Assembly: GCF_030323145.1 (NCBI RefSeq)
Contig: NZ_CP100470.1
Coordinates: 1,364,001-1,428,000 of the forward strand
DNA: 64,000 nucleotides
Direction of reading: 5' to 3'
DNA from: Mesorhizobium sp. C432A
Lineage (GTDB): Bacteria > Pseudomonadota > Alphaproteobacteria > Rhizobiales > Rhizobiaceae
Each line of letters opens with the position of its first letter. Position 1 is the first letter of the stretch. The position numbers and the translations under genes were made by a program. This document shows, in pieces, positions 1-64,000 of this stretch. The notes under the pieces were generated by a model. The model ran no database searches, was not told the origin of the DNA, and saw nothing but the letters and a program-made list of their open reading frames with translations.

Positions 1-991
1 CGGCGCATTGGCACATGGCATCGGCACCTCCGAGGTCGAGCATGTGCTGGCGACCCAGACGCTGATCCAGCGCAAGGCCAAGAACATGCTGGTGCGTGTC
101 GATGGCCAGTTACCGGAAGGCGTCACCGCCAAGGACATCATCTTGGCCATCATCGGCGAGATCGGCACCGCCGGCGGCACCGGCTATGTCATCGAATATG
201 CCGGCGAGGCGATCCGCGCGCTGTCGATGGAAGGCCGCATGACGATTTGCAACATGTCGATCGAGGGCGGCGCGCGCGCCGGCCTGATCGCGGCCGACGA
301 AACCACCTTCGCCTATGTCAAGGGCAAGCCGCGCGCGCCGAAGGGCGCGTCGTGGGACGCCGCGCTCGAATACTGGAAGACGCTGCAGTCCGACGAGGGC
401 GCGCATTTCGACAAGGTGATCGTGCTCGACGCGGCCAAGCTGCCGCCGATCGTCTCCTGGGGTTCCTCGCCCGAGGACGTCGTTTCGGTGCAGGGCGTCG
501 TTCCCAATCCGGAAGAGATCACGGACGAGAACAAGCGGACGTCAAAGATCCGCGCGCTCGACTATATGGGGCTGACGCCGGGCACGAAGATCACCGACAT
601 CACGCTCGACCGCGTCTTCATCGGCTCCTGCACCAATGGCCGCATCGAGGATCTGCGTGCGGTGGCCAAGGTGGTCGAAGGCAAGACGGTGAGTGCGCAT
701 GTCGATGCGATGATCGTGCCGGGCTCCGGTCTGGTCAAGGAACAGGCGGAGGCCGAGGGTCTCGACAAGATCTTCATTGCCGCCGGTTTCGACTGGCGCG
801 AGCCGGGCTGCTCGATGTGCCTGGCCATGAACGACGACCGGCTGAAGCCGCATGAGCGCTGCGCCTCGACCTCGAACCGCAATTTCGAAGGCCGGCAGGG
901 CTTCAAGGGCCGCACCCATCTGGTATCGCCGGCAATGGCGGCGGCGGCGGCGATCGCCGGCCATTTCGTCGACATCCGCGACTGGAAATAG
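1..991 (+). CDS. leuC: 3-isopropylmalate dehydratase large subunit (3' part)
   Basis: Isomerises 2-isopropylmalate to 3-isopropylmalate in leucine biosynthesis, together with LeuD. The gene enters from the left edge: the frame is open from base 2 and about 330 C-terminal residues are present of the roughly 470 usual for LeuC. The aconitase-type [4Fe-4S] ligands are visible, one Cys in [15 protein letters not shown] and two in [11 protein letters not shown]. The end HFVDIRDWK is typical of the family. The stop is TAG at 989-991, followed at once by a strong terminator, so LeuC is the last gene of its transcript here. The start and the first cluster ligand region lie outside the window. Confidence 0.97.
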
Positions 992-1025
992 CGCAGACTG
1001 GTTCAAGCCTGATCTGAGCGTATGC

Positions 1026-1058
1026 AAAACCCCGAACGGCAAAACCGTTCGGGGTTTT
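1026..1058. terminator. Rho-independent terminator after leuC, probably bidirectional
   Basis: A perfect 14-bp stem (AAAACCCCGAACGG at 1026-1039 and its complement at 1045-1058) with a 5-base loop. The A-run on one side and T-run on the other let it work for leuC on the plus strand and for the convergent minus-strand gene ending at 1100. Confidence 0.9.
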
Positions 1059-1099
1059 GTTTAAAGCGCGCCGCTCTAAGACCCTTGGGGTATTATGCC

Positions 1100-1411
1100 C
1101 TAGCCGGCACGCCGGATGATTTCATGAAATTCCTCCCGGCTGCCGGGTTCGTCGGTCGCGACCACCAGCGCCAGTTCGCGCTCGTCGAAGATCTTGAACC
1201 ACTCGTCCCATTCGACCAGCTCGTAGCCGCCTGCGTTGACCGGGCGTTCGGGCTGATCCTGGTCCTGATAGGCGTGCTGGCCGAAGACGAGCCTCAGCAA
1301 CGGCTGCGTTCCGGTTTCGGGCGATACATCGACGATCGCCGGAAATCCGGCGCGCCCTGCGGCCCATGAGCGAATTGCTTCGTGATCGGTCAGCGTGATC
1401 GTGTCGGCCAT
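1100..1411 (-). CDS. Small conserved hypothetical protein
   Basis: A 103-residue soluble acidic protein with no signal peptide or membrane segment. The start is the ATG at 1411, preceded by AAGGAG with 9-base spacing; the TTG two codons upstream lacks this. The opening TDHEAIRSWAAGRAGFPAIV and the later WDEWFKIFDE recall a family of small proteins often mislabelled as glucan branching enzymes and used next to general stress genes; that is recollection, not proof. It is convergent with leuC and divergent from the diguanylate cyclase gene. Function unknown. Confidence 0.7.
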   Translation of the reverse strand: MADTITLTDHEAIRSWAAGRAGFPAIVDVSPETGTQPLLRLVFGQHAYQDQDQPERPVNAGGYELVEWDEWFKIFDERELALVVATDEPGSREEFHEIIRRAG

Positions 1412-1574
1412 GAACAACTTCTCCTTGATTGCTGTCAGGAAACGCCGGCCTCAGGTCCCGGTTCCGTGCACCAGCTTCATGAGTGGCGACTTGCATATTC
1501 GTCCCGGCTTAACCGCTTGTTGGGGCTTGCGCTCTAAGGTCTTCCCTGACGTCAAGCGGGGAAGTCACCGTCCT

Positions 1575-2771
1575 TTGGACACCGGCCTGTTCATAGCGCT
1601 GCTCAATCCGACGATCGCGCTGGCGCTCGGCGCGGCGTTCCTCGTGCTGTGGTTCTATCAGCGCCACCGGCCCTATCTGGCTGTGCTCGGCACGAGCTAT
1701 TGCGTGTCCGCGCCCGGCTTCCTGCTGCAGTATTTCACGCTGCCCGGCGGCATGGTGCTGACCAAGCTGGTCTCCAACCTCTGCTTCACGCTCGCCGCCT
1801 GTTGCCTCGTCGGTGCGATCATCTCACGCTACGGCAGGCGCGTGCCCTATATCGCGATCGGCATTCTGGCGGGTGGCGGGATGGTGGCATTCTGCTGGTT
1901 CCTGTTCGTCCAGCCGGACTTGACTTGGCGCATCCTGTCGATCAATTTCGGCTTTGGCGGCCTCAGCCTGCTGGTCGCTGCCGAGCTGCGCGCCGTGCGC
2001 AAGAACGGCCCGACGGAAAAAATCCTGTTCGTGTTGTCGCTGCTGTCCGGGCTGAACTTCATCGGCCGCACGCTGCTCGTCGTCATCTCGCACGGGCCGT
2101 TCACCAGCTATGACGGGTTTTATGGCTCGTCCTACTGGACGACGGCGCTTTTGACGCACGCGCTGCTGTCGTTGCTGATCGCGCTCTGCCTGTTCTCGGC
2201 AGCTGCGCTCGACGTGATGAAGGCGCTGAAGACCGAGACGCACACCGATCCGCTGTCTGGCCTGCTCAACCGCAGGGGTTTCGAGGAGCGCGCCTTGCTG
2301 GTGCTGCAGCATTGCGCTGTTACCAAGGTGCCGGTCGCGCTGGTGCTGGCCGATCTCGATCACTTCAAGGCGCTCAACGACAAATACGGACATGCCGCGG
2401 GCGACCAGGTGATCGCCGACTTCGCCGCCAAGCTTCGCGCGGCCGCCGGCACGCGTGCGGTTGCCGGCCGCATCGGCGGCGAGGAGTTCGCTGTGCTTCT
2501 GTCGCTGAGCGATCTTGCCACGGCGCGGCTGTTTGCCGAAGCCGTGCGCACGCACTATTCGGCCGGCAGTGTCGACGGGTTGCCGCCGGGCACCAGGGTG
2601 ACCGCGAGCTTCGGCGTCGCGGCGCGCACCGGCGACGAAGGGCTGGAGCCGCTGATGCGGCGCGCCGACGAAGCGCTCTACAAGGCCAAGAAGAACGGCC
2701 GCGACAGCGTGCGATTGTCCTATGAGCGGGCGGAAACGGTGTTCATCCCGGATACAGGCAGCGTCGGTTAG
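1575..2771 (+). CDS. Membrane diguanylate cyclase (GGDEF)
   Basis: Predicted to make cyclic di-GMP from two GTP. About 200 N-terminal residues form six or seven hydrophobic segments, followed by a GGDEF domain with ADLDHFKALNDKYGHAAGD and the active-site loop RIGGEEFAVL (GGEEF variant, compatible with activity). The usual RxxD inhibitory site before GGEEF reads RAVA, so product feedback at that site is probably lost. No EAL domain. I chose TTG at 1575 (LDTGLFIALLNP) because the open frame further upstream overlaps the promoter and start of the divergent gene at 1411; the exact start is uncertain. Product family is secure, the signal sensed is unknown. Confidence 0.85.
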   Translation: MDTGLFIALLNPTIALALGAAFLVLWFYQRHRPYLAVLGTSYCVSAPGFLLQYFTLPGGMVLTKLVSNLCFTLAACCLVGAIISRYGRRVPYIAIGILAGGGMVAFCWFLFVQPDLTWRILSINFGFGGLSLLVAAELRAVRKNGPTEKILFVLSLLSGLNFIGRTLLVVISHGPFTSYDGFYGSSYWTTALLTHALLSLLIALCLFSAAALDVMKALKTETHTDPLSGLLNRRGFEERALLVLQHCAVTKVPVALVLADLDHFKALNDKYGHAAGDQVIADFAAKLRAAAGTRAVAGRIGGEEFAVLLSLSDLATARLFAEAVRTHYSAGSVDGLPPGTRVTASFGVAARTGDEGLEPLMRRADEALYKAKKNGRDSVRLSYERAETVFIPDTGSVG

Positions 2772-2808
2772 CGTCTCGCTTAAACGGCCTCTCGGCCGTG
2801 CCGGATCA

Positions 2809-3180
2809 TCAGCGGCAAGGGCTGAGGTTGGGCATTTCGCCATCGGAGAGGCCGTACATATAGGAGCGGCCCTTCACGAACACCGGCGGCTGGTAGCAGC
2901 CACGCCTGGAGATGTGATCCGCCTCGTCTTCATAAAGGACTTCCGGTTCCGCTTCCGGCTGCCCGGCGCTGGTGTAGTCGGACAATTTCTTGGCCAGCCT
3001 GCCTTGGCCGGCAATGATGCGCTTGTAGCCGGCGGCGCTGTCGATGACGAGATTGCCTAGGGAATCGGCATAGACGCGGTCATGATGGCGCGACCAGGCC
3101 ATTGCCGGGGCGGCGAAGCCGAGACTGGCTGTCGCCAGCACAAGCGCCGCAAGGCGCGCTCTTCCTGAATTCGAAAGCAT
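2809..3180 (-). CDS. Small secreted hypothetical protein
   Basis: A 123-residue protein with a clear Sec signal peptide: a basic start, a hydrophobic stretch and an AMA cleavage motif around residues 26-28. The mature part has two Cys (RRGCYQPPVF and the C-terminal SPCR) that could form a disulfide in the periplasm. No recognised domain. It is divergent from the MliC-like lipoprotein gene, and the shared intergenic region has a CtrA-like box at 3218-3233. Function unknown. Confidence 0.7.
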   Translation of the reverse strand: MLSNSGRARLAALVLATASLGFAAPAMAWSRHHDRVYADSLGNLVIDSAAGYKRIIAGQGRLAKKLSDYTSAGQPEAEPEVLYEDEADHISRRGCYQPPVFVKGRSYMYGLSDGEMPNLSPCR

Positions 3181-3217
3181 GGTGTCCTCTCTGCTGTGGA
3201 CCCGATCGAATCGGAAA

Positions 3218-3233
3218 TTAACCTTTTCTTAAC
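3218..3233. promoter_or_regulatory. Candidate CtrA box
   Basis: TTAA-N7-TTAAC, an exact match to the alphaproteobacterial CtrA consensus spacing, in the 250-bp gap between two divergent envelope-protein genes. It lies 38 bases upstream of the minus-strand start at 3180. Identified by pattern only. Confidence 0.4.
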
Positions 3234-3432
3234 CTTTGTTAAGAGGGCAGGCGCATCCGGCGGCGATCTCTCGCCAAACATGGTTAATATCCGACGGGAT
3301 GGAAACCCGGGCGTCATCATTCGGCCATGCTTGCCCGCACCATCGGCCGCGACGCACACAACTACGCTGACGTCGGGTGAGCTTGATCTTGGTGGAACAT
3401 CGCGGCTAGTTAGCCGTGCAGGAGGACAGCAT

Positions 3433-3903
3433 ATGGCGTTACGCCGGACGTTTCGGGTGACGCTGTTGTCGATCCCCTTGCTGACTGCCGCAGCCTGCGT
3501 GCCGCAGAACGGCGCGCCGACGGCGGTGAATACCGTACCACCCACTGTCGCGCCCGTGCCGGCTCAGCAGTCCGCCGCACCTGTGGCGCCCCCGGCTTCC
3601 GCAACGGCTCCGACAGCGCCTGCCGCACCTTCAGCCAAGATCGTCACCGACCTTACCGCGCCGCGGTCTGCTGTCGGCACGGCAACTTACAGATGCGGCA
3701 ATGGCGGCATGATCACCATCCAGAACCTCGGCACGGCGTTGCGCGTTGTCAGGCCCGATGGCACGACCGAGGAGTTTGCCGCATCACCCGCCAACCAGTC
3801 CAGCCGCTACCAGGAAGCTGCGTCGCATGACGCAATCGTGATCGACGCGCGCGAGGCGCTGGTGATGAAGAGGGGCTCGACACCACAGACCTGCAAACGA
3901 TAG
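3433..3903 (+). CDS. MliC-like lysozyme-inhibitor lipoprotein
   Basis: A 156-residue envelope protein. The start is the ATG at 3433 with GGAGG at 3421-3425. A signal sequence ends in a lipobox-like LTAAAC near residue 20, followed by a Pro/Ala-rich linker of about 50 residues. The last 75 residues (TYRCGNGGMITIQN, a tolerated SSRYQ segment, EALVMKRG, final QTCKR) follow the layout of membrane-bound C-type lysozyme inhibitors, with the paired Cys at both ends of the domain. Likely anchored in the outer membrane and protecting peptidoglycan from lysozyme. The assignment is from motif layout and is fairly likely. Confidence 0.72.
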   Translation: MALRRTFRVTLLSIPLLTAAACVPQNGAPTAVNTVPPTVAPVPAQQSAAPVAPPASATAPTAPAAPSAKIVTDLTAPRSAVGTATYRCGNGGMITIQNLGTALRVVRPDGTTEEFAASPANQSSRYQEAASHDAIVIDAREALVMKRGSTPQTCKR

Positions 3904-4037
3904 CCTGGCGTCGATTGCAAAGGAAATGCCGCACTGCAGCGAACGGTGCGCTGGCTTTCGACGGTGGCCAAATCGATTGAAGCGAAACAGCAGCCTTTTG
4001 TCAGACTAAATGACGTTTTCAAAACGATTTTCCGGCT

Positions 4038-4066
4038 TTGACGCGGTGCAAAAAGAGCATTAGAAA
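4038..4066 (+). promoter_or_regulatory. Candidate sigma-70-type promoter of the sdh operon
   Basis: TTGACG at 4038-4043 and TAGAAA at 4061-4066 with a 17-base spacer, 78 bases before the sdhC start. The surrounding 3904-4143 region is otherwise non-coding and AT-richer than its flanks. Confidence 0.4.
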
Positions 4067-4143
4067 CCGGCTGTCTGAAGTCATATATCGAGGCGGTAAG
4101 TGCCGCTTTCCACCGCGGCTCCGGACATCGAACTGGGGCAGCC

Positions 4144-4563
4144 ATGAGCAAATCACCAGCCACCCGAACCGCCAGACGTGAACGGCCGCTCTCGCCGCAC
4201 CTGACGATTTACCGCCCACCGATCACCATGACGATGTCGATCATTCACCGCATCACTGGCGGGGCGCTGTATTTCGGCACGCTGCTGGTCGCCGCGTGGC
4301 TGATGGCGGCGGCGAGTTCGCAAGGCGCTTTCGATTGGATCAACTGGGCCTTCGGCACCTGGCTCGGCCGGCTCATCCTGTTCGGCTACACCTGGGCGCT
4401 GATGCACCACATGCTGGGCGGCGTGCGCCATCTCGTCTGGGACACCGGCGCCGGGCTGGAGAAACACACGGCATCGAAGATCGCCTGGGCGACGCTCGCC
4501 GGTTCCATCCTGCTCACGCTGCTGATCTGGGTCGCCGGCTACATGGCGCGGGGAACCTTGTGA
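4144..4563 (+). CDS. sdhC: Succinate dehydrogenase cytochrome b556 subunit
   Basis: Membrane anchor of complex II (139 residues). The family opening SPHLTIYRPPITMTMSIIHR is present with the conserved quinone-site Ser and Arg, followed by three hydrophobic segments. His residues in LMHHMLGGVRHLVWD include the expected heme b ligand. First gene of sdhCDAB; its TGA at 4561-4563 overlaps the sdhD ATG by one base, indicating translational coupling. Confidence 0.96.
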   Translation: MSKSPATRTARRERPLSPHLTIYRPPITMTMSIIHRITGGALYFGTLLVAAWLMAAASSQGAFDWINWAFGTWLGRLILFGYTWALMHHMLGGVRHLVWDTGAGLEKHTASKIAWATLAGSILLTLLIWVAGYMARGTL

Positions 4564-4961
4564 TGAGCGGCACGAACAACAACGATATGCGCACGCCGCT
4601 GGCCAAGGTCCGCGGTCTGGGCTCGGCCCGCGAAGGCACCGGGCATTTCTGGCGACAGCGGCTGACGGCCATTGCCAACATCCCGCTGATACTGTTCTTC
4701 GTCGGGTTCCTGATCGCGCTCAATGGCGCCGGCTTCGCCGAGGTGCGGGCGGCGCTCGCCAGTCCGTTCGTGGCGCTGGTGTTGGCGCTGGTGCTCGTTT
4801 CCGGTCTCACCCATATGCGTGTCGGCATGCAGGTCATTATCGAGGATTACGTGCATGCCGAAGGCATGAAGCTGGCGCTGATCGCACTCAGCACGTTTTT
4901 CACCATAGCGGTCGGCGTCGCCTCGATCTTCGCCCTGCTCAAACTGGCATTCGGAGGCTGA
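4563..4961 (+). CDS. sdhD: Succinate dehydrogenase hydrophobic membrane anchor subunit
   Basis: Second membrane anchor of complex II (132 residues, three membrane segments). [14 protein letters not shown] near the N-terminus and [15 protein letters not shown] in the middle are the family hallmarks. The latter carries the heme-ligand His and the Asp-Tyr pair near the quinone site. Overlaps sdhC by one base and ends one base before the sdhA start. Confidence 0.95.
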
Positions 4962-4962
4962 T

Positions 4963-6792
4963 TTGGCCAAGGACGCGAAATCGGCCACCGGCTATACCTT
5001 TGTCGACCACAAGTTCGACGTGGTGGTCGTCGGCGCCGGCGGCGCCGGCCTGCGCGCCACGCTCGGCATGGCCGAGCAGGGCCTGCGCACGGCCTGCATC
5101 ACCAAAGTGTTCCCGACCCGCTCGCACACGGTGGCGGCACAAGGCGGCATTGCCGCGTCGCTGTCCAACATGGGTCCGGACTCCTGGCAGTGGCACATGT
5201 ACGACACCGTCAAGGGTTCGGACTGGCTGGGCGACGTCGACGCCATGGAATATCTGGTGCGCGAGGCACCGGCGGCGGTCTACGAGCTCGAGCATTACGG
5301 CGTGCCGTTCTCGCGCACCGAAGAGGGCAAGATCTACCAGCGGCCGTTCGGCGGACACATGATGAATTATGGCGACGGCCCGCCGGTGCAGCGCACCTGT
5401 GCTGCCGCCGACCGCACCGGTCACGCCATCCTGCACACGCTCTACGGCCAGTCGCTGAAGAACAATGCACAGTTCTTCATCGAGTATTTTGCGCTCGACC
5501 TGATCATGGAACCGGACGGCACCTGCACCGGCGTCGTCGCCTGGAACCTCGACGACGGCACCATCCATCGCTTCTCCGCCAAGATGGTGGTGCTGGCGAC
5601 CGGCGGATATGGCCGCGCCTATTTCTCGGCGACGTCGGCGCACACCTGTACAGGCGACGGCGGCGGCATGGCGGCACGGGCCGGCTTCCCGCTGCAGGAT
5701 ATGGAGTTCGTGCAGTTTCATCCGACCGGCATCTACGGCGCCGGCTGCCTGATCACCGAAGGCGCGCGCGGCGAGGGCGGCTATCTCGTCAATTCCGAGG
5801 GCGAGCGCTTCATGGAGCGCTACGCGCCGTCGGCCAAGGACCTGGCGTCGCGCGACGTCGTCTCGCGTTGCATGACGCTGGAGATCCGCGAAGGCCGCGG
5901 GGTCGGCAAGAACAAGGACCATATTTTCCTGCATCTCGACCATCTCGATCCGGCCGTGCTGCATGAGCGGCTGCCGGGCATTTCGGAATCGGCCAGGATT
6001 TTCGCCGGCGTCGACCTGACCAAGGAGCCGATCCCCGTGCTGCCGACGGTGCACTACAATATGGGCGGCGTGCCGACCAATTACTGGGGCGAGGTGCTGA
6101 ACCCGACGGTCGAGAATCCTGACCGGGTGTCACCCGGGCTGATGGCGGTCGGCGAGGCCGGCTGTGCCTCCGTGCACGGCGCCAACCGGCTGGGCTCGAA
6201 CTCGCTGATCGATCTGGTGGTGTTCGGCCGCGCCGCCGCAATCCGCGCCGGCCAGGTCATCGACCGTAATTCGGCGATCCCTTCGCCCAACGAAGCCTCG
6301 GTCGAAAAGATCATGGACCGCTTCGACCGGCTGCGCCACGCCAATGGCTCGACGCCAACCGCTGTTCTGCGTGAGAAAATGCAGAAGGCGATGCAGGAAG
6401 ACGCCGCCGTGTTCCGCACACAGGAGTCGCTCGAAAACGGCTGCAAGCGCATTTCGCAGATATGGACCGAGCTCAAGGACCTGAAAGTCTCCGACCGCTC
6501 GATGATCTGGAATTCCGACCTGGTCGAGACGCTGGAGCTGGAAAATCTGATGGCCAACGCCATCACCACGGTCTACGGCGCCGAGGCGCGCAAGGAGAGC
6601 CGCGGCGCGCATGCGCGCGAAGATTTTTCGGCCCGAGACGACATTATCTGGCGCAAGCATACGCTGGCTCGGCTAAGCGAGGACGGCCAGGTGAGCCTCA
6701 GCTATCGTCCCGTGCACACCGAGCCGCTGGTGGCGGAAAAGGACGGCGGCATCAGCCTTGCCAAGATCGCGCCGAAGGCCAGGGTGTACTGA
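4963..6792 (+). CDS. sdhA: Succinate dehydrogenase flavoprotein subunit
   Basis: Catalytic FAD subunit of complex II, oxidising succinate to fumarate in the TCA cycle (609 residues, normal length). It has the dinucleotide fold [12 protein letters not shown], the covalent-FAD segment [15 protein letters not shown] with its His, and the substrate and FAD motifs [21 protein letters not shown] and [11 protein letters not shown]. The start is TTG at 4963 with GGAGG at 4953-4957; no ATG fits. Operon position fixes the role. Confidence 0.97.
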
Positions 6793-6832
6793 CCATGGTG
6801 CCGAAGCCCGTCATCCGAAAGGACCAGAGGTA

Positions 6833-7612
6833 ATGGTCGAACTAACGCTTCCCAAGAACTCCAAGGTGCAGCCGGGCAAGACCTGGCCGAAGCCGGAGGG
6901 CGCCACCAACCTGCGGGAATACCGCATCTACCGCTGGTCGCCCGACGATGACGAGAACCCGCGCATCGACACCTATTTCGTCGACATGGACGATTGTGGG
7001 CCGATGGTGCTCGATGCGCTGCTCTGGATCAAGAACAAGATCGACCCGACGCTGGCGTTGCGCCGCTCCTGCCGCGAAGGCATTTGCGGCTCCTGCGCCA
7101 TGAACATCGATGGCTCCAACACGCTGGCCTGCACCAAGGGCTGCGACGACATTTCCGGCGCCGTCAAAGTCTACCCGCTGCCGCATATGCAGGTGGTCAA
7201 GGACCTGGTGCCCGACCTCACCAATTTCTACGCCCAGCACGCCTCGATCCAGCCATGGCTGAAGACAGTGTCGCCAGAGCCAGCCAAGGAATGGCTGCAG
7301 AGCCATGAGGACCGCGAAAAGCTCGACGGGCTCTACGAGTGCATCCTATGCGCCTGCTGCTCGACCTCGTGCCCGAGCTATTGGTGGAACGGCGACCGCT
7401 ATCTCGGCCCGGCGACGCTGCTGCAGGCCTATCGCTGGCTGATCGACAGCCGCGACGAAGCCACGGGCGAACGGCTCGACGATCTCGAAGACCCGTTCCG
7501 GCTCTACCGCTGCCACACCATCATGAACTGCGCCCAGACCTGCCCGAAGGGGCTCAACCCGGCCAAGGCGATTGCCGAGATCAAGAAGATGATGGTGGAG
7601 CGCAGAGTCTGA
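6833..7612 (+). CDS. sdhB: Succinate dehydrogenase iron-sulfur subunit
   Basis: Carries electrons from SdhA to the membrane quinone site (259 residues). [2Fe-2S] ligands are in [16 protein letters not shown] with a fourth Cys in TLAC. [4Fe-4S] and [3Fe-4S] ligands are in [16 protein letters not shown] and [17 protein letters not shown]. The start is the ATG at 6833 behind a purine-rich GGACCAGAGG. The 40-base gap after sdhA could encode only a 12-residue peptide, not called. Confidence 0.97.
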
Positions 7613-8425
7613 CGCCGTCGCTACCCGCCGACTTTTCGCCGGACGCCGTCGCGGCGCTGCGCGCCCGCCTCGATCTGGTGCGAAGCCAGCCTGTAAAAAT
7701 CCTGTTTGCCATCGAAAGCGGCAGCCGCGCCTGGGGGTTTCCGTCTCCCGACAGCGATTATGACTGCCGCTTTGTCTATATCAGACCGGTAACCGATCAC
7801 CTCGTGCTGCAGCAGGCGCGCGATGTGATCGAGTTTCCGATCGAAGGCGAGATCGATGCCGGCGGCTGGGATCTGCGCAAGGCGTTGCTGCTGGCGCTTG
7901 GCGGCAATGCCGTCATAGTCGAATGGGCGAAGTCGCCGATCGTCTATGAGGAGGTTTCGGGGTTTCGCCAGCGCCTTCTCGATTTGCTGGCCGAGATCGT
8001 CGATCCGGCGAAGGTATCGCACCACTATCTCGGCCTTGCGCGTTCGCATGTCGCCAAGATCGGCAGTTTCTCCGGCGAGGTGAAGCTGAAGAAGCTGTTC
8101 TATCTGATCCGCCCGCTCGTGGCGCTCGACTGGATGGAACAGCGCGGCTTTGCCAGCCTGCCGCCGATGAACCTTGGCGAATGCCTCGATCAGACCGAGA
8201 TACCGGCTCAAGCCAGCGACGAAATCCGCGGCCTGATCGAGCGCAAAAGCCGGACGCGGGAGATGGGTCTCGGGCCTCATCCCGACCGCAATCGCGCGCT
8301 ATCTCGAAGCCCGCTATGGTCACCACGAAATGAACCTAGTCGGCCCCGTCAGGGACAAAGCCGGCCAAGCGCGCAAACATGCCCTTGCAACCGAATTTTA
8401 CCGCCGGGAGGCTGAACTTCAATGA
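7609..8425 (+). pseudogene. RlaP-type predicted nucleotidyltransferase, frameshifted
   Basis: Related to the COG3541/RlaP nucleotidyltransferases. The hallmark IESGSRAWGFPSPDSDYDCRF gives the GSRAWG motif and the D-x-D metal ligands, about 35 residues in. The main frame runs to 8415 but loses similarity after MGLGP near 8277. Skipping one base at 8278 restores IPTAIARYLEARYGHHEMN and a TGA at 8423-8425 that overlaps the next ATG as ATGA. That coupling strongly suggests the second frame is the original end. The start is unclear: no ATG is present; a CTG at 7609 overlapping the sdhB stop or GTG at 7678 are candidates. Either a sequencing error or a broken gene. Confidence 0.75.
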
Positions 8426-9054
8426 GCGATGACCTTCCCATTCTCAATCCCGTCGAAGCCCGTGTGCTCGGCTGCCTGATCGAGAAGAGGGAGCTGACGC
8501 CGGATGTCTATCCGCTGACGCTGAATGCAGCACTTGCAGCCGCCAACCAGAAGACGGCGCGCGAGCCTGTCATGGCGCTGGAGCAGACGGAGGTGCATCG
8601 GACTCTCAAGCTGCTCGAGCAGAAGGGGCTGGTGCGTCAGATGTTCGGCTCGCGCGTCGAGCGCTATGAGCATCAGATGGCGCAGCGCTTCTCGCTGACC
8701 ACGCCGCAGACCGCGGTGATCGGCCTGCTTTTGCTGCGCGGGCCGCAGACGGCGCATGAGTTGCTGGCGCGAGCTGAGCGCATGGCGCGGTTTTCGTCCG
8801 TCGAGGACCTGCGTGGCGAACTCGACATGCTGATCGGCCGCCGCCCGCCGCTCGTCCAGGAAATACCGCGCGGGCCGGGGCAGCGCGAGGACCGTTTTAT
8901 GCATCTGCTCGCAGGACCGGTGGACGTCGCGGCGTTATCGGTGCAGCGGAGCGCGCCGGCCTTGCCTGCTTCCGACCTGGAAGCGAGATTGGAGGCTCTG
9001 GAGCAGGAAGTCGTAGCCCTTCGCGCCCGGCTTGATGCGCTGGGCGCCCAATAG
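8422..9054 (+). CDS. YceH/DUF480 family protein (UPF0502)
   Basis: A 210-residue protein with the family opening LNPVEARVLGCLIEKRELTP, followed by YPLTLNAALAAANQKTARE. These belong to two winged-helix domains; the second begins at about TTPQTAVIGLLLLRGPQT. The C-terminus is a coiled-coil-like stretch LEARLEALEQEVVALRARLD. Its ATG overlaps the restored stop of the nucleotidyltransferase gene by 4 bases, suggesting co-translation. Molecular function of the family is not established. Confidence 0.92.
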   Translation: MSDDLPILNPVEARVLGCLIEKRELTPDVYPLTLNAALAAANQKTAREPVMALEQTEVHRTLKLLEQKGLVRQMFGSRVERYEHQMAQRFSLTTPQTAVIGLLLLRGPQTAHELLARAERMARFSSVEDLRGELDMLIGRRPPLVQEIPRGPGQREDRFMHLLAGPVDVAALSVQRSAPALPASDLEARLEALEQEVVALRARLDALGAQ

Positions 9055-9079
9055 TATCCGAGACGTCGGCGGGACAGCA

Positions 9080-9224
9080 CCCCCTCTGGCCTGCCGGCCA
9101 TCTCCCCCTCAAGTGGGGAGATCAGATGTCACGCCGGCCTTCGCCAATTACGAACGTCGAAAGAAGAGTGCCAGCTACCGAGCTTCCAATTTCCCCGGGA
9201 GATGCCCGGCAGGGCAGAGGGGGG
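9080..9224. repeat. Composite palindromic intergenic element (RIME-like)
   Basis: The left arm, 9080-9108, starts CCCCCTCTGGCCTGCCGGCC; the right arm, 9197-9224, is close to its reverse complement (GGGAGATGCCCGGCAGGGCA and on). A nested perfect hairpin (ATCTCCCC 9100-9107 / GGGGAGAT 9115-9122) lies inside. This matches the style of rhizobial intergenic mosaic elements. It fills most of the gap between the YceH and OsmC genes, which are convergent, so it may also stop transcription. Confidence 0.75.
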
Positions 9225-9259
9225 CGCGAAGAATCGCTACCCCGGGCAAAATCGGCGGA

Positions 9260-9685
9260 TCACCCCAGTTTCGCGTCGAGCGACACTTTGATGGCGCCGA
9301 GCGCCTTCGAAACCGGGCATTCGGCCTTGGCCTTCTCGGCCAATTCCTTGAACTTCGCCGCATCGATGCCCGGTACCTTGCCGATCAGGGTGATGGCGCT
9401 GCCGGTGATGCCGGTGCCGGGCACCAGCGTCACCACCGCCTTGGCGTCGAGCTCGGTGGCGGGCGTGCCGTTCTCGGCCAGGAAATGCGACAGCTGCATG
9501 GCGTAGCAGCCGGCGTGTGCCGCCGCGATCAACTCTTCGGGATTGGTGCCGGATTTGCCGCTCTCGTCCTCGAAGCGAGCCTTGAACGAATAGGGCGTGC
9601 CCTTCAAGGTGCCGCTCTGGCTGTCGAGCGTGCCCGTGCCCTCCTTCAGATTGCCTTTCCAGACGGCGTTTGCGGTGCGGTCCAT
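9260..9685 (-). CDS. OsmC-family peroxiredoxin
   Basis: A 141-residue thiol peroxidase of the OsmC subfamily, acting on organic hydroperoxides in the cytoplasm. The catalytic Cys lies in AAAHAGCYAMQLSHFLAENG and the second in KAECPVSKALG, the normal spacing. The start is the ATG at 9685 (MDRTANAVWKG) with AAGGAG upstream; the longer open frame is upstream sequence. It is monocistronic, convergent with the YceH gene. Confidence 0.93.
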   Translation of the reverse strand: MDRTANAVWKGNLKEGTGTLDSQSGTLKGTPYSFKARFEDESGKSGTNPEELIAAAHAGCYAMQLSHFLAENGTPATELDAKAVVTLVPGTGITGSAITLIGKVPGIDAAKFKELAEKAKAECPVSKALGAIKVSLDAKLG

Positions 9686-9904
9686 AAGATTCTCCTTGAT
9701 TACAGCGACAGCGCCGGCCACGCGGCGTTCCCTCCAACTATAGCGCGGCGGCAGGGGAAGACCACCGCGCTGTTTCGGCCGGATGCGACGCCGGCGAGCC
9801 CTGCAAATCTTTTCTGAAAAATGTGCGTGCAAAAATGTCGACTTGCATCGGCGCCGGCCGTCCTGCGAGCGTCCACGGATTCTCGTGGCGGATGGAGATC
9901 CAAG

Positions 9905-10120
9905 ATGAACAATCTGTTTTCTGCCCATTGGAACGACGCCGACAAAAGCGCGCGTCTACACGAGATCGAGTGCTCGCGACCTTCCGGCTTCGGCCGGCTG
10001 CTTGCTGCGGTCGCTGTGATCGGCATTGCGGTCTGCGTGCTCGACCACGCTGCTGCCGGCAAGGATGCCGCCGGCGCCGTGATCGCATATGCTTCGTCAC
10101 AGCAAGGGAGCTGGAAATGA
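9905..10120 (+). CDS. Tiny single-pass membrane protein
   Basis: A 71-residue protein with one hydrophobic segment (RLLAAVAVIGIAVCVLDHAA) after a polar N-terminus. The ATG at 9905 has a GGAG-like site upstream. Its TGA overlaps the ATG of the next gene as ATGA (10117-10120), which supports it being translated. No recognised family. Confidence 0.5.
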   Translation: MNNLFSAHWNDADKSARLHEIECSRPSGFGRLLAAVAVIGIAVCVLDHAAAGKDAAGAVIAYASSQQGSWK

Positions 10121-10473
10121 AATATGTCTGTCTGGTCTACGGCGAGGAAAAGGACCTCCATGCCATGACGCCGGAGCGTTTGGCCAAGCTCGACGCCGAT
10201 TCGATGGCCTATGACCGGTCATTGGACCAGCAAGGCAAGCTGATCATCGCGCAGGCGCTGCAATCGGTGAAGACGTCGAAGACGGTGCGGCGGCGCCAAG
10301 GCAAGCGGCTGATCACTGACGGTCCGTTTGCCGAAACCAAGGAGCAGTTGCTTGGTTTCGTCATGATCGAAGCCGACACTCTCGAACAGGCGCTGGAGAT
10401 CGCCGGCAAAATTCCGCTGGCCGAAATCGGCACCGTCGAAGTCAGGGCGATCTACGACGTGCCGGGGTCTTAA
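10117..10473 (+). CDS. YCII-related (DGPF domain) protein
   Basis: A 118-residue ferredoxin-fold protein. It shows the family opening MKYVCLVYGEEKDL and the signature ITDGPFAETKEQLLGFVMIE. DGPF proteins often sit next to an ECF sigma factor gene; none is present here, and instead it is translationally coupled to the tiny membrane protein. Biochemical activity is unknown. Confidence 0.88.
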   Translation: MKYVCLVYGEEKDLHAMTPERLAKLDADSMAYDRSLDQQGKLIIAQALQSVKTSKTVRRRQGKRLITDGPFAETKEQLLGFVMIEADTLEQALEIAGKIPLAEIGTVEVRAIYDVPGS

Positions 10474-10497
10474 ACTAGCCCCCGCTCCCTCACACAT

Positions 10498-12104
10498 CTA
10501 TGCAGGCCGGCGGATCATATCCGCCGCCTTCTCGGCGATCATCACCACTGGCGAGGCGGTGTTGCCGGAGACGATGCGCGGCATGATCGAGGCGTCGACG
10601 ACGCGCAGGCCCTCGACACCGGTCACGCGCAGGTCCGGGCTGACGACGGCGCGGCCGTCGACACCCATCCTACAGGTGCCGACCGGATGAAAGATGGTCG
10701 TCGCGATCGAGCCGATCTGGTGCAGCAGGTCCTCGTCCGACTGGTGGGCGAGACCAGGCAGGATTTCTTCCGGATGGAAGCCGGCAAGAGCCTTGGCGGT
10801 CATGATGCCGCGCGCCTGGCGCACCGAACGCAGCGCGATCTCGCGGTCGCGCACCGTCGAGAGATAGTTCAGCCGGATTTCCGGCTGCACCGCCAGGTCG
10901 CGGGTCGTGGCGTGCACCGAGCCGACGCTCTCGGGCCGCAGATTGCAGACCGACATGGTGATTGCCGGGAACGGGTGCAGCGGGTCGCCCAGCCGGTCGG
11001 TAGACAAGGGCTGGACGTGGTACTCCAGGTCCGGCGTCGCCATCGACGGACCGGATTTCGAGAACATGCCGAACTGGCTCGGCGCCATCGACATCGGTCC
11101 CGAGCGGCCAAAGGCATATTGCAGCGCGATCTTCGCCTTGCCGCTCAGGCTGTTGGCTAGCGTGTTGAGCGTCAGCGCCGACGACACTTTGTAGACAGTG
11201 CGGATCTGCAGATGGTCCTGAAGGTTCTCGCCGACATCGGGGCTGGCGTGAACCACATCGATGCCGAGCGCGGCGAGGCGATCCGGCTCGCCGACCCCGG
11301 AAAGCTCCAGCAGTTTCGGCGTGTTAATCGAGCCGGCGGTCAGCAGCACCTCGCTCCTGGCCTTTGCCTCGATGGTTTGGCCGCCGACGCGATAACAAAC
11401 GCCGATAGCACGCTTGCCCTCGAACAACACCGTCTCGACATGCGCGTTGACGACCAGCCTGAGGTTCGGCCGTCGCAGCGCCGGGCGCAAGAATGCCTTG
11501 GCTGTGTTCCAGCGCACGCCCTTGCTCTGGTTGACTTCGAAGAAGCCGGACCCCTCATTGTCGCCGTCGTTAAAATCCTCGCGCGGCATGATGCCGAATT
11601 CCTTGGCCGCCTCCTGCACGGTGTTCAGGATCGGCCAGGACAGGCGTTGCCGCGCCACTTTCCATTCGCCGCCGGAACCGTGCAGCTCGGTCTTGCCGCC
11701 ATGATGGTCCTCGGATTTGAGGAAATAGGGCAGCACATCGTCCCAGCCCCAGCCGACATTGCCCATCTGCCGCCAGCCATCATAGTCCGCCGCCTGTCCC
11801 CGCATGTAGATCATGCCGTTGACCGAGGTGCAGCCGCCCAACACCTTGCCCCGGGGATAGACCAGCGAGCGGCCGTTCAGGCCGGCTTCGGGGCAGTCTT
11901 CATCATCCAGTCGGTGCGCGGATTGCCGATGCAATAGAGATAGCCGACCGGGATATGCACCCAGTGATAATTGTCGCTGCCGCCGGCCTCGAGCAGCAGC
12001 ACGCGCGTCGCCGGGTTTTCGCTCAGGCGATTGGCCAGCACGCAGCCGGCGGTGCCTGCGCCGACAATGATGTAGTCGTAGTCGCCATCGAGCCGTTGGG
12101 TCAT
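10498..12104 (-). pseudogene. GMC-family FAD oxidoreductase, frameshifted
   Basis: Resembles choline/alcohol dehydrogenases of the GMC family. The N-terminus from the ATG at 12104 ([23 protein letters not shown] fold) stops at 11877. From about 11890 the conserved sequence continues in another frame: YPRGKVLGGCTSVNGMIYMR, then SGVG and the C-terminal HPVGTCRMG and GNTASPVVMIAEKAADMI. The switch is at a G4 run (11890-11893), consistent with loss of one base. The ATG overlaps the kinase stop as ATGA, so this is the last gene of the nine-gene sugar operon. A real lesion would leave only 75 residues. Confidence 0.85.
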
Positions 12105-13639
12105 TGCGGTGGTTTACTCGGCGGTGTTCTACTCGGTTCTGCGGCGTGTTCGGCCCAGAACGATCGCAGCGTATCGGCAAGGCCGCAATAGGCGCGATAA
12201 CGCCTGTTGTAATGGTCCTGCATGGCCGGGTTCGGACGGTAGGCGGCGCTTGACCGGGTCATGGCGTCGACGCCGGCCTCATAGTCGGCGAACAGGCCGG
12301 CCGCGACCCCGGCGCCGATCGCCGCACCAAGTGCGCCGGTCTCGCGTGCTTCAGGGACGGTGATCGGCACGCCAAGCCCGTCGGCGAAGATCTGCGGCCA
12401 GTGCTCGCTGCGCGAACCGCCGCCGGACAGGACCGCTTTGTCGAAGCTGACACCGGCGTCCTTCAGAACATTGATGTGGCGCCGGTGCTCGAACATCACG
12501 CCCTCGAACAGCGCGCGCAGCATATGGCCTTCCCTATGCCAGCCGGCGAGGCCGTAGAAGCCGGCGCGGAACTCCGCCCCTTGTCCCGACCCGTAGAGAA
12601 ACGGGTGGAACATCGGATCGTCCCAGGTTGGCGTCACCGCGCCGACAGCCGCGTTGCAGTGGCCGAACGGATCGTCATAATGGGCACCGCGCTCGACGAG
12701 TTCGCGTACATACCATTCGAGATTGGCGGCCGATGTAGCGCTGGATTCGATGTTGACGAAACGGCCGGGACCGAAGCGCGCCACCATGAAAACATCTGGG
12801 TCGACGACCGGCGCGGTGGAGAAGACCTGATTGACCGACCAGGTGCCGGCGATAACAGAGGCTTCGCCGGGACGCACGACGCCGGCTCCCATGGCGCTGG
12901 CGACGACGTCGAAATAGCCGGCGATGACCGGCGTGCCTTCCGCCAGTCCGGTCTCTTCAGCCGCTTGTGTGGTGACCGCGCCGGCGATGTCGGCGCTGTC
13001 GAGCAATCGAGGCAGTTTGGCTTGCGCATCCTCGATGCCGTAGAGCGCGAGAAGCTCGGAATCATAGACGCCTTCGGGCATGCGGACGAGGCCGCAACCG
13101 GACATGTCGGAGACATCGCTGACCCGCTCGCCCGTCAGGCGGTAGGCGATGAAATCCTTGCACAGCATCGCCGTGCCGGTTGCGGCATAAAGGTCGGGCG
13201 CATGCTGCTTGACCCAGGCCAGCAAGGTCGGCGTCTGCGCCGGCCACGGCTTTTGCAGGCAGATCGCATGCAGCGCTTCGGCATTGCGCGAGGCCAGCGT
13301 CGACGCCAGGCCGGCGGCGCGGGTGTCGAGCGACTGGATGCCGATCAGCGGTTCACCGGCACGGTCGACCAGATAAAGGCCGTTGCCATGGCCGGCGCAA
13401 CCGATGGCGGCGATTCCGCGGGCATCGATGCCGGCCTGCGCGATGCAGGCGCGGATGGCGTCGCGCGCATCGGCCCACATGCCGCCGAGGTCGCGCTCGA
13501 CATAGCCGGGTTGCGGCGTCTGCGAACGGCCGGCGACCGCATGCATGGCGAGCTGCCGTCCCGTATGATCGAACAGCACCGCCTTGATGATGGTGTTGCC
13601 GGCGTCGAGGCCGAGCAGATAGGCGGCTTGATCAGCCAT
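12101..13639 (-). CDS. FGGY-family carbohydrate kinase
   Basis: A 512-residue ATP-dependent sugar/polyol kinase. The N-terminal phosphate-1 motif is [17 protein letters not shown]. The central [21 protein letters not shown] and the C-terminal adenosine region [20 protein letters not shown] are typical. Overall layout is closest to what I recall of L-xylulose kinase (LyxK) and erythritol kinase (EryA), so a C4/C5 polyol or ketose is likely; substrate not determined. It overlaps the aldolase by 8 bases and the GMC gene by 4. Confidence 0.92.
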
Positions 13640-14474
13640 TGTTGTAGATGTCCCAAGCCTCTTCGCCGCCGGCGTCGTTGTGGATCATCGCCATCAACGC
13701 ACTCACTACCGCCTTCGGATTGGCATGCTGATAGATGTTGCGGCCATAGACCAGCCCCTTGGCGCCTTGTCTGAGCAGGGCTGACGATTTTGCCAGCACC
13801 GTCTTGAGATCGTCCTTGCCGCCGCCACGTACCAGCACCGGCACGCGTGCCGCCTCGACGACGCGGTGGAAATCTTCCGCGTGCTCGGTGGGGTCGGCCT
13901 TGATGATGTCGGCGCCCATTTCGGCGGCGAGCCGCACCAGCGTCACGATCTTTTCCGCATCGCCGTCGACCTGGTAGCCGCCTCTGATATCGTTGGGCAG
14001 CATGACCAGCGGCTCGATCATCAAGGGCATGCCGTATCGCTGGCAGGCGGCGCGGACCTTGGCGATGTTTTCGACGCATTGGCGAAACAGCTCCGGCTCG
14101 TCGGGCAGCATGAACAGATTGACGACGACGCAGGCCGCATCCATTTGCAGCGCGCCGATGATCGGCTCGTCATGGTTCTGCAGCATCGACCACATCACCC
14201 GGTGGCGCTGTGCATTGTAAGGGTTGCCCATGTCGATGCGCATGACCAGCGCCGGCTTGTCCTTGTCCGGCCGCGATTGCAGCAGATCGGCCTGGCCATA
14301 GGCGAGCTGCAGCGCATCGGGCCCTGCCGCGATCAGCGTGTCGATGACACGTGGCATGTCCTCCAGGCCGATGAGAAACCCCGGTTCATTGCAGACGCCG
14401 TGATCGAGCGCCACGTCGAGGCAATTGCCGTTGGTGAACATCCGGTTCATCCGGGCCTTGGCGCTGACTTTCAT
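13632..14474 (-). CDS. Class I aldolase of the DeoC/FbaB/LsrF type
   Basis: A 280-residue TIM-barrel aldolase. MFTNGNCLDVALDHGVCNEPG carries the catalytic Asp-His region; EMGADIIKADPTEHAEDF contains the likely Schiff-base Lys; LVRGGGK and GLVYGRNIYQ bind phosphate. Probably cleaves a phosphorylated sugar made by the neighbouring kinase and dehydrogenase. The ATG at 14474 has CAGGAG upstream. Overlaps the end of the dehydrogenase frame by 89 bases. Confidence 0.9.
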   Translation of the reverse strand: MKVSAKARMNRMFTNGNCLDVALDHGVCNEPGFLIGLEDMPRVIDTLIAAGPDALQLAYGQADLLQSRPDKDKPALVMRIDMGNPYNAQRHRVMWSMLQNHDEPIIGALQMDAACVVVNLFMLPDEPELFRQCVENIAKVRAACQRYGMPLMIEPLVMLPNDIRGGYQVDGDAEKIVTLVRLAAEMGADIIKADPTEHAEDFHRVVEAARVPVLVRGGGKDDLKTVLAKSSALLRQGAKGLVYGRNIYQHANPKAVVSALMAMIHNDAGGEEAWDIYNNG

Positions 14475-16194
14475 GTTCTGCTCCTGCGATCGTGCGTTGG
14501 TCGAGCATCTCTTGCGAGACGCCGTGATAGGTGTCGAGTTCGGCGATGAGACTTTTTATCTCCTCGTCGCGGTGCGGATCGCTCCAGCCGTGTTCAGCGG
14601 CCAGTGCATCGGCGATGCGCTCGATTGATACCGTCGAGATGTCGCCGGCAATGGCAAGCGACGTGCGGCGCAAGACAACATCCGAGAGGCAGGTCACGAA
14701 CTCATGTCGGGCGAGATAGACGATCTCGGCCGTCGTGGTTTCGGTCCTGTCGTCGAGCCTGATGTCGTCGGAACGACCGAGGCAGAACTGGATGATGTCG
14801 CGCGCGCCGCTGCCGTAGCGATCGATGAGATAGGCGGCGCGGTTGGCACTGATCGCGAACTCACCCGCCAGCTCGGTTGCCAGCGATGCCGGATTCTCGG
14901 GGAACCCGAGGCCGCCGCCAATCGCCAGGGCCAGCGTACTGCAAACGCGCTCGCGGCCAAGCTCGGCTAGCACGTCATCGCCCGCCTGCTCGGCGAAGGC
15001 GCGGAAGGTCGTCCACTTGCCGCCGATCATGCAGAATTGCGGGATGTCGCCGGCAATGCGGTGTACGGAATGGCCGCGCGATATTCGGCCGGTGAAGGCA
15101 TGATCGCTCTTCGGCAGCGGCCGGATGCCGCTATAGGTGAAGACGACGTCGGCGGCACGGACCGAAATGGACGGGAATACCAACCGCGCCGCCGCCAATA
15201 TGTAGTCGGTCTCGGCCGGTTCGCAGCGCACGCGCCCGGCTTCGCTGACGCGGATATCCGTCGAGCCGACCAGCACCTTGCCGAGATAGGGAAACATGAT
15301 GCAGACGCGACCGTCGGCATTCTCGAAGAAAATCATGTGACCGCCGAGCGCACGGTAGAGCGGCTCGTTGTCGAGGATGAGGTGCGAGCCCTTGGTGCCC
15401 TCGACCAGGGGCGCCGCGGGCTTTTCGGAGGCGTCGAGCCGGGCGATCGCCGAATCCAGCCATGCGCCGGTCGCATTGACGATCGCCTTGGCGGTCACGG
15501 TGAAGCCTTCACCACCCACCGTATCGGTGAGCTCGAAGGAGGAGCCCGCGCGCGCGATCTCGGCGCGATTTAGCGCGAGGCTGTCGGGCGCCAGGCGTGC
15601 GGTATCGAGCAGCAATTCGATGCCGAGCCGTTCGGGGTAGCTGATCCAGGCGTCGTAATAGGTAGCGGAAAAGCGCAGTTTGGGATCGAGCGTCGGCCAT
15701 TGCGCGAAGGTCGCCCTGGCGCCACGGAAACTGTGGCGCGGCAGCACCCGGCGCTTGCGCGTCGTCCAGTCGTAGAGCGCGAGGCCTGCCTTGATCGCCA
15801 GCGCGCCGCGGCTGGAAGGCGTTTCCGAAAGCCCGAGAAAGCCTGCCGCGCCGTTCATCAGCCCGGAGAAGACGGAGCGGATCGGAATTGTCGTCGGCAG
15901 CGGCCGCACCATATGCGGCGCATTGGCCAGCAGCGCGTCGCGTTCGCGCAGCGATTCCTGCACCAGGCCGAACTCGCCATTCTCGAGATAGCGCAGGCCG
16001 CCATGGATCATGCGCGAGGATGCCGCACTGCAGCCCGAACAGAAATCGTTGCGTTCGACCAGCAGAACTCGGAGACCCTGCAGCGCCAGTTCGCGGAAAA
16101 CGCCGATGCCGTTTATGCCGCCGCCCATGACAACGACATCGAACGCGCCGTTGCGGCGGATCGTGTCGAGGATGACGGTTCTCTGATCAGGCAT
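14386..16194 (-). CDS. GlpD-like FAD-dependent polyol-phosphate dehydrogenase
   Basis: About 602 residues. The FAD-binding VVVMGGGINGIGVFRELALQ is followed by RMIHGGLRYLENGEF, a GlpD hallmark, and by IVNATGAW and FTYSGIRPLPK. The C-terminal domain resembles that of glycerol-3-phosphate dehydrogenases. By analogy with EryB it would oxidise a polyol phosphate and pass electrons to quinone. ATG at 16194 preferred over TTG at 16209. The last 30 residues are encoded inside the aldolase gene, an unusually long overlap; a third frame here would end in an ATGA at the aldolase start, so a small indel near the 3' end cannot be excluded. Confidence 0.88.
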   Translation of the reverse strand: MPDQRTVILDTIRRNGAFDVVVMGGGINGIGVFRELALQGLRVLLVERNDFCSGCSAASSRMIHGGLRYLENGEFGLVQESLRERDALLANAPHMVRPLPTTIPIRSVFSGLMNGAAGFLGLSETPSSRGALAIKAGLALYDWTTRKRRVLPRHSFRGARATFAQWPTLDPKLRFSATYYDAWISYPERLGIELLLDTARLAPDSLALNRAEIARAGSSFELTDTVGGEGFTVTAKAIVNATGAWLDSAIARLDASEKPAAPLVEGTKGSHLILDNEPLYRALGGHMIFFENADGRVCIMFPYLGKVLVGSTDIRVSEAGRVRCEPAETDYILAAARLVFPSISVRAADVVFTYSGIRPLPKSDHAFTGRISRGHSVHRIAGDIPQFCMIGGKWTTFRAFAEQAGDDVLAELGRERVCSTLALAIGGGLGFPENPASLATELAGEFAISANRAAYLIDRYGSGARDIIQFCLGRSDDIRLDDRTETTTAEIVYLARHEFVTCLSDVVLRRTSLAIAGDISTVSIERIADALAAEHGWSDPHRDEEIKSLIAELDTYHGVSQEMLDQRTIAGAEHESQRQGPDEPDVHQRQLPRRGARSRRLQ

Positions 16195-16271
16195 GGCTTT
16201 GCCGGGCAAGGTTGGGCCGTTCTGCCGTCCGGTGGACGGCAGCTCAACTTGGTTCGGGTTACTGGTGGCGG

Positions 16272-17267
16272 TCAGGCGTCGAGATTGGTCAGATGGCGGC
16301 TGGCGGCCTCACTGATCTGGTTGATCTCCTGTCCCGACAATTTGATGCGGCCGGCCTGCGCGTTTTCCCTGGCTTGCTGCGGGCTGCGCGCGCCGCAGAG
16401 TGAGAAGGCGATGCCGGGCTGCTGCAGCGTCCAGGCGATGACCACCTGCGCCTCGCTGGCGCCGTGCGCCTCGGCACTCGGCTTGATCGCTTCCATCAGC
16501 GCTGCCACCTTGCGGCGGTTGGGCTGCGAGAAGCGCGGATTGTCCTTGCGCTGGTCGTCGCCGGTAAAGAGGCGGTCGGGACCGATCTTGCCCGAGAGCA
16601 GACCGAGCGCCAGCGACGAATAGCTGAGCACCGACACGTTGTTCCGGGCGCAGAAGGGCAAGAGATCCTGTTCCATGTCACGCGCAACCATGCTGTATTC
16701 CTGCTGGACCGCATCGAGTTGGCCGGCCGCGAGATAGGCCTTCACATCGGCGACGCTGACATTGCTGGCGCCGATGGAGCGGATCTTGCCCTGGGTCTTG
16801 AGGCGGTCGAGCGCTTCCATCGTTTCAGTGACCGGCGTGGTCGGATCCTGCCAGTGGGTGATGTAGTGGTCGATATGGTCGGTGCCGAGGCGGCGCAGGC
16901 TCTGCTCGACTTCGTAGACGACAGAGTCGGCACCGAGATAGCGATGCACCGGCGCGCCGTCATAGTCGAAGAAGTGGTTGCCCTTCTTGGTATGCCAGAC
17001 CAGCCCAAGCTTGGTGGCAAGGACGACCTTGTCACGGCGACCCTTTATCGCCTTGCCGACGATTTCCTCCGACAGGCCTTGGCCATAGGCAGGCGCGGTG
17101 TCGATCAGCGAAACGCCTTCGTCGATCGAGGCGCGGATGGTGTCGATGGATTGCGCCTCGTCGGTGCCGCCCCACATCCAGCCGCCAATGGCCCAGGTGC
17201 CAAGGCCGATTGCGGAGGCGGATATTCCCGACGCGCCAATGGTGCGCGTCAACATTTCAGGCGACAT
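16272..17267 (-). CDS. Aldo/keto reductase
   Basis: A 331-residue NADPH-type oxidoreductase. It has IGLGTWAIGGWMWGG, then the catalytic Asp/Tyr in LIDTAPAYGQGLSEE, the Lys in VLATKLGL and the His in HYITHWQDP. The layout fits the AKR11/IolS-like group, often used in sugar catabolism. The chosen ATG at 17267 has GGAG 9 bases upstream and overlaps the regulator gene by 11 bases. Confidence 0.92.
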   Translation of the reverse strand: MSPEMLTRTIGASGISASAIGLGTWAIGGWMWGGTDEAQSIDTIRASIDEGVSLIDTAPAYGQGLSEEIVGKAIKGRRDKVVLATKLGLVWHTKKGNHFFDYDGAPVHRYLGADSVVYEVEQSLRRLGTDHIDHYITHWQDPTTPVTETMEALDRLKTQGKIRSIGASNVSVADVKAYLAAGQLDAVQQEYSMVARDMEQDLLPFCARNNVSVLSYSSLALGLLSGKIGPDRLFTGDDQRKDNPRFSQPNRRKVAALMEAIKPSAEAHGASEAQVVIAWTLQQPGIAFSLCGARSPQQARENAQAGRIKLSGQEINQISEAASRHLTNLDA

Positions 17268-18237
17268 TGCGTATGCTCCCCGCATTGCTCAGGACTGCAT
17301 TGGCCGTCTCTTCGTCGACGACCAGTGATTTGAGATAGTTGCCGCGAAGCGCGGCACGGATCGGCCAGATCTTTTCGGCGCCGCTGGCCACCCCCATCAC
17401 CGACCGGCAGCGGCCAAGTTCCGAAGGCGCCAGCGCTACCAGGCGGTCATTGGGCGGGTAGTCGGCCAGCGCGCCGTCGTCGCGGATCAGATGCGCAAGG
17501 AACTCGCCGACCGCGCCGCTGGCGGCGAGTTTTTCGCGGTCGGGATCGAGGCCTGGGTGGAGGTCGTAGTAGCTCGATCCCGGCGTCTGAATCGACCCGA
17601 CGCCGACCAGCGCGATCGCCGCCATGCGCGCCAGGTCGAAGATCTCGCGCACCGAGGCCATGTCCAGCAGGAGATCGCGCTGCTCGCGGCTTTCGGCAAA
17701 GAGTGGCGCATGCAAGAGCATGCTGGTGCCGCCGAGGCGTTCGGCCAGCCGCGTCGCCAGATGGTTGACGTCGGTATAGTGCTTGCCCTGGACGCCGCCG
17801 GTCAGCGGCACGACGGTGACGTCGAAGGCGCGCTCGGGCTGCAGGTTTTCGACCAGCGCGCTGATCGCCTTGCCGCCGGTAATGGCGATGACGTCGCCGT
17901 CGCGCAAGGTCTCGAGCAACTGGTTGGCCGCCGCGCGCCCCACCTGCTGCAGCGTGCTGTCGGGACTGCCGGCCACGGTCGGCGTCACGATCGCGGCTGC
18001 CAGTTGCGCGACCTCGATCAGCTGCTTTTCGATGTCGACAAGGCGCTGGAACGGGCTCTCGACCGCGATCCTCAGCATGCCGAGCTTGCGCCCTTGCGCG
18101 ATCAGCCGATTGACTTTCGACGCCGAAAGGTTGAGCGCCGCCGCAATGTCGTTCTGCTTCATGCCGTCGACGAAGTGCAGCACCAGAACGGTGTGGATCT
18201 GCCGGATCGCCTCGAAATCTTCCCTGCCGTCCGCCAT
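17257..18237 (-). CDS. SorC/DeoR-type sugar-responsive transcription regulator
   Basis: A 326-residue regulator. Residues about 15-55 form a helix-turn-helix (QNDIAAALNLSASKVNRLIA), followed by a SorC-type effector domain with AIVTPTVAGSPDSTLQQVGR and VVPLTGGVQGKHY. EryD and LsrR belong to the same family. Encoded in the middle of the operon it probably controls, so autoregulation through the twin operators at 21909-21997 is likely. Starts one base after the permease stop. Confidence 0.92.
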   Translation of the reverse strand: MADGREDFEAIRQIHTVLVLHFVDGMKQNDIAAALNLSASKVNRLIAQGRKLGMLRIAVESPFQRLVDIEKQLIEVAQLAAAIVTPTVAGSPDSTLQQVGRAAANQLLETLRDGDVIAITGGKAISALVENLQPERAFDVTVVPLTGGVQGKHYTDVNHLATRLAERLGGTSMLLHAPLFAESREQRDLLLDMASVREIFDLARMAAIALVGVGSIQTPGSSYYDLHPGLDPDREKLAASGAVGEFLAHLIRDDGALADYPPNDRLVALAPSELGRCRSVMGVASGAEKIWPIRAALRGNYLKSLVVDEETANAVLSNAGSIRNVA

Positions 18238-18238
18238 C

Positions 18239-19246
18239 TCAGCCCCGCCGCTTGTTGAAGTAGTAATCGGCGGTGACCGCCGTCAGCAGAATGGACCCGC
18301 GGATGATGTCCTGCCAATAGACGGACACGTCGAGCAGAGCGAGCGAGCTTGAAACGACGGAGAGCAGGATGGTGCCAAGGATGGCGCCGAGAATGGTGCC
18401 GGAGCCACCAGTGAGGCTGGCGCCGCCGATCACCGCGGCGGCGATGACGTTCAGCTCCATGCCGGCGCCGAAGGTCGGCTGGGCCGAGCCGAAACGGGCC
18501 ATGTAGATCACGCCGGCAAAGCCGCACAGGGTCGAGCAGAGCGTCGTCGTCAGGAACACGACCTTCTTGGTACGGATGCCGGAATAGGCGGCGGCCTTCT
18601 CATTGCTGCCGGTGTAGAAGACTTTGCGAAACATCGTCGTGCGGCGCAGCATGAAGTCGGACACGATGACGAAGACGATGAAGATGATGATGACGACCGG
18701 AATGCCGCCAATGGCGCCCTGGCCGATGAATTTGAACTCGGGCGGCAGGGTATAGAGCCCGAGCGGGCGGCCGCCGGTGCCGAGCAGGCAGAGCCCGCGC
18801 GCAATCACCATCACGGCCAGAGAGACGATGAAGTGGTGCAATCCCACCCTGGTGACGAAGAAGCCCATAAAGGCGCCGATGCCTGCACAGGCCGCTATTG
18901 CAATCAATGATGCCAGCCAGGGGTCGACGCCGCCGAGGAAGAGCAGGCCGGCAATGACCATGGCGAGTGCGGTGACCGAACCGACCGAAAGGTCGATGCC
19001 GCCTGAGATCAGAAGGATCGTCATGCCGACGACGACGATGCCTTCGACCGCGAAGGCCATCGCCATCGCCCGCATGTTGTCCCAGGTCAGGAAGTACGGC
19101 GATGCGAACGACATAACCGCAAAGAGCACGGCGATGATGAGGATCAGACCGGTCTCGCGCATCCTGATCAGGCCGCCAAGCCTTTCACCGAACCCGATGC
19201 GGGCCGGCGGCGTCACGCTGTCCATGCTTTCCCCCACGATGCTCAT
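18239..19246 (-). CDS. ABC sugar transporter permease (RbsC-like)
   Basis: A 335-residue inner-membrane permease with about nine or ten hydrophobic segments. The family signatures GGIDLSVGSVTALAMVIAG and, later, VIGGASLTGGSGTILGAILG are present. It pairs with the ATPase encoded just upstream, whose stop overlaps this ATG by 4 bases, in a carbohydrate-uptake type 2 system. Confidence 0.95.
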   Translation of the reverse strand: MSIVGESMDSVTPPARIGFGERLGGLIRMRETGLILIIAVLFAVMSFASPYFLTWDNMRAMAMAFAVEGIVVVGMTILLISGGIDLSVGSVTALAMVIAGLLFLGGVDPWLASLIAIAACAGIGAFMGFFVTRVGLHHFIVSLAVMVIARGLCLLGTGGRPLGLYTLPPEFKFIGQGAIGGIPVVIIIFIVFVIVSDFMLRRTTMFRKVFYTGSNEKAAAYSGIRTKKVVFLTTTLCSTLCGFAGVIYMARFGSAQPTFGAGMELNVIAAAVIGGASLTGGSGTILGAILGTILLSVVSSSLALLDVSVYWQDIIRGSILLTAVTADYYFNKRRG

Positions 19247-20781
19247 GCGGCGCTCCGTTGCCGGCCGTCATCGGCAAGCGATGCCAGGACCATGATGTTT
19301 TCTTCGGTCATTTCCGCGCCGGTGACCTCGCCGGTGATGCGTCCCTCGCGTACGATCAGCACCCGGTCGCAGACACCGATCAGTTCCGGCAGTTCCGACG
19401 AGATGACCACGATGCCGACGCCGTCGCGCGCCAGCTTGCGCAGGATCCGGTGGATTTCGGCCTTGGCGCCGACATCGACGCCGCGCGTCGGCTCGTCGAG
19501 GAAGATCACTTTCGGGTCGACCGACAGCATCTTGGCGATCGCCACCTTCTGCTGGTTGCCACCCGAGAGCGTCGAAACCGGCTGGCCGACGTGGCCGCAT
19601 TTCAGCGACAGCTGCCTGCCGATGGTTTCCGCCCGCTGCTTCTCGTGGCGGTCGTTGATGAGGCCGAAGCGCGTCGAGATCCGATCCACCGCCAGCGCCG
19701 AGATGTTGGCGGCGATCGACATGTCGAGGAACAAGCCGTCGCCCTTGCGGTCCTCGGAGAGGTAGACGATGCCGGCGGCGATGCTGTCGCCATAATGGGC
19801 CAGCGACAGCGGCTTGCCATGCAGGCTGACATTGCCGGTCACCTGACCCTCCAGCCGGCAGATACCCCGAACGATCTCGCTGCGACCGGCGCCGATCAGG
19901 CCGCCAATGCCGAGGATTTCGCCCTTGCGCAACTGGAAGCTGATGTCGCGGAAGGTGGTCGTCTCGCAGAGGTTGCTGACCTCGAGCAGAATTTCCTCGG
20001 ACTGCTCGTCGCCGCGCAGCTTCTCGGGATAGAGGCTGTCGATGACGCGGCCGACCATGGACGCCACGACCTGTTCTGGCGTCGTCGCCGATATGTCGAG
20101 CGTGGTGATGTACTGGCCGTCGCGCAGCACCGTGACGCGGTCGCAGTTTTCGAAGATTTCGGCCATGCGGTGCGAGATGTAGATGATGCCGATGCCTTCG
20201 CCGGCAAGCTGGTGGATGATCTCGAACAGCTTCTTGGCCTCGCGCTCGGTCAGCGCGGCGGTCGGCTCGTCGAAGATGAGGATGCGGCAATCGAGCGTCA
20301 GCGCCTTGGCGATCTCGACCAGCTGCTGCTGGGAGATCGACAGGCTGCGCACCATCGCGGTCGGATCGATGTTGCCAAGTCGCGCCAGGATGGCTGTCGC
20401 ACGTTTCTCGAGGTCGCGGTAATTCATCAGCAGCGCCTTGCTGGCGTTGGTGATCGACATGAAGATGTTTTCGGCCACCGAGACATCGGGGCAGAGCGCG
20501 ATCTCCTGATGAACGAAGCCGATGCCGAGCTTTTGCGCCGCCAGCGGCGAGGGGATCGAAACGGAGCGGCCATCGATCTGGATGTCGCCGCTGTCGGGCG
20601 GCAGTATGCCGTCGATCACCTTCATCAACGTCGACTTGCCGGCGCCGTTCTCGCCGGCAATGGCGTGGATTTCGGCGGCGCGCAGCTCGAAACCAACATC
20701 GCGCAACGCACGGACAGGGCCGAACGATTTGCGGAGGCCGGATATTTTGAGGAGGGCCGGGATTTCCACTTGTGTGCTCAC
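19243..20781 (-). CDS. ABC sugar transporter ATP-binding protein (RbsA-like, fused double domain)
   Basis: A 512-residue protein with two nucleotide-binding domains. The first has GENGAGKSTLMK, LSISQQQLVEIAKAL (weak signature) and RILIFDEPTAAL. The second has a degenerate Walker A (GLIGAGRSE) and a strong signature LSGGNQQKVAIAK followed by VIFLDEPTRGVD, as is normal for RbsA-type proteins. The start is GTG at 20781. It lies 58 bases after the binding-protein gene. Confidence 0.95.
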   Translation of the reverse strand: MSTQVEIPALLKISGLRKSFGPVRALRDVGFELRAAEIHAIAGENGAGKSTLMKVIDGILPPDSGDIQIDGRSVSIPSPLAAQKLGIGFVHQEIALCPDVSVAENIFMSITNASKALLMNYRDLEKRATAILARLGNIDPTAMVRSLSISQQQLVEIAKALTLDCRILIFDEPTAALTEREAKKLFEIIHQLAGEGIGIIYISHRMAEIFENCDRVTVLRDGQYITTLDISATTPEQVVASMVGRVIDSLYPEKLRGDEQSEEILLEVSNLCETTTFRDISFQLRKGEILGIGGLIGAGRSEIVRGICRLEGQVTGNVSLHGKPLSLAHYGDSIAAGIVYLSEDRKGDGLFLDMSIAANISALAVDRISTRFGLINDRHEKQRAETIGRQLSLKCGHVGQPVSTLSGGNQQKVAIAKMLSVDPKVIFLDEPTRGVDVGAKAEIHRILRKLARDGVGIVVISSELPELIGVCDRVLIVREGRITGEVTGAEMTEENIMVLASLADDGRQRSAA

Positions 20782-20839
20782 CTGCTCAGGGAGGGATAAG
20801 GCAACCGCGCCGGATGGCGCGATTGCCTGATGGACGCGA

Positions 20840-21853
20840 TTAGCTGGGATCGCGGCCCTGCATGTACTTGTTCAGGTCGAACGAGTCGGCATTCTCCTTG
20901 GTGATGACGGCAAAGCCGTTATCGGCGAAGGGGATGCTCATCGGGTTGTGGCCCGACGTCTTGTAGTCGTTGAACGGGTCGATCAGTTCCGGATGCGCCG
21001 CCATGAAGGTGGCGACGAAGCCGAGATAACCCTGCATTCCCTGGTTCGGGCTCAGCGCCATGTGGATGTTGCCGGCCTTGATCTGCTCTAGCGTCGCCGG
21101 GGTGATGTCGGCGTGCATGATCAGCACCTTGGCCTTGGCTTCGAGAACGGCCGCGACCGCGCCTTCGGCTGAACCGGCTTCCGGAATCCAAAGCGCCTTG
21201 AGGTTCGGGTTGGCTTGCAGCATCGAGGCCACCGCCTTGTTGGCGACATTGGCGTCCTGGTTAGAGGCCTGGCGTCCGACCAGCTTCATCTTCGGATAGT
21301 TCTTGGCGAGATAGTCGATTAAGGCGGTGACGCGCAGATCGTGGTTGCTCTGGCCGGGGTTCTCAAGCACGCCATATTCGGCGTCGTCGCCGACCTGCTT
21401 GACGATCTCCTCGGCGGCAAACTTGGCTTCCGCCAGATTGTCCGAGGTGATGTAGGAGACGCGCTTGGATTTTGGCGAGTCGGCGGCGAAGGTGACGACG
21501 GTGGTGCCGTTCTCGATGGCGCGGTTGATCGGCTCGATGAACGGATCGGCCTGCATCGGGTGCAGCAGCACGCCGGCCGGCTTCTTGATCAGATCCTGTT
21601 CGAAGGAAGCGATCTGCTTGGCGATGTCATAGTCCGGCGTGCCCGAAAACACTGTCTTGCAGCCCATCGCCGCAGCCGCCTGCTTGAAGCCCTGATAGAC
21701 CGGCACCCAATAGGGATGCGCGGAGACCATGACGTTCATCACGTAGGTCTCATCCGGCTTGCACTGAAACTTGCTCTCTGCCGACGCTGGCATCGCCAGG
21801 GTCAACGTCATCACGGCGGCGCTCAGCGCGCCCACCAGCCCAATCCTGTTCAT
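20840..21853 (-). CDS. ABC sugar transporter substrate-binding protein
   Basis: A 337-residue periplasmic binding protein of the RbsB type. A Sec signal peptide ends at about MPASAES, and the mature part begins with two-lobe ligand-binding sequence (VMVSAHPYWVPVYQGFKQAA). Cys residues in FQCKPDE and MGCKTVF could pair. The ATG at 21853 has a strong GGAGGAGA. First gene of the nine-gene operon, 56 bases after the downstream operator. Confidence 0.94.
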   Translation of the reverse strand: MNRIGLVGALSAAVMTLTLAMPASAESKFQCKPDETYVMNVMVSAHPYWVPVYQGFKQAAAAMGCKTVFSGTPDYDIAKQIASFEQDLIKKPAGVLLHPMQADPFIEPINRAIENGTTVVTFAADSPKSKRVSYITSDNLAEAKFAAEEIVKQVGDDAEYGVLENPGQSNHDLRVTALIDYLAKNYPKMKLVGRQASNQDANVANKAVASMLQANPNLKALWIPEAGSAEGAVAAVLEAKAKVLIMHADITPATLEQIKAGNIHMALSPNQGMQGYLGFVATFMAAHPELIDPFNDYKTSGHNPMSIPFADNGFAVITKENADSFDLNKYMQGRDPS

Positions 21854-21908
21854 TCTCTCCTCCGGGTTCCCCGACGATGAAAGCCTCGTCGCATCAGCTT
21901 TGCAAGAA

Positions 21909-21925
21909 ATTTCATAAAATGAAAT
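21909..21925. promoter_or_regulatory. Operator 1: ATTTCA-N5-TGAAAT
   Basis: A perfect 6+6 inverted repeat with 5-base spacer, located just downstream of the -10 element at 21938-21943 of the minus-strand promoter. An identical pair of half-sites occurs at 21981-21997. Likely bound by the operon's SorC-type regulator; inferred from position. Confidence 0.65.
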
Positions 21926-21937
21926 CTCTGGCGGGGT

Positions 21938-21966
21938 TGAATACGGCGGGATTTGTGCCATGTCAA
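21938..21966 (-). promoter_or_regulatory. Promoter of the nine-gene sugar operon
   Basis: On the minus strand, TTGACA (21966-21961) and TATTCA (21943-21938) are separated by exactly 17 bases. The promoter lies between the two operator copies, about 85 bases upstream of the binding-protein ATG. Confidence 0.65.
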
Positions 21967-21980
21967 TGATGGCGAACGAA

Positions 21981-21997
21981 ATTTCAGTATGTGAAAT
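21981..21997. promoter_or_regulatory. Operator 2: ATTTCA-N5-TGAAAT
   Basis: Same half-sites as operator 1 with a different 5-base spacer, located just upstream of the -35 element. Centre-to-centre distance to operator 1 is 72 bases, close to seven helical turns, which would place both on one face of the DNA. The rest of 21854-22213 shows no gene. Confidence 0.65.
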
Positions 21998-22213
21998 ATC
22001 TTGCAGGTAGAGTGGGGTGGATGCGAAGTCGGCGTTATCGCCAAGCGGTTGCATCATTAGTGCCCGTGACGAGCGACCTGAACACAGGACGTCCGATCTC
22101 GGCGTCTGGATGATTAGGGGGCCAGCTCTGTTTTCTCATAAGATACAATTCTTGCGTGTTGAAGCAACGCCGGAGTTCTCCTATCGTCGCCGCAATTTTC
22201 GGGGGAATTCGAC

Positions 22214-22744
22214 ATGCCTTTCCTGATTGCTATTCTCGGCGTGCTGGGAGCCGGGGCGTTCTGGTGGTATCGCATGAAGGCCATGAACGAAGCCGCGCGC
22301 GAGGTCGCCGACGTCGTCGGCCGCGTCCAGGGCAACATAAGGCGCAAGAAGCTGCGCAAGCAGGCGGCGCTGTCGCCGCTGACGGCGATCGACGATCCGG
22401 TGGTGGCGGCGGCAACGCTGATCACCGCACTGGCAGCGGAGCACGGCCCGATCCTGCCGAAGCGTGAAACGGTCATCCGCGAGGTGATCTCGCAGATTGC
22501 GGACAACCAGAAGAAGACCGATGAAGCCGTCGTCTACGCCAAATGGGCCGCGGCGCAGATCGACGACCCGACGATCGTCATCGACAAACTGGCGCCCTTC
22601 CTGCGCGAGCGCCTCGATCCGCATGAGCGCGAAGATCTGCTGCAGATGCTGGATCGTGTTGCCAAGAGCGGCGAGCAGAGTTTCAAGGTCGCCGACCAAC
22701 GCATGCTGCGACTGCGGCAGAAGCTGGGTTTCGAGGTCAACTGA
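22214..22744 (+). CDS. Membrane-anchored TerB-like protein
   Basis: A 176-residue protein with one N-terminal membrane segment (MPFLIAILGVLGAGAFWWYR). A helical domain follows in which AAATLITALAAEHGPI and LRERLDPHEREDLLQMLDRVA resemble the TerB/DjlA fold. The TerB label is tentative. No obvious partner: it lies 16 bases before plsY on the same strand. Confidence 0.7.
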   Translation: MPFLIAILGVLGAGAFWWYRMKAMNEAAREVADVVGRVQGNIRRKKLRKQAALSPLTAIDDPVVAAATLITALAAEHGPILPKRETVIREVISQIADNQKKTDEAVVYAKWAAAQIDDPTIVIDKLAPFLRERLDPHEREDLLQMLDRVAKSGEQSFKVADQRMLRLRQKLGFEVN

Positions 22745-23174
22745 GAAACAGCCCGGGCGCATGTCATTCTGGATAGCGAGCGTGGTAGGATCGGCTGCCG
22801 CTTACCTTATCGGCTCTACGCCTGCCGGCTATCTGGCGGGGAAACTGCTTAAGGGCATCGATATCCGGGAGCACGGCTCCAAGCCCACCGGTGCGACAAA
22901 TGTATTGCGCACACTCGGGAAATGGCCAGCATTGGTGGTGCTTCTGGTGGACGTGCTGAAAGGGGCGGCAGCGGTCATCTTTGCCCGTTGGTTTTGTTTC
23001 TGGTCTTCCGCAACGCCGCCGTCGGCAATATCTGATATGCCCGTTTGGGCTCCTCGGGTTGTATGCCTGGCCGGACTCGCTGTTTTGCTTGGGCATAGCC
23101 GTTCGATCTGGCTGAATTTCACCGGCGGCAAATCGGCTGCGACGGGGTTGGGTGTTTTGTTGGCGATGTCCTGG

Positions 23175-24512
23175 GGTAGTGTGCTGAGAGTTCTGCAAAT
23201 TCGCTGAGAGAGGGCGGTCATGGCAGGCTGGTGATGTTCAACGTCACCGATTCCTGGAAGGAACGCCACCATGACCAAGACAGAAGGTAAATCGACCAGC
23301 GCTGCCGTCAAAGACATTCTGCTTTCGAACCCGGAGGGGCTGCACGAAGTGATCCGTGCGGTAATGCAGGAGGTTCTCGAGGCCGAGATGGAGGAGGCGC
23401 TGGGTGCTTCGAAGGGCGAACGCACGCCTGAGCGCCTTGGGTATCGCTCGGGTTACTACGGCCGCACCCTGGTCACCCGGGTGGGCAAGCTTGAGCTGCG
23501 GGTTCCACAGGACCGGGCGGGTCACTTCTCCACCGAACTGTTCGAGCGCTACCAGCGTTCGGAGCGGGCCTTGGTGGCGACGCTTGCGGAGATGTATGTG
23601 CAGGGCGTGTCGACCCGCAAGGTCAAGGCGATCACGGAAGAGCTGTGCGGTCATGCGTTCTCGGCTTCGTCGATCTCGGCCATCAACAAGCGCTTGGACG
23701 AGAGCCTGAAGGCGTTTGCCGAACGACCGCTTCAGGAGCCATTCCCCTACCTCATTCTCGATGCCCGCTACGAGAAAGTGCGCGAAGCCGGCATCGTGAT
23801 GAGCCAGGCGGTGCTGATCGCGGTCGGCATCGACTGGGACGGAAGGCGCCAGATCCTGGCCGTGGAGATGGCCAATCGCGAGAGCCGCTCGGCCTGGAAG
23901 GACTTCCTCGTCGGCTTGAAACGACGCGGTCTCAAGGGCGTCGAACTGGCCGTGTCCGACGACCATGCCGGCCTGGTCGCGGCGATCGGCGAGGTGATCC
24001 CGGAAGCAGCATGGCAGCGCTGCTACGTCCACTTCCTCAGGAACGCGCTCGATCACCTGCCCAGGAAGCACGGCGACGATTGTCTGCAGGAACTGCGCTG
24101 GCTCTACGACCGGCGCGATCTCGCCGAGGCCAAGGCCGATCTCGCCGCGTGGCTGTCCAAATGGTCCGCCCGCTACCCGCGGCTGACCACCTGGGCGGAA
24201 GAAGCCATAGAACAGACGCTGACTTTCTTCCGGCTGCCGCGTCAGCATCACAAGCACCTCAAGTCCACCAACATGCTTGAACGGCTCAACGAGGAAATCC
24301 GCCGGCGCACCTATGTCGTGCGCATCTTCCCGAACGCCGAAAGCTGCCTGCGCCTGGTCAGGGCGCTGGCCGTCGAAACCAACGAAAACTGGATGGAGGC
24401 CAACCGCTATATCAACATGGATGATCTGCGCGAGCACAAGAAGCTCGCTCTACGCCAAGCCGCATGACCAGTTTCATGATCGCCCATTTTGCAGAACTTG
24501 ACGCACACAACC
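23175..24512 (+). mobile_element. IS256-family insertion sequence inside plsY
   Basis: A complete element of 1338 bp with imperfect terminal inverted repeats. The left end is GGTAGTGTGCTGAGAGTTCT and on; the complement of the right end is GGTTGTGTGCGTCAAGTTCT and on; both then share GCAAA. It is flanked by the 8-bp direct repeat TGTCCTGG (23167-23174 and 24513-24520), the duplication size normal for IS256. The intact ends and target repeat suggest recent insertion. Confidence 0.95.
23271..24467 (+). CDS. IS256-family (Mutator-type) transposase
   Basis: A 398-residue DDE transposase, full length. The catalytic residues are in LILDARYEKVRE (D), VSDDHAGLVAAIG (D) and TNMLERLNEEIRRRT (E), and the family's conserved CYVHFLRNALDHLP is intact. 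The start is the ATG at 23271 with GGAAGGA upstream. No sign of decay, so the element may still be mobile. Confidence 0.97.
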   Translation: MTKTEGKSTSAAVKDILLSNPEGLHEVIRAVMQEVLEAEMEEALGASKGERTPERLGYRSGYYGRTLVTRVGKLELRVPQDRAGHFSTELFERYQRSERALVATLAEMYVQGVSTRKVKAITEELCGHAFSASSISAINKRLDESLKAFAERPLQEPFPYLILDARYEKVREAGIVMSQAVLIAVGIDWDGRRQILAVEMANRESRSAWKDFLVGLKRRGLKGVELAVSDDHAGLVAAIGEVIPEAAWQRCYVHFLRNALDHLPRKHGDDCLQELRWLYDRRDLAEAKADLAAWLSKWSARYPRLTTWAEEAIEQTLTFFRLPRQHHKHLKSTNMLERLNEEIRRRTYVVRIFPNAESCLRLVRALAVETNENWMEANRYINMDDLREHKKLALRQAA

Positions 24513-24767
24513 TGTCCTGGCCTGTGGGTCTAGGCGCGGCGACGGCATTTGCCGTGGTGTTGGCAGTTTCCCGAATTGTGTCCCTGAGTTCGATGCTGGC
24601 GGCGCTCACCGCGATCGCCCTCGTCGGCGGCATGGAACAACCATTGCCCTACCGGTTGCTGGTCATCGCCGGCGGCATCTACGTGATCGTGCGCCACCGC
24701 GCCAACATTGCGCGGCTGATGTCAGGAGCCGAGCCGCGTCTATGACAAAGCGGCACTCATTCCCGGT

Positions 24768-26024
24768 CTAAATCGCCTCACCCTTGAGCAGCCGTGGTGT
24801 GCCGTTGGACAACCCCGACGCCTGGCGGATGAAGAACTCCTTCAGCCTGGGCATCCGTTCGACAAGGCCGAGGCCTATGTCGCGGAGCTGGCGCAGCGGG
24901 CCGATGTCGTTGGAAAACAGCCGGTTCAGCACATCTGTGGTGACGCCCATCTGCACGGTGTCGAAGCGGCGCCATTGCTGGTAACGCTCGAGCACGTCGA
25001 GCGCGCCGATATCCTGTCCCAAGCGATCGGCCTCGACCACCACTTCGGCAAGGGCCGCCACATCCTTGAAGCCGAGATTGAGGCCCTGGCCGGCGATCGG
25101 GTGGATGCCGTGCGCGGCGTCGCCGGCAAGTGCTACGCGCGGGGCGACGAAGGCGCGCGCGATGGTCAGGCCGAGCGGCCAGGCGCGCGGCTTGTCGGTG
25201 ACGCGGATTTCGCCGAGCTTCAGGCCGAAGCGCAATTCAAGCTCCTGCTCGAAGACGAGGTCGTCGCCCGAGACCAGCTTTTCGGCATCCTCGGAACGTT
25301 CGACCCAGACCAGCGACGAACGGTTGGTGCCGTCCTCGGTCGGCTTGAGCGGCAGCGTTGCAAACGGGCCGGCCGGCAGAAAATGCTCTTCGGCGCGGCC
25401 ATTGTGCGGGCGCTCATGCGCCACCGTGCAGACGATGCCGGACTGGCCATATTCCCATTTCACCGTCTTGATGCCGGCCATGTCGCGCAATTTGGAATTG
25501 ACGCCGTCGGCGGCGACCAGCAGCCGCGCCTCAATCGCCGCGCCGTCGGCCAGATGCACGGTGATGCCGGCGCCATTGCCGTCGAACGATGCGACCGCGA
25601 CACCTTCGATGATGTCGATGCCGAGCTTTTGCGCGCGGCGGCGCAAGGCGCCGTTCAGGTCCTTGTTGGCGACCATGTGGGCGAACGGTTCGCCCGGCGC
25701 GACCTCGCCATCGAAGGTGAGAAACACCGGACGCACCGGATCGGCGGTGCGCGAATCGGTGACGATCATCTCGGTGATCGCCTGCGATTGCCCGACGATT
25801 TCCTGCCAGACGCCGAGCTGGTCGAGCATGCGGCAGGCGGCGGCGGCGATCGCCGAGGCGCGGCCATCCTTTTGCCAGACGCCGGGGGGCGCGGCATCGA
25901 CGACGGCGACAGCCAGGCCCGGCCGCGCCTGTTTCAGCGACACTGCGGCCGCGAGGCCGACATAGCCGGCGCCAGCGACCAGCACGTCGAGCGGGGTTTT
26001 TGCGTCCGTGTTGCGGTTCGCCAT
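24768..26024 (-). CDS. UbiH/COQ6-family FAD monooxygenase
   Basis: A 418-residue flavoprotein hydroxylase of the ubiquinone pathway. VLVAGAGYVGLAAAVSLKQ binds the ADP of FAD; the second FAD motif is VALAGDAAHGIHPIAGQGLN. Which ring position it hydroxylates cannot be read from sequence, as alphaproteobacteria use UbiH, UbiF or UbiL variants. The start is the ATG at 26024 behind AAAGGAA; the longer open frame lacks support. Divergent from tesB. Confidence 0.9.
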   Translation of the reverse strand: MANRNTDAKTPLDVLVAGAGYVGLAAAVSLKQARPGLAVAVVDAAPPGVWQKDGRASAIAAAACRMLDQLGVWQEIVGQSQAITEMIVTDSRTADPVRPVFLTFDGEVAPGEPFAHMVANKDLNGALRRRAQKLGIDIIEGVAVASFDGNGAGITVHLADGAAIEARLLVAADGVNSKLRDMAGIKTVKWEYGQSGIVCTVAHERPHNGRAEEHFLPAGPFATLPLKPTEDGTNRSSLVWVERSEDAEKLVSGDDLVFEQELELRFGLKLGEIRVTDKPRAWPLGLTIARAFVAPRVALAGDAAHGIHPIAGQGLNLGFKDVAALAEVVVEADRLGQDIGALDVLERYQQWRRFDTVQMGVTTDVLNRLFSNDIGPLRQLRDIGLGLVERMPRLKEFFIRQASGLSNGTPRLLKGEAI

Positions 26025-26136
26025 GTCAATTCCTTTCGAAGTCTCGACCATCCCCGCCCACTGGGGCATTCCGGCCTTGACTGCCCGCCATTCCTGTCGG
26101 AAACCGCCATAGCATCTTACGGCGAGGTCACGAAGC

Positions 26137-27011
26137 ATGACGGCGGCCATGGACGAGCTTCTCAGCATTCTCGACCTCGAGCAGCTGGAACACAATCTGT
26201 ACCGTGGTCGCAGTCCCAAGCTCGACTGGCAGCGCGTTTTCGGCGGCCAGACCATCGCCCAGGCGCTGGTCGCCGCGCAGCGCACCGTCGAGCCCGAGCG
26301 CCACGTGCATTCGCTGCACGGCTATTTCATGCGGCCCGGCGACACCAAGGTGCCGATCGTCTACGAGGTCGACCGCATCCGCGATGGCGGCTCCTTCACC
26401 ACGCGGCGCGTGGTGGCGATCCAGCACGGCCAGGCGATCTTTTCGCTGGAAGCCTCGTTCCAGCAGGATGAGGTTGGCCTTGAGCATCAGCTGCCGATGC
26501 CGCGCGACGTGCCGCCGCCCGACAGCCTGTTGTCGCAGCGCGAATTGCTGGGCAAGTTCGGCGAGGCGGTGCCGGACGGCATCAAGCGCTATTGGGAGCG
26601 TGACCGGCCGATTGAGATGAAGCCGGTGATGCTGGAGCATTACACCAGCCGCGAAAAGCTGGAGCCGCAGCAGAACATCTGGATCCGCACCACCGGCCCG
26701 GTGCCGGCCGACCGCGGCATCCAGGCGGCGGTGCTTGCCTACCTCTCCGACATGACGCTGCTCGACACCTCGACCTTGCGCACGGCCGCGCCATTTTCGA
26801 CCGCGACATCCAGGCGGCGAGCCTCGACCATGCGATGTGGTTCCATCGCAGCCATCCGCTCGATGACTGGATCCTATACACGCAGGACAGCCCCTCGACG
26901 CAGGGGTCGCGCGGCTTCACCCGCGGCTCGCTGTTTGCCCGCGACGGCACGCTGATCGCCTCGGTTGCCCAGGAAGGCCTGATCCGGCTGAAACGGCCGC
27001 CTGCCGAATAG
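26137..27011 (+). pseudogene. tesB: Acyl-CoA thioesterase II, frameshifted near the 3' end
   Basis: A double-hotdog thioesterase. The N-terminal domain is seen in FGGQTIAQALVAAQRTV and SLHGYFMRPGDTKVPI. After LLDTST near 26780 the frame departs from the family. One extra base there restores AHGRAIFDRDIQAASLDHAM, then WFHR and TRGSLFARDGTLIASVAQEG to a TAG at 27009-27011. The restored length of about 290 residues is normal for TesB. As read, the protein would lose the second hotdog's active-site Asp/Thr region. Sequencing error or real break not resolved. Confidence 0.85.
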
Positions 27012-27129
27012 GCATTTTCGAAAAATTGCCTACTTTTTAATCAGTGACTGTCCGTTGACAGTGCGCACCGTGCCGCCGGGACTCGAGCAATCCGTTTATT
27101 TACAATGAGTTAACACCCTGCTTCGGCAA

Positions 27130-27146
27130 CTGGCACGGAGCTTGAA
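27130..27146 (+). promoter_or_regulatory. Sigma-54 (RpoN) promoter of glnK-amtB
   Basis: CTGGCACGGAGCTTGAA fits the -24/-12 consensus TGGCACG-N4-TTGCA at all but one position. It lies 84 bases before the glnK start. Expected to be activated by NtrC under nitrogen limitation; no NtrC site was identified with confidence. Confidence 0.85.
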
Positions 27147-27223
27147 TCCTGTTGGGCACTCTCCGGGCTTTTTGGGATCGGTGAAGGTGTGCAAACGCGG
27201 GGGACCGCAACAGCAAAGGGTGA

Positions 27224-27568
<345 letters not shown>

Positions 27569-27599
27569 GCGGCGAACACGTATTCCAATGGAGAGTTCA

Positions 27600-29030
27600 A
27601 TGAATATACCTTCCACCTTGAAGTCAGTGGCGCGCTCCGCGCTGCTGGGCTCCTTAGCGCTCGGAGCATTGGGCACGGTTGCTGCCTTCGCGCAGGAGGC
27701 GGCTCCCGCCGTCGCGGCGGCAGCGCCAGCAGCGCCGGCTTTTACCGTCGACAAGGGCGACACCACGTGGATGATGATTTCCACCGTGCTGGTGCTGTTG
27801 ATGACCATTCCCGGCCTTGCGCTTTTCTACGGCGGCCTGGTTCGTACCAAGAACATGCTGTCGGTGCTGATGCAGGTCTTCACCATCACCAGCGTGGTCA
27901 TGATCATCTGGGTCTTCTACGGCTACAGCCTCGCCTTCACCCCGGGCAACGCCTTCGTCGGCGGCCTTTCGAAGATGTTTCTCTCCGGCGTCAACGTATC
28001 AACGCTTTCGGAAACCTTCAGCAAGGGCGTCGCCATTCCTGAACTGGTGTTCGTCGTCTTCCAGATGACCTTCGCCTGCATCACGCCCGCCCTGATCGTC
28101 GGCGCATTCGCCGAACGCGTCAAATTCTCCGCCTTGATCCTTTTCGTTATCCTATGGGTGACGTTAATCTACTTCCCGATCGCGCACATGGTCTGGTTCT
28201 GGGGCGGCCCGAGCGCCTATGCCGACCCGTCCGGCCTGATCTTCAGCTTCGGCGCCATCGACTTCGCCGGCGGCACGGTCGTTCACATCAATGCGGGCAT
28301 TGCCGGTCTCGTCGGCGCGCTGATGATCGGCAAGCGCATCGGCTACAAGAAGGACATCATGGCGCCGCACTCGATGACGCTGACCATGGTCGGCGCTTCA
28401 TTGCTGTGGGTCGGCTGGTTCGGCTTCAACGCCGGTTCGAACCTCGAAGCGAACGCCTATGCGGTGCTGGCGATGATCAACACCTTCGTCGCCACGGCGG
28501 CGGCGGCAGTGGCCTGGATCGTGCTTGAATCGCTGCTGCGCGGCAAAGCCTCCATGCTCGGCGCTGTTTCGGGCGCGGTCACCGGCCTCGTCGCGATTAC
28601 GCCGGCTGCAGGTTTTGCCGGCCCGATGGGCGCTATCGTGCTTGGCATCGTTGCCACCTTCGTCTGCTACTTCTTCGTCTCGGTGGTGAAGAACACGTTC
28701 GACTATGATGACAGCCTCGATGTCTTCGGCGTCCACTGCGTCGGTGGCATCATCGGTGCGCTAGGCACTGGCATTCTGGTCAATCCCGCCCTCGGCGGCG
28801 CCGGCATCGTCGACTATTCGACGGCCGACTTCGCCGCCGGCTATGCCGGCACGGCCACGCAGCTCCTGGCGCAGGGCAAAGGCGTCCTGGTAACCCTGCT
28901 GTGGTCGGGCATCGGCAGCGCAATCCTCTACAAGGTCGTCGACTTGATCATCGGTCTGCGTCCGACAGCCGACGCCGAGCGCGAAGGCCTCGACCTGACT
29001 TCGCATGGCGAAGCGGCCTACCACTCGTAA
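27600..29030 (+). CDS. amtB: Ammonium transporter
   Basis: A 476-residue membrane channel with signal peptide and eleven transmembrane segments. Signatures: LALFYGGLVRTKNMLSVLMQ, FAGGTVVHINAGIAGLVGAL with the first pore His, and DDSLDVFGVHCVGGIIGAL with the second. A longer-than-usual Ala/Pro-rich periplasmic stretch follows the signal. The start is the ATG at 27600 with GGAGA 5 bases upstream; an ATG 12 bases earlier is possible. Co-transcribed with glnK. Confidence 0.96.
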   Translation: MNIPSTLKSVARSALLGSLALGALGTVAAFAQEAAPAVAAAAPAAPAFTVDKGDTTWMMISTVLVLLMTIPGLALFYGGLVRTKNMLSVLMQVFTITSVVMIIWVFYGYSLAFTPGNAFVGGLSKMFLSGVNVSTLSETFSKGVAIPELVFVVFQMTFACITPALIVGAFAERVKFSALILFVILWVTLIYFPIAHMVWFWGGPSAYADPSGLIFSFGAIDFAGGTVVHINAGIAGLVGALMIGKRIGYKKDIMAPHSMTLTMVGASLLWVGWFGFNAGSNLEANAYAVLAMINTFVATAAAAVAWIVLESLLRGKASMLGAVSGAVTGLVAITPAAGFAGPMGAIVLGIVATFVCYFFVSVVKNTFDYDDSLDVFGVHCVGGIIGALGTGILVNPALGGAGIVDYSTADFAAGYAGTATQLLAQGKGVLVTLLWSGIGSAILYKVVDLIIGLRPTADAEREGLDLTSHGEAAYHS

Positions 29031-29035
29031 GCCTT

Positions 29036-29058
29036 GCGGGGCGGCTCGGCCGCCCCGC
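29036..29058. other. GC-rich hairpin after amtB
   Basis: A perfect 10-bp stem (GCGGGGCGGC 29036-29045, complement 29049-29058) beginning 5 bases after the amtB stop. There is no following T-run, so more likely an mRNA-end stabiliser than an independent terminator. Confidence 0.6.
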
Positions 29059-29103
29059 ATTCTCCCATCCCGTCGTGACGCTCCCGAAAGGAGTTCACGC
29101 TTT

Positions 29104-29133
29104 GAGGCCCGGGTCATTCCGGGCCTCTCTTTT
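29104..29133 (+). terminator. Rho-independent terminator of glnK-amtB
   Basis: Stem GAGGCCCGG (29104-29112) with its complement at 29119-29127 around a 6-base loop, followed by TCTTTTT. Good intrinsic terminator. The remainder of 29031-29376 holds no gene. Confidence 0.85.
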
Positions 29134-29279
29134 TGGCAACCGTGCTGGCAGGCCTCGGTCCCTGCGCAATCACGTTCTAGTGATGGCCGCCGGCGGGGAG
29201 ACGTCGACCGGATTGGTTCTGAACTGTTGAGACTGCCTACAGTGGAGTGAGCAAGATCCGTGGCTCTGGGTGCGTATAG

Positions 29280-29295
29280 TTAATGCGGCCTTAAC
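29280..29295. promoter_or_regulatory. Candidate CtrA box upstream of ftsK
   Basis: TTAA-N7-TTAAC, exact in sequence and spacing, 81 bases before the preferred ftsK start. CtrA controls division genes in alphaproteobacteria, so the position makes functional sense; not proven. Confidence 0.5.
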
Positions 29296-29376
29296 CTTCC
29301 CCCCGATAGTCTGACATCCGAATCTGCCGGAGTGCGTCATGCGCCCGGCCAGTCCATGACAGACGGGGAACGAAGC

Positions 29377-32046
29377 ATGCGTTCAGGGGCTTCAGCACCG
29401 CTCGCGCTGACCGATACGGGGCACGGCATCCAGGCATTCGCGCGGCGCCAGGTCGGGCGGCTGGTCGGCGCCGGCCTGTTTGCGCTGGTCGCCTTTGGCG
29501 TCGCGGCGCTGGCGACCTGGAACGTCGCCGATCCCAGCTTCTCGCACGCCACCGCCAACATCGTCACCAACGCCATGGGTTATGCGGGCGCGGTATTCTC
29601 CGACCTCGCCATGCAGTTCTTCGGCCTTGCCGCGGTCGCCGCCCTGGTGCCGGCGGTGATCTGGGGCTTTCTCCTGTTTTCGGCGCGCGGCGTCGACAGG
29701 CTGCCGAAGCGCGGCCTTGCGTGGTTCGGCTTCGCGCTGCTCGCGGCGGCGATGGCCGGCTGCGTGGTGCCGCCCAAGACGTGGCCGTTGCCGACCGGCC
29801 TCGGCGGTGTGTTCGGCGACATGGTGCTCAATATTCCGGGCGTGGTCATTGGCGGCTACCCGACCGGCATCGTTGCCAGCATCATTGCCATGGTGCTCAT
29901 TGCGCCGGCGCTGTGGCTGTTTGCCTATGGCTCGGCGCTGATTGCGCGCAAGAACGGCTTTGCCGTCTTGGAGCGCACCGCGGAGCCCGATCCCCGAGAG
30001 GACGATCTGCTCTTCGACGAAGACGAGGACGAGGGCGACGAGGGGATACTGGCGCTCGGCGCCGTTACCCACTGGTGGCTGTCTTTCCGCGCCTGGATGC
30101 ATCGCCGGGCTGTGCGCCGCCAGCAGGAGCGCGACGAGTTCGAGCCGGAGATGGAGCAGCGCTCCACCGCATGGCGCCGCGCCGCCGAACGGGTCGAATC
30201 GGCGGAATTCGCCGAAGCGCGGATGAGCCCGGATGGCCGCGCCCGCGTCGAGCCGGAATTCTTCGCCGCCATGGTCAATGACCGCAGCGTTTCCGTCGAT
30301 CCGGACGATGACGACGTCCTCGATGCCGGTTTCGACAATGGCGACGAGGAGGTCGAACTCGACGACGAGCCGGTCCAGCGCCGTGCCGCGCCGAACGCCA
30401 AGGTGCAAAACTTCCGGTCAGATGCGGCGACCCGCGTCGCCGCACCTGCGCCGCGTCCCGCTCCCGGCGCGCGCGTCCAGCGCGAGGCGCAGACCTCGCT
30501 GATCGGCTCGGAAACATTCGAAATGCCGTCGCTGCATTTCCTGTCGGAGCCGAAGAACGTGGTGCGCGACGCCAGCCTGTCCAAGGACGCGCTGGAGCAG
30601 AATGCGCGCCTGCTCGAAGGCGTTCTGGAGGATTTCGGCGTCAAGGGCGAGATTATCGCGGTACGGCCCGGCCCCGTCGTCACGCTCTATGAACTGGAAC
30701 CGGCGCCCGGCATCAAATCGTCGCGCGTCATCGGCCTGTCCGACGACATCGCCCGCTCGATGAGCGCGATTGCCTGCCGCGTCGCCGTGGTGCCCGGCCG
30801 CAACGCCATCGGCATCGAATTGCCGAATGCCAAGCGCGAGACCGTCTATCTCCGGGAGATCCTGGCCAGCCGCGATTTCGAGACGACCAAGTCCAAGCTG
30901 GCGCTGGCGCTGGGCAAGACCATCAATGGCGAGGCGGTGATCGTCGACATCGCCAAGATGCCGCATGTGCTGGTCGCAGGCACCACCGGCTCCGGCAAGT
31001 CCGTCGCCATCAACACCATGATCCTGTCGCTGCTCTACAAGCTGACGCCGCAGGACTGCCGGCTGATCATGATCGACCCGAAGATGCTCGAACTTTCCGT
31101 CTATGACGGCATCCCGCACCTTCTGACGCCGGTGGTCACCGACCCGAAGAAGGCCGTGGTGGCGTTGAAATGGACGGTGCGCGAGATGGAGGACCGCTAC
31201 CGCAAGATGTCCAAGGTCGGCGTGCGCAACATCGACGGCTTCAACGCGCGCGTGCAGTTGGCTGAAAAGAAGGGCGAAAAAATCTCGCGCACCGTGCAGA
31301 CCGGCTTCGACCGCCAGACCGGCGAGGCGATCTACGAGACCGAGAACCTCGATCTCGAGCCAATGCCCTACATCGTCGTCATCATCGACGAGATGGCCGA
31401 TTTGATGATGGTCGCCGGCAAGGACATCGAAGGCGCGGTGCAGCGCCTGGCACAAATGGCGCGCGCGGCCGGCATCCATGTCATCATGGCGACGCAGCGT
31501 CCGTCGGTCGACGTCATCACCGGCACCATCAAGGCCAATTTCCCGACCCGTATCTCCTTCCAGGTGACGTCGAAGATCGACAGCCGCACCATTCTGGGCG
31601 AGCAGGGCGCCGAGCAGCTGCTCGGCATGGGCGACATGCTGTACATGGCCGGCGGCGGCCGCATCCAGCGCGTGCACGGCCCGTTCGTCGCCGACGACGA
31701 GGTCGAGAAGATCGTCGCCCATCTGAAGCTGCAGGGCGTGCCCGAATATCTCGACGCCATCACCGAGGATGACGGCGAGGACGATGACGAGCCGTCGGGC
31801 AAGGGCGGCGCTGGCGGTGGCGGCAACAGCAATTTCGAGGATTCCGACGATCCCTACGACCAGGCGGTCTCGGTCGTGCTGCGCGACGGCAAGGCGTCGA
31901 CCAGCTATATCCAGCGCCGGCTCGGCATCGGCTACAACCGCGCCGCCTCGATCATCGAGAAGATGGAGAAGGAAGGCATTGTCGGCCCGGCCAACCATGC
32001 CGGCAAACGCGAAATCCTGGTGCCGACCGAGGACGACAAGTTCTGA
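29377..32046 (+). CDS. ftsK: DNA translocase FtsK
   Basis: A septal DNA pump for chromosome dimer resolution and division, about 889 residues. The N-terminal third has four membrane segments, then an acidic linker (about residues 200-400). The motor follows, with Walker [37 protein letters not shown] and Walker [14 protein letters not shown]. The C-terminal gamma winged helix ([20 protein letters not shown]) reads KOPS. ATG at 29377 with GGGGAA upstream chosen; GTG at 29332 and ATG at 29356 are alternatives. Confidence 0.95.
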
Positions 32047-32184
32047 TCAGCCGATACGGCCCGGCGGCAACCTTGAACCTTTTGGCGCGTTACAGCGACT
32101 GAGCGCTGTCCGGCCCGCCAAACTTAAGTCTAACTGGGGGTCCACGGACTGCAACGAGACACACACCACACGAGAGTGACCGGC

Positions 32185-32864
32185 ATGAAAAACGATCTTT
32201 CCGCGATCAGCGATTTCGCTCCAAACCGTCGCCAGTTGCTCGGCCTTGGCCTGATGCTTGCCGGCGCCGCGGCCATCAACGTCGTGCCGGGGTTCCAGCT
32301 CTTGGCCTCGGCGCAGGCGGCAGTGCCGCCGACGGCGCAAAAGATCGCCGACCATTTCTCCTCGGTCAAATCGATGAGCGGCGAGTTCGTCCAGTTCGGC
32401 CCCAACAACCAGCAGACCGGCGGCAAGTTCTTCCTTGAGCGGCCAGGCAAGATTCGCTTCAACTATGACGGCAAGTCGAATTTCCGGGTGATTTCCGACG
32501 GCAAGTCGGTGGTCATCCTCAATAAGCGGCTGAAAACGTCCGATCTCTATCCGTTGTCGAAGACGCCGCTGAAGCTGTTGCTCGACACCAAGATCGACCT
32601 CTCGGGGGCCGCGTGAAATCGATCAAGGAAGAGAGCGACCTCACCACCATCCAGCTTGCCGACAAGTCGGTGTTCGGCAATTCGAAGATCACTATGATGT
32701 TCGATCCGAAATCCTATGATCTGCGCCAGTGGACCATCACCGACGCGCAGGGCAAGGACACCACGGTGATGATCTACAACACCAAGGAAGGCGTCAGCTT
32801 CCCTGCGGACACCTTTGCCATCGACTATGCGGCGAACCGCGAGCTGAACACCAACCACCGCTAG
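32185..32864 (+). pseudogene. lolA: LolA-like outer-membrane lipoprotein carrier, frameshifted
   Basis: A periplasmic LolA-type protein. The start MKNDLSAISDF is followed by NRRQLLGLGLMLAGAAA, a twin-Arg signal with AQA cleavage. Mature part: IADHFSSVKSMSGEFVQFGP, FLERPGKIRFNYDGKS, PLSKTPLKLLLDTKIDLSG. The frame stops at 32616. The next frame carries on with VKSIKEESDLTTIQLADKS to the TAG at 32864, matching the full-length paralogue at 55129 throughout. The break is a G5 run near 32605-32610, consistent with one missing G. Downstream of ftsK on the same strand. Confidence 0.87.
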
Positions 32865-32867
32865 ATG

Positions 32868-32980
32868 CGGTGAGGCCGGCCTGCCAATGGCGATCTCCTG
32901 CGCTTCCGGTGCTCACGTGGTTTAAGTACGCTCCGCTCCGGTTCTCGGAGACCGCCATTCGACTCGGCCTGACCTGAATC
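32868..32980. repeat. Large palindromic repeat, copy 1 (before xthA)
   Basis: About 110 bp that can fold into one long imperfect hairpin. The outer arms are GGTGAGGCCGGCCTG and CTCGGCCTGACC, and the inner part contains AAGTACGCTCCGCTCCGG. Copy 2 at 33878-33990 is its direct repeat, so the two flank xthA. Confidence 0.8.
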
Positions 32981-33060
32981 AGAGCCGCCGCCCGCAAAGG
33001 CTGGCTTGTGTTTGTGGCGCTAGGCTGGCAGTAGATCGGCGACCTTGTTCGGACCGCCGC

Positions 33061-33867
33061 ATGCCCTTCTCCATCGCCACCTGGAACATCAACTCCGTGC
33101 GCCTGCGCATGCCGATCGTCGAGCGGCTGCTGACGGAGCAGGCGCCCGATGTGCTTTGCCTGCAGGAGACGAAGGTTCCCGACGAGCTGTTTCCGGAAAA
33201 GGCGTTCCGCAAGGCCGGCTACGAGCACATCGCATTCCATGGCCAGAAGGGCTATCACGGCGTTGCGACGGTGGCGCGGCGGCCGATCGAGATTGTCGAG
33301 AAACGGCGCTTCTGCGAGATCGATGACAGCCGGCATCTGTCGGTCAAGGTGCAGGCCGGCGGCAAGGCAATCCTGGTCCACAATTTCTACGTGCCGGCCG
33401 GCGGCGACGAGCCCGATCCGGAGATCAACCGCAAGTTCCGCCACAAGCTCGATTTCGTTGCCGAGATGAACGCCATCCGCGCCGCGCATGACCAGGTGTC
33501 GGCCTCGATCCTGGTCGGCGACCTCAACATCGCGCCGCAGGAGCACGATGTCTGGTCGCACAAGCAATTGCTCAACGTCGTCAGCCACACGCCGGTCGAG
33601 ACGCAAAATTTCGACGCGATGCGGATCGCCGGCGACTGGGTCGACCTGATGCGGCTCGACGTGCCCCCAGAGCAGAAGCTCTACACCTGGTGGAGCTATC
33701 GCGCGCGGGACTGGGAAGCCTCGAACCGCGGCCGCCGGCTCGACCATGTCTGGTCGTCACCGAACCTGGTGCCGAGCTTTGCCGGCTATGAGATCCTGCG
33801 AGAGGCGCGTGGCTGGGAGCGGCCCTCGGACCATGTGCCGGTGATTGCGCGGTTCGACCTGGATTAG
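33061..33867 (+). CDS. xthA: Exodeoxyribonuclease III
   Basis: A 268-residue AP endonuclease and 3'-5' exonuclease for base-excision repair. Catalytic motifs: WNINSVR, CLQETKVPDE (metal-ligand Glu), VGDLNIAPQE (Asp/Asn), RGRRLDHVW and the last SDHVPVIARF (Asp-His pair). Start at the ATG 33061. Monocistronic, flanked by two copies of a palindromic repeat. Confidence 0.95.
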   Translation: MPFSIATWNINSVRLRMPIVERLLTEQAPDVLCLQETKVPDELFPEKAFRKAGYEHIAFHGQKGYHGVATVARRPIEIVEKRRFCEIDDSRHLSVKVQAGGKAILVHNFYVPAGGDEPDPEINRKFRHKLDFVAEMNAIRAAHDQVSASILVGDLNIAPQEHDVWSHKQLLNVVSHTPVETQNFDAMRIAGDWVDLMRLDVPPEQKLYTWWSYRARDWEASNRGRRLDHVWSSPNLVPSFAGYEILREARGWERPSDHVPVIARFDLD

Positions 33868-33877
33868 GCGTGCCGAT

Positions 33878-33990
33878 ATTCAGGTGAGGCCGGCCTGCAA
33901 TGGCCGATACCTGCGCTTCCGGTGCGTACTTTGAGTACGCTCCGCTCCGGTTCTCGGTATCAGCCATTTTCGACTCGGCCTGACCTGAAT
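33878..33990. repeat. Large palindromic repeat, copy 2 (after xthA)
   Basis: Starts ATTCAGGTGAGGCCGGCC and ends GGCCTGACCTGAAT, complementary outer arms. Inner arms GATACCTGCGCTTCCGGTGC and CTCCGGTTCTCGGTATC also pair around AGTACTTT-like bases. Begins 10 bases after the xthA stop, so it may act as the transcript end. Confidence 0.82.
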
Positions 33991-34026
33991 CTCGACACAC
34001 CCAAGCGTGAGCGCGGTCGCGGGGAC

Positions 34027-34482
34027 CTACCCGCCAAACCTTGGGGCCAACTTCTCGATGCGGGCGATCATGGCCTGAAAATCATCGAGGATTCGCTGGT
34101 GCAGTTTCACCGCCACTTCGGGATATTCCTCCAGGATGCGGCGAAACATCTTGCGGCTCAACCTTATCACTTCCGAATCGGTCTCGGCCGAGGCGCTGGT
34201 CAGCCGTCTTGAGTCGGCGATCAGCGCCAGTTCGCTGAGGATCGTGCCGGGGCCGGCGGTGCCGATCGGGATGCGGTCGCCGTCATGCTCGCGGTAGAGC
34301 ACGATGCGGCCACTGACCACGATATAGGCTGAGTCGGCTTCGTCATCCTCGCGGTACAGCTTGCGGTCGGCCTGCAGATGGGTGGCTTCGGCGCCGAAGG
34401 CGAGCAGGCGCAGCTGTTCCTGCGTGAAACCCTCAAAGAGCTTCACGGCGGACAGGATGCGGATGTCGTCATCCAGCGCCAT
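34027..34482 (-). CDS. Cyclic-nucleotide-binding domain protein
   Basis: A 151-residue protein made almost only of a cNMP-binding beta-roll: VKLFEGFTQEQLRLLAFGAE, YIVVSGRIVLYREHDGDRIP, then the phosphate-cassette region LSELALIADSRRLTSASAE, where a Ser takes part of the usual R-A position. No helix-turn-helix follows, so it is not a CRP-type regulator. In Brucella a protein described as a cAMP-dependent kinase regulatory subunit shares an operon with the response regulator OtpR; this pair looks the same. Ligand unknown. Confidence 0.88.
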   Translation of the reverse strand: MALDDDIRILSAVKLFEGFTQEQLRLLAFGAEATHLQADRKLYREDDEADSAYIVVSGRIVLYREHDGDRIPIGTAGPGTILSELALIADSRRLTSASAETDSEVIRLSRKMFRRILEEYPEVAVKLHQRILDDFQAMIARIEKLAPRFGG

Positions 34483-34521
34483 CTCTAGCTGCGTCCCCGA
34501 ACGGTCAGTCCAATCCCTCCC

Positions 34522-34565
34522 TTAGAGCGCCGCGTATCCAATTGAACGCGCAAAGGACGCTCTAA
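34522..34565. repeat. Palindromic repeat of a rhizobial dispersed family
   Basis: TTAGAGCG at 34522-34529 and CGCTCTAA at 34558-34565 enclose a smaller CGCGT/ACGCG pairing and end in CAAAGGACGC. A partial relative, GCGCGCCGCTCTAAG, occurs at 1066-1080 after leuC. It lies between the cNMP protein and the response regulator genes. Confidence 0.65.
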
Positions 34566-34660
34566 CACTTCAATCTGCGCAGCGGGCCGATCCAGGCTCC
34601 CCCAAGCCGGATCCTCCCCGAAACAGTCCCGCCCCGACCGCCTATTGAACAATGAAAAGT

Positions 34661-35344
34661 TTAAGGAACCAGCTTGTAGCCGCCGCTTTCTGTCACAAGA
34701 ATTTCAGCATTGGAAGGATCGCGCTCGATCTTCTGGCGCAGCCGGTAGACGTGCGTTTCCAGCGTGTGCGTGGTGACACCGGAATTGTAGCCCCACACTT
34801 CCTCAAGCAGGACGTCGCGCGTCACCACCTTCTGGTCGGCTCGATAGAGATATTTGATGATCGAGGCTTCCTTCTCGGTCAGCCGCACCTTGCCGCCGCG
34901 CTGGTCGATCAGAAGCTTCTGGCTGGGCTTGAACGTGTAGGGGCCGACCGAAAAGGTGGCGTCCTCGCTCTGCTCGTGCTGGCGCAGTTGTGCGCGTATG
35001 CGGGCGAGCAGCACGGCGAAGCGGAACGGCTTGGTGACATAGTCGTTGGCGCCGGCCTCGAGGCCCAGAATTGTGTCGGAATCGGTATCGTGGCCGGTCA
35101 GCATGATGATCGGCGCCTTGTAGCCGCCCTTGCGCAGGATCTTCACCGCCTCGCGGCCATCCATGTCGGGCAGCCCGACATCCATGATGAGCAGGTCGAT
35201 GAGCCCGCCGCGCGCCGCGGCGACGCCTTTGGCGGCGGTCGCTTCCTGCAAGACGTCGAATTCTTCGTAAAGGGCCAGTTGCTCGACGAGGGTTCCGCGC
35301 AGGTCGTCATCGTCGTCAACGATCAGAATGGTACGTGATGTCAT
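34661..35344 (-). CDS. cenR: OmpR-family response regulator, CenR/OtpR type
   Basis: A 227-residue regulator. Receiver domain: IVDDDDDLRG acidic pocket, LLIMDVGLPDMDG with the phosphoacceptor Asp, MLTGHD and the Lys in DYVTKPFRF. C-terminal winged helix: LTEKEASIIKYLYRADQKVV and HTLETHVYRLRQKIE. Sequence style and the cNMP-protein neighbour match Brucella OtpR/CenR, which controls cell envelope integrity and beta-lactam tolerance. No histidine kinase gene is adjacent. An L,D-transpeptidase gene is divergently placed 85 bases away, fitting an envelope role. Confidence 0.85.
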   Translation of the reverse strand: MTSRTILIVDDDDDLRGTLVEQLALYEEFDVLQEATAAKGVAAARGGLIDLLIMDVGLPDMDGREAVKILRKGGYKAPIIMLTGHDTDSDTILGLEAGANDYVTKPFRFAVLLARIRAQLRQHEQSEDATFSVGPYTFKPSQKLLIDQRGGKVRLTEKEASIIKYLYRADQKVVTRDVLLEEVWGYNSGVTTHTLETHVYRLRQKIERDPSNAEILVTESGGYKLVP

Positions 35345-35429
35345 GGATCAATCCATTGTTTTGAAAAGAATTTTCAGTTGACCGCCCCCCATTTATGCGG
35401 AAGCTGACCGGCGCAACAGTCCGATCACA

Positions 35430-36026
35430 GTGATTTGTTCCGTGACACGATCATACAAGAAAAAACGCGATCGCAATGCAGCCGGCGCAATTTTGCCGAA
35501 AAGGCTGCGTGTGCTGGTGGTTCGGGCGAGGCCGGGCAACCCCAGCCAGGGGATATTGCAGGCCGGCAGGAAGGTGTTTGCCTGTGCGCTCGGACGCGGC
35601 GGCATCTCGGCCAATAAGCGCGAAGGCGACGGTGCGACGCCGCTTGGCGAGATGCGGATTTTGTCAGGATATTTTCGGGGCGATCATTTCGCGGCCGGCC
35701 GCAAAACCCGGCTGGCGATGGCGCCGATCGGCGCCGATCTCGGCTGGTGCGAGGTGCCGGACGACCGCAACTACAACCGGCCGGTGAAAATCCCCTATGG
35801 CGCCAGCCATGAGCGAATGCGGCGCGACGACCGCCTCTATGACGCCTGCCTTGTGCTGGACTGGAACATGGCGCCGCGCCGGCGCGGCCGCGGCAGCGCC
35901 ATCTTCTTCCATCTGGCGCGCCCAGGCTTCACACCGACGCAAGGCTGCGTGGCGGTGACGGCGCGGACAATGGCGCGGCTGTTGCCGCTGGTGTCGGACC
36001 GGACGGTGGTGAGGGTGGTGAGGTAG
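35430..36026 (+). CDS. L,D-transpeptidase (YkuD) family protein
   Basis: About 198 residues. The catalytic motif is intact: [19 protein letters not shown], with the His and the active-site Cys. Upstream comes the YkuD-like [20 protein letters not shown]. Enzymes of this type make 3-3 peptidoglycan cross-links or attach outer-membrane proteins to peptidoglycan. No clear signal peptide is visible; start codons GTG 35430 or GTG 35442 are both weak, so the N-terminus is uncertain. The stop codon TAG lies in the first unit of a heptanucleotide tandem array. Confidence 0.83.
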
Positions 36027-36146
36027 GGAGTAGGGAGTAGGGAGTAGGGAGTAGGGAGTAGGGAGTAGGGAGTAGGGAGTAGGGAGTAGGGAGTAGGGAG
36101 TAGGGAGTAGGGAGTAGGGAGTAGGGAGTAGGGAGTAGGGAGTAGG
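36023..36146. repeat. Heptanucleotide tandem array (GTAGGGA)n
   Basis: About 17.7 uninterrupted, identical copies of a 7-bp unit over 124 bp, from the stop codon of the L,D-transpeptidase gene to just before 36147. It is a mini/microsatellite of the kind prone to slipped-strand change. The relic CACTACTCACTACTCACC follows at about 36170-36187. Confidence 0.97.
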
Positions 36147-36191
36147 CTGGTGTCGGCGCCGTTTCCTTCACTACTCACTACTCACCATTGC

Positions 36192-36431
36192 CTAACGCCT
36201 TCTCGGCTTCTGCCACCCAGTGTCCAGCAATCCAAGCCGGCCGAGTTCCCGGTCCACGGCCCGCGTCACGTCCTTGCGCTGCGCGCCGACGTCGCGCAAC
36301 TGGCGATCCGACAGATCCTCCACGTCCTGGCGCGGCAGGTTGATGGCGACTTTCGCTTGGCGAAGCCAGTCCGTTACGGCATGCAACCAGTTCGAGCGAG
36401 CTGCTGGCGAGTTCAAAACGAAGATGGACAT
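36192..36431 (-). CDS. DUF1127 small protein
   Basis: A 79-residue basic protein. The C-terminal half DVEDLSDRQLRDVGAQRKDV fits the YjiS-like DUF1127 motif (L-S-D-R-x-L-x-D-I/V-G). Start at the ATG 36431 (MSIFVLNSPAARSNW). In other alphaproteobacteria such proteins affect RNA turnover and stress adaptation. Divergent from the LysR gene, which is a common arrangement and suggests it is the target. Confidence 0.85.
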   Translation of the reverse strand: MSIFVLNSPAARSNWLHAVTDWLRQAKVAINLPRQDVEDLSDRQLRDVGAQRKDVTRAVDRELGRLGLLDTGWQKPRRR

Positions 36432-36565
36432 GATGCGCTCCGTGTTCCGCCGGATATCAAATCCGGCTTGATGGTGTTTCGATGGATGCATCATGCCGCA
36501 TTGAAATCCATGCGAGAAACGAGTAGTTCTTTCCGGATCGTCAAGTTTTATTTGAGGATACGGTG

Positions 36566-37486
36566 ATGTCCCGTCTGTTGCCCGGAACGCGCGCGCTGAG
36601 GACTCTGGAAGCCGCCGCCCGCCACCTCAATTTCACCCGCGCTGCCGACGAGCTCGGGCTGACGCCGGCGGCGGTCAGCCACCAGATCAAGGAAATCGAG
36701 GATCAGCTCGGGCTGGTGCTGTTCACGCGAACCAGTCGTACCATCCGGTTGACCGAGGCCGGTACGGTGCTGTTCGAGGCCTCGATCGATGCGCTCGACA
36801 TGCTCAACCGGGCGGTCTCGCGGGCGCGCAAGCTGACGCGCGGCACGGCATTGCTGAAGGTAACGCTCGACGCGCAGTTCGCGTCAAAATGGCTGATGCG
36901 GCGTGTCGACGATTTTCGCAAACTTCAGCCCAGTATCGAGCTGAGATTCGACATCGGCTACGAAGTGCGCGATTTCGAACTCGACGACGTCGATGTCGGC
37001 ATCCGGTTCGGGGTCGGCAAGTATCCGGGGCTTCGCGCCCATCGCCTGTTCGACAACATCCTCATTCCGGTGTGCAGCCCGAGCCTGCTGACCTCCGGCC
37101 CGCCGCTGCGCGAACCGCGCGACCTCTTCAACCACACGCTTGCCCATATCGAATGGTCGCGCCAAGGCGTGACATGGCCGAACTGGCGCATGTGGATGGC
37201 GGCGGCCGGCATCAACGATTTCGACGACAGTCGGACTATCGTGTTTGGAACCTCTACCGATGCCGTGCAGGCGGCGCTCGACGGCAATGCCGTGGCGCTC
37301 GCCGAGTTCGCCATGGTGGCAAACGACCTTTCCCAGGGAAGGCTGGTGCAGCCCTTTGAACTCGGTCTGCGCGTGGGGCCGGAGTTCGGCTACTTCCTGG
37401 TCTATCCCGAGAGCACTGCCAACGATCCGCGCATCATCGCTTTCCGTGAATGGATCCTCGACGAAGTCGCCAGGACGCAGACCTGA
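36566..37486 (+). CDS. LysR-family regulator (GcvA-like)
   Basis: A 306-residue regulator. Helix-turn-helix: LEAARHLNFTRAADELGLTP continuing AAVSHQIKEIE. The effector domain has the GcvA-group features DVDVGIRFGVGKYPGLRAHR and VALAEFAMVANDL. ATG 36566 preferred over the GTG one codon before. Shares a 134-base divergent region with the DUF1127 gene. Confidence 0.93.
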   Translation: MSRLLPGTRALRTLEAAARHLNFTRAADELGLTPAAVSHQIKEIEDQLGLVLFTRTSRTIRLTEAGTVLFEASIDALDMLNRAVSRARKLTRGTALLKVTLDAQFASKWLMRRVDDFRKLQPSIELRFDIGYEVRDFELDDVDVGIRFGVGKYPGLRAHRLFDNILIPVCSPSLLTSGPPLREPRDLFNHTLAHIEWSRQGVTWPNWRMWMAAAGINDFDDSRTIVFGTSTDAVQAALDGNAVALAEFAMVANDLSQGRLVQPFELGLRVGPEFGYFLVYPESTANDPRIIAFREWILDEVARTQT

Positions 37487-37501
37487 CGACTTCAGCAGGC
37501 C

Positions 37502-37921
37502 TCAGCCGGCGACCGGCGCCCCGAACCAGCCGATCACCGCGCCGATGAGCAACAGCACGCCGAGCCAGTGGCCGCCGTCGATCAGGGTCAGGTCCCAGCC
37601 GAAATTCTCATAGCGATGGTTGGCCGTCAGCGTCGTGGCGACGAAACCCAGCCAGAGGACGAAGCCGAAGACCAGCCCTGCGACAAGGACCGGCTCGCCG
37701 CCGGTCATCGCGCCGACGACCAAGGCTAAGACCAGCGCCATGATCAGCTCGGCGATGAAGGAGATGATGAAGGGCAATATCGATTTCTTTGACGTTGACG
37801 GATCGATCCTGGCCGCCCTCATCCAAGGCTTGCTGAGGGCCGTGTACCAGACGGCGCCAAACAGCCACGCCGCGACGGCCGCGACAACCACCGCCAGCCA
37901 GTTCACCACTGAAAAATCCAT
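37502..37921 (-). CDS. DUF1761 membrane protein
   Basis: A 139-residue inner-membrane protein with four hydrophobic segments. The opening VNWLAVVVAAVAAWLFGAVW YTALSKPW-type motif and the GHWLGVLLLIGAVIG end fit DUF1761. Convergent with the LysR gene, 15 bases between stops. Function unknown. Confidence 0.85.
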   Translation of the reverse strand: MDFSVVNWLAVVVAAVAAWLFGAVWYTALSKPWMRAARIDPSTSKKSILPFIISFIAELIMALVLALVVGAMTGGEPVLVAGLVFGFVLWLGFVATTLTANHRYENFGWDLTLIDGGHWLGVLLLIGAVIGWFGAPVAG

Positions 37922-38026
37922 AAAGTCCTCCCCTCAAGCATGCAGCCCAAAGCCTGACGGTTCTGGGATAACGACATGCGTATTCTTCAAATCAATGCGC
38001 GATGGAACGCCTGTTCGGCAATGCCG

Positions 38027-38683
38027 TCAAGCGAAGCGCCACACCGTGGTGCGCTTGACCAGGGCGTCCTCCAGCGCCCGCGTCACCGCCACTTCGTAGA
38101 CTGCGAGCGGCTCCAGTCCCGCCTTCGGCATGTAGGAGCGGCCCGGATCGCCGACGAGGATGTCAGCGCCGCGCGCCTTCAGTGTCGAAAACCACGGCAT
38201 CAGCGTGTCGGCGAAGGATTTGTCGTAGAAGACGTCGCCGGCCAGCACCACGTCCCAGCCGGCGTCGGTGCCGATGCAGTCCGTGCCGCAAAAGTCGATG
38301 GCAACGCCATTGGCCTCTGCGTTGAGGCGGATCGCCGTTTCGCAGAACGGGTCGATGTCGGCGGCGATCACGTGCGCCGCACCCGCCTTGGCGGCGGCGA
38401 TGGCGACAAGGCCGGAGCCGGAGGCGAAGTCGAGCACGCGTTTGCCCCGCACATCCGACGGATTGTCCAGCACGTAACGGGCAAGGCCCTGACCGCCGGC
38501 CCAGGCAAAGGCCCAGAACGGCGGCGGCAGGCCGATTTCAATCAGCTCGTTCTCCGTGCGCTGCCAGAGGTCATGCGCTTCGTCGGCAAGATTGAGGACA
38601 ATCTCCGGCACATGCGGCGGCGACATAAGCGCCGTGTTGTCGAGAATGAACTTTTTCGCGCTGTTCGGCGTGAGGACCGTCAC
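38027..38683 (-). CDS. Class I SAM-dependent methyltransferase (ETFB/PrmA-like)
   Basis: A 218-residue protein starting with GTG at 38683, which overlaps the EVE gene stop as GTGA. FWAFAWAGGQGLARYVLDNP, then the SAM motif VLDFASGSGLVAIAAAKAGA, and DVVLAGDVFYDKS. The FWAFAWAGGQ segment is typical of lysine methyltransferases of the ETF-beta type, so a protein substrate is likely. Third gene of the yciI-EVE-methyltransferase run. Confidence 0.88.
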   Translation of the reverse strand: MTVLTPNSAKKFILDNTALMSPPHVPEIVLNLADEAHDLWQRTENELIEIGLPPPFWAFAWAGGQGLARYVLDNPSDVRGKRVLDFASGSGLVAIAAAKAGAAHVIAADIDPFCETAIRLNAEANGVAIDFCGTDCIGTDAGWDVVLAGDVFYDKSFADTLMPWFSTLKARGADILVGDPGRSYMPKAGLEPLAVYEVAVTRALEDALVKRTTVWRFA

Positions 38684-39105
38684 GGAGCCGGCGTCAGGCC
38701 GCCCATGCGGCAGACTTCCTTCCATTCGGCCGGCGTCACCGGCTGTACGGAAAGCCGTCCAAGCCGCACCAGCGCCATCTCGGCAAGCTTCGGATTGGCC
38801 TTGACCTGCTCCAGCGTCGGCGGGTTCGGCACGTCCTTGAAGGCGCGGATGTCGACGCATTCCCAGCGCGGATCGTCGGTGGTGGTATCCTGATGGGCAA
38901 GCGCGCAGACCTCGGCAATGCCGACGACGTTCAGCCCCTCATTGGAGTGATAGAAGAAGCCGAGATCGCCGATCTGCATCGCCTTCATGTTGTTGCGCGC
39001 TGCATAGTTGCGCACGCCGTCCCACTGCGTGCCGGCCTTGCCCTTGGCCTTCAGCGCCTCGAAGGAGAAGACCGAAGGTTCGGATTTGAACAGCCAGTAG
39101 TTCAT
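38680..39105 (-). CDS. EVE domain protein
   Basis: A 141-residue single EVE (PUA-like) domain: MNYWLFKSEPSVFSFEALKA, the pocket GTQWDGVRNYAARNNMKAM, and DLGFFYHSNEG. EVE domains read modified bases in DNA or RNA. In related genomes it lies with yciI next to gpsA-tsaD, as here before the island. Confidence 0.94.
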   Translation of the reverse strand: MNYWLFKSEPSVFSFEALKAKGKAGTQWDGVRNYAARNNMKAMQIGDLGFFYHSNEGLNVVGIAEVCALAHQDTTTDDPRWECVDIRAFKDVPNPPTLEQVKANPKLAEMALVRLGRLSVQPVTPAEWKEVCRMGGLTPAP

Positions 39106-39123
39106 GTCTTTGCTCCAACTACT

Positions 39124-39180
39124 ATTTTTTGCGCAATTCCGGACGGAAAACCGTTACACACTTTTCCTGGGATCGCTCTA
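39124..39180. repeat. Palindromic repeat, family B copy 1
   Basis: TTTTTTGCGCAATTCCGGAC ... ACACTTTTCCTGGGATCGCTC: outer arms pair (GCGCAATTCC with its near complement) and the CGGAAAACCGTTACACACTTTTCC centre folds back. A second, longer copy is at 43253-43387. Fills the gap between EVE and YciI genes. Confidence 0.75.
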
Positions 39181-39193
39181 GGCGCCGCCGGAA

Positions 39194-39490
39194 CTAACTA
39201 GCCGCCGGCTTGTTGAAGGTCCAGTTCCACTGGCGGATTTCGACACTTTCGAACAGCCCGGCCTTGGCATAGGGGTCGGCAGCCGACAGCGCCTGCGCAC
39301 CGGCGAGATCCGGCGCCTCGACCACGGCGAGGGTGCCGTTCGGCTTGCCGTCGGCATCGAGGAACGGACCGGCAAAGGCCAGTGTCCTGTCGGCGTTCAG
39401 GCCCTCGAGAAAGGCGACGTGGGCGGGTCGCGTGTCGACGCGCACCTGCAGGCTGCCGGGCTTGTCCTTGCAAATCAACGCAAACAGCAT
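39194..39490 (-). CDS. YciI family protein
   Basis: A 98-residue ferredoxin-like protein: MLFALICKDKPGSLQVRVDT, the conserved HVAFLEGL and GPFLDADGKPNGTLAVVEAP, and DPYAKAGLFESVEIRQW. The family shares a conserved His and Asp, and a few members act as small hydrolases or dehalogenases; this one's substrate is unknown. Confidence 0.93.
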   Translation of the reverse strand: MLFALICKDKPGSLQVRVDTRPAHVAFLEGLNADRTLAFAGPFLDADGKPNGTLAVVEAPDLAGAQALSAADPYAKAGLFESVEIRQWNWTFNKPAAS

Positions 39491-39875
39491 GCTTTCGAAA
39501 CTCCGGGTTGGGATTGCGACTAAAGTTCGCCTTGAACTGCCGAAACCGCGTTTTTGCTTTTATGGTGCCTTCGGGTCAATGCCAAATGATCTGTCGCGAT
39601 GGATCTCCGCCCCGCTCAAGGCCAAGGCATTGAAATGATGGAACCACATGAGTTTGATGAAAGTCACAGACGATATCGCTTCGCCCGAAAGAGCAGACAC
39701 AGGCAACAGCGCTGCATTGCGAAAAAAGAGCGCCTGGCCTTTGCGATTGCTGCTTATAAAGACGCCACTGGATATTTCGTAAGTCAAAGATAATCAATTT
39801 TCGATATGATACGCTCCCAGCGGGTCAGTTGTGGGGATGGGCTGGTTCTTCCAGAACGCCTGAATAGAGGACGCA
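39491..39875. other. Intergenic, left edge of the glycan island
   Basis: Visibly AT-richer than its surroundings. Open frames here (for example 39599-39793 plus) lack ribosome binding sites and family features. No repeat, tRNA or att-like site was recognised, but the island junction must lie in or near this stretch. Confidence 0.5.
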
Positions 39876-41105
39876 ATGGAGAGCATCGCGGGGGACACGA
39901 CAGTCAGGATCGACGACGCCACGCCTGCTTTCACGGTCAGCATGGAGACCGAGCGCGTTCTCGTCTCTGCAATTATTCCTTGCCTGAACGAAGAATTGAC
40001 GATTGGCATTTGCATTCGCAAAGCCTTCGATGCCTTCTTGAGGCGCGGCGTCAAGGGGGAAGTCGTCGTCGGCGATAATGGCTCCACGGACAGGTCGGTG
40101 GAGATTGCGCAACAGTTGGGAGCGCGGGTCGTCCATCAGCCGGTAAAGGGCTATGGCGCGGCAATCAGCGCTGCAGTTGAAGCGGCCGAGGGCAAATATC
40201 TCATCATGGCCGATGCCGATGATTCCTACGACTGGAGCCAATTGGGCGATTTCATCGATGCGTTGGAATTGGGTGCGGACTTTGTCATGGGCAATCGGTT
40301 CGCCGGCGGTATCGAGCCGGGCGCCATGCCGCTACTGCATCGCTACCTGGGCAATCCCGTCCTGTCCACCATCGCTCGCTGGCTGCACAAATCTCCGATC
40401 CGCGACTTCCATTGCGGCATGCGCGGCTTCACTCGAGAGGCATTTCAGAAAATCGGCGCACGCTCGCCGGGAATGGAATTCGCCTCGGAAATGATCATCA
40501 ATGCGCATCGCGCTGGGCTCACCATTCGTGAAGTGCCGATCAAGCTCTACCCCGACAAGCGAAACCGCGCCCCGCATCTGCGTTCCTTCCGCGACGGTTG
40601 GCGCCATTTGCGGCTCATTATTGCTCACGCGCCGGACACCATGTATCTCGTGCCTGGGCTGACCTTGCTGATCACTGGCATTGCCGGCCTTGCAGTTCTC
40701 GCTGCCGGACCTGTTCGCATCGGTGGATGGTACTTCGGAATTCACTTCGTCGCGCTCTCGGCTATGGCGACGTTGATTGGCCTTTCAGCGATCCTGTTCG
40801 GTATGCTGGCAAAGGTGGCAATCGCCATCTACCATCCGGTCTACAGCGGTCGAATTGTGTCATGGCTGACGCGCGGTCGCCCTTTGGAATGGCTGGTTTT
40901 TTCCGGTGGCGTACTCGCGGCAGCTGGCTTCGCGGCGGACGTGGCACTGGCGCTACATTGGATTTTTGTCGGTGGCCCCATGGAGCAATCAGTGCATCTG
41001 ACCTTTGTGGTCACCACTATCTGCGTGGCCGGCATGTCCATGGTGCTATCTGGCTTCGTGCTCAAGTTGCTGCTTGATACATTGAGCGCCAGACATGAGT
41101 TCTAA
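39876..41105 (+). CDS. GT2 glycosyltransferase, polyprenyl-phosphate type, with membrane tail
   Basis: A 409-residue protein. The GT-A domain (residues 28-250) has VSAIIPCLNEELTIGICIRK, VVVGDNGSTDRSVEIAQQL, the metal site MADADDSYDW and FVMGNRFAGG. Four hydrophobic segments follow. This layout is that of DPM1/GtrB-like enzymes that charge undecaprenyl phosphate with a sugar for transfer on the outer face. A GtrA-type flippase candidate is encoded two genes downstream. Confidence 0.9.
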   Translation: MESIAGDTTVRIDDATPAFTVSMETERVLVSAIIPCLNEELTIGICIRKAFDAFLRRGVKGEVVVGDNGSTDRSVEIAQQLGARVVHQPVKGYGAAISAAVEAAEGKYLIMADADDSYDWSQLGDFIDALELGADFVMGNRFAGGIEPGAMPLLHRYLGNPVLSTIARWLHKSPIRDFHCGMRGFTREAFQKIGARSPGMEFASEMIINAHRAGLTIREVPIKLYPDKRNRAPHLRSFRDGWRHLRLIIAHAPDTMYLVPGLTLLITGIAGLAVLAAGPVRIGGWYFGIHFVALSAMATLIGLSAILFGMLAKVAIAIYHPVYSGRIVSWLTRGRPLEWLVFSGGVLAAAGFAADVALALHWIFVGGPMEQSVHLTFVVTTICVAGMSMVLSGFVLKLLLDTLSARHEF

Positions 41106-42099
41106 CCCTTCAGCAGCCTCGCGAGCGGAAATTCAAGCCGTAAGCCGCGCAGCCGAAAAGCCTTTTCTGTCGGTCGTCATGCCTGTCCATGACGGGGCGG
41201 CATGGATTGGAGCGACACTTGATTCACTTGCTGCGGAGCTGACTGGCGACCTGCAGATAATCATTATCGACAGCAGCCCGACGAACGCCACAGCTGCCAT
41301 TGTCGAGCGATTCCTCTACCGGCCGGCGTTCCGGCTGCTTCGGCGAAAAGATCTCGGGCCTTGGCAGTCGAAGACCAACCTGGGCGTTGAGCTAGCCGCC
41401 GCCGATTATGTCTGCATACTCCACCAAGACGACCTGTGGTTGCCCGGGCGCATTGAGGCCGCTCGACGCTGGCTCGCGGACGCACCCGAAGCAGCGCTTC
41501 ATTTAGCCCCGACTGCGATCGTTGACCGCCACGGCCGGCGAATGGGATGCTGGAACTGTCCCTTGCCAACCGAAAAGGTGCTCGAATCTGAATTCTTGCT
41601 GGAACGGCTTCTCGTACAGAATTTCGTGTCTGTGCCTGCTCCGATTTTTCGTCGGAGTGCTTGGCTGGCATGCGGGGGCATGGATGAGATGCTTTGGTAT
41701 ACGGCGGATTGGGATATGTGGGCGAAGCTCGCTGTTGCCGGATCTGTCGTTTATCACAAAGAGATAACCACAGCCTTCCGGGTTCATGGCGATTCGCTGA
41801 CCGTAACCGGATCGCGCGATGCGAACGAATTCCGTTCGCAAATGCAGACTGTCCTAGAGCGCCATCTGTACCGGCTTTCGGCGCGCAGCCGACGCCAGAT
41901 TGAATCTGCTGCTCGGGCATCGATCAGCGTCAATGTGTCGCTGGCGGCTGCGTCGGGCGGCGACTTGAAGGCCTTGGTTCGAGCGGCTCGCACCATGCTG
42001 TCGCTCGGGCCGACGGGATTAAGGCGCTACTTGCGCGATTCGCGATTGCTGGAGCGCGTCATGTGCCGGCTTCGCGCGAAACTGACAGGAGCGTTCTGA
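41095..42099 (+). CDS. GT2 family glycosyltransferase
   Basis: A 334-residue soluble GT-A enzyme: PFLSVVMPVHDGAAWIGATL, the nucleotide site IIIDSSPTNATAAIVERF, the metal site YVCILHQDDLWLPG (D-D variant of DxD), and late WDMWAKLAVAGSVVYHKEIT. Overlaps the previous gene by 11 bases. Acceptor unknown; likely builds a surface glycan. Confidence 0.88.
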   Translation: MSSNPSAASRAEIQAVSRAAEKPFLSVVMPVHDGAAWIGATLDSLAAELTGDLQIIIIDSSPTNATAAIVERFLYRPAFRLLRRKDLGPWQSKTNLGVELAAADYVCILHQDDLWLPGRIEAARRWLADAPEAALHLAPTAIVDRHGRRMGCWNCPLPTEKVLESEFLLERLLVQNFVSVPAPIFRRSAWLACGGMDEMLWYTADWDMWAKLAVAGSVVYHKEITTAFRVHGDSLTVTGSRDANEFRSQMQTVLERHLYRLSARSRRQIESAARASISVNVSLAAASGGDLKALVRAARTMLSLGPTGLRRYLRDSRLLERVMCRLRAKLTGAF

Positions 42100-42103
42100 G
42101 GCA

Positions 42104-42604
42104 ATGTTCAGCTCTGCCAGGATCGCCGACGACCAAGTGGACAAGAGCAACCATGCCGGAGCTCACGAAAGACCGCTTTTGGAACGTGGATGGCGGTACA
42201 CTGTGGTGGGAGCGATATGCGCAATTGCGCACAATGCCATCATGATTGCGGTTGATCAGCTGAGTGGGCATTACCTGCTGGGCATCATGATTTCATTCCT
42301 GGCTGTGATGCCTACGGGATACGCTCTGCACAGCTGGTTCACCTTCGGCAAGCCACTTCGCTTGAAAGCGTTTGCGCGTTTTGCGGCAGGTGTGGCTGCG
42401 GCCTATCCGATCTCGGTAGCCATGATGGTGCTTCTCTGTTCATGCCTCGGCCTTGGCGTTGCGATTGCGTCTCCGATCGCCACAGTTGCGTTGCTCATCT
42501 GGAACGTTGTCGTTGCGCATTTTGCTATCTTGTCACGGTTCAATCTAAAGCCCATCACCTTGCCGGCGACATCCTCTCGCTCAACCACGGGAAACGAGGA
42601 ATGA
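42104..42604 (+). CDS. GtrA-like membrane protein
   Basis: A 166-residue protein with four membrane segments: RYTVVGAICAIAHNAIMIAV, GIMISFLAVMPTGYALHSWF with TFGKPLRLKAFARF, and two more. The F-x-x-V-G and W-F-T-F motifs are those of GtrA/DPMS21 proteins, thought to flip polyprenyl-linked sugars. Its TGA overlaps the next ATG as ATGA. Confidence 0.88.
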   Translation: MFSSARIADDQVDKSNHAGAHERPLLERGWRYTVVGAICAIAHNAIMIAVDQLSGHYLLGIMISFLAVMPTGYALHSWFTFGKPLRLKAFARFAAGVAAAYPISVAMMVLLCSCLGLGVAIASPIATVALLIWNVVVAHFAILSRFNLKPITLPATSSRSTTGNEE

Positions 42605-43230
42605 GAATGTTGCCGCCAGGACAGATCATGCGCAGGGCTCTTGGCCGTCATTTCAAGCCGGTCGGAGACATCTACCGGCGTGTTTTCGTCAATCTCAATG
42701 TAATTGCGGATTTTCTCGATCGCGAATTGCCGAACGGCGCGAGGGTTTTGGATATCGGCGGCGGGGATGGAGCGCTCGTCGACCGGTTGCTTGATCGGCG
42801 CCCCGACCTAACGGTTACGATGTGCGATCTCGCACCTTCAATCGGTGCCTTTCTAAGCAACGCAAATCGGGCGAAGGTCGAACTTCTGCCCGCCACGGAC
42901 CTTTCCAGCGTGCAGGGATCTTTTGATGTTGTGACGATTTCCGACGTCATTCATCATGTGCCGGTCGATGGGCGCGACGCATTCTTCAAATCGCTGGCCG
43001 ACAGTTGCGAACGCTGGGCCTGCCGGAAGATCATCTTGAAGGACATCGAGCCTGGTGGAATACGCGCCACCTTGTCGCTTCTTGCGGACCGGCACATTAC
43101 CGGAGACAAGCATGTCGTGCTATTTTCACGCTCGGACTTCACGGCCATGGCAAGACGGCATTTCCCCACAGCAAAAAGAGCATCGGCGTTACCGGACCGG
43201 CCGAATTATTGTGAACTGCTCAGCTGGTAG
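42601..43230 (+). CDS. Class I SAM-dependent methyltransferase
   Basis: A 209-residue protein from the coupled ATG at 42601: SAM motif ARVLDIGGGDGALVDRLLDR, acidic LTVTMCDLAPS, and SFDVVTISDVIHHVPVDGRD. Part of the glycan gene set, so methylation of a sugar or lipid carrier is possible. The longer upstream open frame is inside gtrA and not used. Confidence 0.85.
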   Translation: MRMLPPGQIMRRALGRHFKPVGDIYRRVFVNLNVIADFLDRELPNGARVLDIGGGDGALVDRLLDRRPDLTVTMCDLAPSIGAFLSNANRAKVELLPATDLSSVQGSFDVVTISDVIHHVPVDGRDAFFKSLADSCERWACRKIILKDIEPGGIRATLSLLADRHITGDKHVVLFSRSDFTAMARRHFPTAKRASALPDRPNYCELLSW

Positions 43231-43252
43231 CAGATGGGTAGATCCTGGCGGG

Positions 43253-43387
43253 TCGCTAGAACGTTTCACCGTTTCACGGAAACGGCGAACCGCTCTATCT
43301 CTTTGTTTTTGCGCAATTCCCAAGGGAAAGCGCTACGCGCTTTTCCTGGGAAAACCGATCACACTTTCCTGGAATTGCTCTTGGCAA
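43253..43387. repeat. Composite palindromic repeat, family B copy 2
   Basis: Two units. The first, GTTTCACCGTTTCACGGAAA with CGGCGAACCGC, is self-complementary. The second starts TTTTTGCGCAATTCCCAAGG, has the inner hairpin GGAAAGCGC-TAC-GCGCTTTTCC, and ends ACACTTTCCTGGAATTGCTC. The second unit is related to 39124-39180. Between two convergent methyltransferase genes. Confidence 0.78.
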
Positions 43388-43408
43388 TAAGCGCTGGTCA
43401 GCGACACG

Positions 43409-44257
43409 CTATTTGGTCGCGATGGTGCCGAGCATGCTGGCGATCCGGTGACTCTCCGGGCGATCGACCAGAAATTTGTCGATAAACTTCAACGGGAATG
43501 TCAGCGTCAGGATCGCGGCTTTCGCTACCATGTAGCGGGTTCGGTTCTCTCGACCGACAACGACGCCGATGTATTCGGACAGGATGTTGACGATCGCGCT
43601 TGTCGGCCCTTGATGCGTCTGGACCTCTACCCTTGCGAACCGCTGGAGAAGCTGCTCGATCCCGTCCTTTGTGAAGTTGCAGTAGTGGGCGGGATAGCCG
43701 TGATAGGGGAACAGGAAAGGGTTGATGCAGAGCAGCTTCCCACCCGGCTTCAGGACACGGAACACTTCATCGACGACCGCTACCGGATTGGGAACATGCT
43801 CGATCACGCTGTCCAGAATGACGACGTCGACGGAATCGCTCGCAAGCGGCGTGTGCTCGATATTCGCGACCAGATCGACGTTCGGGGTGGGGAACAGGTC
43901 AATGTTGAGAACATCGGGGCGGACGCGCCGTGCGCCGGAGCCGAACTCAACGATCATTGAGTCCTGAGGTATCGAGGCAAGAAACGAATTCAGCGTGTCG
44001 TGCGGCGAATATTCGCTGGTGATGACCTGCTTGAGCGAATTGTAGAGACGGGCGCGCGTACTGGTACCGGCATACGCCTCTTCATGGAAGCTCGCGTCGA
44101 AGCCCTCCCTCACCGGCGACTCGACAAAGAACGGAATGCCTTTGTGCACGGGATAGGGGGCAGGGCAAGATTCGCAGGTCAGGGCAACCGGGCTTGTGCC
44201 AAGCCTGGAATAGCAGACTGGGCAGACGAGGCCCGATGCCATCTTGGGTTGTAGCAC
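43409..44257 (-). CDS. Methyltransferase with N-terminal zinc ribbon
   Basis: About 282 residues. An N-terminal Trm112-like ribbon (VCPVCYSRLG ... CESCPAPYPV, four Cys) with IPFFVESP, then a class I SAM domain: DSMIVEFGSGARRVRPDVLN, VDVVILDSVIEHVPNPVAVV, EVFRVLKPGGKLLCINPFLF. GTG at 44257 is preceded by AAAGGA; TTG 44272 and the ATG ten codons later are alternatives. Only gene of the island on the minus strand before gpsA. Confidence 0.83.
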   Translation of the reverse strand: MLQPKMASGLVCPVCYSRLGTSPVALTCESCPAPYPVHKGIPFFVESPVREGFDASFHEEAYAGTSTRARLYNSLKQVITSEYSPHDTLNSFLASIPQDSMIVEFGSGARRVRPDVLNIDLFPTPNVDLVANIEHTPLASDSVDVVILDSVIEHVPNPVAVVDEVFRVLKPGGKLLCINPFLFPYHGYPAHYCNFTKDGIEQLLQRFARVEVQTHQGPTSAIVNILSEYIGVVVGRENRTRYMVAKAAILTLTFPLKFIDKFLVDRPESHRIASMLGTIATK

Positions 44258-44445
44258 GCGATGTCCTTTCAAGCCTCCGCATTGTCGCAGAAGGCTGGCT
44301 GCCGTGTTTGAACATAACCCTTCTTAACAAGCAAAAGGCTAACAGCGGCTAAAGTCCGCTGCGTATAGACAGGCTGGAGCGGAGCGCTGCAAGAATCCGA
44401 AGCGCGACGGCTTCAGTTCCGCACAGTCTCGGAAAATTAACCGCG

Positions 44446-46266
44446 GTGGAACCATGCTTCGCCAAGCGGAGCTGCCGGCCTCGAAGTTGTTGTCTGAGGA
44501 TGAAGGGCGTTGCGCCCAGCGAGGCAGCACGCCTGGCGTTGGTCTGCCTGGGCACGATCGAGGGGGTTGTCTTGAATACGCAGGAGCCGGGACCAAACAA
44601 GCTGTTCGCTCTCGGGCAGCGCCCAACAACAACTTTTCTGCATATCCTGATCGCACTCAAGATCATCTTGCTGTTCGTTCTGGCTTGGAACATCCGCTTC
44701 GTCATGGATGAATTCGTCCAACTCGGATGGGCGAAATATTTCTCCAACGGCCTGTTCGATACGATCTGGCATCCCAAGGCGGTCGGCTATGCGGCTTTTT
44801 ATGAGATTGCTCATCTGATCGGCTGGAATGCCACGTCGATTCTGCTTGCTGGCCGCATGCAGACTGCGTTGCTGGCCTGCGGGACGATCTCTTTGATCTA
44901 CCCATGCGCTCGCGCTCTGGGCGAGGATCGCGTGCGCGCTTTGACGATCGTCCTCGTTCTCCTGTGCTTTTCGAATTTCATGGAGCGCATCTTTCGTACC
45001 ATCGCCGAACCGCCGGCAGTGTTCTTCGCCGTGGCGGCGTTGCTGGTTGTCCTGCGCGCACCTGGGTTGAGGGCAAGGCAGCTTGTTGCCGCCGGCATGC
45101 TAAGTGGCCTTGCCTTCGTCATCACTCAGAAATCGGTCTACTTCAACGTTGCGCTCGGCATCGGCCTTGTTGCTGACGCAGCCTTGATGAGACGCTACGC
45201 AACAGGGGCGGTTCGCGGAGGGTGGCTCGTGCTTGGATGGGCCGTTCCGATAATGGTCTATTGCTTGATCTTCGGTGGAGGCGCCCCTGTTCTCGCGGCC
45301 AAAAACCTTTTACTTGGCCCGGTCGAGATTGCGACGCGTGGAGGCGGTGACTACGGGGGACTGAGGCAGTTCGTGTTACAGACACTGGCGCGGAACGCCC
45401 TTCTTTACGGGATCTGTTTCTCCGGTATGGCCCTGTCACTGATGCGGATCATGAAACTCGATGGTCGAAGGCGAATTGCGCTGATCTTTTCACTCGTCAT
45501 CACGGTGCTGGTATTCACGCACGACCAGCCCTGGCCTTATGTCTTCATCATGGCGTTGCCGTTCGTTGCGCTCTGGTCGTTGGAGCTTCTCGACAGCACC
45601 GCAACCCACGCGCGCTACCGGGTTCCTGTCCTCGCGGTGCTGATCACAGCCATCGCAATGAGCTACGCGAGCAATGTCGTTTACCTACGCCTCAACAATC
45701 AGGCCCAGCTTGAACTGGTCTCGCGCGCGGAATCTTTGCTCGCACCGGATGAGAAGTATTTCGACGGCATCGCCATGCTGCCCAATCGACAGGAGCCCTC
45801 CACACTCTGGCTCGACCAGCATTATGTCTTGAAAACATTGCAGGAAGGCAGGCAATCGGAAGCCTACAAAGTTCTCTCGGATTCCCCGCCCAAGATGGTC
45901 CTCTGGTCATATCGCATGGATTTGATCGATACCGTGATCGCGCCTCTCATCCGCGACAGCTACGTCCAGATCGCTCCCAACATCAGAATGGCTGGTCGTC
46001 GCCTCTATTCCGGTCGTCCGGTCGTTTTCAAGGTGCCTGTCGCCGGACGATACAGCCTGTACACGACCAGCGGGGAGCTTGCAGACGGCGAGGTCGAGAT
46101 AAACGGCACCTCGCATTCTTCGCCCCTATCCTTGGAGGCAGGTACCAGCGACGTTGTCCTGCGCAACGGTCCAGCCGAGGCACTGCTGCTGCCGGAAGGT
46201 CACTATGAAAACCGCATCGTGCCTGGCGGGGACAATACCGAGCTGTTCACGGGAGTTTACAATTAA
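44446..46266 (+). CDS. Polytopic membrane protein, GT-C glycosyltransferase-like
   Basis: Up to 606 residues with about ten hydrophobic segments between residues 60 and 410, followed by a soluble C-terminal domain of about 190. The first outer loop has [20 protein letters not shown] (an Asp-Glu pair like the catalytic acid of GT-C enzymes). [20 protein letters not shown] is a second conserved-looking loop. Likely moves a sugar from a polyprenyl carrier to a glycan. Start uncertain: GTG 44446, ATG 44500 or TTG 44572. Stop TAA 46264-46266 overlaps the convergent gpsA stop. Confidence 0.78.
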
Positions 46267-47279
46267 ATACCGGTTTCGGTCTTCAGCGGCCGGGTCATCA
46301 ATGCCGTGACAGCCTGCCGAATGGTGATCGTGCCGTCCAGTATCGCCGACACCGCAGCGATGATCGGCGCGTCGATGTGGCGCTCGGTGGCGATGCGGGC
46401 GGCGATCGCCGCCGTCGGCACGCCTTCGGCGAGCGGCAGTCCGGACAAGGGCTTACCTTGCCCCAGCGCCAGCCCATAGGCGAAATTGCGCGACTGGGCC
46501 GAAGAGCAGGTGAGCAAAAGGTCGCCGAGGCCGGAAAGCCCCATCAGCGTCTCCGGCTTGGCGCCGAAGGACGCGCCGATGCGGCGCAGTTCGACGAAGC
46601 CGCGTGTCACCATGGCGGCCTGCGCGCTGGCGCCGAGCCCAGCGCCGGTGACGGCGCCAGCGGCAATGGCGAACACATTCTTCAAAGCACCGCCGATCTC
46701 GACGCCGATCAAATCGTCGCTGGAATAGCAGCGCAGATTCTGCGCCGAAAAGCGCGCGGCAAGCTCGGCCGCCAAGGCGTCGTCGCGTGCAGCAACCACG
46801 ACAGCGGTCGGCAGACCCCTGGCGACGTCGGCGGCAAAGCTGGGACCGGACAGGGCCGAAACCGGAGTTTCGGGCAGAATCTCATCAACGATCGCCGACA
46901 GCAGCGCGCCGGTGTCGCGCTCAATGCCTTTGGCGCAGAGAACCAGCGGGATGCCTTTCGGCATATGGGGCTTTGCCGTCGTCAGCATGGCGCGCAGCGC
47001 CTGTGCCGGTGCCACGGCCAGCGCGCAATCGGCATCGGTCAGGGCAGTGCCGATATCGCTGGTCGCCGCAATGCCTGTTTCAATGGCGATGCCGGGGAGA
47101 TAACGCGGGTTCTCGCCGCGGCGGATCGCGGAAACCGTCTCTTCGTCGCGGGCGTAGAGCCGCACATCGTGACCGGAGCGCAGCATCGCCAGCGCCAGCG
47201 CCGTGCCCCAGGCGCCGCCGCCAAGCACGGCGACGCGCCAGCCGGTTCTGTCCCTGCCGCTTGTCTTGCTGGCGCTCAT
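46263..47279 (-). CDS. gpsA: NAD(P)-dependent glycerol-3-phosphate dehydrogenase
   Basis: Makes sn-glycerol 3-phosphate for phospholipids (338 residues). [20 protein letters not shown] binds NAD(P); VALKNVF-type [20 protein letters not shown] holds the catalytic Lys; [19 protein letters not shown] follows. ATG at 47279 overlaps the tsaD stop as ATGA. The product is the acceptor for PlsY, whose gene is broken at 22761-24745. Confidence 0.96.
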
Positions 47280-48364
47280 GCTTTCGCTCCGCGCCGGCCG
47301 GAGCCGACCATCGGCGCCGAAATGCTGTCCAGCGGCCAGCGCGAACGCGGCACGAAATCGAAGCCGTTCTCTTGCGACAGGCCTGCCCGCAACCGCTCGA
47401 TCCCGGCCCAGGCGATCATCGCCGCATTGTCGGTGCACAGTTTGAGCGGCGGCGCGACAAAGGCGAAGCCGGCCTCGGCGCACTGCTTCTGCAGCGTCGC
47501 CTTGATCGCTCTGTTGGCGGCGACGCCACCGGCAACGACCAGCGCCGGCTTGGCCTTGTCCGGAAATTCGTCGCGGAAGCGGGCAAGCGCGCGGGCCACG
47601 CGGTCGCCCAGCGCATCGGCTACTGCCGCCTGGAACGAGGCGCAGATGTCGGCGACATCCTGCTCAGTCAGCGGCTGGATGGCGGTCGCCGCCTGGCGCA
47701 CCGCAGTCTTGAGGCCGGAGAAGGAGAAATCGGGCTGCGCCGAGCCCTTCATCGGCCGCGGAAGGGCAAAGCGCGCCGCATCGCCCGACATTGCCGCCTT
47801 TTCGACGTTCGGGCCGCCGGGATAGAGCAGGCCGAGCATTTTGGCCGTCTTGTCGAAAGCTTCGCCGAGCGCGTCGTCGATGGTCGTCGCCCAGCGCTGG
47901 TAGTCGCCGACGCCGCGCACGGCGACGATCTGGGTGTGGCCGCCGGAAACCAGCAGCAGCAAATAGGGAAAGTCGAGCCCGTCGGTCAGCCTTGCGGTCA
48001 GTGCGTGGCCTTCGAGATGGTTGATGGCGATCAGCGGCTTGCCGGCGGCCGCTGCAATCGCCTTGGCCGTCATCAGGCCGACGATCAGCCCGCCGACCAG
48101 GCCGGGGCCCGCAGTGGCGGCAATGGCGTCGATGTCGGCCAGGGCTACGCCCGAATCCGCAAGAGCGGCCTCGACAATGCCGTCCAGCGCCTCGACATGG
48201 GCACGCGCGGCGATCTCCGGCACGACGCCGCCGAAGGCGGCGTGCTCCTCGATCTGGCTGAGCACGATGTTGGACGCAATCACCGGCACGGAATCGCCGT
48301 CCAGCGTCACCACGCTGGCGGCGGTCTCGTCGCAACTCGTCTCAATGCCCAGAACGCGGATCAA
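47276..48364 (-). CDS. tsaD: tRNA N6-adenosine threonylcarbamoyltransferase
   Basis: Final enzyme of t6A synthesis at A37 of ANN-decoding tRNAs (362 residues). Family opening [19 protein letters not shown], metal-binding HLEGH in [13 protein letters not shown], substrate region [16 protein letters not shown] and [11 protein letters not shown]. Start at ATG 48364. Divergent from hemC across 117 bases. Confidence 0.97.
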
Positions 48365-48481
48365 TTCGTCGCTGTCTCCAGAGATTGTGTCGCCGGACTT
48401 TCCTAGTTAGTAGAGGCGGGCCTCGTTAGGGAGAGCGCCGGAAACGCAAAGCCAGCCGGGGGTTATCACGGACCGCGCGCC

Positions 48482-49405
48482 ATGCAAACTTTGAAAATCG
48501 GAACACGCGGCAGCCCGCTGGCGCTCGCCCAGGCGCATGAGACGCAGGCGCGGCTGATGGAAGCGCATGGCATGCCGGCGGAAGCCTTCGAGGTCGTCGT
48601 CATTTCGACCAGCGGCGACCGCATCCAGGACCGGCCGCTGTCGGAAGCCGGCGGCAAGGGGCTGTTCACCAAGGAAATCGAAGAGGCGCTGCTGGCCGGC
48701 ACGATCGATATCGCCGTGCATTCCTCCAAGGACATGCCGACAGTGCTGCCGGTCGGGCTGGAGCTGTCCGCCTTCCTGCCGCGCGAGGATGCGCGGGACG
48801 CCTTCATCGGCAAGGCGGTGGAGCGCATTGTTGATTTGCCGCAAGGCGCCAAGGTCGGGTCGTCTTCGCTCAGGCGTCAGGCGCTGATCCGGCGCATGCG
48901 GCCGGACCTAGACGTGGTCATGTTCCGCGGCAATGTGCAGACCAGGCTGCGCAAGCTGGAGGAAGGCGTCGCCGAAGGCACGATCCTCGCTTATGCCGGG
49001 CTGAAGCGGCTCGGGCTCGGCCATGTCGTCACCGATCTGATGCCGCTCGATGCTTTTCCGCCGGCGCCGGGACAAGGCGCAATCGGCATCGAAACCCGCA
49101 TCGGCGACAGCGAGGTCGAAAAGATGCTGGTGGCCATCCATGATGTGTCGACAGGCCAGGCGCTGGCCTGTGAGCGCGCCTTCCTGGCGGCGCTCGATGG
49201 CTCCTGCCGCACGCCGATCGCCGGCTATGCGACGATATCGGGCGGCAGGCTGGTTTTCGCCGGGCTGATCATTTCGCCCGATGGCACGCAATCGCATGAG
49301 GTCAAGGCCGAAGGCTTGGCGCTGGATGCCGCTGACATCGGCACGGACGCGGCCAGGATGGTGCGGGTCAAAGCGGGCGAAACCTTCTTCGACGGCTGGG
49401 TCTGA
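48482..49405 (+). CDS. hemC: Porphobilinogen deaminase (hydroxymethylbilane synthase)
   Basis: Heme biosynthesis, assembles four porphobilinogens (307 residues). [20 protein letters not shown] at the start, [20 protein letters not shown] with the catalytic Asp, and the dipyrromethane-attachment Cys in [14 protein letters not shown]. Start ATG 48482. hemD follows after one base. Confidence 0.97.
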
Positions 49406-49406
49406 T

Positions 49407-50119
49407 ATGCGTGTCCTGGTGACGCGGCCGCAACCTGGGGCGTCGCGAACCATGCGGCGGCTGCAGGAATTGGGATTTGAGCCGCTCCTTCTGCCGCTGA
49501 CCGAAACGGTGACACTGCGGGTTGGCGCCGATGCTGCGAGCGACAATGCCGTGGCCGTCGCTGTGACCAGCGCAAATGCGGTGCGGCATGCGCCGAAAGA
49601 ACTCATTCGTGCGCTCGCCGCCTTGCCTTGCCATGCCGTCGGACGCAGGACGGCTGAAGCGGCACGTTCGACAGGGTTCTTGTCGGTCAGCGAAGGGGCG
49701 GGCGACGCCGAGCGGCTGGCCGAGGCGATTGCTGCCGGCCTTTCCGGCAAGGCGGTCGTCTATCTCACAGGGCGCGTGCGGTTTCCGGCATTCGAGGCGC
49801 GGCTGCGAAAGGCCGGCGTCGAGGTCCGCACCGTCGAAACCTACGACACGATTTCGCTCGATTATTCCGATGCTGAAATCCGTACACGCCTGTCCGATCA
49901 GGCGGTCGACGCGGTGCTGCTCTATTCAGCCAAGGCGGCGGCAGCGTTGCAGGCCTTGGCCAGCCGGGCGGAACTGCGCGATCTCCTTGAAAACATGCAG
50001 GCTTTTGCGCTCTCCGAGCGCGTGGCAGCGGCGTTTGACAATGCCGCCGGCAAAAAATACGCATTGCGCGGGAAACGCAGGAGGAGGCGCTGCTTGAGCT
50101 GTTGCACCGCGGCGACTGA
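49407..50119 (+). pseudogene. hemD: Uroporphyrinogen-III synthase, frameshifted near the end
   Basis: Cyclises hydroxymethylbilane with ring-D inversion. MRVLVTRPQPGASRTMRRLQ, then VYLTGRVRFPAFEARLRKAG, VLLYSAKAAAALQALA and FALSERVAAAFDNAAGK are typical. At an A6 run (50052-50057) the frame leaves the family. With one more A it reads IRIARETQEEALLELLHRGD and stops at 50117-50119, the usual HemD ending and length of about 237. As read, the last 20 residues are replaced by 30 unrelated ones and the gene runs to 50153. HemD is normally essential for heme, so a sequence error is likely. Confidence 0.85.
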
Positions 50120-50231
50120 GCCCCGTGTCATCACGCCGCCCCTTTTCACCTGATGATGATGTGCTAGACCATTTTTCAAACCATCACGCGCCGTCGGGCG
50201 CCCAGACGAAGCAGGATTGCGGAGCCCAGGC

Positions 50232-51721
50232 ATGGTCAAGACGCCGAAGATGCGACATTCGAAAAGCCGCCGCGAGCCGGTGACCATCGAACTCGAACCC
50301 GGCGCTGTCTCGCGCATTGCCGATGCGGATGCCGCCAAGACGGATGTCGCCAACTCGGACGACGTCGAGGCCCCGGCAGGGTCGGTTGCGGCTGAGGATG
50401 CGGCTGCCATGGCCAATGCGCAGCCGGAGACGCCTGACGAGCCCGTTCATGCCGATCAAGCCGATCTCGAGCCGTGGGAGCACTCCGACGCCGCGGCGCA
50501 GGCCGCTCCCGAAAGCGCCGATGCCAAGGCGTCCACCCAGGCGGAGCAGCCTTACCCCACCGCTTCGGATGCGCCACCGCGCGCCAGAACCTCCGACTTC
50601 AGTTTCGAGGATGCCTCGCCCAAGCCGGGTGCACCCAAGGAAACCCCAAGGACAGCCGGGAACCAGCCCATGGCCGCGCAACCGAAGCGCACGAACGGCA
50701 TTGCCGCCGGCATCATCGGCGGTGTCATCGCGCTGGCAGCCGCCGGGGGCTGCAGTTTGCCGGCGTGCTTGGCGCTCCGGGCTCAGGGGCGGGCACGGTC
50801 TCGCTCGACGGCGTCAATGGCGAGATCGCTTCGCTGAAGCGCGAAATCGCCGACCTCAGGGAAGCCAGCGGCAATGGCGCCGCAACGGCCAAGGTCGACG
50901 GGCTGTCTTCGGCGCTGGATCAGGTCAAGGCCGATGTCGCATCGCTGAAATCGGCGGTCGAAAAGGACGGCGCCGGCGACAATGCCGGGCTTGCCGCGCT
51001 TGGCGACAAGGTCAAGCAGATCGAGACGGCGGTTGCCGCCCTTGGCCAGGCCGGTGGTGCAGCGCCCGTCGATCTCGCGCCGCTCAATGAAAGACTGGCG
51101 GGCCTCGACGCACTGGTGAAATCGGCCGGTGAGGCAGCCAAGACGCAGGAAGGCAAGATCGCCGCGCTGGAGCAGTCGGTGACGCAGCTCGCCGGCAAGG
51201 TCGATGCGCAGGCCTCGCAGCCAAAGATCGCGATGGCCATCGCCGCTTCGGCCTTGAAGGCGGCGCTTGACCGCGGCGCGCCGTTCGCCGCCGAGTTGGA
51301 GACCTTTGCGGCGATCTCGCCCGATGCACCGCAGATTGCAGCGCTGCGCCCCTACGCTGAAAAGGGCGTCCCGACCCGCACCGAGATCGCCGGCGAGGCC
51401 GACGCCGCGGCCAATGCGATGGTCGCGGCGGCGACGCCGGTCGATGAAAATGCCGGCTTCTTCCAGAACCTTTTGTCGAGCGCCGAATCGCTGGTCAAGG
51501 TCCGGCCGATCGGCGCCGTCGAAGGCGCCGGCGCGCCGGAAACCGTGGCGCGCATCGAAGTGGCGGTCAATCAGGGCGACTACGCCAAGGCGCTCAGCGA
51601 ATACGCAACGCTGCCGGATGCGGTCAAGGCTGCTGGCGCCGACTTTGCCGGCAAACTGAAGGCGCGCATCGACGTCGAGACGCAGGTCGACGCGCTGATT
51701 GCAGGAGCGATGAAGGCATGA
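50232..51721 (+). pseudogene. Mic60/mitofilin homologue, frameshifted
   Basis: In alphaproteobacteria the Mic60 ancestor sits in the heme gene cluster, as here between hemD and HemY. N-terminal cytoplasmic part acidic and Pro/Ala-rich; membrane segment NGIAAGIIGGVIALAAAGG; then periplasmic coiled coil (GEIASLKREIADLREASGNG, SSALDQVKADVASLKSAVEK) and a C-terminal mitofilin-like domain (ALDRGAPFAAELETFAAISP, then FFQNLLSSAESLVKVRP). Between membrane segment and coiled coil a G5 run (50745-50749) shifts the frame. One more base would join ALAAAGG to LQFAGVLGAPGSGAGTVSLD. ATG at 50232. Confidence 0.83.
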
Positions 51722-51731
51722 GGACGACACG

Positions 51732-53333
51732 ATGATCCGCATTCTCATCTTTCTCGCCGCCGTCTTCGCCCTCGGTCTGGGCTTTGCCTGGCTGGCCGAT
51801 CGTCCCGGCGAGATGGTCGTTACCTTCAACGGTTACCAATACCAGGTCAGCCTGATGGTGGCGGCGGTGGCGATCGTTGCCGTCGTCGCAGCGGTGATGA
51901 TCGTCTGGTGGCTGATCAAGTCGCTGTGGAACAGCCCATACACGATCTCGCGCTATTTCCGCGTCCGCCGCCGCGACCGCGGCTACCAGGCGCTGTCGAC
52001 CGGCATGATCGCAGCCGGCGCCGGCGACGGCGCGCTGGCCCGCAAGAAGTCCAAGGAAGCCGCCAAACTGATCCGCTCCGACCAGGAGCCGCTGATCCAG
52101 CTGCTCGAAGCGCAAGCCTCGCTGCTCGAAGGCGACCATGAGGGCGCGCGCGAAAAATTCGAGGCCATGCTCGACGACCCCGAAATGCGGCTGCTTGGCC
52201 TGCGCGGGCTCTATCTCGAAGCCGAACGGCTCGGCGACCGCAACGCGGCGCGTCACTATGCCGGCCGCGCCGCTTCCGTCGCGCCGCAACTGGCTTGGGC
52301 CGCCGAATCGACGCTGGAAGATCTGACCGGGCGCGGCGACTGGGACGGCGCGCTGAAGCTGGTGGAGGCGCAGAAGTCGACCAGGCAGATCGAACGCGAC
52401 GCCGCCAATCGCCGCCGCGCCGTGCTGTTGACCGCCAAGGCGCAGGCGCTGACCGACAGCGACCCCAATGCAGCCAAGGCAGCGGCACTCGAGGCAAACA
52501 AGCTCGCGCCCGATTTCGCGCCGGCCGCGGTTGCAGCCGCCAATCTTCTGTTCAAACAGAACGATGTGCGCAAAGGCTCGAAGATCCTTGAGGCAGCCTG
52601 GAAGGCGGAGCCGCATCCCGAGATCGCCGAGCTCTACACCCACGCAAGGCCGGGAGATGCCGTGGTCGATCGTCTCAACCGGGCGAAGAAGCTGCAGGAG
52701 CTGAAGCGCAACAATGCCGAATCGTCGATGACGGTGGCGCGCGCCGCGCTCGATGCGCAGGATTTTTCCACCGCCCGCCGCGAGGCGGAAGCGGCGATCC
52801 GCATGGATCGCCGGGAAGGCGCTTACCTGCTGCTGGCCGATATCGAGGAGGCAGAGACCGGCGACCAGGGCAAGATCAGGCAATTGCTGTCCAAGGCGGT
52901 CCGCGCGCCGCGCGATCCGGCCTGGGTCGCCGACGGCGTCGTCTCCGAACGCTGGGCGCCGGTATCGCCGGTCAGCGGCAAGCTCGACGCTTTCGCCTGG
53001 CGCGCGCCGATGGAGCGGCTGGGCCAGCTCATCGACAGCCATGAAGACGAAGCCGATGTGCCGGTGCTTGCGGCACCCGCCAAGCCGGCAAAGGAAGCCG
53101 AAGTGATCGATCATCCGGCCATCGCCAGGACGAGCAGCGAGGCGCCGATCGAGCCGAAGCCTGCTGTGGGCGACGACCAGGTCACGCCGGTCACTTCCGC
53201 CGCTTTCGCCGCAATACCACCCGACGCCGAACCCGTCGAACCTGCCGAGGAACTGGCGCGGCTGCCCGACGACCCCGGCGTCGACCCCGATGACGAAGCG
53301 GAGAAGTCACCGCGCCGCTTCCGCCTGTTTTGA
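51732..53333 (+). CDS. HemY-type membrane TPR protein
   Basis: 533 residues. Two N-terminal membrane segments (MIRILIFLAAVFALGLGFAW and VSLMVAAVAIVAVVAAVMIV) with the HemY_N motif between them (RPGEMVVTFNGYQYQVSL), then TPR-like helices up to about residue 400 and an acidic Pro-rich tail. Not an oxidase despite the name; the family lies with heme genes and its role is unclear. 10 bases after the Mic60 stop. Confidence 0.93.
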   Translation: MIRILIFLAAVFALGLGFAWLADRPGEMVVTFNGYQYQVSLMVAAVAIVAVVAAVMIVWWLIKSLWNSPYTISRYFRVRRRDRGYQALSTGMIAAGAGDGALARKKSKEAAKLIRSDQEPLIQLLEAQASLLEGDHEGAREKFEAMLDDPEMRLLGLRGLYLEAERLGDRNAARHYAGRAASVAPQLAWAAESTLEDLTGRGDWDGALKLVEAQKSTRQIERDAANRRRAVLLTAKAQALTDSDPNAAKAAALEANKLAPDFAPAAVAAANLLFKQNDVRKGSKILEAAWKAEPHPEIAELYTHARPGDAVVDRLNRAKKLQELKRNNAESSMTVARAALDAQDFSTARREAEAAIRMDRREGAYLLLADIEEAETGDQGKIRQLLSKAVRAPRDPAWVADGVVSERWAPVSPVSGKLDAFAWRAPMERLGQLIDSHEDEADVPVLAAPAKPAKEAEVIDHPAIARTSSEAPIEPKPAVGDDQVTPVTSAAFAAIPPDAEPVEPAEELARLPDDPGVDPDDEAEKSPRRFRLF

Positions 53334-53340
53334 TCCCTGA

Positions 53341-53387
53341 AGCATGATCCCAAAAAGTGGATACCGGTTTTTGGAAAAGATCATGCT
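53341..53387. repeat. Palindromic repeat of a rhizobial dispersed family
   Basis: AGCATGATC (53341-53349) and GATCATGCT (53379-53387) are perfect complements, with CCAAAAAGTGG / CCGGTTTTTGG pairing inside. Common type in rhizobial intergenic regions. It fills the gap between the HemY and TerB genes and may end the cluster's transcript. Confidence 0.85.
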
Positions 53388-53409
53388 CCAATAAAGTGAA
53401 GTGAGCACC

Positions 53410-53889
53410 ATGTTCGAACGCGTCCTGGCCTTTCTGAAAGACCTGCCCTCCGGGGCTGGGGCTCGCGCGAATGCGGACGATCCGCGCGTTGCGGCGTCGG
53501 CTTTGCTCTATCATGTGATGAATGCCGACGGCGTACGCCAGGATGTCGAGTGGGAGCGGTTCAAGCAGGTGCTGGCGCAGAGCTATTCGATCAGCGGCGA
53601 CGAGCTCGATGCACTGGCTGCCGCCGGCGAGCGCGCCGACAATGAGGCGATCGACCTCTATGCCTTCACCAGCGTCTTGAAGCGCCATCTCGACGCCGAG
53701 GCGCGCAAGGCTTTCATCGGCCTGATGTGGGAAATCGTCTATGCCGACGGCGAACTGCATGAACTGGAGGACAACACCGTCTGGCGCGTTGCCGAACTGA
53801 TCGGCGTCGAGCGCCAGGATCGCGTCGAGGCGCGCCGCAAGGCGGCGGCCGCCGCGCCCGGCGCCAGCGGAACGTCGAGCGACGAATAG
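53410..53889 (+). CDS. TerB-family protein
   Basis: A 159-residue cytoplasmic helical protein. The TerB metal-site motifs are clear: ALLYHVMNADGVRQDVEWER and MWEIVYADGELHELEDNTVW (D-G-x-x-x-x-E-x twice). TerB proteins bind divalent metal and often act at the membrane with stress systems. The ATG at 53410 is preferred to the GTG at 53401. Confidence 0.92.
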   Translation: MFERVLAFLKDLPSGAGARANADDPRVAASALLYHVMNADGVRQDVEWERFKQVLAQSYSISGDELDALAAAGERADNEAIDLYAFTSVLKRHLDAEARKAFIGLMWEIVYADGELHELEDNTVWRVAELIGVERQDRVEARRKAAAAAPGASGTSSDE

Positions 53890-53903
53890 GATTCCGCCTT
53901 TCC

Positions 53904-54620
53904 ATGCCGCCCAGACCGAGCTCGAAACCAAAAATCCTGATCGTGCTGCATCAGGAGACTTCGAGCCCCGGCCGGGTTGGCCACATGCTGCTCGAGGAAG
54001 GTTTCGACCTCGACATCCGCCGGCCGCCTCTTGGCGACAGCCTGCCGGAGACGCTGGAGGGACACGCCGGCGCCGTGGTGTTCGGCGGGCCGATGAGCGC
54101 CAATGACGAAGATGAGTTCGTCCGCCGCGAGACCAACTGGCTCAATGTTCCGCTAAAGGAGAACCGGCCCTTCCTCGGCATCTGCCTTGGCGCGCAGATG
54201 CTGGCCAATCATCTCGGCGGCAAGGTCGAGGGGCATGGCGAGGGGCTGGTCGAGATCGGCTGGTATCCGCTGAAGCCGACCGAAGCCGGCAAGAAGCTGC
54301 TGCCCTGGCCCGACATGGTCTACCAGTTTCACCGCGAAGGCTTTTCGCTGCCCAGGGATGCGACGCTGCTGGCGACGGCGGAAACCTACCCCAACCAGGC
54401 TTTTCGCTATGGCGACAATGCCTGGGGCATCCAGTTCCATGGCGAACTGACCCGGTTGATGATGCAGCGCTGGGTGGTGCGCGGCGCGCACCGTTTCGAA
54501 TTGCCCGGCGCGCAGCCCGGCCGCGACCATCTCGGCGGCCGGCTGATCTGGGATATGCACCTCAAGCGCTGGCTGAGCGAATTTTTGAGCCTGATCTTCG
54601 GCAAGCCTACTGAGGGATAG
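53904..54620 (+). CDS. Class I glutamine amidotransferase-like protein
   Basis: 238 residues. Nucleophile elbow PFLGICLGAQMLANHLGG (Cys), VVFGGPMSANDEDEFVRRE, and the His-x-Glu pair in WGIQFHGELTRLMMQRW. Resembles GMP-synthase-like amidotransferases encoded alone; a partner enzyme is not apparent. 14 bases after the TerB gene, so probably co-transcribed. Confidence 0.92.
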   Translation: MPPRPSSKPKILIVLHQETSSPGRVGHMLLEEGFDLDIRRPPLGDSLPETLEGHAGAVVFGGPMSANDEDEFVRRETNWLNVPLKENRPFLGICLGAQMLANHLGGKVEGHGEGLVEIGWYPLKPTEAGKKLLPWPDMVYQFHREGFSLPRDATLLATAETYPNQAFRYGDNAWGIQFHGELTRLMMQRWVVRGAHRFELPGAQPGRDHLGGRLIWDMHLKRWLSEFLSLIFGKPTEG

Positions 54621-54807
54621 AGCAAATCCAACTACTCTGAACGGCCGAGCTTGCCCAAAGACGACTTACCTATGGGAGGCGTGTACGATGGATCCGTGAC
54701 CTTAGCCCGTTCCCGCAGATTTGGATTGCGCCCCAAACACTCCGATGGATCGAAAAACTCCGTGGCGCATTTGAGCTTCGGCTAATAACGGCCCCAGGAG
54801 AGAACCA

Positions 54808-55071
54808 ATGAAGAAGACGCTGCTCATTTTAAGCCTACTCATTCCGCTCGCGGCATGCTCCCGCACCGAACAAGGCGCTGCCGTCGGTGGTTTGGGTGGC
54901 GCAGCTGTAGGCGCAGCAGTGGCCGGCGACCCGGTAAAAGGGGCGGTTGTTGGCGGTGCGGTCGGAGCGCTGGCCGGGGCGGTCATCGGGCACGCCAGCG
55001 AAGCCGGCCAGTGCAGATATCGCGGTCGGAACGGTCGAGTTTACGTTGCTCAGTGCCCGGACGGCTACTGA
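54808..55071 (+). CDS. Small glycine-zipper lipoprotein
   Basis: 87 residues. Signal peptide with lipobox LAAC (Cys 17), then a glycine-zipper stretch (AAVGGLGGAAVGAAVAGDPV and VVGGAVGALAGAVIG) similar to that of SlyB/YMGG-type lipoproteins, ending in a short Cys-containing tail. GGAGAG ribosome site just upstream. Gap 54621-54807 before it is AT-richer and holds no gene. A perfect hairpin follows. Confidence 0.88.
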   Translation: MKKTLLILSLLIPLAACSRTEQGAAVGGLGGAAVGAAVAGDPVKGAVVGGAVGALAGAVIGHASEAGQCRYRGRNGRVYVAQCPDGY

Positions 55072-55077
55072 TCTCAA

Positions 55078-55107
55078 AGGCGCGTGATCTCTTTCGATCA
55101 CGCGCCT
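55078..55107. terminator. Perfect 12-bp hairpin after the lipoprotein gene
   Basis: AGGCGCGTGATC (55078-55089) and its exact complement (55096-55107) around loop TCTTTC, starting 6 bases after the stop codon. No T-run follows, so it may be a Rho-assisted end or a stabilising structure. Confidence 0.7.
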
Positions 55108-55128
55108 GCTCGGGGTAGGATAACTTGA

Positions 55129-55764
55129 ATGGCATATGACAGCAAAAGACTGCTGGCTTTCTGGTTAGCCGTTGTCAGCGCTGTCGCGATAAACGCCGAA
55201 CTTTCGACTGCGGCCTTGGCCGCACCTGTAGAAGCGAAGACGATTGCCGATCACTTCTCATCGGTAAAGTCCATGTCCGGGGACTTTGTCCAGTCGGGCC
55301 CAAGAGCGGAAAGGACCAAAGGGAAATTTTTCCTCCAGCGGCCGGGCAAGATCCGGTTCAACTATGCAGGCCAATCAGGGGTCAGCGTAATTGCAGATGG
55401 AAAATCCTTGGTGGTCTATAACAAGAAGCTCAAGACATCGCGGCTTTATGCTCTCTCGAAGACGCCGCTCAAGCTGCTCCTCGACAATCAGGTCAACTTT
55501 TCCGGCAATCGCCTCAAAAGTATCAGGGACGATGGCGCCCAGGTGATCATCAGGCTGGCCGACAAGTCGGCCTTCGGCAATTCGAATATCACTATGGTGT
55601 TTGACAGGGAATCGCTCGATCTACGCAGATGGACCCTGACTGACGAGAGGGGCCTTACCTCGACAGTCACCATATCCAACGTGAAGCAGGGCGTTCGCGC
55701 TCCTGCGGGCACCTTCACTATCGACTATGCTGCAAACCGTGAATTCAACACCAAAACGAAATAG
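55129..55764 (+). CDS. LolA-like outer-membrane lipoprotein carrier, second copy
   Basis: 211 residues, intact. Sec signal peptide ending near LAAP, then KTIADHFSSVKSMSGDFVQS, FFLQRPGKIRFNYAGQ, LSKTPLKLLLDNQVNFSGNR and TFTIDYAANREF. Close paralogue of the gene at 32185, with visibly lower GC. It lies after a lipoprotein gene and before an RND pump, so it may serve lipoprotein transport if the first copy is truly broken. Confidence 0.9.
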   Translation: MAYDSKRLLAFWLAVVSAVAINAELSTAALAAPVEAKTIADHFSSVKSMSGDFVQSGPRAERTKGKFFLQRPGKIRFNYAGQSGVSVIADGKSLVVYNKKLKTSRLYALSKTPLKLLLDNQVNFSGNRLKSIRDDGAQVIIRLADKSAFGNSNITMVFDRESLDLRRWTLTDERGLTSTVTISNVKQGVRAPAGTFTIDYAANREFNTKTK

Positions 55765-55794
55765 TCGGCAGCGCCACGAACTGCCCGTGTAACA

Positions 55795-58700
55795 CTACTC
55801 GGCGGCCGTCTCGGACGGCACCTCTGCCGGTGCCGAAGACTCGGCCTCGGCATGCGGCTTGCGCCGTGAGAACAGTGACCTGAGCGTGACGTAGAACACC
55901 GGCGTCAGGAACAGGCCGACGAAAGTGACGCCCAGCATGCCGGAGAACACCGCGGTGCCAAGCGACTGGCGCATTTCCGCGCCCGGGCCCGTCGCGATCA
56001 TCAGCGGCACGACGCCGAGGATGAACGAGAAGGCGGTCATCAGGATCGGCCGCAGCCTGAGCCGGCAGGCTTCGACGGCAGCCTCGGCCGCCGACAGGCC
56101 GCGTTCCTGGGCCTGCCGCGCGAACTCGACGATGAGGATCGCGTTCTTGGCGGCAAGTCCGATCAGCACGATGAGGCCGATCTGCACGAGGATGTTGTTG
56201 TCCAGCCCTCGGAACGACACGCCGAGCAACGCCGCGAGCACGCCGAGCGGCACCACCAGCACGATGGCGAACGGCAGCACCCAGCTTTCATATTGCGCCG
56301 CCAGCGCCAGGAACACGAACAGCACCGAAAGTCCGAAGATATAGACAGCGGCATTGCCGGTGTTACGCTCCTGATAGGCGAGCTCGGTCCATTCGTAGGA
56401 GGTACCGGCCGGCAACGTCTGTGCCGTGATCGCTTCCATCTCGGCAAGCGCATCGCCGGTGGAAACGCCGGGCGCGGCGTTGCCCTGCAGCGGCACCGAG
56501 ACGTACATGTTGTATCGCTGGACCAGCGCCGGGCCGGTGACGTCGCGGATCTCGATCAACGTGCCCAGCGGAACCAGCGCGCCGGTCGCCGAGCGCACCT
56601 TCAGCTTCAAGATGTCGGCGCGATCGAGGCGGAACGCCTGGTCGGCCTGCGCGCGCACCTGGTAGACGCGCCCGAAAGCGTTGAAGTCGTTGACGTAGGC
56701 GGTACCCAGATTGATAGACAGCGTCTCGAAGATGTTGGGGATCGGCACGTTCAGGATGCGCGCCTTGTCGCGATCGATCGCCAGGAAGAATTGCGGACTG
56801 GACGCGGAGAAGGTGGTGAACACGCCGGTCAGCCCCGCCGTCTTGTTGGCCTTGCCGGCAATTTCATAGGCAAGCGCCAGGATCTGCCGCATGTCGGCGC
56901 TGTTGCGCTCCTGGATCTGCAGCTTGAAGCCGCCGGCATTGCCGACGCCGCGGATCGGCGGCGGCGGCAGTGCGATAATGAAGGCTTCCTTGATGCTTTG
57001 CAGGCTGCCGAACAAATTGCCGATGACCTGGGTCGCGGACTGGCCGGCTTCCAGTCGCTCGTCAAACGGCTTGAACCTGGCGAAGATCACGCCCGCGTTG
57101 CTGGCATTGGTAAAGGTGGCACCGGAGAAGCCGGCGAAGGCGACCGCGTAGTCGACGCCCGGCGTTTTCTGGATGATCTGCGACGCCTGCTGGATGACGG
57201 CATCGGTCCGCGATAGCGAGGCGCCGTCCGGCAACTGGACGACGACGATCGCATAGCCCTGGTCGAGCGACGGAATGAAACCGCGCGGCACCGTCTGAAC
57301 CATATAGACAGTGGCGTAGATGAGGGCCGCGAAAACGGCCAGCGTGGCGGCGATCGCTATTCGCGAGCCGACCAGCACGCGCACGATGCTCGAATACCAA
57401 TGGGCGACCTTGTCGAAGCCGCGATTGAAGCCGTCGGCGAGCGCCCGTCCGAACCGCGCCAGGAAAAAGCGCGGCGGCGCCGCAGCAGTGTGGTGCGGCT
57501 TGAACAGCAGCGCGGCCAAGGCCGGCGAGAGCGTCAGCGAATTGAATGCCGAGATCGCCGTCGACACCGCGATGGTGATCGCAAACTGCAGGTAGAACTG
57601 CCCGGAAATGCCGGGAATGAAGGCTGTCGGCACGAACACCGCTATCAGCACCAGCGAGATCGCGATGACCGCCGTTCCGACTTCGTCCATGGTCAGGTGC
57701 GACGCCGGATTGGGCGCCAGCCCGCTGGCGATATTGCGCTCGACGTTCTCGACCACGACGATCGCATCGTCGACGACGATGCCGATGGCCAGCACGAGGC
57801 CGAACAGCGTCAGCATGTTGAGGGAGAAGCCGGCGGCGTAAAGCACCGCCAGCGTGCCGATCAGCGACACCGGGATCGCCACGATCGGCACGATCGCCAT
57901 GCGCCACGATTGCAGGAAGACGATGATGACGATGATGACCAGCACCATCGCCTCGAGGATCGTCTTGTAGACCTCCTGGATCGACTCGGCGACGAACTCG
58001 GTCGGATTGTAGACGATGTCGTAGCTCAACCCCTTCGGGAAGTCCTGGGAAAGCTCCTTCATCTTGTCCTGGATCTCCGCGGCTGCGGCGAGCGCATTGG
58101 TGCCTGGCCGCTGGAAGATGGCGAGCGCCACCGCCGGTTTGCCGTTGAGATAAGAGTTGGTGACGTAATCCTTGGCGCCGAGCTCGATGCGCGCCACGTC
58201 CTGCAGCTGGATCAGGCGGCCGTCTTCGGCCGATTTGACGATCACGTATCGGAAGTCGCGTGCGTCGTTGAAGCGGCCTTGCGTGGTGACCGTGTACTGG
58301 AACGCCGTGCCGGTATTGGTCGGCGGCGCGCCGATGGAGCCGCCCGACACCTGGACGTTCTGGTCGCGCAGCGCCTGCACCACATCGCCCGAGGTCATCC
58401 CCAGGGCGGACAGTTTTTCCGGATCGAGCCAGATGCGCAGCGAATATTCGCGTTCGCCAAAGATGATGAGGTCGCCAACGCCGTCCAACCTGAGCAATAT
58501 GTCGCGCACCCGCGAGCGGGCGTAGTTCGAGACGTAGAGCTGGTCGTAGGTATTGTCGGGCGACAGCATGTGCACGACCATCATCAGGTCGGGCGAGCTC
58601 TTGATGGTGGTGATGCCGAGGCGGCGGACTTCTTCGGGCAGGCGCGGCTCGGCGACCGAGACGCGGTTCTGTACCAGCACCTGCGCCTGGTCGAGATCGG

Positions 58701-58998
58701 TGCCCAGCTTGAAGGTGATGGTCAGCGCCATCGCTCCGTCGCCGGACGAATAGGACGACATGTAAAGCATGCCCTCGACGCCGTTGATCTCCTGCTCGAT
58801 CGGCGTTGCCACCGTCGCTGCGACCGTCTCGGCGTCGGCGCCCGGGTACTGGGCGCGAACGACGATGGTCGGCGGCGCGATCTCGGGATATTGCGCGATC
58901 GGCAGCTGGGTATAAGCAATCCCGCCGAGGATCAGGAGGACGATCGAAACCACCGATGCGAAGATCGGACGGTCGACGAAGAAATGGGCGAACCTCAT
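55795..58998 (-). CDS. RND multidrug efflux transporter (HAE1, AcrB-like)
   Basis: 1067 residues, full length. MRFAHFFVDRPIFASVVSIV opening, GVVDDA-type proton-relay GLVLAIGIVVDDAIVVVENV with the Asp pair, and LAAKNAILIVEFARQAQERG in the second half with the Lys. Twelve membrane segments in two halves with large periplasmic loops (PN1-PC2). Resembles Brucella BepE/BepG. The ATG overlaps the adaptor gene stop by 4 bases; no outer-membrane TolC gene is adjacent. Confidence 0.96.
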   Translation of the reverse strand: MRFAHFFVDRPIFASVVSIVLLILGGIAYTQLPIAQYPEIAPPTIVVRAQYPGADAETVAATVATPIEQEINGVEGMLYMSSYSSGDGAMALTITFKLGTDLDQAQVLVQNRVSVAEPRLPEEVRRLGITTIKSSPDLMMVVHMLSPDNTYDQLYVSNYARSRVRDILLRLDGVGDLIIFGEREYSLRIWLDPEKLSALGMTSGDVVQALRDQNVQVSGGSIGAPPTNTGTAFQYTVTTQGRFNDARDFRYVIVKSAEDGRLIQLQDVARIELGAKDYVTNSYLNGKPAVALAIFQRPGTNALAAAAEIQDKMKELSQDFPKGLSYDIVYNPTEFVAESIQEVYKTILEAMVLVIIVIIVFLQSWRMAIVPIVAIPVSLIGTLAVLYAAGFSLNMLTLFGLVLAIGIVVDDAIVVVENVERNIASGLAPNPASHLTMDEVGTAVIAISLVLIAVFVPTAFIPGISGQFYLQFAITIAVSTAISAFNSLTLSPALAALLFKPHHTAAAPPRFFLARFGRALADGFNRGFDKVAHWYSSIVRVLVGSRIAIAATLAVFAALIYATVYMVQTVPRGFIPSLDQGYAIVVVQLPDGASLSRTDAVIQQASQIIQKTPGVDYAVAFAGFSGATFTNASNAGVIFARFKPFDERLEAGQSATQVIGNLFGSLQSIKEAFIIALPPPPIRGVGNAGGFKLQIQERNSADMRQILALAYEIAGKANKTAGLTGVFTTFSASSPQFFLAIDRDKARILNVPIPNIFETLSINLGTAYVNDFNAFGRVYQVRAQADQAFRLDRADILKLKVRSATGALVPLGTLIEIRDVTGPALVQRYNMYVSVPLQGNAAPGVSTGDALAEMEAITAQTLPAGTSYEWTELAYQERNTGNAAVYIFGLSVLFVFLALAAQYESWVLPFAIVLVVPLGVLAALLGVSFRGLDNNILVQIGLIVLIGLAAKNAILIVEFARQAQERGLSAAEAAVEACRLRLRPILMTAFSFILGVVPLMIATGPGAEMRQSLGTAVFSGMLGVTFVGLFLTPVFYVTLRSLFSRRKPHAEAESSAPAEVPSETAAE

Positions 58999-60209
58999 TG
59001 CTGCAACCCGGCGGTCTCGACCTTGGGCGGCAACGTCACCATCTCGACTTTCACCTTGGTGCCGGGCCTGGCGTGCATCAGCCCGTTGACGATGATCGTC
59101 TCGTCGCCGGTCAGGCCCGCGCGGATCACCCGGTAGCCGTCGAGAAGCGGGCCGGTGCGCACGGGCTTCGCCGACACCATCCCGGCCTCATCCACCAGGT
59201 ACACGATGCGGCGATCCTGATCGGCGCCGACCGCCTCGTCGGGCACCAGGACGCCGCTATGCGGCAGCGACCCCGGCACGTTGATGCGCCCGAACATGCC
59301 TGGCTGGAGAACGCCGTCGGCGTTGGCAAACCTTGCACGCACCCGCATGGTGCCGGTCGCGTTGTCGATCCGGTTCTCGGCAAAATCGAGCTTGCCCTTG
59401 AATACCGCCTCCGCGCGGTCGGCGACGCGAACCACCACCTCGAGCCCGCCGGCGCCTTCCTGCATGCTGCCGCCGCGCTCCTTCGCGTCGCGTGCGTAGC
59501 TGAAATACAGGCGCTCATCGACGTCGAAATAGAAGTCGATCGGATCGCGCGTGACGATAGTCGTCAGCAAGGTGGAATCCGGCTGCACGAGGTTGCCGAC
59601 CGACACCAGCCGGCGGTCGATGCGGCCGGACAAGGGCGCCTTGATCTCGGTGAACTCCAGGTTCAGGTTGGCCGTCGTCAGCGCAGCCGTCGCGCCTTGC
59701 ATCTGCGCCTGCGCCGAAAGGTATTCCCGCCGACGGTCGTCGACCGTCGCGGCCGAGATATTGCCGGTCTTGGCGAGTTCATCGGCGCGATCCAGCTGCA
59801 TCTTGGAGAATTCGAGCAGGGACTTGGCGACGTCTACTTGCGACTTGGCGGCATCGTAGGCCGCCTGGTACGGACGCTGGTCGATGGTGAAGAGCAGGTC
59901 GCCCTTGTTGACCAGTGCGCCGTCCTGGAAGCTGATCTTGTCCAGATAGCCGCTGACGCGCGAACGGATGGCGACCTCGTCGACGGCTTCGAAGCGCCCG
60001 ACGAACTCGTCGTCTTCGACGATTTCACGCACCACCGGCTTGGCCGCCGTCACCACCGGCAGTTGCTGGTCCTGCGCAAACGCGTTGCTGCTGAAAGCCA
60101 TGCCGAGCAGGAATGCCACTGGGACGGCGGAGCGGGCCAGCCAGCCGACCGATCGGCTGGGTCGCCCGCTTGCGTCGCGATGCGATTGCCGATTCCCTGA
60201 AGTGTCCAT
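58995..60209 (-). CDS. RND efflux periplasmic adaptor (membrane fusion protein)
   Basis: 404 residues. Signal peptide to about residue 45 (AFSSNAFAQDQQ), without a lipobox Cys. Barrel-sandwich lipoyl halves (VAIRSRVSGYLDKISFQDGA and LNLEFTEIKAPLSGRIDRRL) around a coiled-coil hairpin, then the beta-barrel DPIDFYFDVDERLYFSYARD. Links the RND pump to a TolC-type channel. First gene of the pair; no dedicated regulator lies beside it. Upstream 60210-60462 shows no gene. Confidence 0.94.
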   Translation of the reverse strand: MDTSGNRQSHRDASGRPSRSVGWLARSAVPVAFLLGMAFSSNAFAQDQQLPVVTAAKPVVREIVEDDEFVGRFEAVDEVAIRSRVSGYLDKISFQDGALVNKGDLLFTIDQRPYQAAYDAAKSQVDVAKSLLEFSKMQLDRADELAKTGNISAATVDDRRREYLSAQAQMQGATAALTTANLNLEFTEIKAPLSGRIDRRLVSVGNLVQPDSTLLTTIVTRDPIDFYFDVDERLYFSYARDAKERGGSMQEGAGGLEVVVRVADRAEAVFKGKLDFAENRIDNATGTMRVRARFANADGVLQPGMFGRINVPGSLPHSGVLVPDEAVGADQDRRIVYLVDEAGMVSAKPVRTGPLLDGYRVIRAGLTGDETIIVNGLMHARPGTKVKVEMVTLPPKVETAGLQQ

Positions 60210-60462
60210 TTGCGTCCCCGCTAGCTGGACCCGGAGGTCGGGTGGTTCTCTTCTATATTTAAGGTTTCTCGTCGAGACCAGAGCACTGCAGTATTGTGCA
60301 TGGCAACATAATCATTTTCCATATGGACTGAAATGTCCACCCTGTGGCTGCCCCGCCATCTGGCTAGTTCGCCCAGAACCGGCCCATCCGCTTCCGGCCC
60401 ATCTCAGCCGTCATCGGCGCAAGCTGATTTGGACCGAGCGCCGGATCCTGCGGCTTACTCGA

Positions 60463-61704
60463 TCAGTTGCGGCTGTTGAGATGCCGCACCCTTCGCAGTT
60501 GCGGAAACAGCACCGCCCACAGTCCGGCGACGGCAATCGCACCGACGCCGCCGATCACCACCGCCGGCACGGTGCCGATCAGCGCCGCCATGGTGCCGGC
60601 GCGGAACTCGCCGACTTCGTTGGAGGCGCCGACGAAGACCTGGTTGACGGCGTTGACGCGGCCGCGCACCTCGTCGGGTGTCCACAGCTGGATCAGCGTC
60701 TCCCTGATATAGACGCTGAACATGTCGGTGGCGCCGAGGCCGGCAAGGGCCAGGATCGACATCCAGGTGATGGTCGAGACGCCGAACAGCACGGTGAAGG
60801 CGCCGAACCCGGCGACGAAGCCGAGCATGATCTTGCCGGCACTGTCGCGCAGCGGATGCCCGGCAAGCCAGACCGCGACACAGATGGCGCCGATGCCGGG
60901 CGCCGAGCGCAGCAGGCCGAGGCCCCACGGGCCGAGTTCCAGAATATCGCGGGCATAGACCGGCAGCAGCGCCGAGGCACCGGACAGAAGCACGGCGAAG
61001 AGGTCGAGCGAGATGGCGCCCAGGACGATCTTCTCGCTCCAGATGTATCGGAAGCCGGCAAACAGCGTCTCCATCGTCGGCTTGTCGGTGGCGCTCTGCT
61101 GGGCCGGTTTCGGAATGGTGAAGATCAGCAGACCGGCCACCAGCATCAGCACGGAGGCAACGGCGTAAGCGGCTTCGGCCGAGACGCCATAGAGCAGGCC
61201 GCCGGCGACCGGGCCGACAATGGTCGCCGTTTGCCAGGCGGACGAGTTCCAGGCGATCGCATTGCCGAAATCTTCCGGCGGAACAAGGTTGGCGAACAGC
61301 GACGACGAGGCCGGCCCATAAAAAGCGCGCGCCAGGCCGAACATAGCCAGCACGATGAAGATCGGCAGCGGGCTGACGAGACCGCGCAGCGTGAAGTACA
61401 ACAGGACAAGCGCACAACCTGCCTCGACTACCGTCGCCAGCGCCATGATCAGGCGGCGGCCGAAACGGTCGGCGACAACGCCGGTGACCAGCACCAGCAG
61501 CAGCGACGGCAGGAACTGGACGATGCCGACAATGCCGAGATCGAAGGGATCGCGCGTCAGATCATAGATCTGCCAGCCGACGGCGACGGACACGATCATG
61601 GTGGCGAAGGTGGTCAGGAAACGCGCCGCCCAATAGCTCAGGAAGGAGCGATGGCGGAAGGCGGCGTAACGCCGGTCAGGCGGTGTATGGGAATGGGATG
61701 TCAT
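60463..61704 (-). CDS. MFS transporter (EntS/DHA3-like)
   Basis: 413 residues with twelve membrane segments. The A-motif-like region VVADRFGRRLIMALATVVEA lies between segments 2 and 3, and the family's AFYGPASSSLFANLVPPEDF and DEVRGRVNAVNQVFVGASNE are typical of DHA3 drug/siderophore exporters. Start ATG 61704 (MTSHSHTPPDRRY). Substrate unknown. Confidence 0.92.
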   Translation of the reverse strand: MTSHSHTPPDRRYAAFRHRSFLSYWAARFLTTFATMIVSVAVGWQIYDLTRDPFDLGIVGIVQFLPSLLLVLVTGVVADRFGRRLIMALATVVEAGCALVLLYFTLRGLVSPLPIFIVLAMFGLARAFYGPASSSLFANLVPPEDFGNAIAWNSSAWQTATIVGPVAGGLLYGVSAEAAYAVASVLMLVAGLLIFTIPKPAQQSATDKPTMETLFAGFRYIWSEKIVLGAISLDLFAVLLSGASALLPVYARDILELGPWGLGLLRSAPGIGAICVAVWLAGHPLRDSAGKIMLGFVAGFGAFTVLFGVSTITWMSILALAGLGATDMFSVYIRETLIQLWTPDEVRGRVNAVNQVFVGASNEVGEFRAGTMAALIGTVPAVVIGGVGAIAVAGLWAVLFPQLRRVRHLNSRN

Positions 61705-61862
61705 TGATACAGGCCCCGTTGCTTGCATTGGCCGGCGGGGCACTTCCCGGAAATGGGCGCTGTTCCGGCCAATGAAACTTATCAAAGTTCGGGGCGCGTA
61801 TGCGTGAAAATCGGGCCTGGATCAAGTGGTTTTCCAGCCGCTCGCCCGATTGCACGCGGACG

Positions 61863-62963
61863 TTACTGCCTCAGCGCGGCGGTGATGGCGTCGAGGCCGC
61901 CCTGTAATTCCGCCTCTTTCGGCCAGCCGAAACCGACGCGGAAGAAGCGCTTGGGCATATCGAACCAGTGGCCGGGACCGACATAGGTGCCGTGGTTTTC
62001 CAAGAGATTGACGTAGAAACGGTCGAGGTCGAAGTCTGGACTGACATTGAGCCTTGGAAATCCGACGACGCCGCCTTGTGGCCGCACCCAGTCGACCAGC
62101 GGCTCGCGGTCGATCCAGTCTTGCACGATGTCGCGGCGTTTCGCCATCTCGGGCAGCAGCGCGCCCAAGAAAGCGTCGCGGCGCCCCAGCATGCCGCGCG
62201 CAATGCCTTCGTCGATGACGCTGCCGCAAATGCCGATCTGCTCCTTGGCGGCGAGGAAGCGCTCCTGCAGTTCGGCATCGCTGGTGATCAGCCAGCCAAT
62301 GCGGATGCCGGGAATGCCGAAGGCTTTCGACAGCGACGAGACGCTGATCGCTTTGGGGCTGAGAGAAGCCGCCGCCGGCAGGCGCTGTCCATAGGAGAGG
62401 TCGCGATAGGTCTCGTCGACCAGCAGATGGCAGCCGCTCGCTTCGGCCAGCGCAATCAGCGCGTCGAGATCGGCCCGGCCCATCATCGTGCCGGTCGGGT
62501 TGTGCGGGCAGGTGACGCTGATCAGCTTGGTGTTCGGTTGCATGCTGGCGGCGACGCGGCCGAAATCGATGGCAAAGCCTGCGTCGAAATCGAGATCGAC
62601 ATAGGAGATGGCGCAGCCGATCGCCTTGGGGGTCTCGATGTTGGTGGCGTAGTTCGGCCGGACGACGACAAGGTGGTCGCGCTCCGACAGAAGCGAGGTC
62701 GAAATGATGAAGAGCGCGCCCGCCGCACCGGCGGTCACAAGAACATCGTCAGGCGAAATGCCGGAATCCTGCGCCGCGATCAGCGCCCGCAACTCCTTGT
62801 CGCCGCGATGCTCGCCGTAGAACAGCGTGAGATCCGGCAGCGACAGGCCGACGTCGGAGAGTTTCTGATCGGCGATCGAGCTTTCGGAGAGATTGAACCG
62901 AATGCGATCGTAGCCGTATTCCTCCGGCGCCTCTTTCTCGATCACCATTCTGGCGTAGTTCAT
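61863..62963 (-). CDS. Class I/II PLP-dependent aminotransferase
   Basis: 366 residues. Cofactor sites: TAGAAGALFIISTSLLSERD, ISVTCPHNPTGTMMGRADLD, HLLVDETYRDLSYG and the PLP Lys in SVSSLSKAFGIPGIRIGW, with a final FFRVGFGWP Arg for the substrate carboxylate. Start ATG 62963 with GGGGGAG upstream. Substrate not evident; 160 bases from MFS gene, same strand. Confidence 0.93.
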   Translation of the reverse strand: MNYARMVIEKEAPEEYGYDRIRFNLSESSIADQKLSDVGLSLPDLTLFYGEHRGDKELRALIAAQDSGISPDDVLVTAGAAGALFIISTSLLSERDHLVVVRPNYATNIETPKAIGCAISYVDLDFDAGFAIDFGRVAASMQPNTKLISVTCPHNPTGTMMGRADLDALIALAEASGCHLLVDETYRDLSYGQRLPAAASLSPKAISVSSLSKAFGIPGIRIGWLITSDAELQERFLAAKEQIGICGSVIDEGIARGMLGRRDAFLGALLPEMAKRRDIVQDWIDREPLVDWVRPQGGVVGFPRLNVSPDFDLDRFYVNLLENHGTYVGPGHWFDMPKRFFRVGFGWPKEAELQGGLDAITAALRQ

Positions 62964-63096
62964 GGCTGCTCCCCCGAAGTCCTGACACTCAGAGGTACAA
63001 GCCATAAAAGCACGAAGCCTGCCAAGGCTCATTCGCCGGCAGGCTTCTGTTCCAGTCGTCCAAACGATTGGCTCAGGGCCGAGGCGCTGATCCCAC

Positions 63097-63561
63097 TCAG
63101 GCCGGAACTTTGGCCTTCCGACCCTTGGCTTTCGCCGGCGCGGCCACTGCAGCCTTGCGGCCGAGGCCGATCGACTTGGCCAGCTCGGAGCGCGACGCCG
63201 CGTAGTTGGGGGCAACCATCGGATAGTCGGCCGGCAGGCCCCATTTGGTACGATAGGCTTCCGGCGTCAGGTTGAAATGGACGCCGAGATGGCGCTTCAG
63301 CGATTTGAATTTTTTGCCGTCCTCGAGGCAGATGATGTAATCCGGCGTCACCGACCGCTTGGGATTGACGGCCGGGATCTGCGGCGCCGCCACTGGGGCC
63401 GGCGGCTGGCTGAGCCCTCCGATCGACGCCGCAACGCTGGCGATGAGATCGCTCAGGCCGGCAACGGGCAAGCGGTTCTTCTCGACGTAAGCGGACACGA
63501 TATGGGCGGTAAGCTCGAGCAGGTCGATGTCCTTGTCAGAGTCGTTGCTGTCGTCGGCCAA
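63097..63561 (-). CDS. mucR: MucR/Ros-family transcriptional regulator
   Basis: 154 residues. Ros/MucR zinc-finger-like region PDYIICLEDGKKFKSLKRHL with GVHFNLTPEAYRTKWGLP; the Cys-x-x-Asp form is the MucR variant. N-terminal helix region LLELTAHIVSAYVEKNRLPV supports oligomerisation. Controls exopolysaccharide, motility and symbiosis genes in rhizobia. TTG start at 63561 behind GGAGAGA; the C-terminus is a basic Ala-Lys tail typical of Mesorhizobium copies. 133 bases from aminotransferase. Confidence 0.94.
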   Translation of the reverse strand: MADDSNDSDKDIDLLELTAHIVSAYVEKNRLPVAGLSDLIASVAASIGGLSQPPAPVAAPQIPAVNPKRSVTPDYIICLEDGKKFKSLKRHLGVHFNLTPEAYRTKWGLPADYPMVAPNYAASRSELAKSIGLGRKAAVAAPAKAKGRKAKVPA

Positions 63562-63775
63562 TTTATCTCTCCGTCGCTAGGGGGGTGGCGGAAACTCCCA
63601 GAGTGGTCCCAGCGGAGCCGGAAATCCGCTCTAGTCATTTGTCTTGCCGCATATGTGCGGTTGCGCCAGATGATTCCATCCGGTGCCACCGATCTAATCG
63701 CCAAATCTGCGTAACGCAATGACTTCGTATCGCGCCACACGTCATTTTGAACAACTATACTGAATTTTAATACTA

Positions 63776-64000
63776 TCAGACGATCAGCGCCTTGTCGCGC
63801 CATAGTCGAAAACCGCCCTCGAAAGCGCGCGTATTGTCGCCGCGCCTGGATGTGGCGGGCAATTCATCCAGTCTGTCGACATTGCCGCCGCCGATGACGA
63901 CATAATCCGGCTGCAGCGCCGCACGCAGCCGCTCGACGACGTCGAAAACGTATTTGCGCCATTTTTTCTTGCCGTATTTCTCCAGGCCGCGCTCGCCGAC
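63776..64000 (-). CDS. ROK/polyphosphate-glucokinase-like protein (3' end)
   Basis: Only the last 74 codons are inside the window; the gene runs off the right edge. The translated end contains KYVFDVVERLRAALQPDYVV, IGGGNVDRLDELPATSRRGD and NTRAFEGGFRLW, the pattern of polyphosphate/ATP glucokinases of the ROK family. Stop TGA at 63776-63778. It is too partial to name the substrate. Confidence 0.75.
   Translation of the reverse strand, partial: VGERGLEKYGKKKWRKYVFDVVERLRAALQPDYVVIGGGNVDRLDELPATSRRGDNTRAFEGGFRLWRDKALIV

Follow-up and report, generated by a model that had tools for sequence, protein, structure and literature searches.

We describe a widespread, conserved operon of rhizobia and marine bacteria, encountered as an array of nine genes within the window (the whole 64-kb stretch of Mesorhizobium sp. 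C432A DNA that was analysed) and no local oddity of this genome. As the best explanation of the whole, to which we give about an even chance, the array would be one catabolic unit under SorC control, serving a single monosaccharide or polyol that is probably a C5-C6 compound or a deoxy form. An initial sequence-only reading had proposed one regulated catabolic unit whose substrate cannot be recognised from sequence, and our analysis supports both points.

Gene content and layout

ORF calls and profile searches place the nine genes, all on the minus strand, at 10498-21853, as had been proposed; the family names given earlier to all nine were matched by the profile searches. The array and its upstream sites are listed below in the direction of reading.

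21978..21996, no strand, operator-like inverted repeat, promoter-distal, 72 bp from the proximal repeat
21938..21966, minus strand, promoter-like TTGACA-17-TATTCA between both repeats, read by eye
21906..21928, no strand, operator-like inverted repeat, promoter-proximal, with a TTTCAT-N3-ATGAAA core
20840..21853, minus strand, periplasmic sugar-binding protein (SBP), RbsB-like (Peripla_BP_4)
19243..20781, minus strand, ABC transporter ATPase, RbsA-like, GTG start (PF00005; NF008030 at 509 bits, under the cut-off of 745)
18239..19246, minus strand, ABC transporter permease, RbsC-like (PF02653, 4.1e-36)
17257..18237, minus strand, SorC/LsrR/DeoR-type regulator (sugar-binding domain PF04198, 3.6e-56; 28% identical to E. 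coli LsrR)
16272..17285, minus strand, aldo-keto reductase (AKR), YdjG/GSP69-like (PF00248, 9.3e-68; start at 17285 or 17267)
14386..16194, minus strand, GlpD-like FAD dehydrogenase, probably of a polyol phosphate (PF01266 and PF16901)
13632..14474, minus strand, DhnA/LsrF-type class I (Schiff-base) aldolase (PF01791, TIM-barrel)
12101..13639, minus strand, FGGY carbohydrate kinase, L-xylulose-kinase-like (PF00370/PF02782)
10498..12104, minus strand, GMC oxidoreductase with a frameshift near 11898 (its open part matches PF00732/PF05199)

Tight packing had been claimed, and most junctions bear this out: genes overlap by 4 nt (ATPase and permease), 11 or 29 nt (SorC and AKR, set by the choice of AKR start), 89 nt (GlpD and aldolase) and 8 nt (aldolase and kinase), and 1 nt separates the permease from SorC. 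Two junctions are real gaps, one of 58 nt between SBP and ATPase and the largest, of 77 nt, between AKR and GlpD. Of the two ATGA junctions reported earlier, the first corresponds to the 4-nt overlap of ATPase and permease. At the second, the kinase stop and GMC start do share an ATGA (12104-12101), but the GMC frame starting there ends after 75 codons.

The FAD-binding N-terminus of GMC lies in a different frame from the remaining ~465 residues, and only residues 70-534 of an intact relative's protein match in one frame here. Because one frame stays open across the same place in the close relatives L033-L035 (535 aa in L035, 12356-13963), we count eight genes intact, and the ninth of the original claim as frameshifted in the sequenced genome, through real mutation or assembly error. 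The dN/dS of the GMC remainder against L033-L035 is 0.09-0.15, similar to that of the other genes, and the lesion is therefore either recent or an assembly error.

Conservation and distribution

We picked 80 named loci by the aldolase alone and then scored them for neighbouring genes. All nine genes occur in the same order in 55 loci (all nine in 54 by full-length BLAST), and the core SorC-AKR-GlpD-aldolase-kinase in 75; the AKR is absent only from L065, a locus with incomplete sequence. GMC was not found in 11 of the 80. Seven of these (L074, L098, L104, L108, L109, L110 and L112) have 3.4-8.5 kb of sequence past the kinase, so that the unit may function without GMC; in the other four this sequence ends early or is short. 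Carriers include Mesorhizobium, Roseobacters, Devosia and Agrobacterium, the last without an adjacent GMC. All nine genes are present in S. meliloti 1021, S. medicae WSM419, R. etli CFN 42 and a R. johnstonii strain (L120, L113, L114 and L118) and, judged from annotation, on pRL12 of R. johnstonii 3841. In S. meliloti 1021 they lie on pSymB at about 515-527 kb. The array genes are under purifying selection, with dN/dS of 0.03-0.18 against L033-L035. Order kept in 55 of 80 loci, together with these values, indicates that the array is more than a chance arrangement.

Upstream region

The stretch 21854-21997 holds the promoter-like and operator-like sites and, as we read it, no coding sequence. 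The promoter-like hexamers and their spacing are identical in L033-L035. A consensus promoter scan did not list the 21938-21966 site and gave a different one at 21995-21966; the scan was no richer than shuffles (2 sites versus a mean of 1.9). Within the 64 kb there are two operator-like sites, both upstream of the first gene (SBP), and a scan of 6.02 Mb gave one further, weak place. An operator-like site was present in 54 of 70 upstream regions, whereas mononucleotide shuffles averaged 0.0-0.25 such regions out of 70 for each pattern. Two repeats that flank a promoter-like site and are absent elsewhere in the window are consistent with the array being a single unit, in which SorC may govern one promoter through both repeats.

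Enzymes of the array

The kinase has FGGY_N and FGGY_C domains, and D244, which we take to be the FGGY catalytic Asp, is present in 78 of 78 sequences. It is 33% identical to E. coli LyxK, 28% to LsrK and 26% to XylB. In the GlpD-like enzyme, phosphate-site and FAD-motif residues are conserved; R68, R358, K393 and R398, whose roles we assume from an alignment to 2qcu, occur in 80/80 sequences. Its score on the GlpD equivalog NF008899 (272.8 bits) lies under the cut-off of 360, so we regard it as a GlpD homologue, not GlpD proper. The AKR has the PF00248 domain and, in all 80 sequences, D57, Y62, K87 and H139, presumably the catalytic Asp-Tyr-Lys-His tetrad.

Among the proteins compared, the closest pair to the kinase (38-39%) and GlpD-like enzyme (43-44%) is a non-ery FGGY and GlpD-type pair, found in R. 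johnstonii TP25 (pRlX3, U8P77_RS31790/RS31795) and in the sequenced genome itself (L123:9784-11322 and 12092-13804). The TP25 pair adjoins ABC transporters and a class II FBP-aldolase-type gene, the latter on the opposite strand. We considered L123:9784/12092 as EryA/EryB and rejected it as a different kinase/GlpD pair; an ery-like pair lies in L124.

The aldolase combines a PF01791 domain with a TIM-barrel fold, a conserved phosphate loop and a Schiff-base lysine, K192, which aligns to the references and is conserved in 81/81 sequences, as in DhnA-type class I enzymes. At the position that we take to be that of the catalytic tyrosine in archaeal-type FBP aldolase, it has a leucine (Leu156 or Leu159 by alignment; each 81/81); the 1w8s chain aligns a phenylalanine there. 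With no tyrosine there, it does not match the archaeal-type FBP aldolases, and on the LsrF thiolase profile NF006081 it reaches 104 bits against a cut-off of 297. Aldolases 49-52% identical to it adjoin a lyxose-isomerase-family protein and a PfkB kinase, without GlpD (L129 and L158), which points to a ketose-phosphate substrate. The earlier suggestion that an aldolase stands in place of isomerases is supported; profile searches found no EryC/H/I among the nine genes.

Proposed pathway and alternatives

An Rbs-type ABC transporter would import the substrate, judging by its family. Where a sugar is imported, the most likely role of the AKR is its reduction to a polyol, the alternative being to deal with the final aldehyde; this is the weakest step. 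At the family level, the LyxK-like kinase would phosphorylate a terminal hydroxyl. The GlpD-like flavoenzyme would then oxidise the hydroxyl adjacent to the phosphate to give a ketose 1-phosphate, passing electrons to the respiratory chain, and the aldolase may split this product into DHAP plus an aldehyde of two or three carbons. GMC, broken in the sequenced genome, would be an accessory that probably removes the resulting aldehyde or alcohol. With low confidence, we suggest that the order "reduce, phosphorylate, oxidise, cleave" suits the conserved core better than one that oxidises first, because GMC is broken here and missing in 11/80 loci, while the AKR is missing only in L065. For the same reason, and as tentatively, the lead role implied for GMC by the initial scheme (oxidise, phosphorylate, oxidise, cleave) is less likely. 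The initial C4-C6 substrate range can be narrowed little; on chemical reasoning, cleavage of a C4 compound would necessarily set formaldehyde free.

A more specific proposal, which we regard as possible but doubtful, is that a redox detour replaces isomerisation, with the AKR, FGGY kinase, membrane-linked GlpD homologue and a new LsrF-clade subfamily acting in turn. Here the AKR's sugar would be one that resists isomerisation (branched, deoxy or keto), and its polyol would be phosphorylated, re-oxidised to a ketose 1-phosphate and cleaved. If true, this route would be common in Alphaproteobacteria and have been missed in model rhizobia.

Other explanations of the array deserve weighing against a SorC-controlled sugar or polyol unit. 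Since the tyrosine usual in catalysis is missing from the aldolase, Lsr-like thiolysis has some probability, albeit a small one: a ketose such as 1-deoxypentulose would be phosphorylated, oxidised by the GlpD-like enzyme at the carbon adjacent to the phosphate to a 2,4-diketone phosphate, and split with CoA by the LsrF-like enzyme into DHAP and an acyl-CoA. Decay of the unit to a non-functional state in the sequenced strain would account for the frameshifted GMC, but we consider it improbable: the remaining eight genes are open and under purifying selection, the dN/dS of the GMC remainder dates the lesion as recent if it is real, and the seven loci with ample sequence past the kinase also do without GMC.

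The two named operon types fare worse. A variant erythritol (C4 polyol) operon, with the aldolase replacing EryC/H/I, is very unlikely. The ery kinship noted earlier holds in that the kinase and GlpD belong to the same superfamilies, and SorC and the ABC transporter are of the same kinds, but the identity of kinase and GlpD to proteins that we take from gene context to be ery-type is just 28-30%. This identity and the separate ery-like kinase/GlpD pair at L124 speak against EryA/EryB orthology, and the nine genes include no enzyme for the formaldehyde that C4 cleavage would yield. The most improbable reading is an operon that takes up and degrades AI-2 (Lsr). SorC/LsrR, LsrK-like, LsrF-like and LsrAC-like parts are present, so the Lsr kinship claimed earlier stands for families; however, identities to the E. 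coli K-12 proteins are just 30% (aldolase) and 28% (kinase and SorC), and 28-31% overall except for the ATPase at 37%. The SBP scores 38 bits on the LsrB profile (cut-off 384) with no BLAST match to LsrB. LsrG is absent among the nine genes (gaps ≤77 nt), and past GMC, before 10498, there are only ORFs of 74-216 aa; of three Ruegeria proteins encoded in a cluster, one gives a weak LsrG match. We know of no role in AI-2 breakdown for GlpD, AKR or GMC, all three of which the array has.

Relation to the literature and significance

Among papers of an open-access library we found no characterised operon with the same gene set; a substrate may already be on record in fitness-browser or subscription data. 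If the presumed link between tag and operon holds, SMb20504 may be the S. meliloti SBP of the array. A passage of PMC12542648 names SMb20504 a "putative ABC transporter periplasmic sugar-binding protein". SMb20484-20488 is a predicted psicose locus in a passage of PMC4961836; going by the genes listed for it in that paper, we set it aside as the array's S. meliloti counterpart. We also set aside gmcA (GMC pRL100444) as the array's GMC, as the tag given in passages of PMC7105596 lies on pRL10 and the array genes are on pRL12.

The array is present in the genetically tractable S. meliloti 1021, R. johnstonii 3841 and R. etli CFN 42. Identifying its substrate would name a nutrient of soil, plant-associated and marine Alphaproteobacteria, give activities to a DhnA-type "FBP aldolase", a GlpD-type "G3P dehydrogenase/oxidase" and a LyxK-like kinase, and settle aldolase versus thiolase for the array's LsrF-clade enzyme. 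Because the parts belong to known kinds, what would be gained is a pathway rather than a new class of mechanism.

Comparison with known systems

The array suits neither of the two labels, Lsr or ery. It has a SorC regulator, FGGY kinase, DhnA-type enzyme and Rbs-type ABC transporter in common with the E. coli K-12 Lsr operon, but one permease instead of two, no LsrG among the nine, and an extra AKR, GlpD and GMC. With ery operons it has in common an FGGY kinase, GlpD-like enzyme and ABC transporter, whereas their EryC/H/I isomerases are missing. Of LyxK (L-xylulose kinase), LsrK and XylB from E. coli, LyxK is the best match to the kinase; it adjoins 2,3-diketo-L-gulonate genes and no GlpD. The TP25 pair has an aldolase gene and ABC transporters nearby, as in the array; however, its locus has, on the opposite strand, a class II FBP-aldolase-type gene and an isomerase/epimerase, and also a DeoR-type regulator, where the array has a DhnA-type aldolase, an AKR and SorC. 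Finally, MJ0400 (ADH synthase) and archaeal class I FBP aldolase share the fold, Schiff-base lysine and phosphate loop of the aldolase at 19-25% identity in structural alignments, from which it differs by a leucine for the catalytic tyrosine and extra residues in that loop.

Gene organization and conservation

The window (bases 1364001-1428000 of a 6.02-Mb genome in one contig) contains the following array, given in transcription order from first to ninth gene:

20840-21853, minus strand, periplasmic sugar-binding protein (SBP)
19243-20781, minus strand, ABC ATPase
18239-19246, minus strand, permease
17257-18237, minus strand, SorC regulator
16272-17285, minus strand, aldo-keto reductase (AKR)
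14386-16194, minus strand, GlpD-like dehydrogenase
13632-14474, minus strand, DhnA-type aldolase
12101-13639, minus strand, FGGY kinase
10498-12104, minus strand, GMC oxidoreductase

By these coordinates, six junctions overlap or are 1 nt apart, and two have gaps of 58 and 77 nt. The families and the array itself are as the sequence-only reading described them, except that the GMC gene is broken by an interrupted reading frame. Among the named relatives compared, the sequences closest to the aldolase come from Mesorhizobium.

We scanned named genomes with an aldolase alignment; at least 519 stretches encode a relative, and the best 80 of these (79-96% identity) were kept. Within this set, 55 loci have the complete array, collinear and on a single strand; 75 have SorC-AKR-GlpD-aldolase-kinase in order, and 66 have this core with GMC. 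Full-length BLAST found orthologues of the aldolase in 80/80, GlpD and AKR in 79 each, kinase and SorC in 77 each, GMC in 68, permease in 67, ATPase in 66, and SBP in 64. The transporter is swapped for another in 11/80; in the annotated case, L047, the substitute comprises an SBP, an ATPase, and two permeases of its own. In four Rhodobacterales loci (L050, L058, L063, and L073), one pathway is accompanied by two uptake systems: the Rbs-type transporter is present, and a transporter of the type that takes its place at other loci lies downstream of GMC.

The complete array is also found in S. meliloti 1021 pSymB (L120), S. medicae WSM419 (L113), R. etli CFN 42 p42b (L114), an R. johnstonii plasmid (L118), and, by annotation, R. 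johnstonii 3841 pRL12. A Photobacterium plasmid (L119) and one same-class genome (L157) have eight of the nine genes, GMC being the missing one. Counting our own genome, the aldolase occurs in 11 of 37 genomes of the genus, and 10 of 398 genomes drawn from the phylum match at E <= 1e-60, nine of them at >=69% identity. Of ten neighbourhoods from the own-genus search, the full array is present in seven; an eighth combines the six non-transport genes with a different transporter, and the remaining two (aldolase 44%) lack any other array gene. Given these counts and the kept gene order, the unit is patchy between genomes yet itself stable.

The array is a real, conserved catabolic operon, novel in composition rather than in kind. 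No characterised operon with this gene set was found in the open-access literature searched by topic and guessed locus tag, including PMC4961836, PMC12542648, PMC9007349, PMC7105596, PMC1557990, and PMC5118466.

Elsewhere in the window, a second plsY-like gene (PF02660) lies in two pieces (22797-23192 and 24512-24718), interrupted by a transposase-like ORF (23271-24467), presumably of IS256 type. A further copy, spanning the whole PF02660 profile, lies at G000:C1:3978448-3978984.

Control region

The region upstream of the first gene contains inverted repeats whose half-site is TGAAAT/ATTTCA. TGAAATNNATTTCA is exact in 34 of 70 upstream regions (mononucleotide shuffle mean 0.0 of 70) and GAAATTTC occurs in 26 (shuffle mean 0.25 of 70); three core patterns were tried, and 16 of the 70 regions contain none of them. 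The window has these patterns at 21906-21928 and 21978-21996 only, and a pattern built from the first site has one further match in the whole genome, with two mismatches. A promoter-like TTGACA-17-TATTCA, read by eye between the two repeats, is identical in the close relatives L033-L035. A consensus promoter scan listed not this site but another (21995-21966), and promoter-like sites in that scan are as frequent as in shuffled sequence. Together, the repeats and promoter-like site support, but do not prove, a single transcript that would be under SorC control.

The GMC oxidoreductase gene

The ninth gene is FRAMESHIFTED. The frame that begins in the kinase-overlap ATGA includes the FAD motif and stops after 75 codons; the remainder of the protein is encoded in a different frame. 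Three close relatives have a single open frame across this site (535 aa in L035:12356-13963). Only residues 70-534 of this intact protein match in one frame at the array, and the other five GMC matches in our genome share 34-42% identity with it. The dN/dS of the remainder against L033-L035 is 0.09-0.15, like that of the other array genes (0.03-0.18; 0.10-0.22 for all array genes against the more distant L037), and the lesion is therefore recent or an assembly error.

By a criterion looser than full-length BLAST, GMC was not found in 11 of the 80 loci, four of which are cut or extend <1.5 kb beyond the kinase; seven lack it despite 3.4-8.5 kb of sequence there. In three Agrobacterium-group loci (L108:12619-14823, L110, and L112), a chemoreceptor gene, annotated in L108 as an MCP with a dCache domain, occupies GMC's usual place after the kinase, hinting at chemotaxis toward the operon's substrate. 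In 16 loci (L047:11272-12285, annotated TIGR02817, and 15 others), the kinase and GMC genes are separated by a zinc-type alcohol dehydrogenase. The Photobacterium plasmid without GMC has an iron-type alcohol dehydrogenase and an aldehyde dehydrogenase 2.7 kb past the kinase (L119:15087-17746).

Proposed pathway

Protein families, conserved residues, gene order, and control-region repeats are direct observations on the operon; the chemistry is proposed. Among the best 80 of at least 519 stretches, AKR is absent from one locus only (L065, itself cut), whereas GMC is absent from seven uncut loci, which suggests that AKR rather than GMC is the core redox step. For this reason we prefer, with low confidence, the order reduce, phosphorylate, oxidise, cleave over the earlier proposal of oxidise, phosphorylate, oxidise, cleave. 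AKR would reduce the substrate, the kinase would yield a polyol phosphate, the GlpD-like enzyme would convert this to a ketose 1-phosphate, and the aldolase would release DHAP and an aldehyde.

The aldolase might instead catalyse an Lsr-like thiolysis. Two distant loci bear on this choice: in L129:9917-13736 and L158:9898-17097, the gene for a DhnA-type aldolase (49% and 52% identity to ours, respectively) precedes those for a Gfo/Idh oxidoreductase, a lyxose-isomerase-family protein, and a PfkB kinase; L158 also has an Rbs-type transporter. GlpD was not found at either locus, and they constitute a different operon. The aldolase at these loci would naturally act on a ketose phosphate, and this speaks for aldol cleavage rather than Lsr-like thiolysis. 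At L156, in a genome of another class, the aldolase, AKR, and transporter are retained and SorC and GMC were not found; a neighbouring kinase (LyxK-like, 28%) and GlpD (second-pair, 46%; see below) lie on the other strand and belong to different branches, as expected if the kinase and GlpD steps are interchangeable.

Comparison with known systems

Our genome and R. johnstonii TP25 also encode a second FGGY kinase/GlpD pair. Next to the pair in TP25, the opposite strand carries a class II FBP-aldolase-type gene as well as a sugar-phosphate isomerase/epimerase. In our genome (L123:6332-13804), a RuBisCO-large-chain-family protein and an SBD_N/NBD_C gene, presumably of the four-carbon-acid-kinase type, lie upstream. 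We considered and rejected an ery identity for the operon: its kinase and GlpD share 28-30% identity with the proteins of R. johnstonii and our genome that we take to be ery-type from gene context, and are nearer the second pair (kinase 38-39%, GlpD 43-44%). The operon is neither ery nor Lsr.
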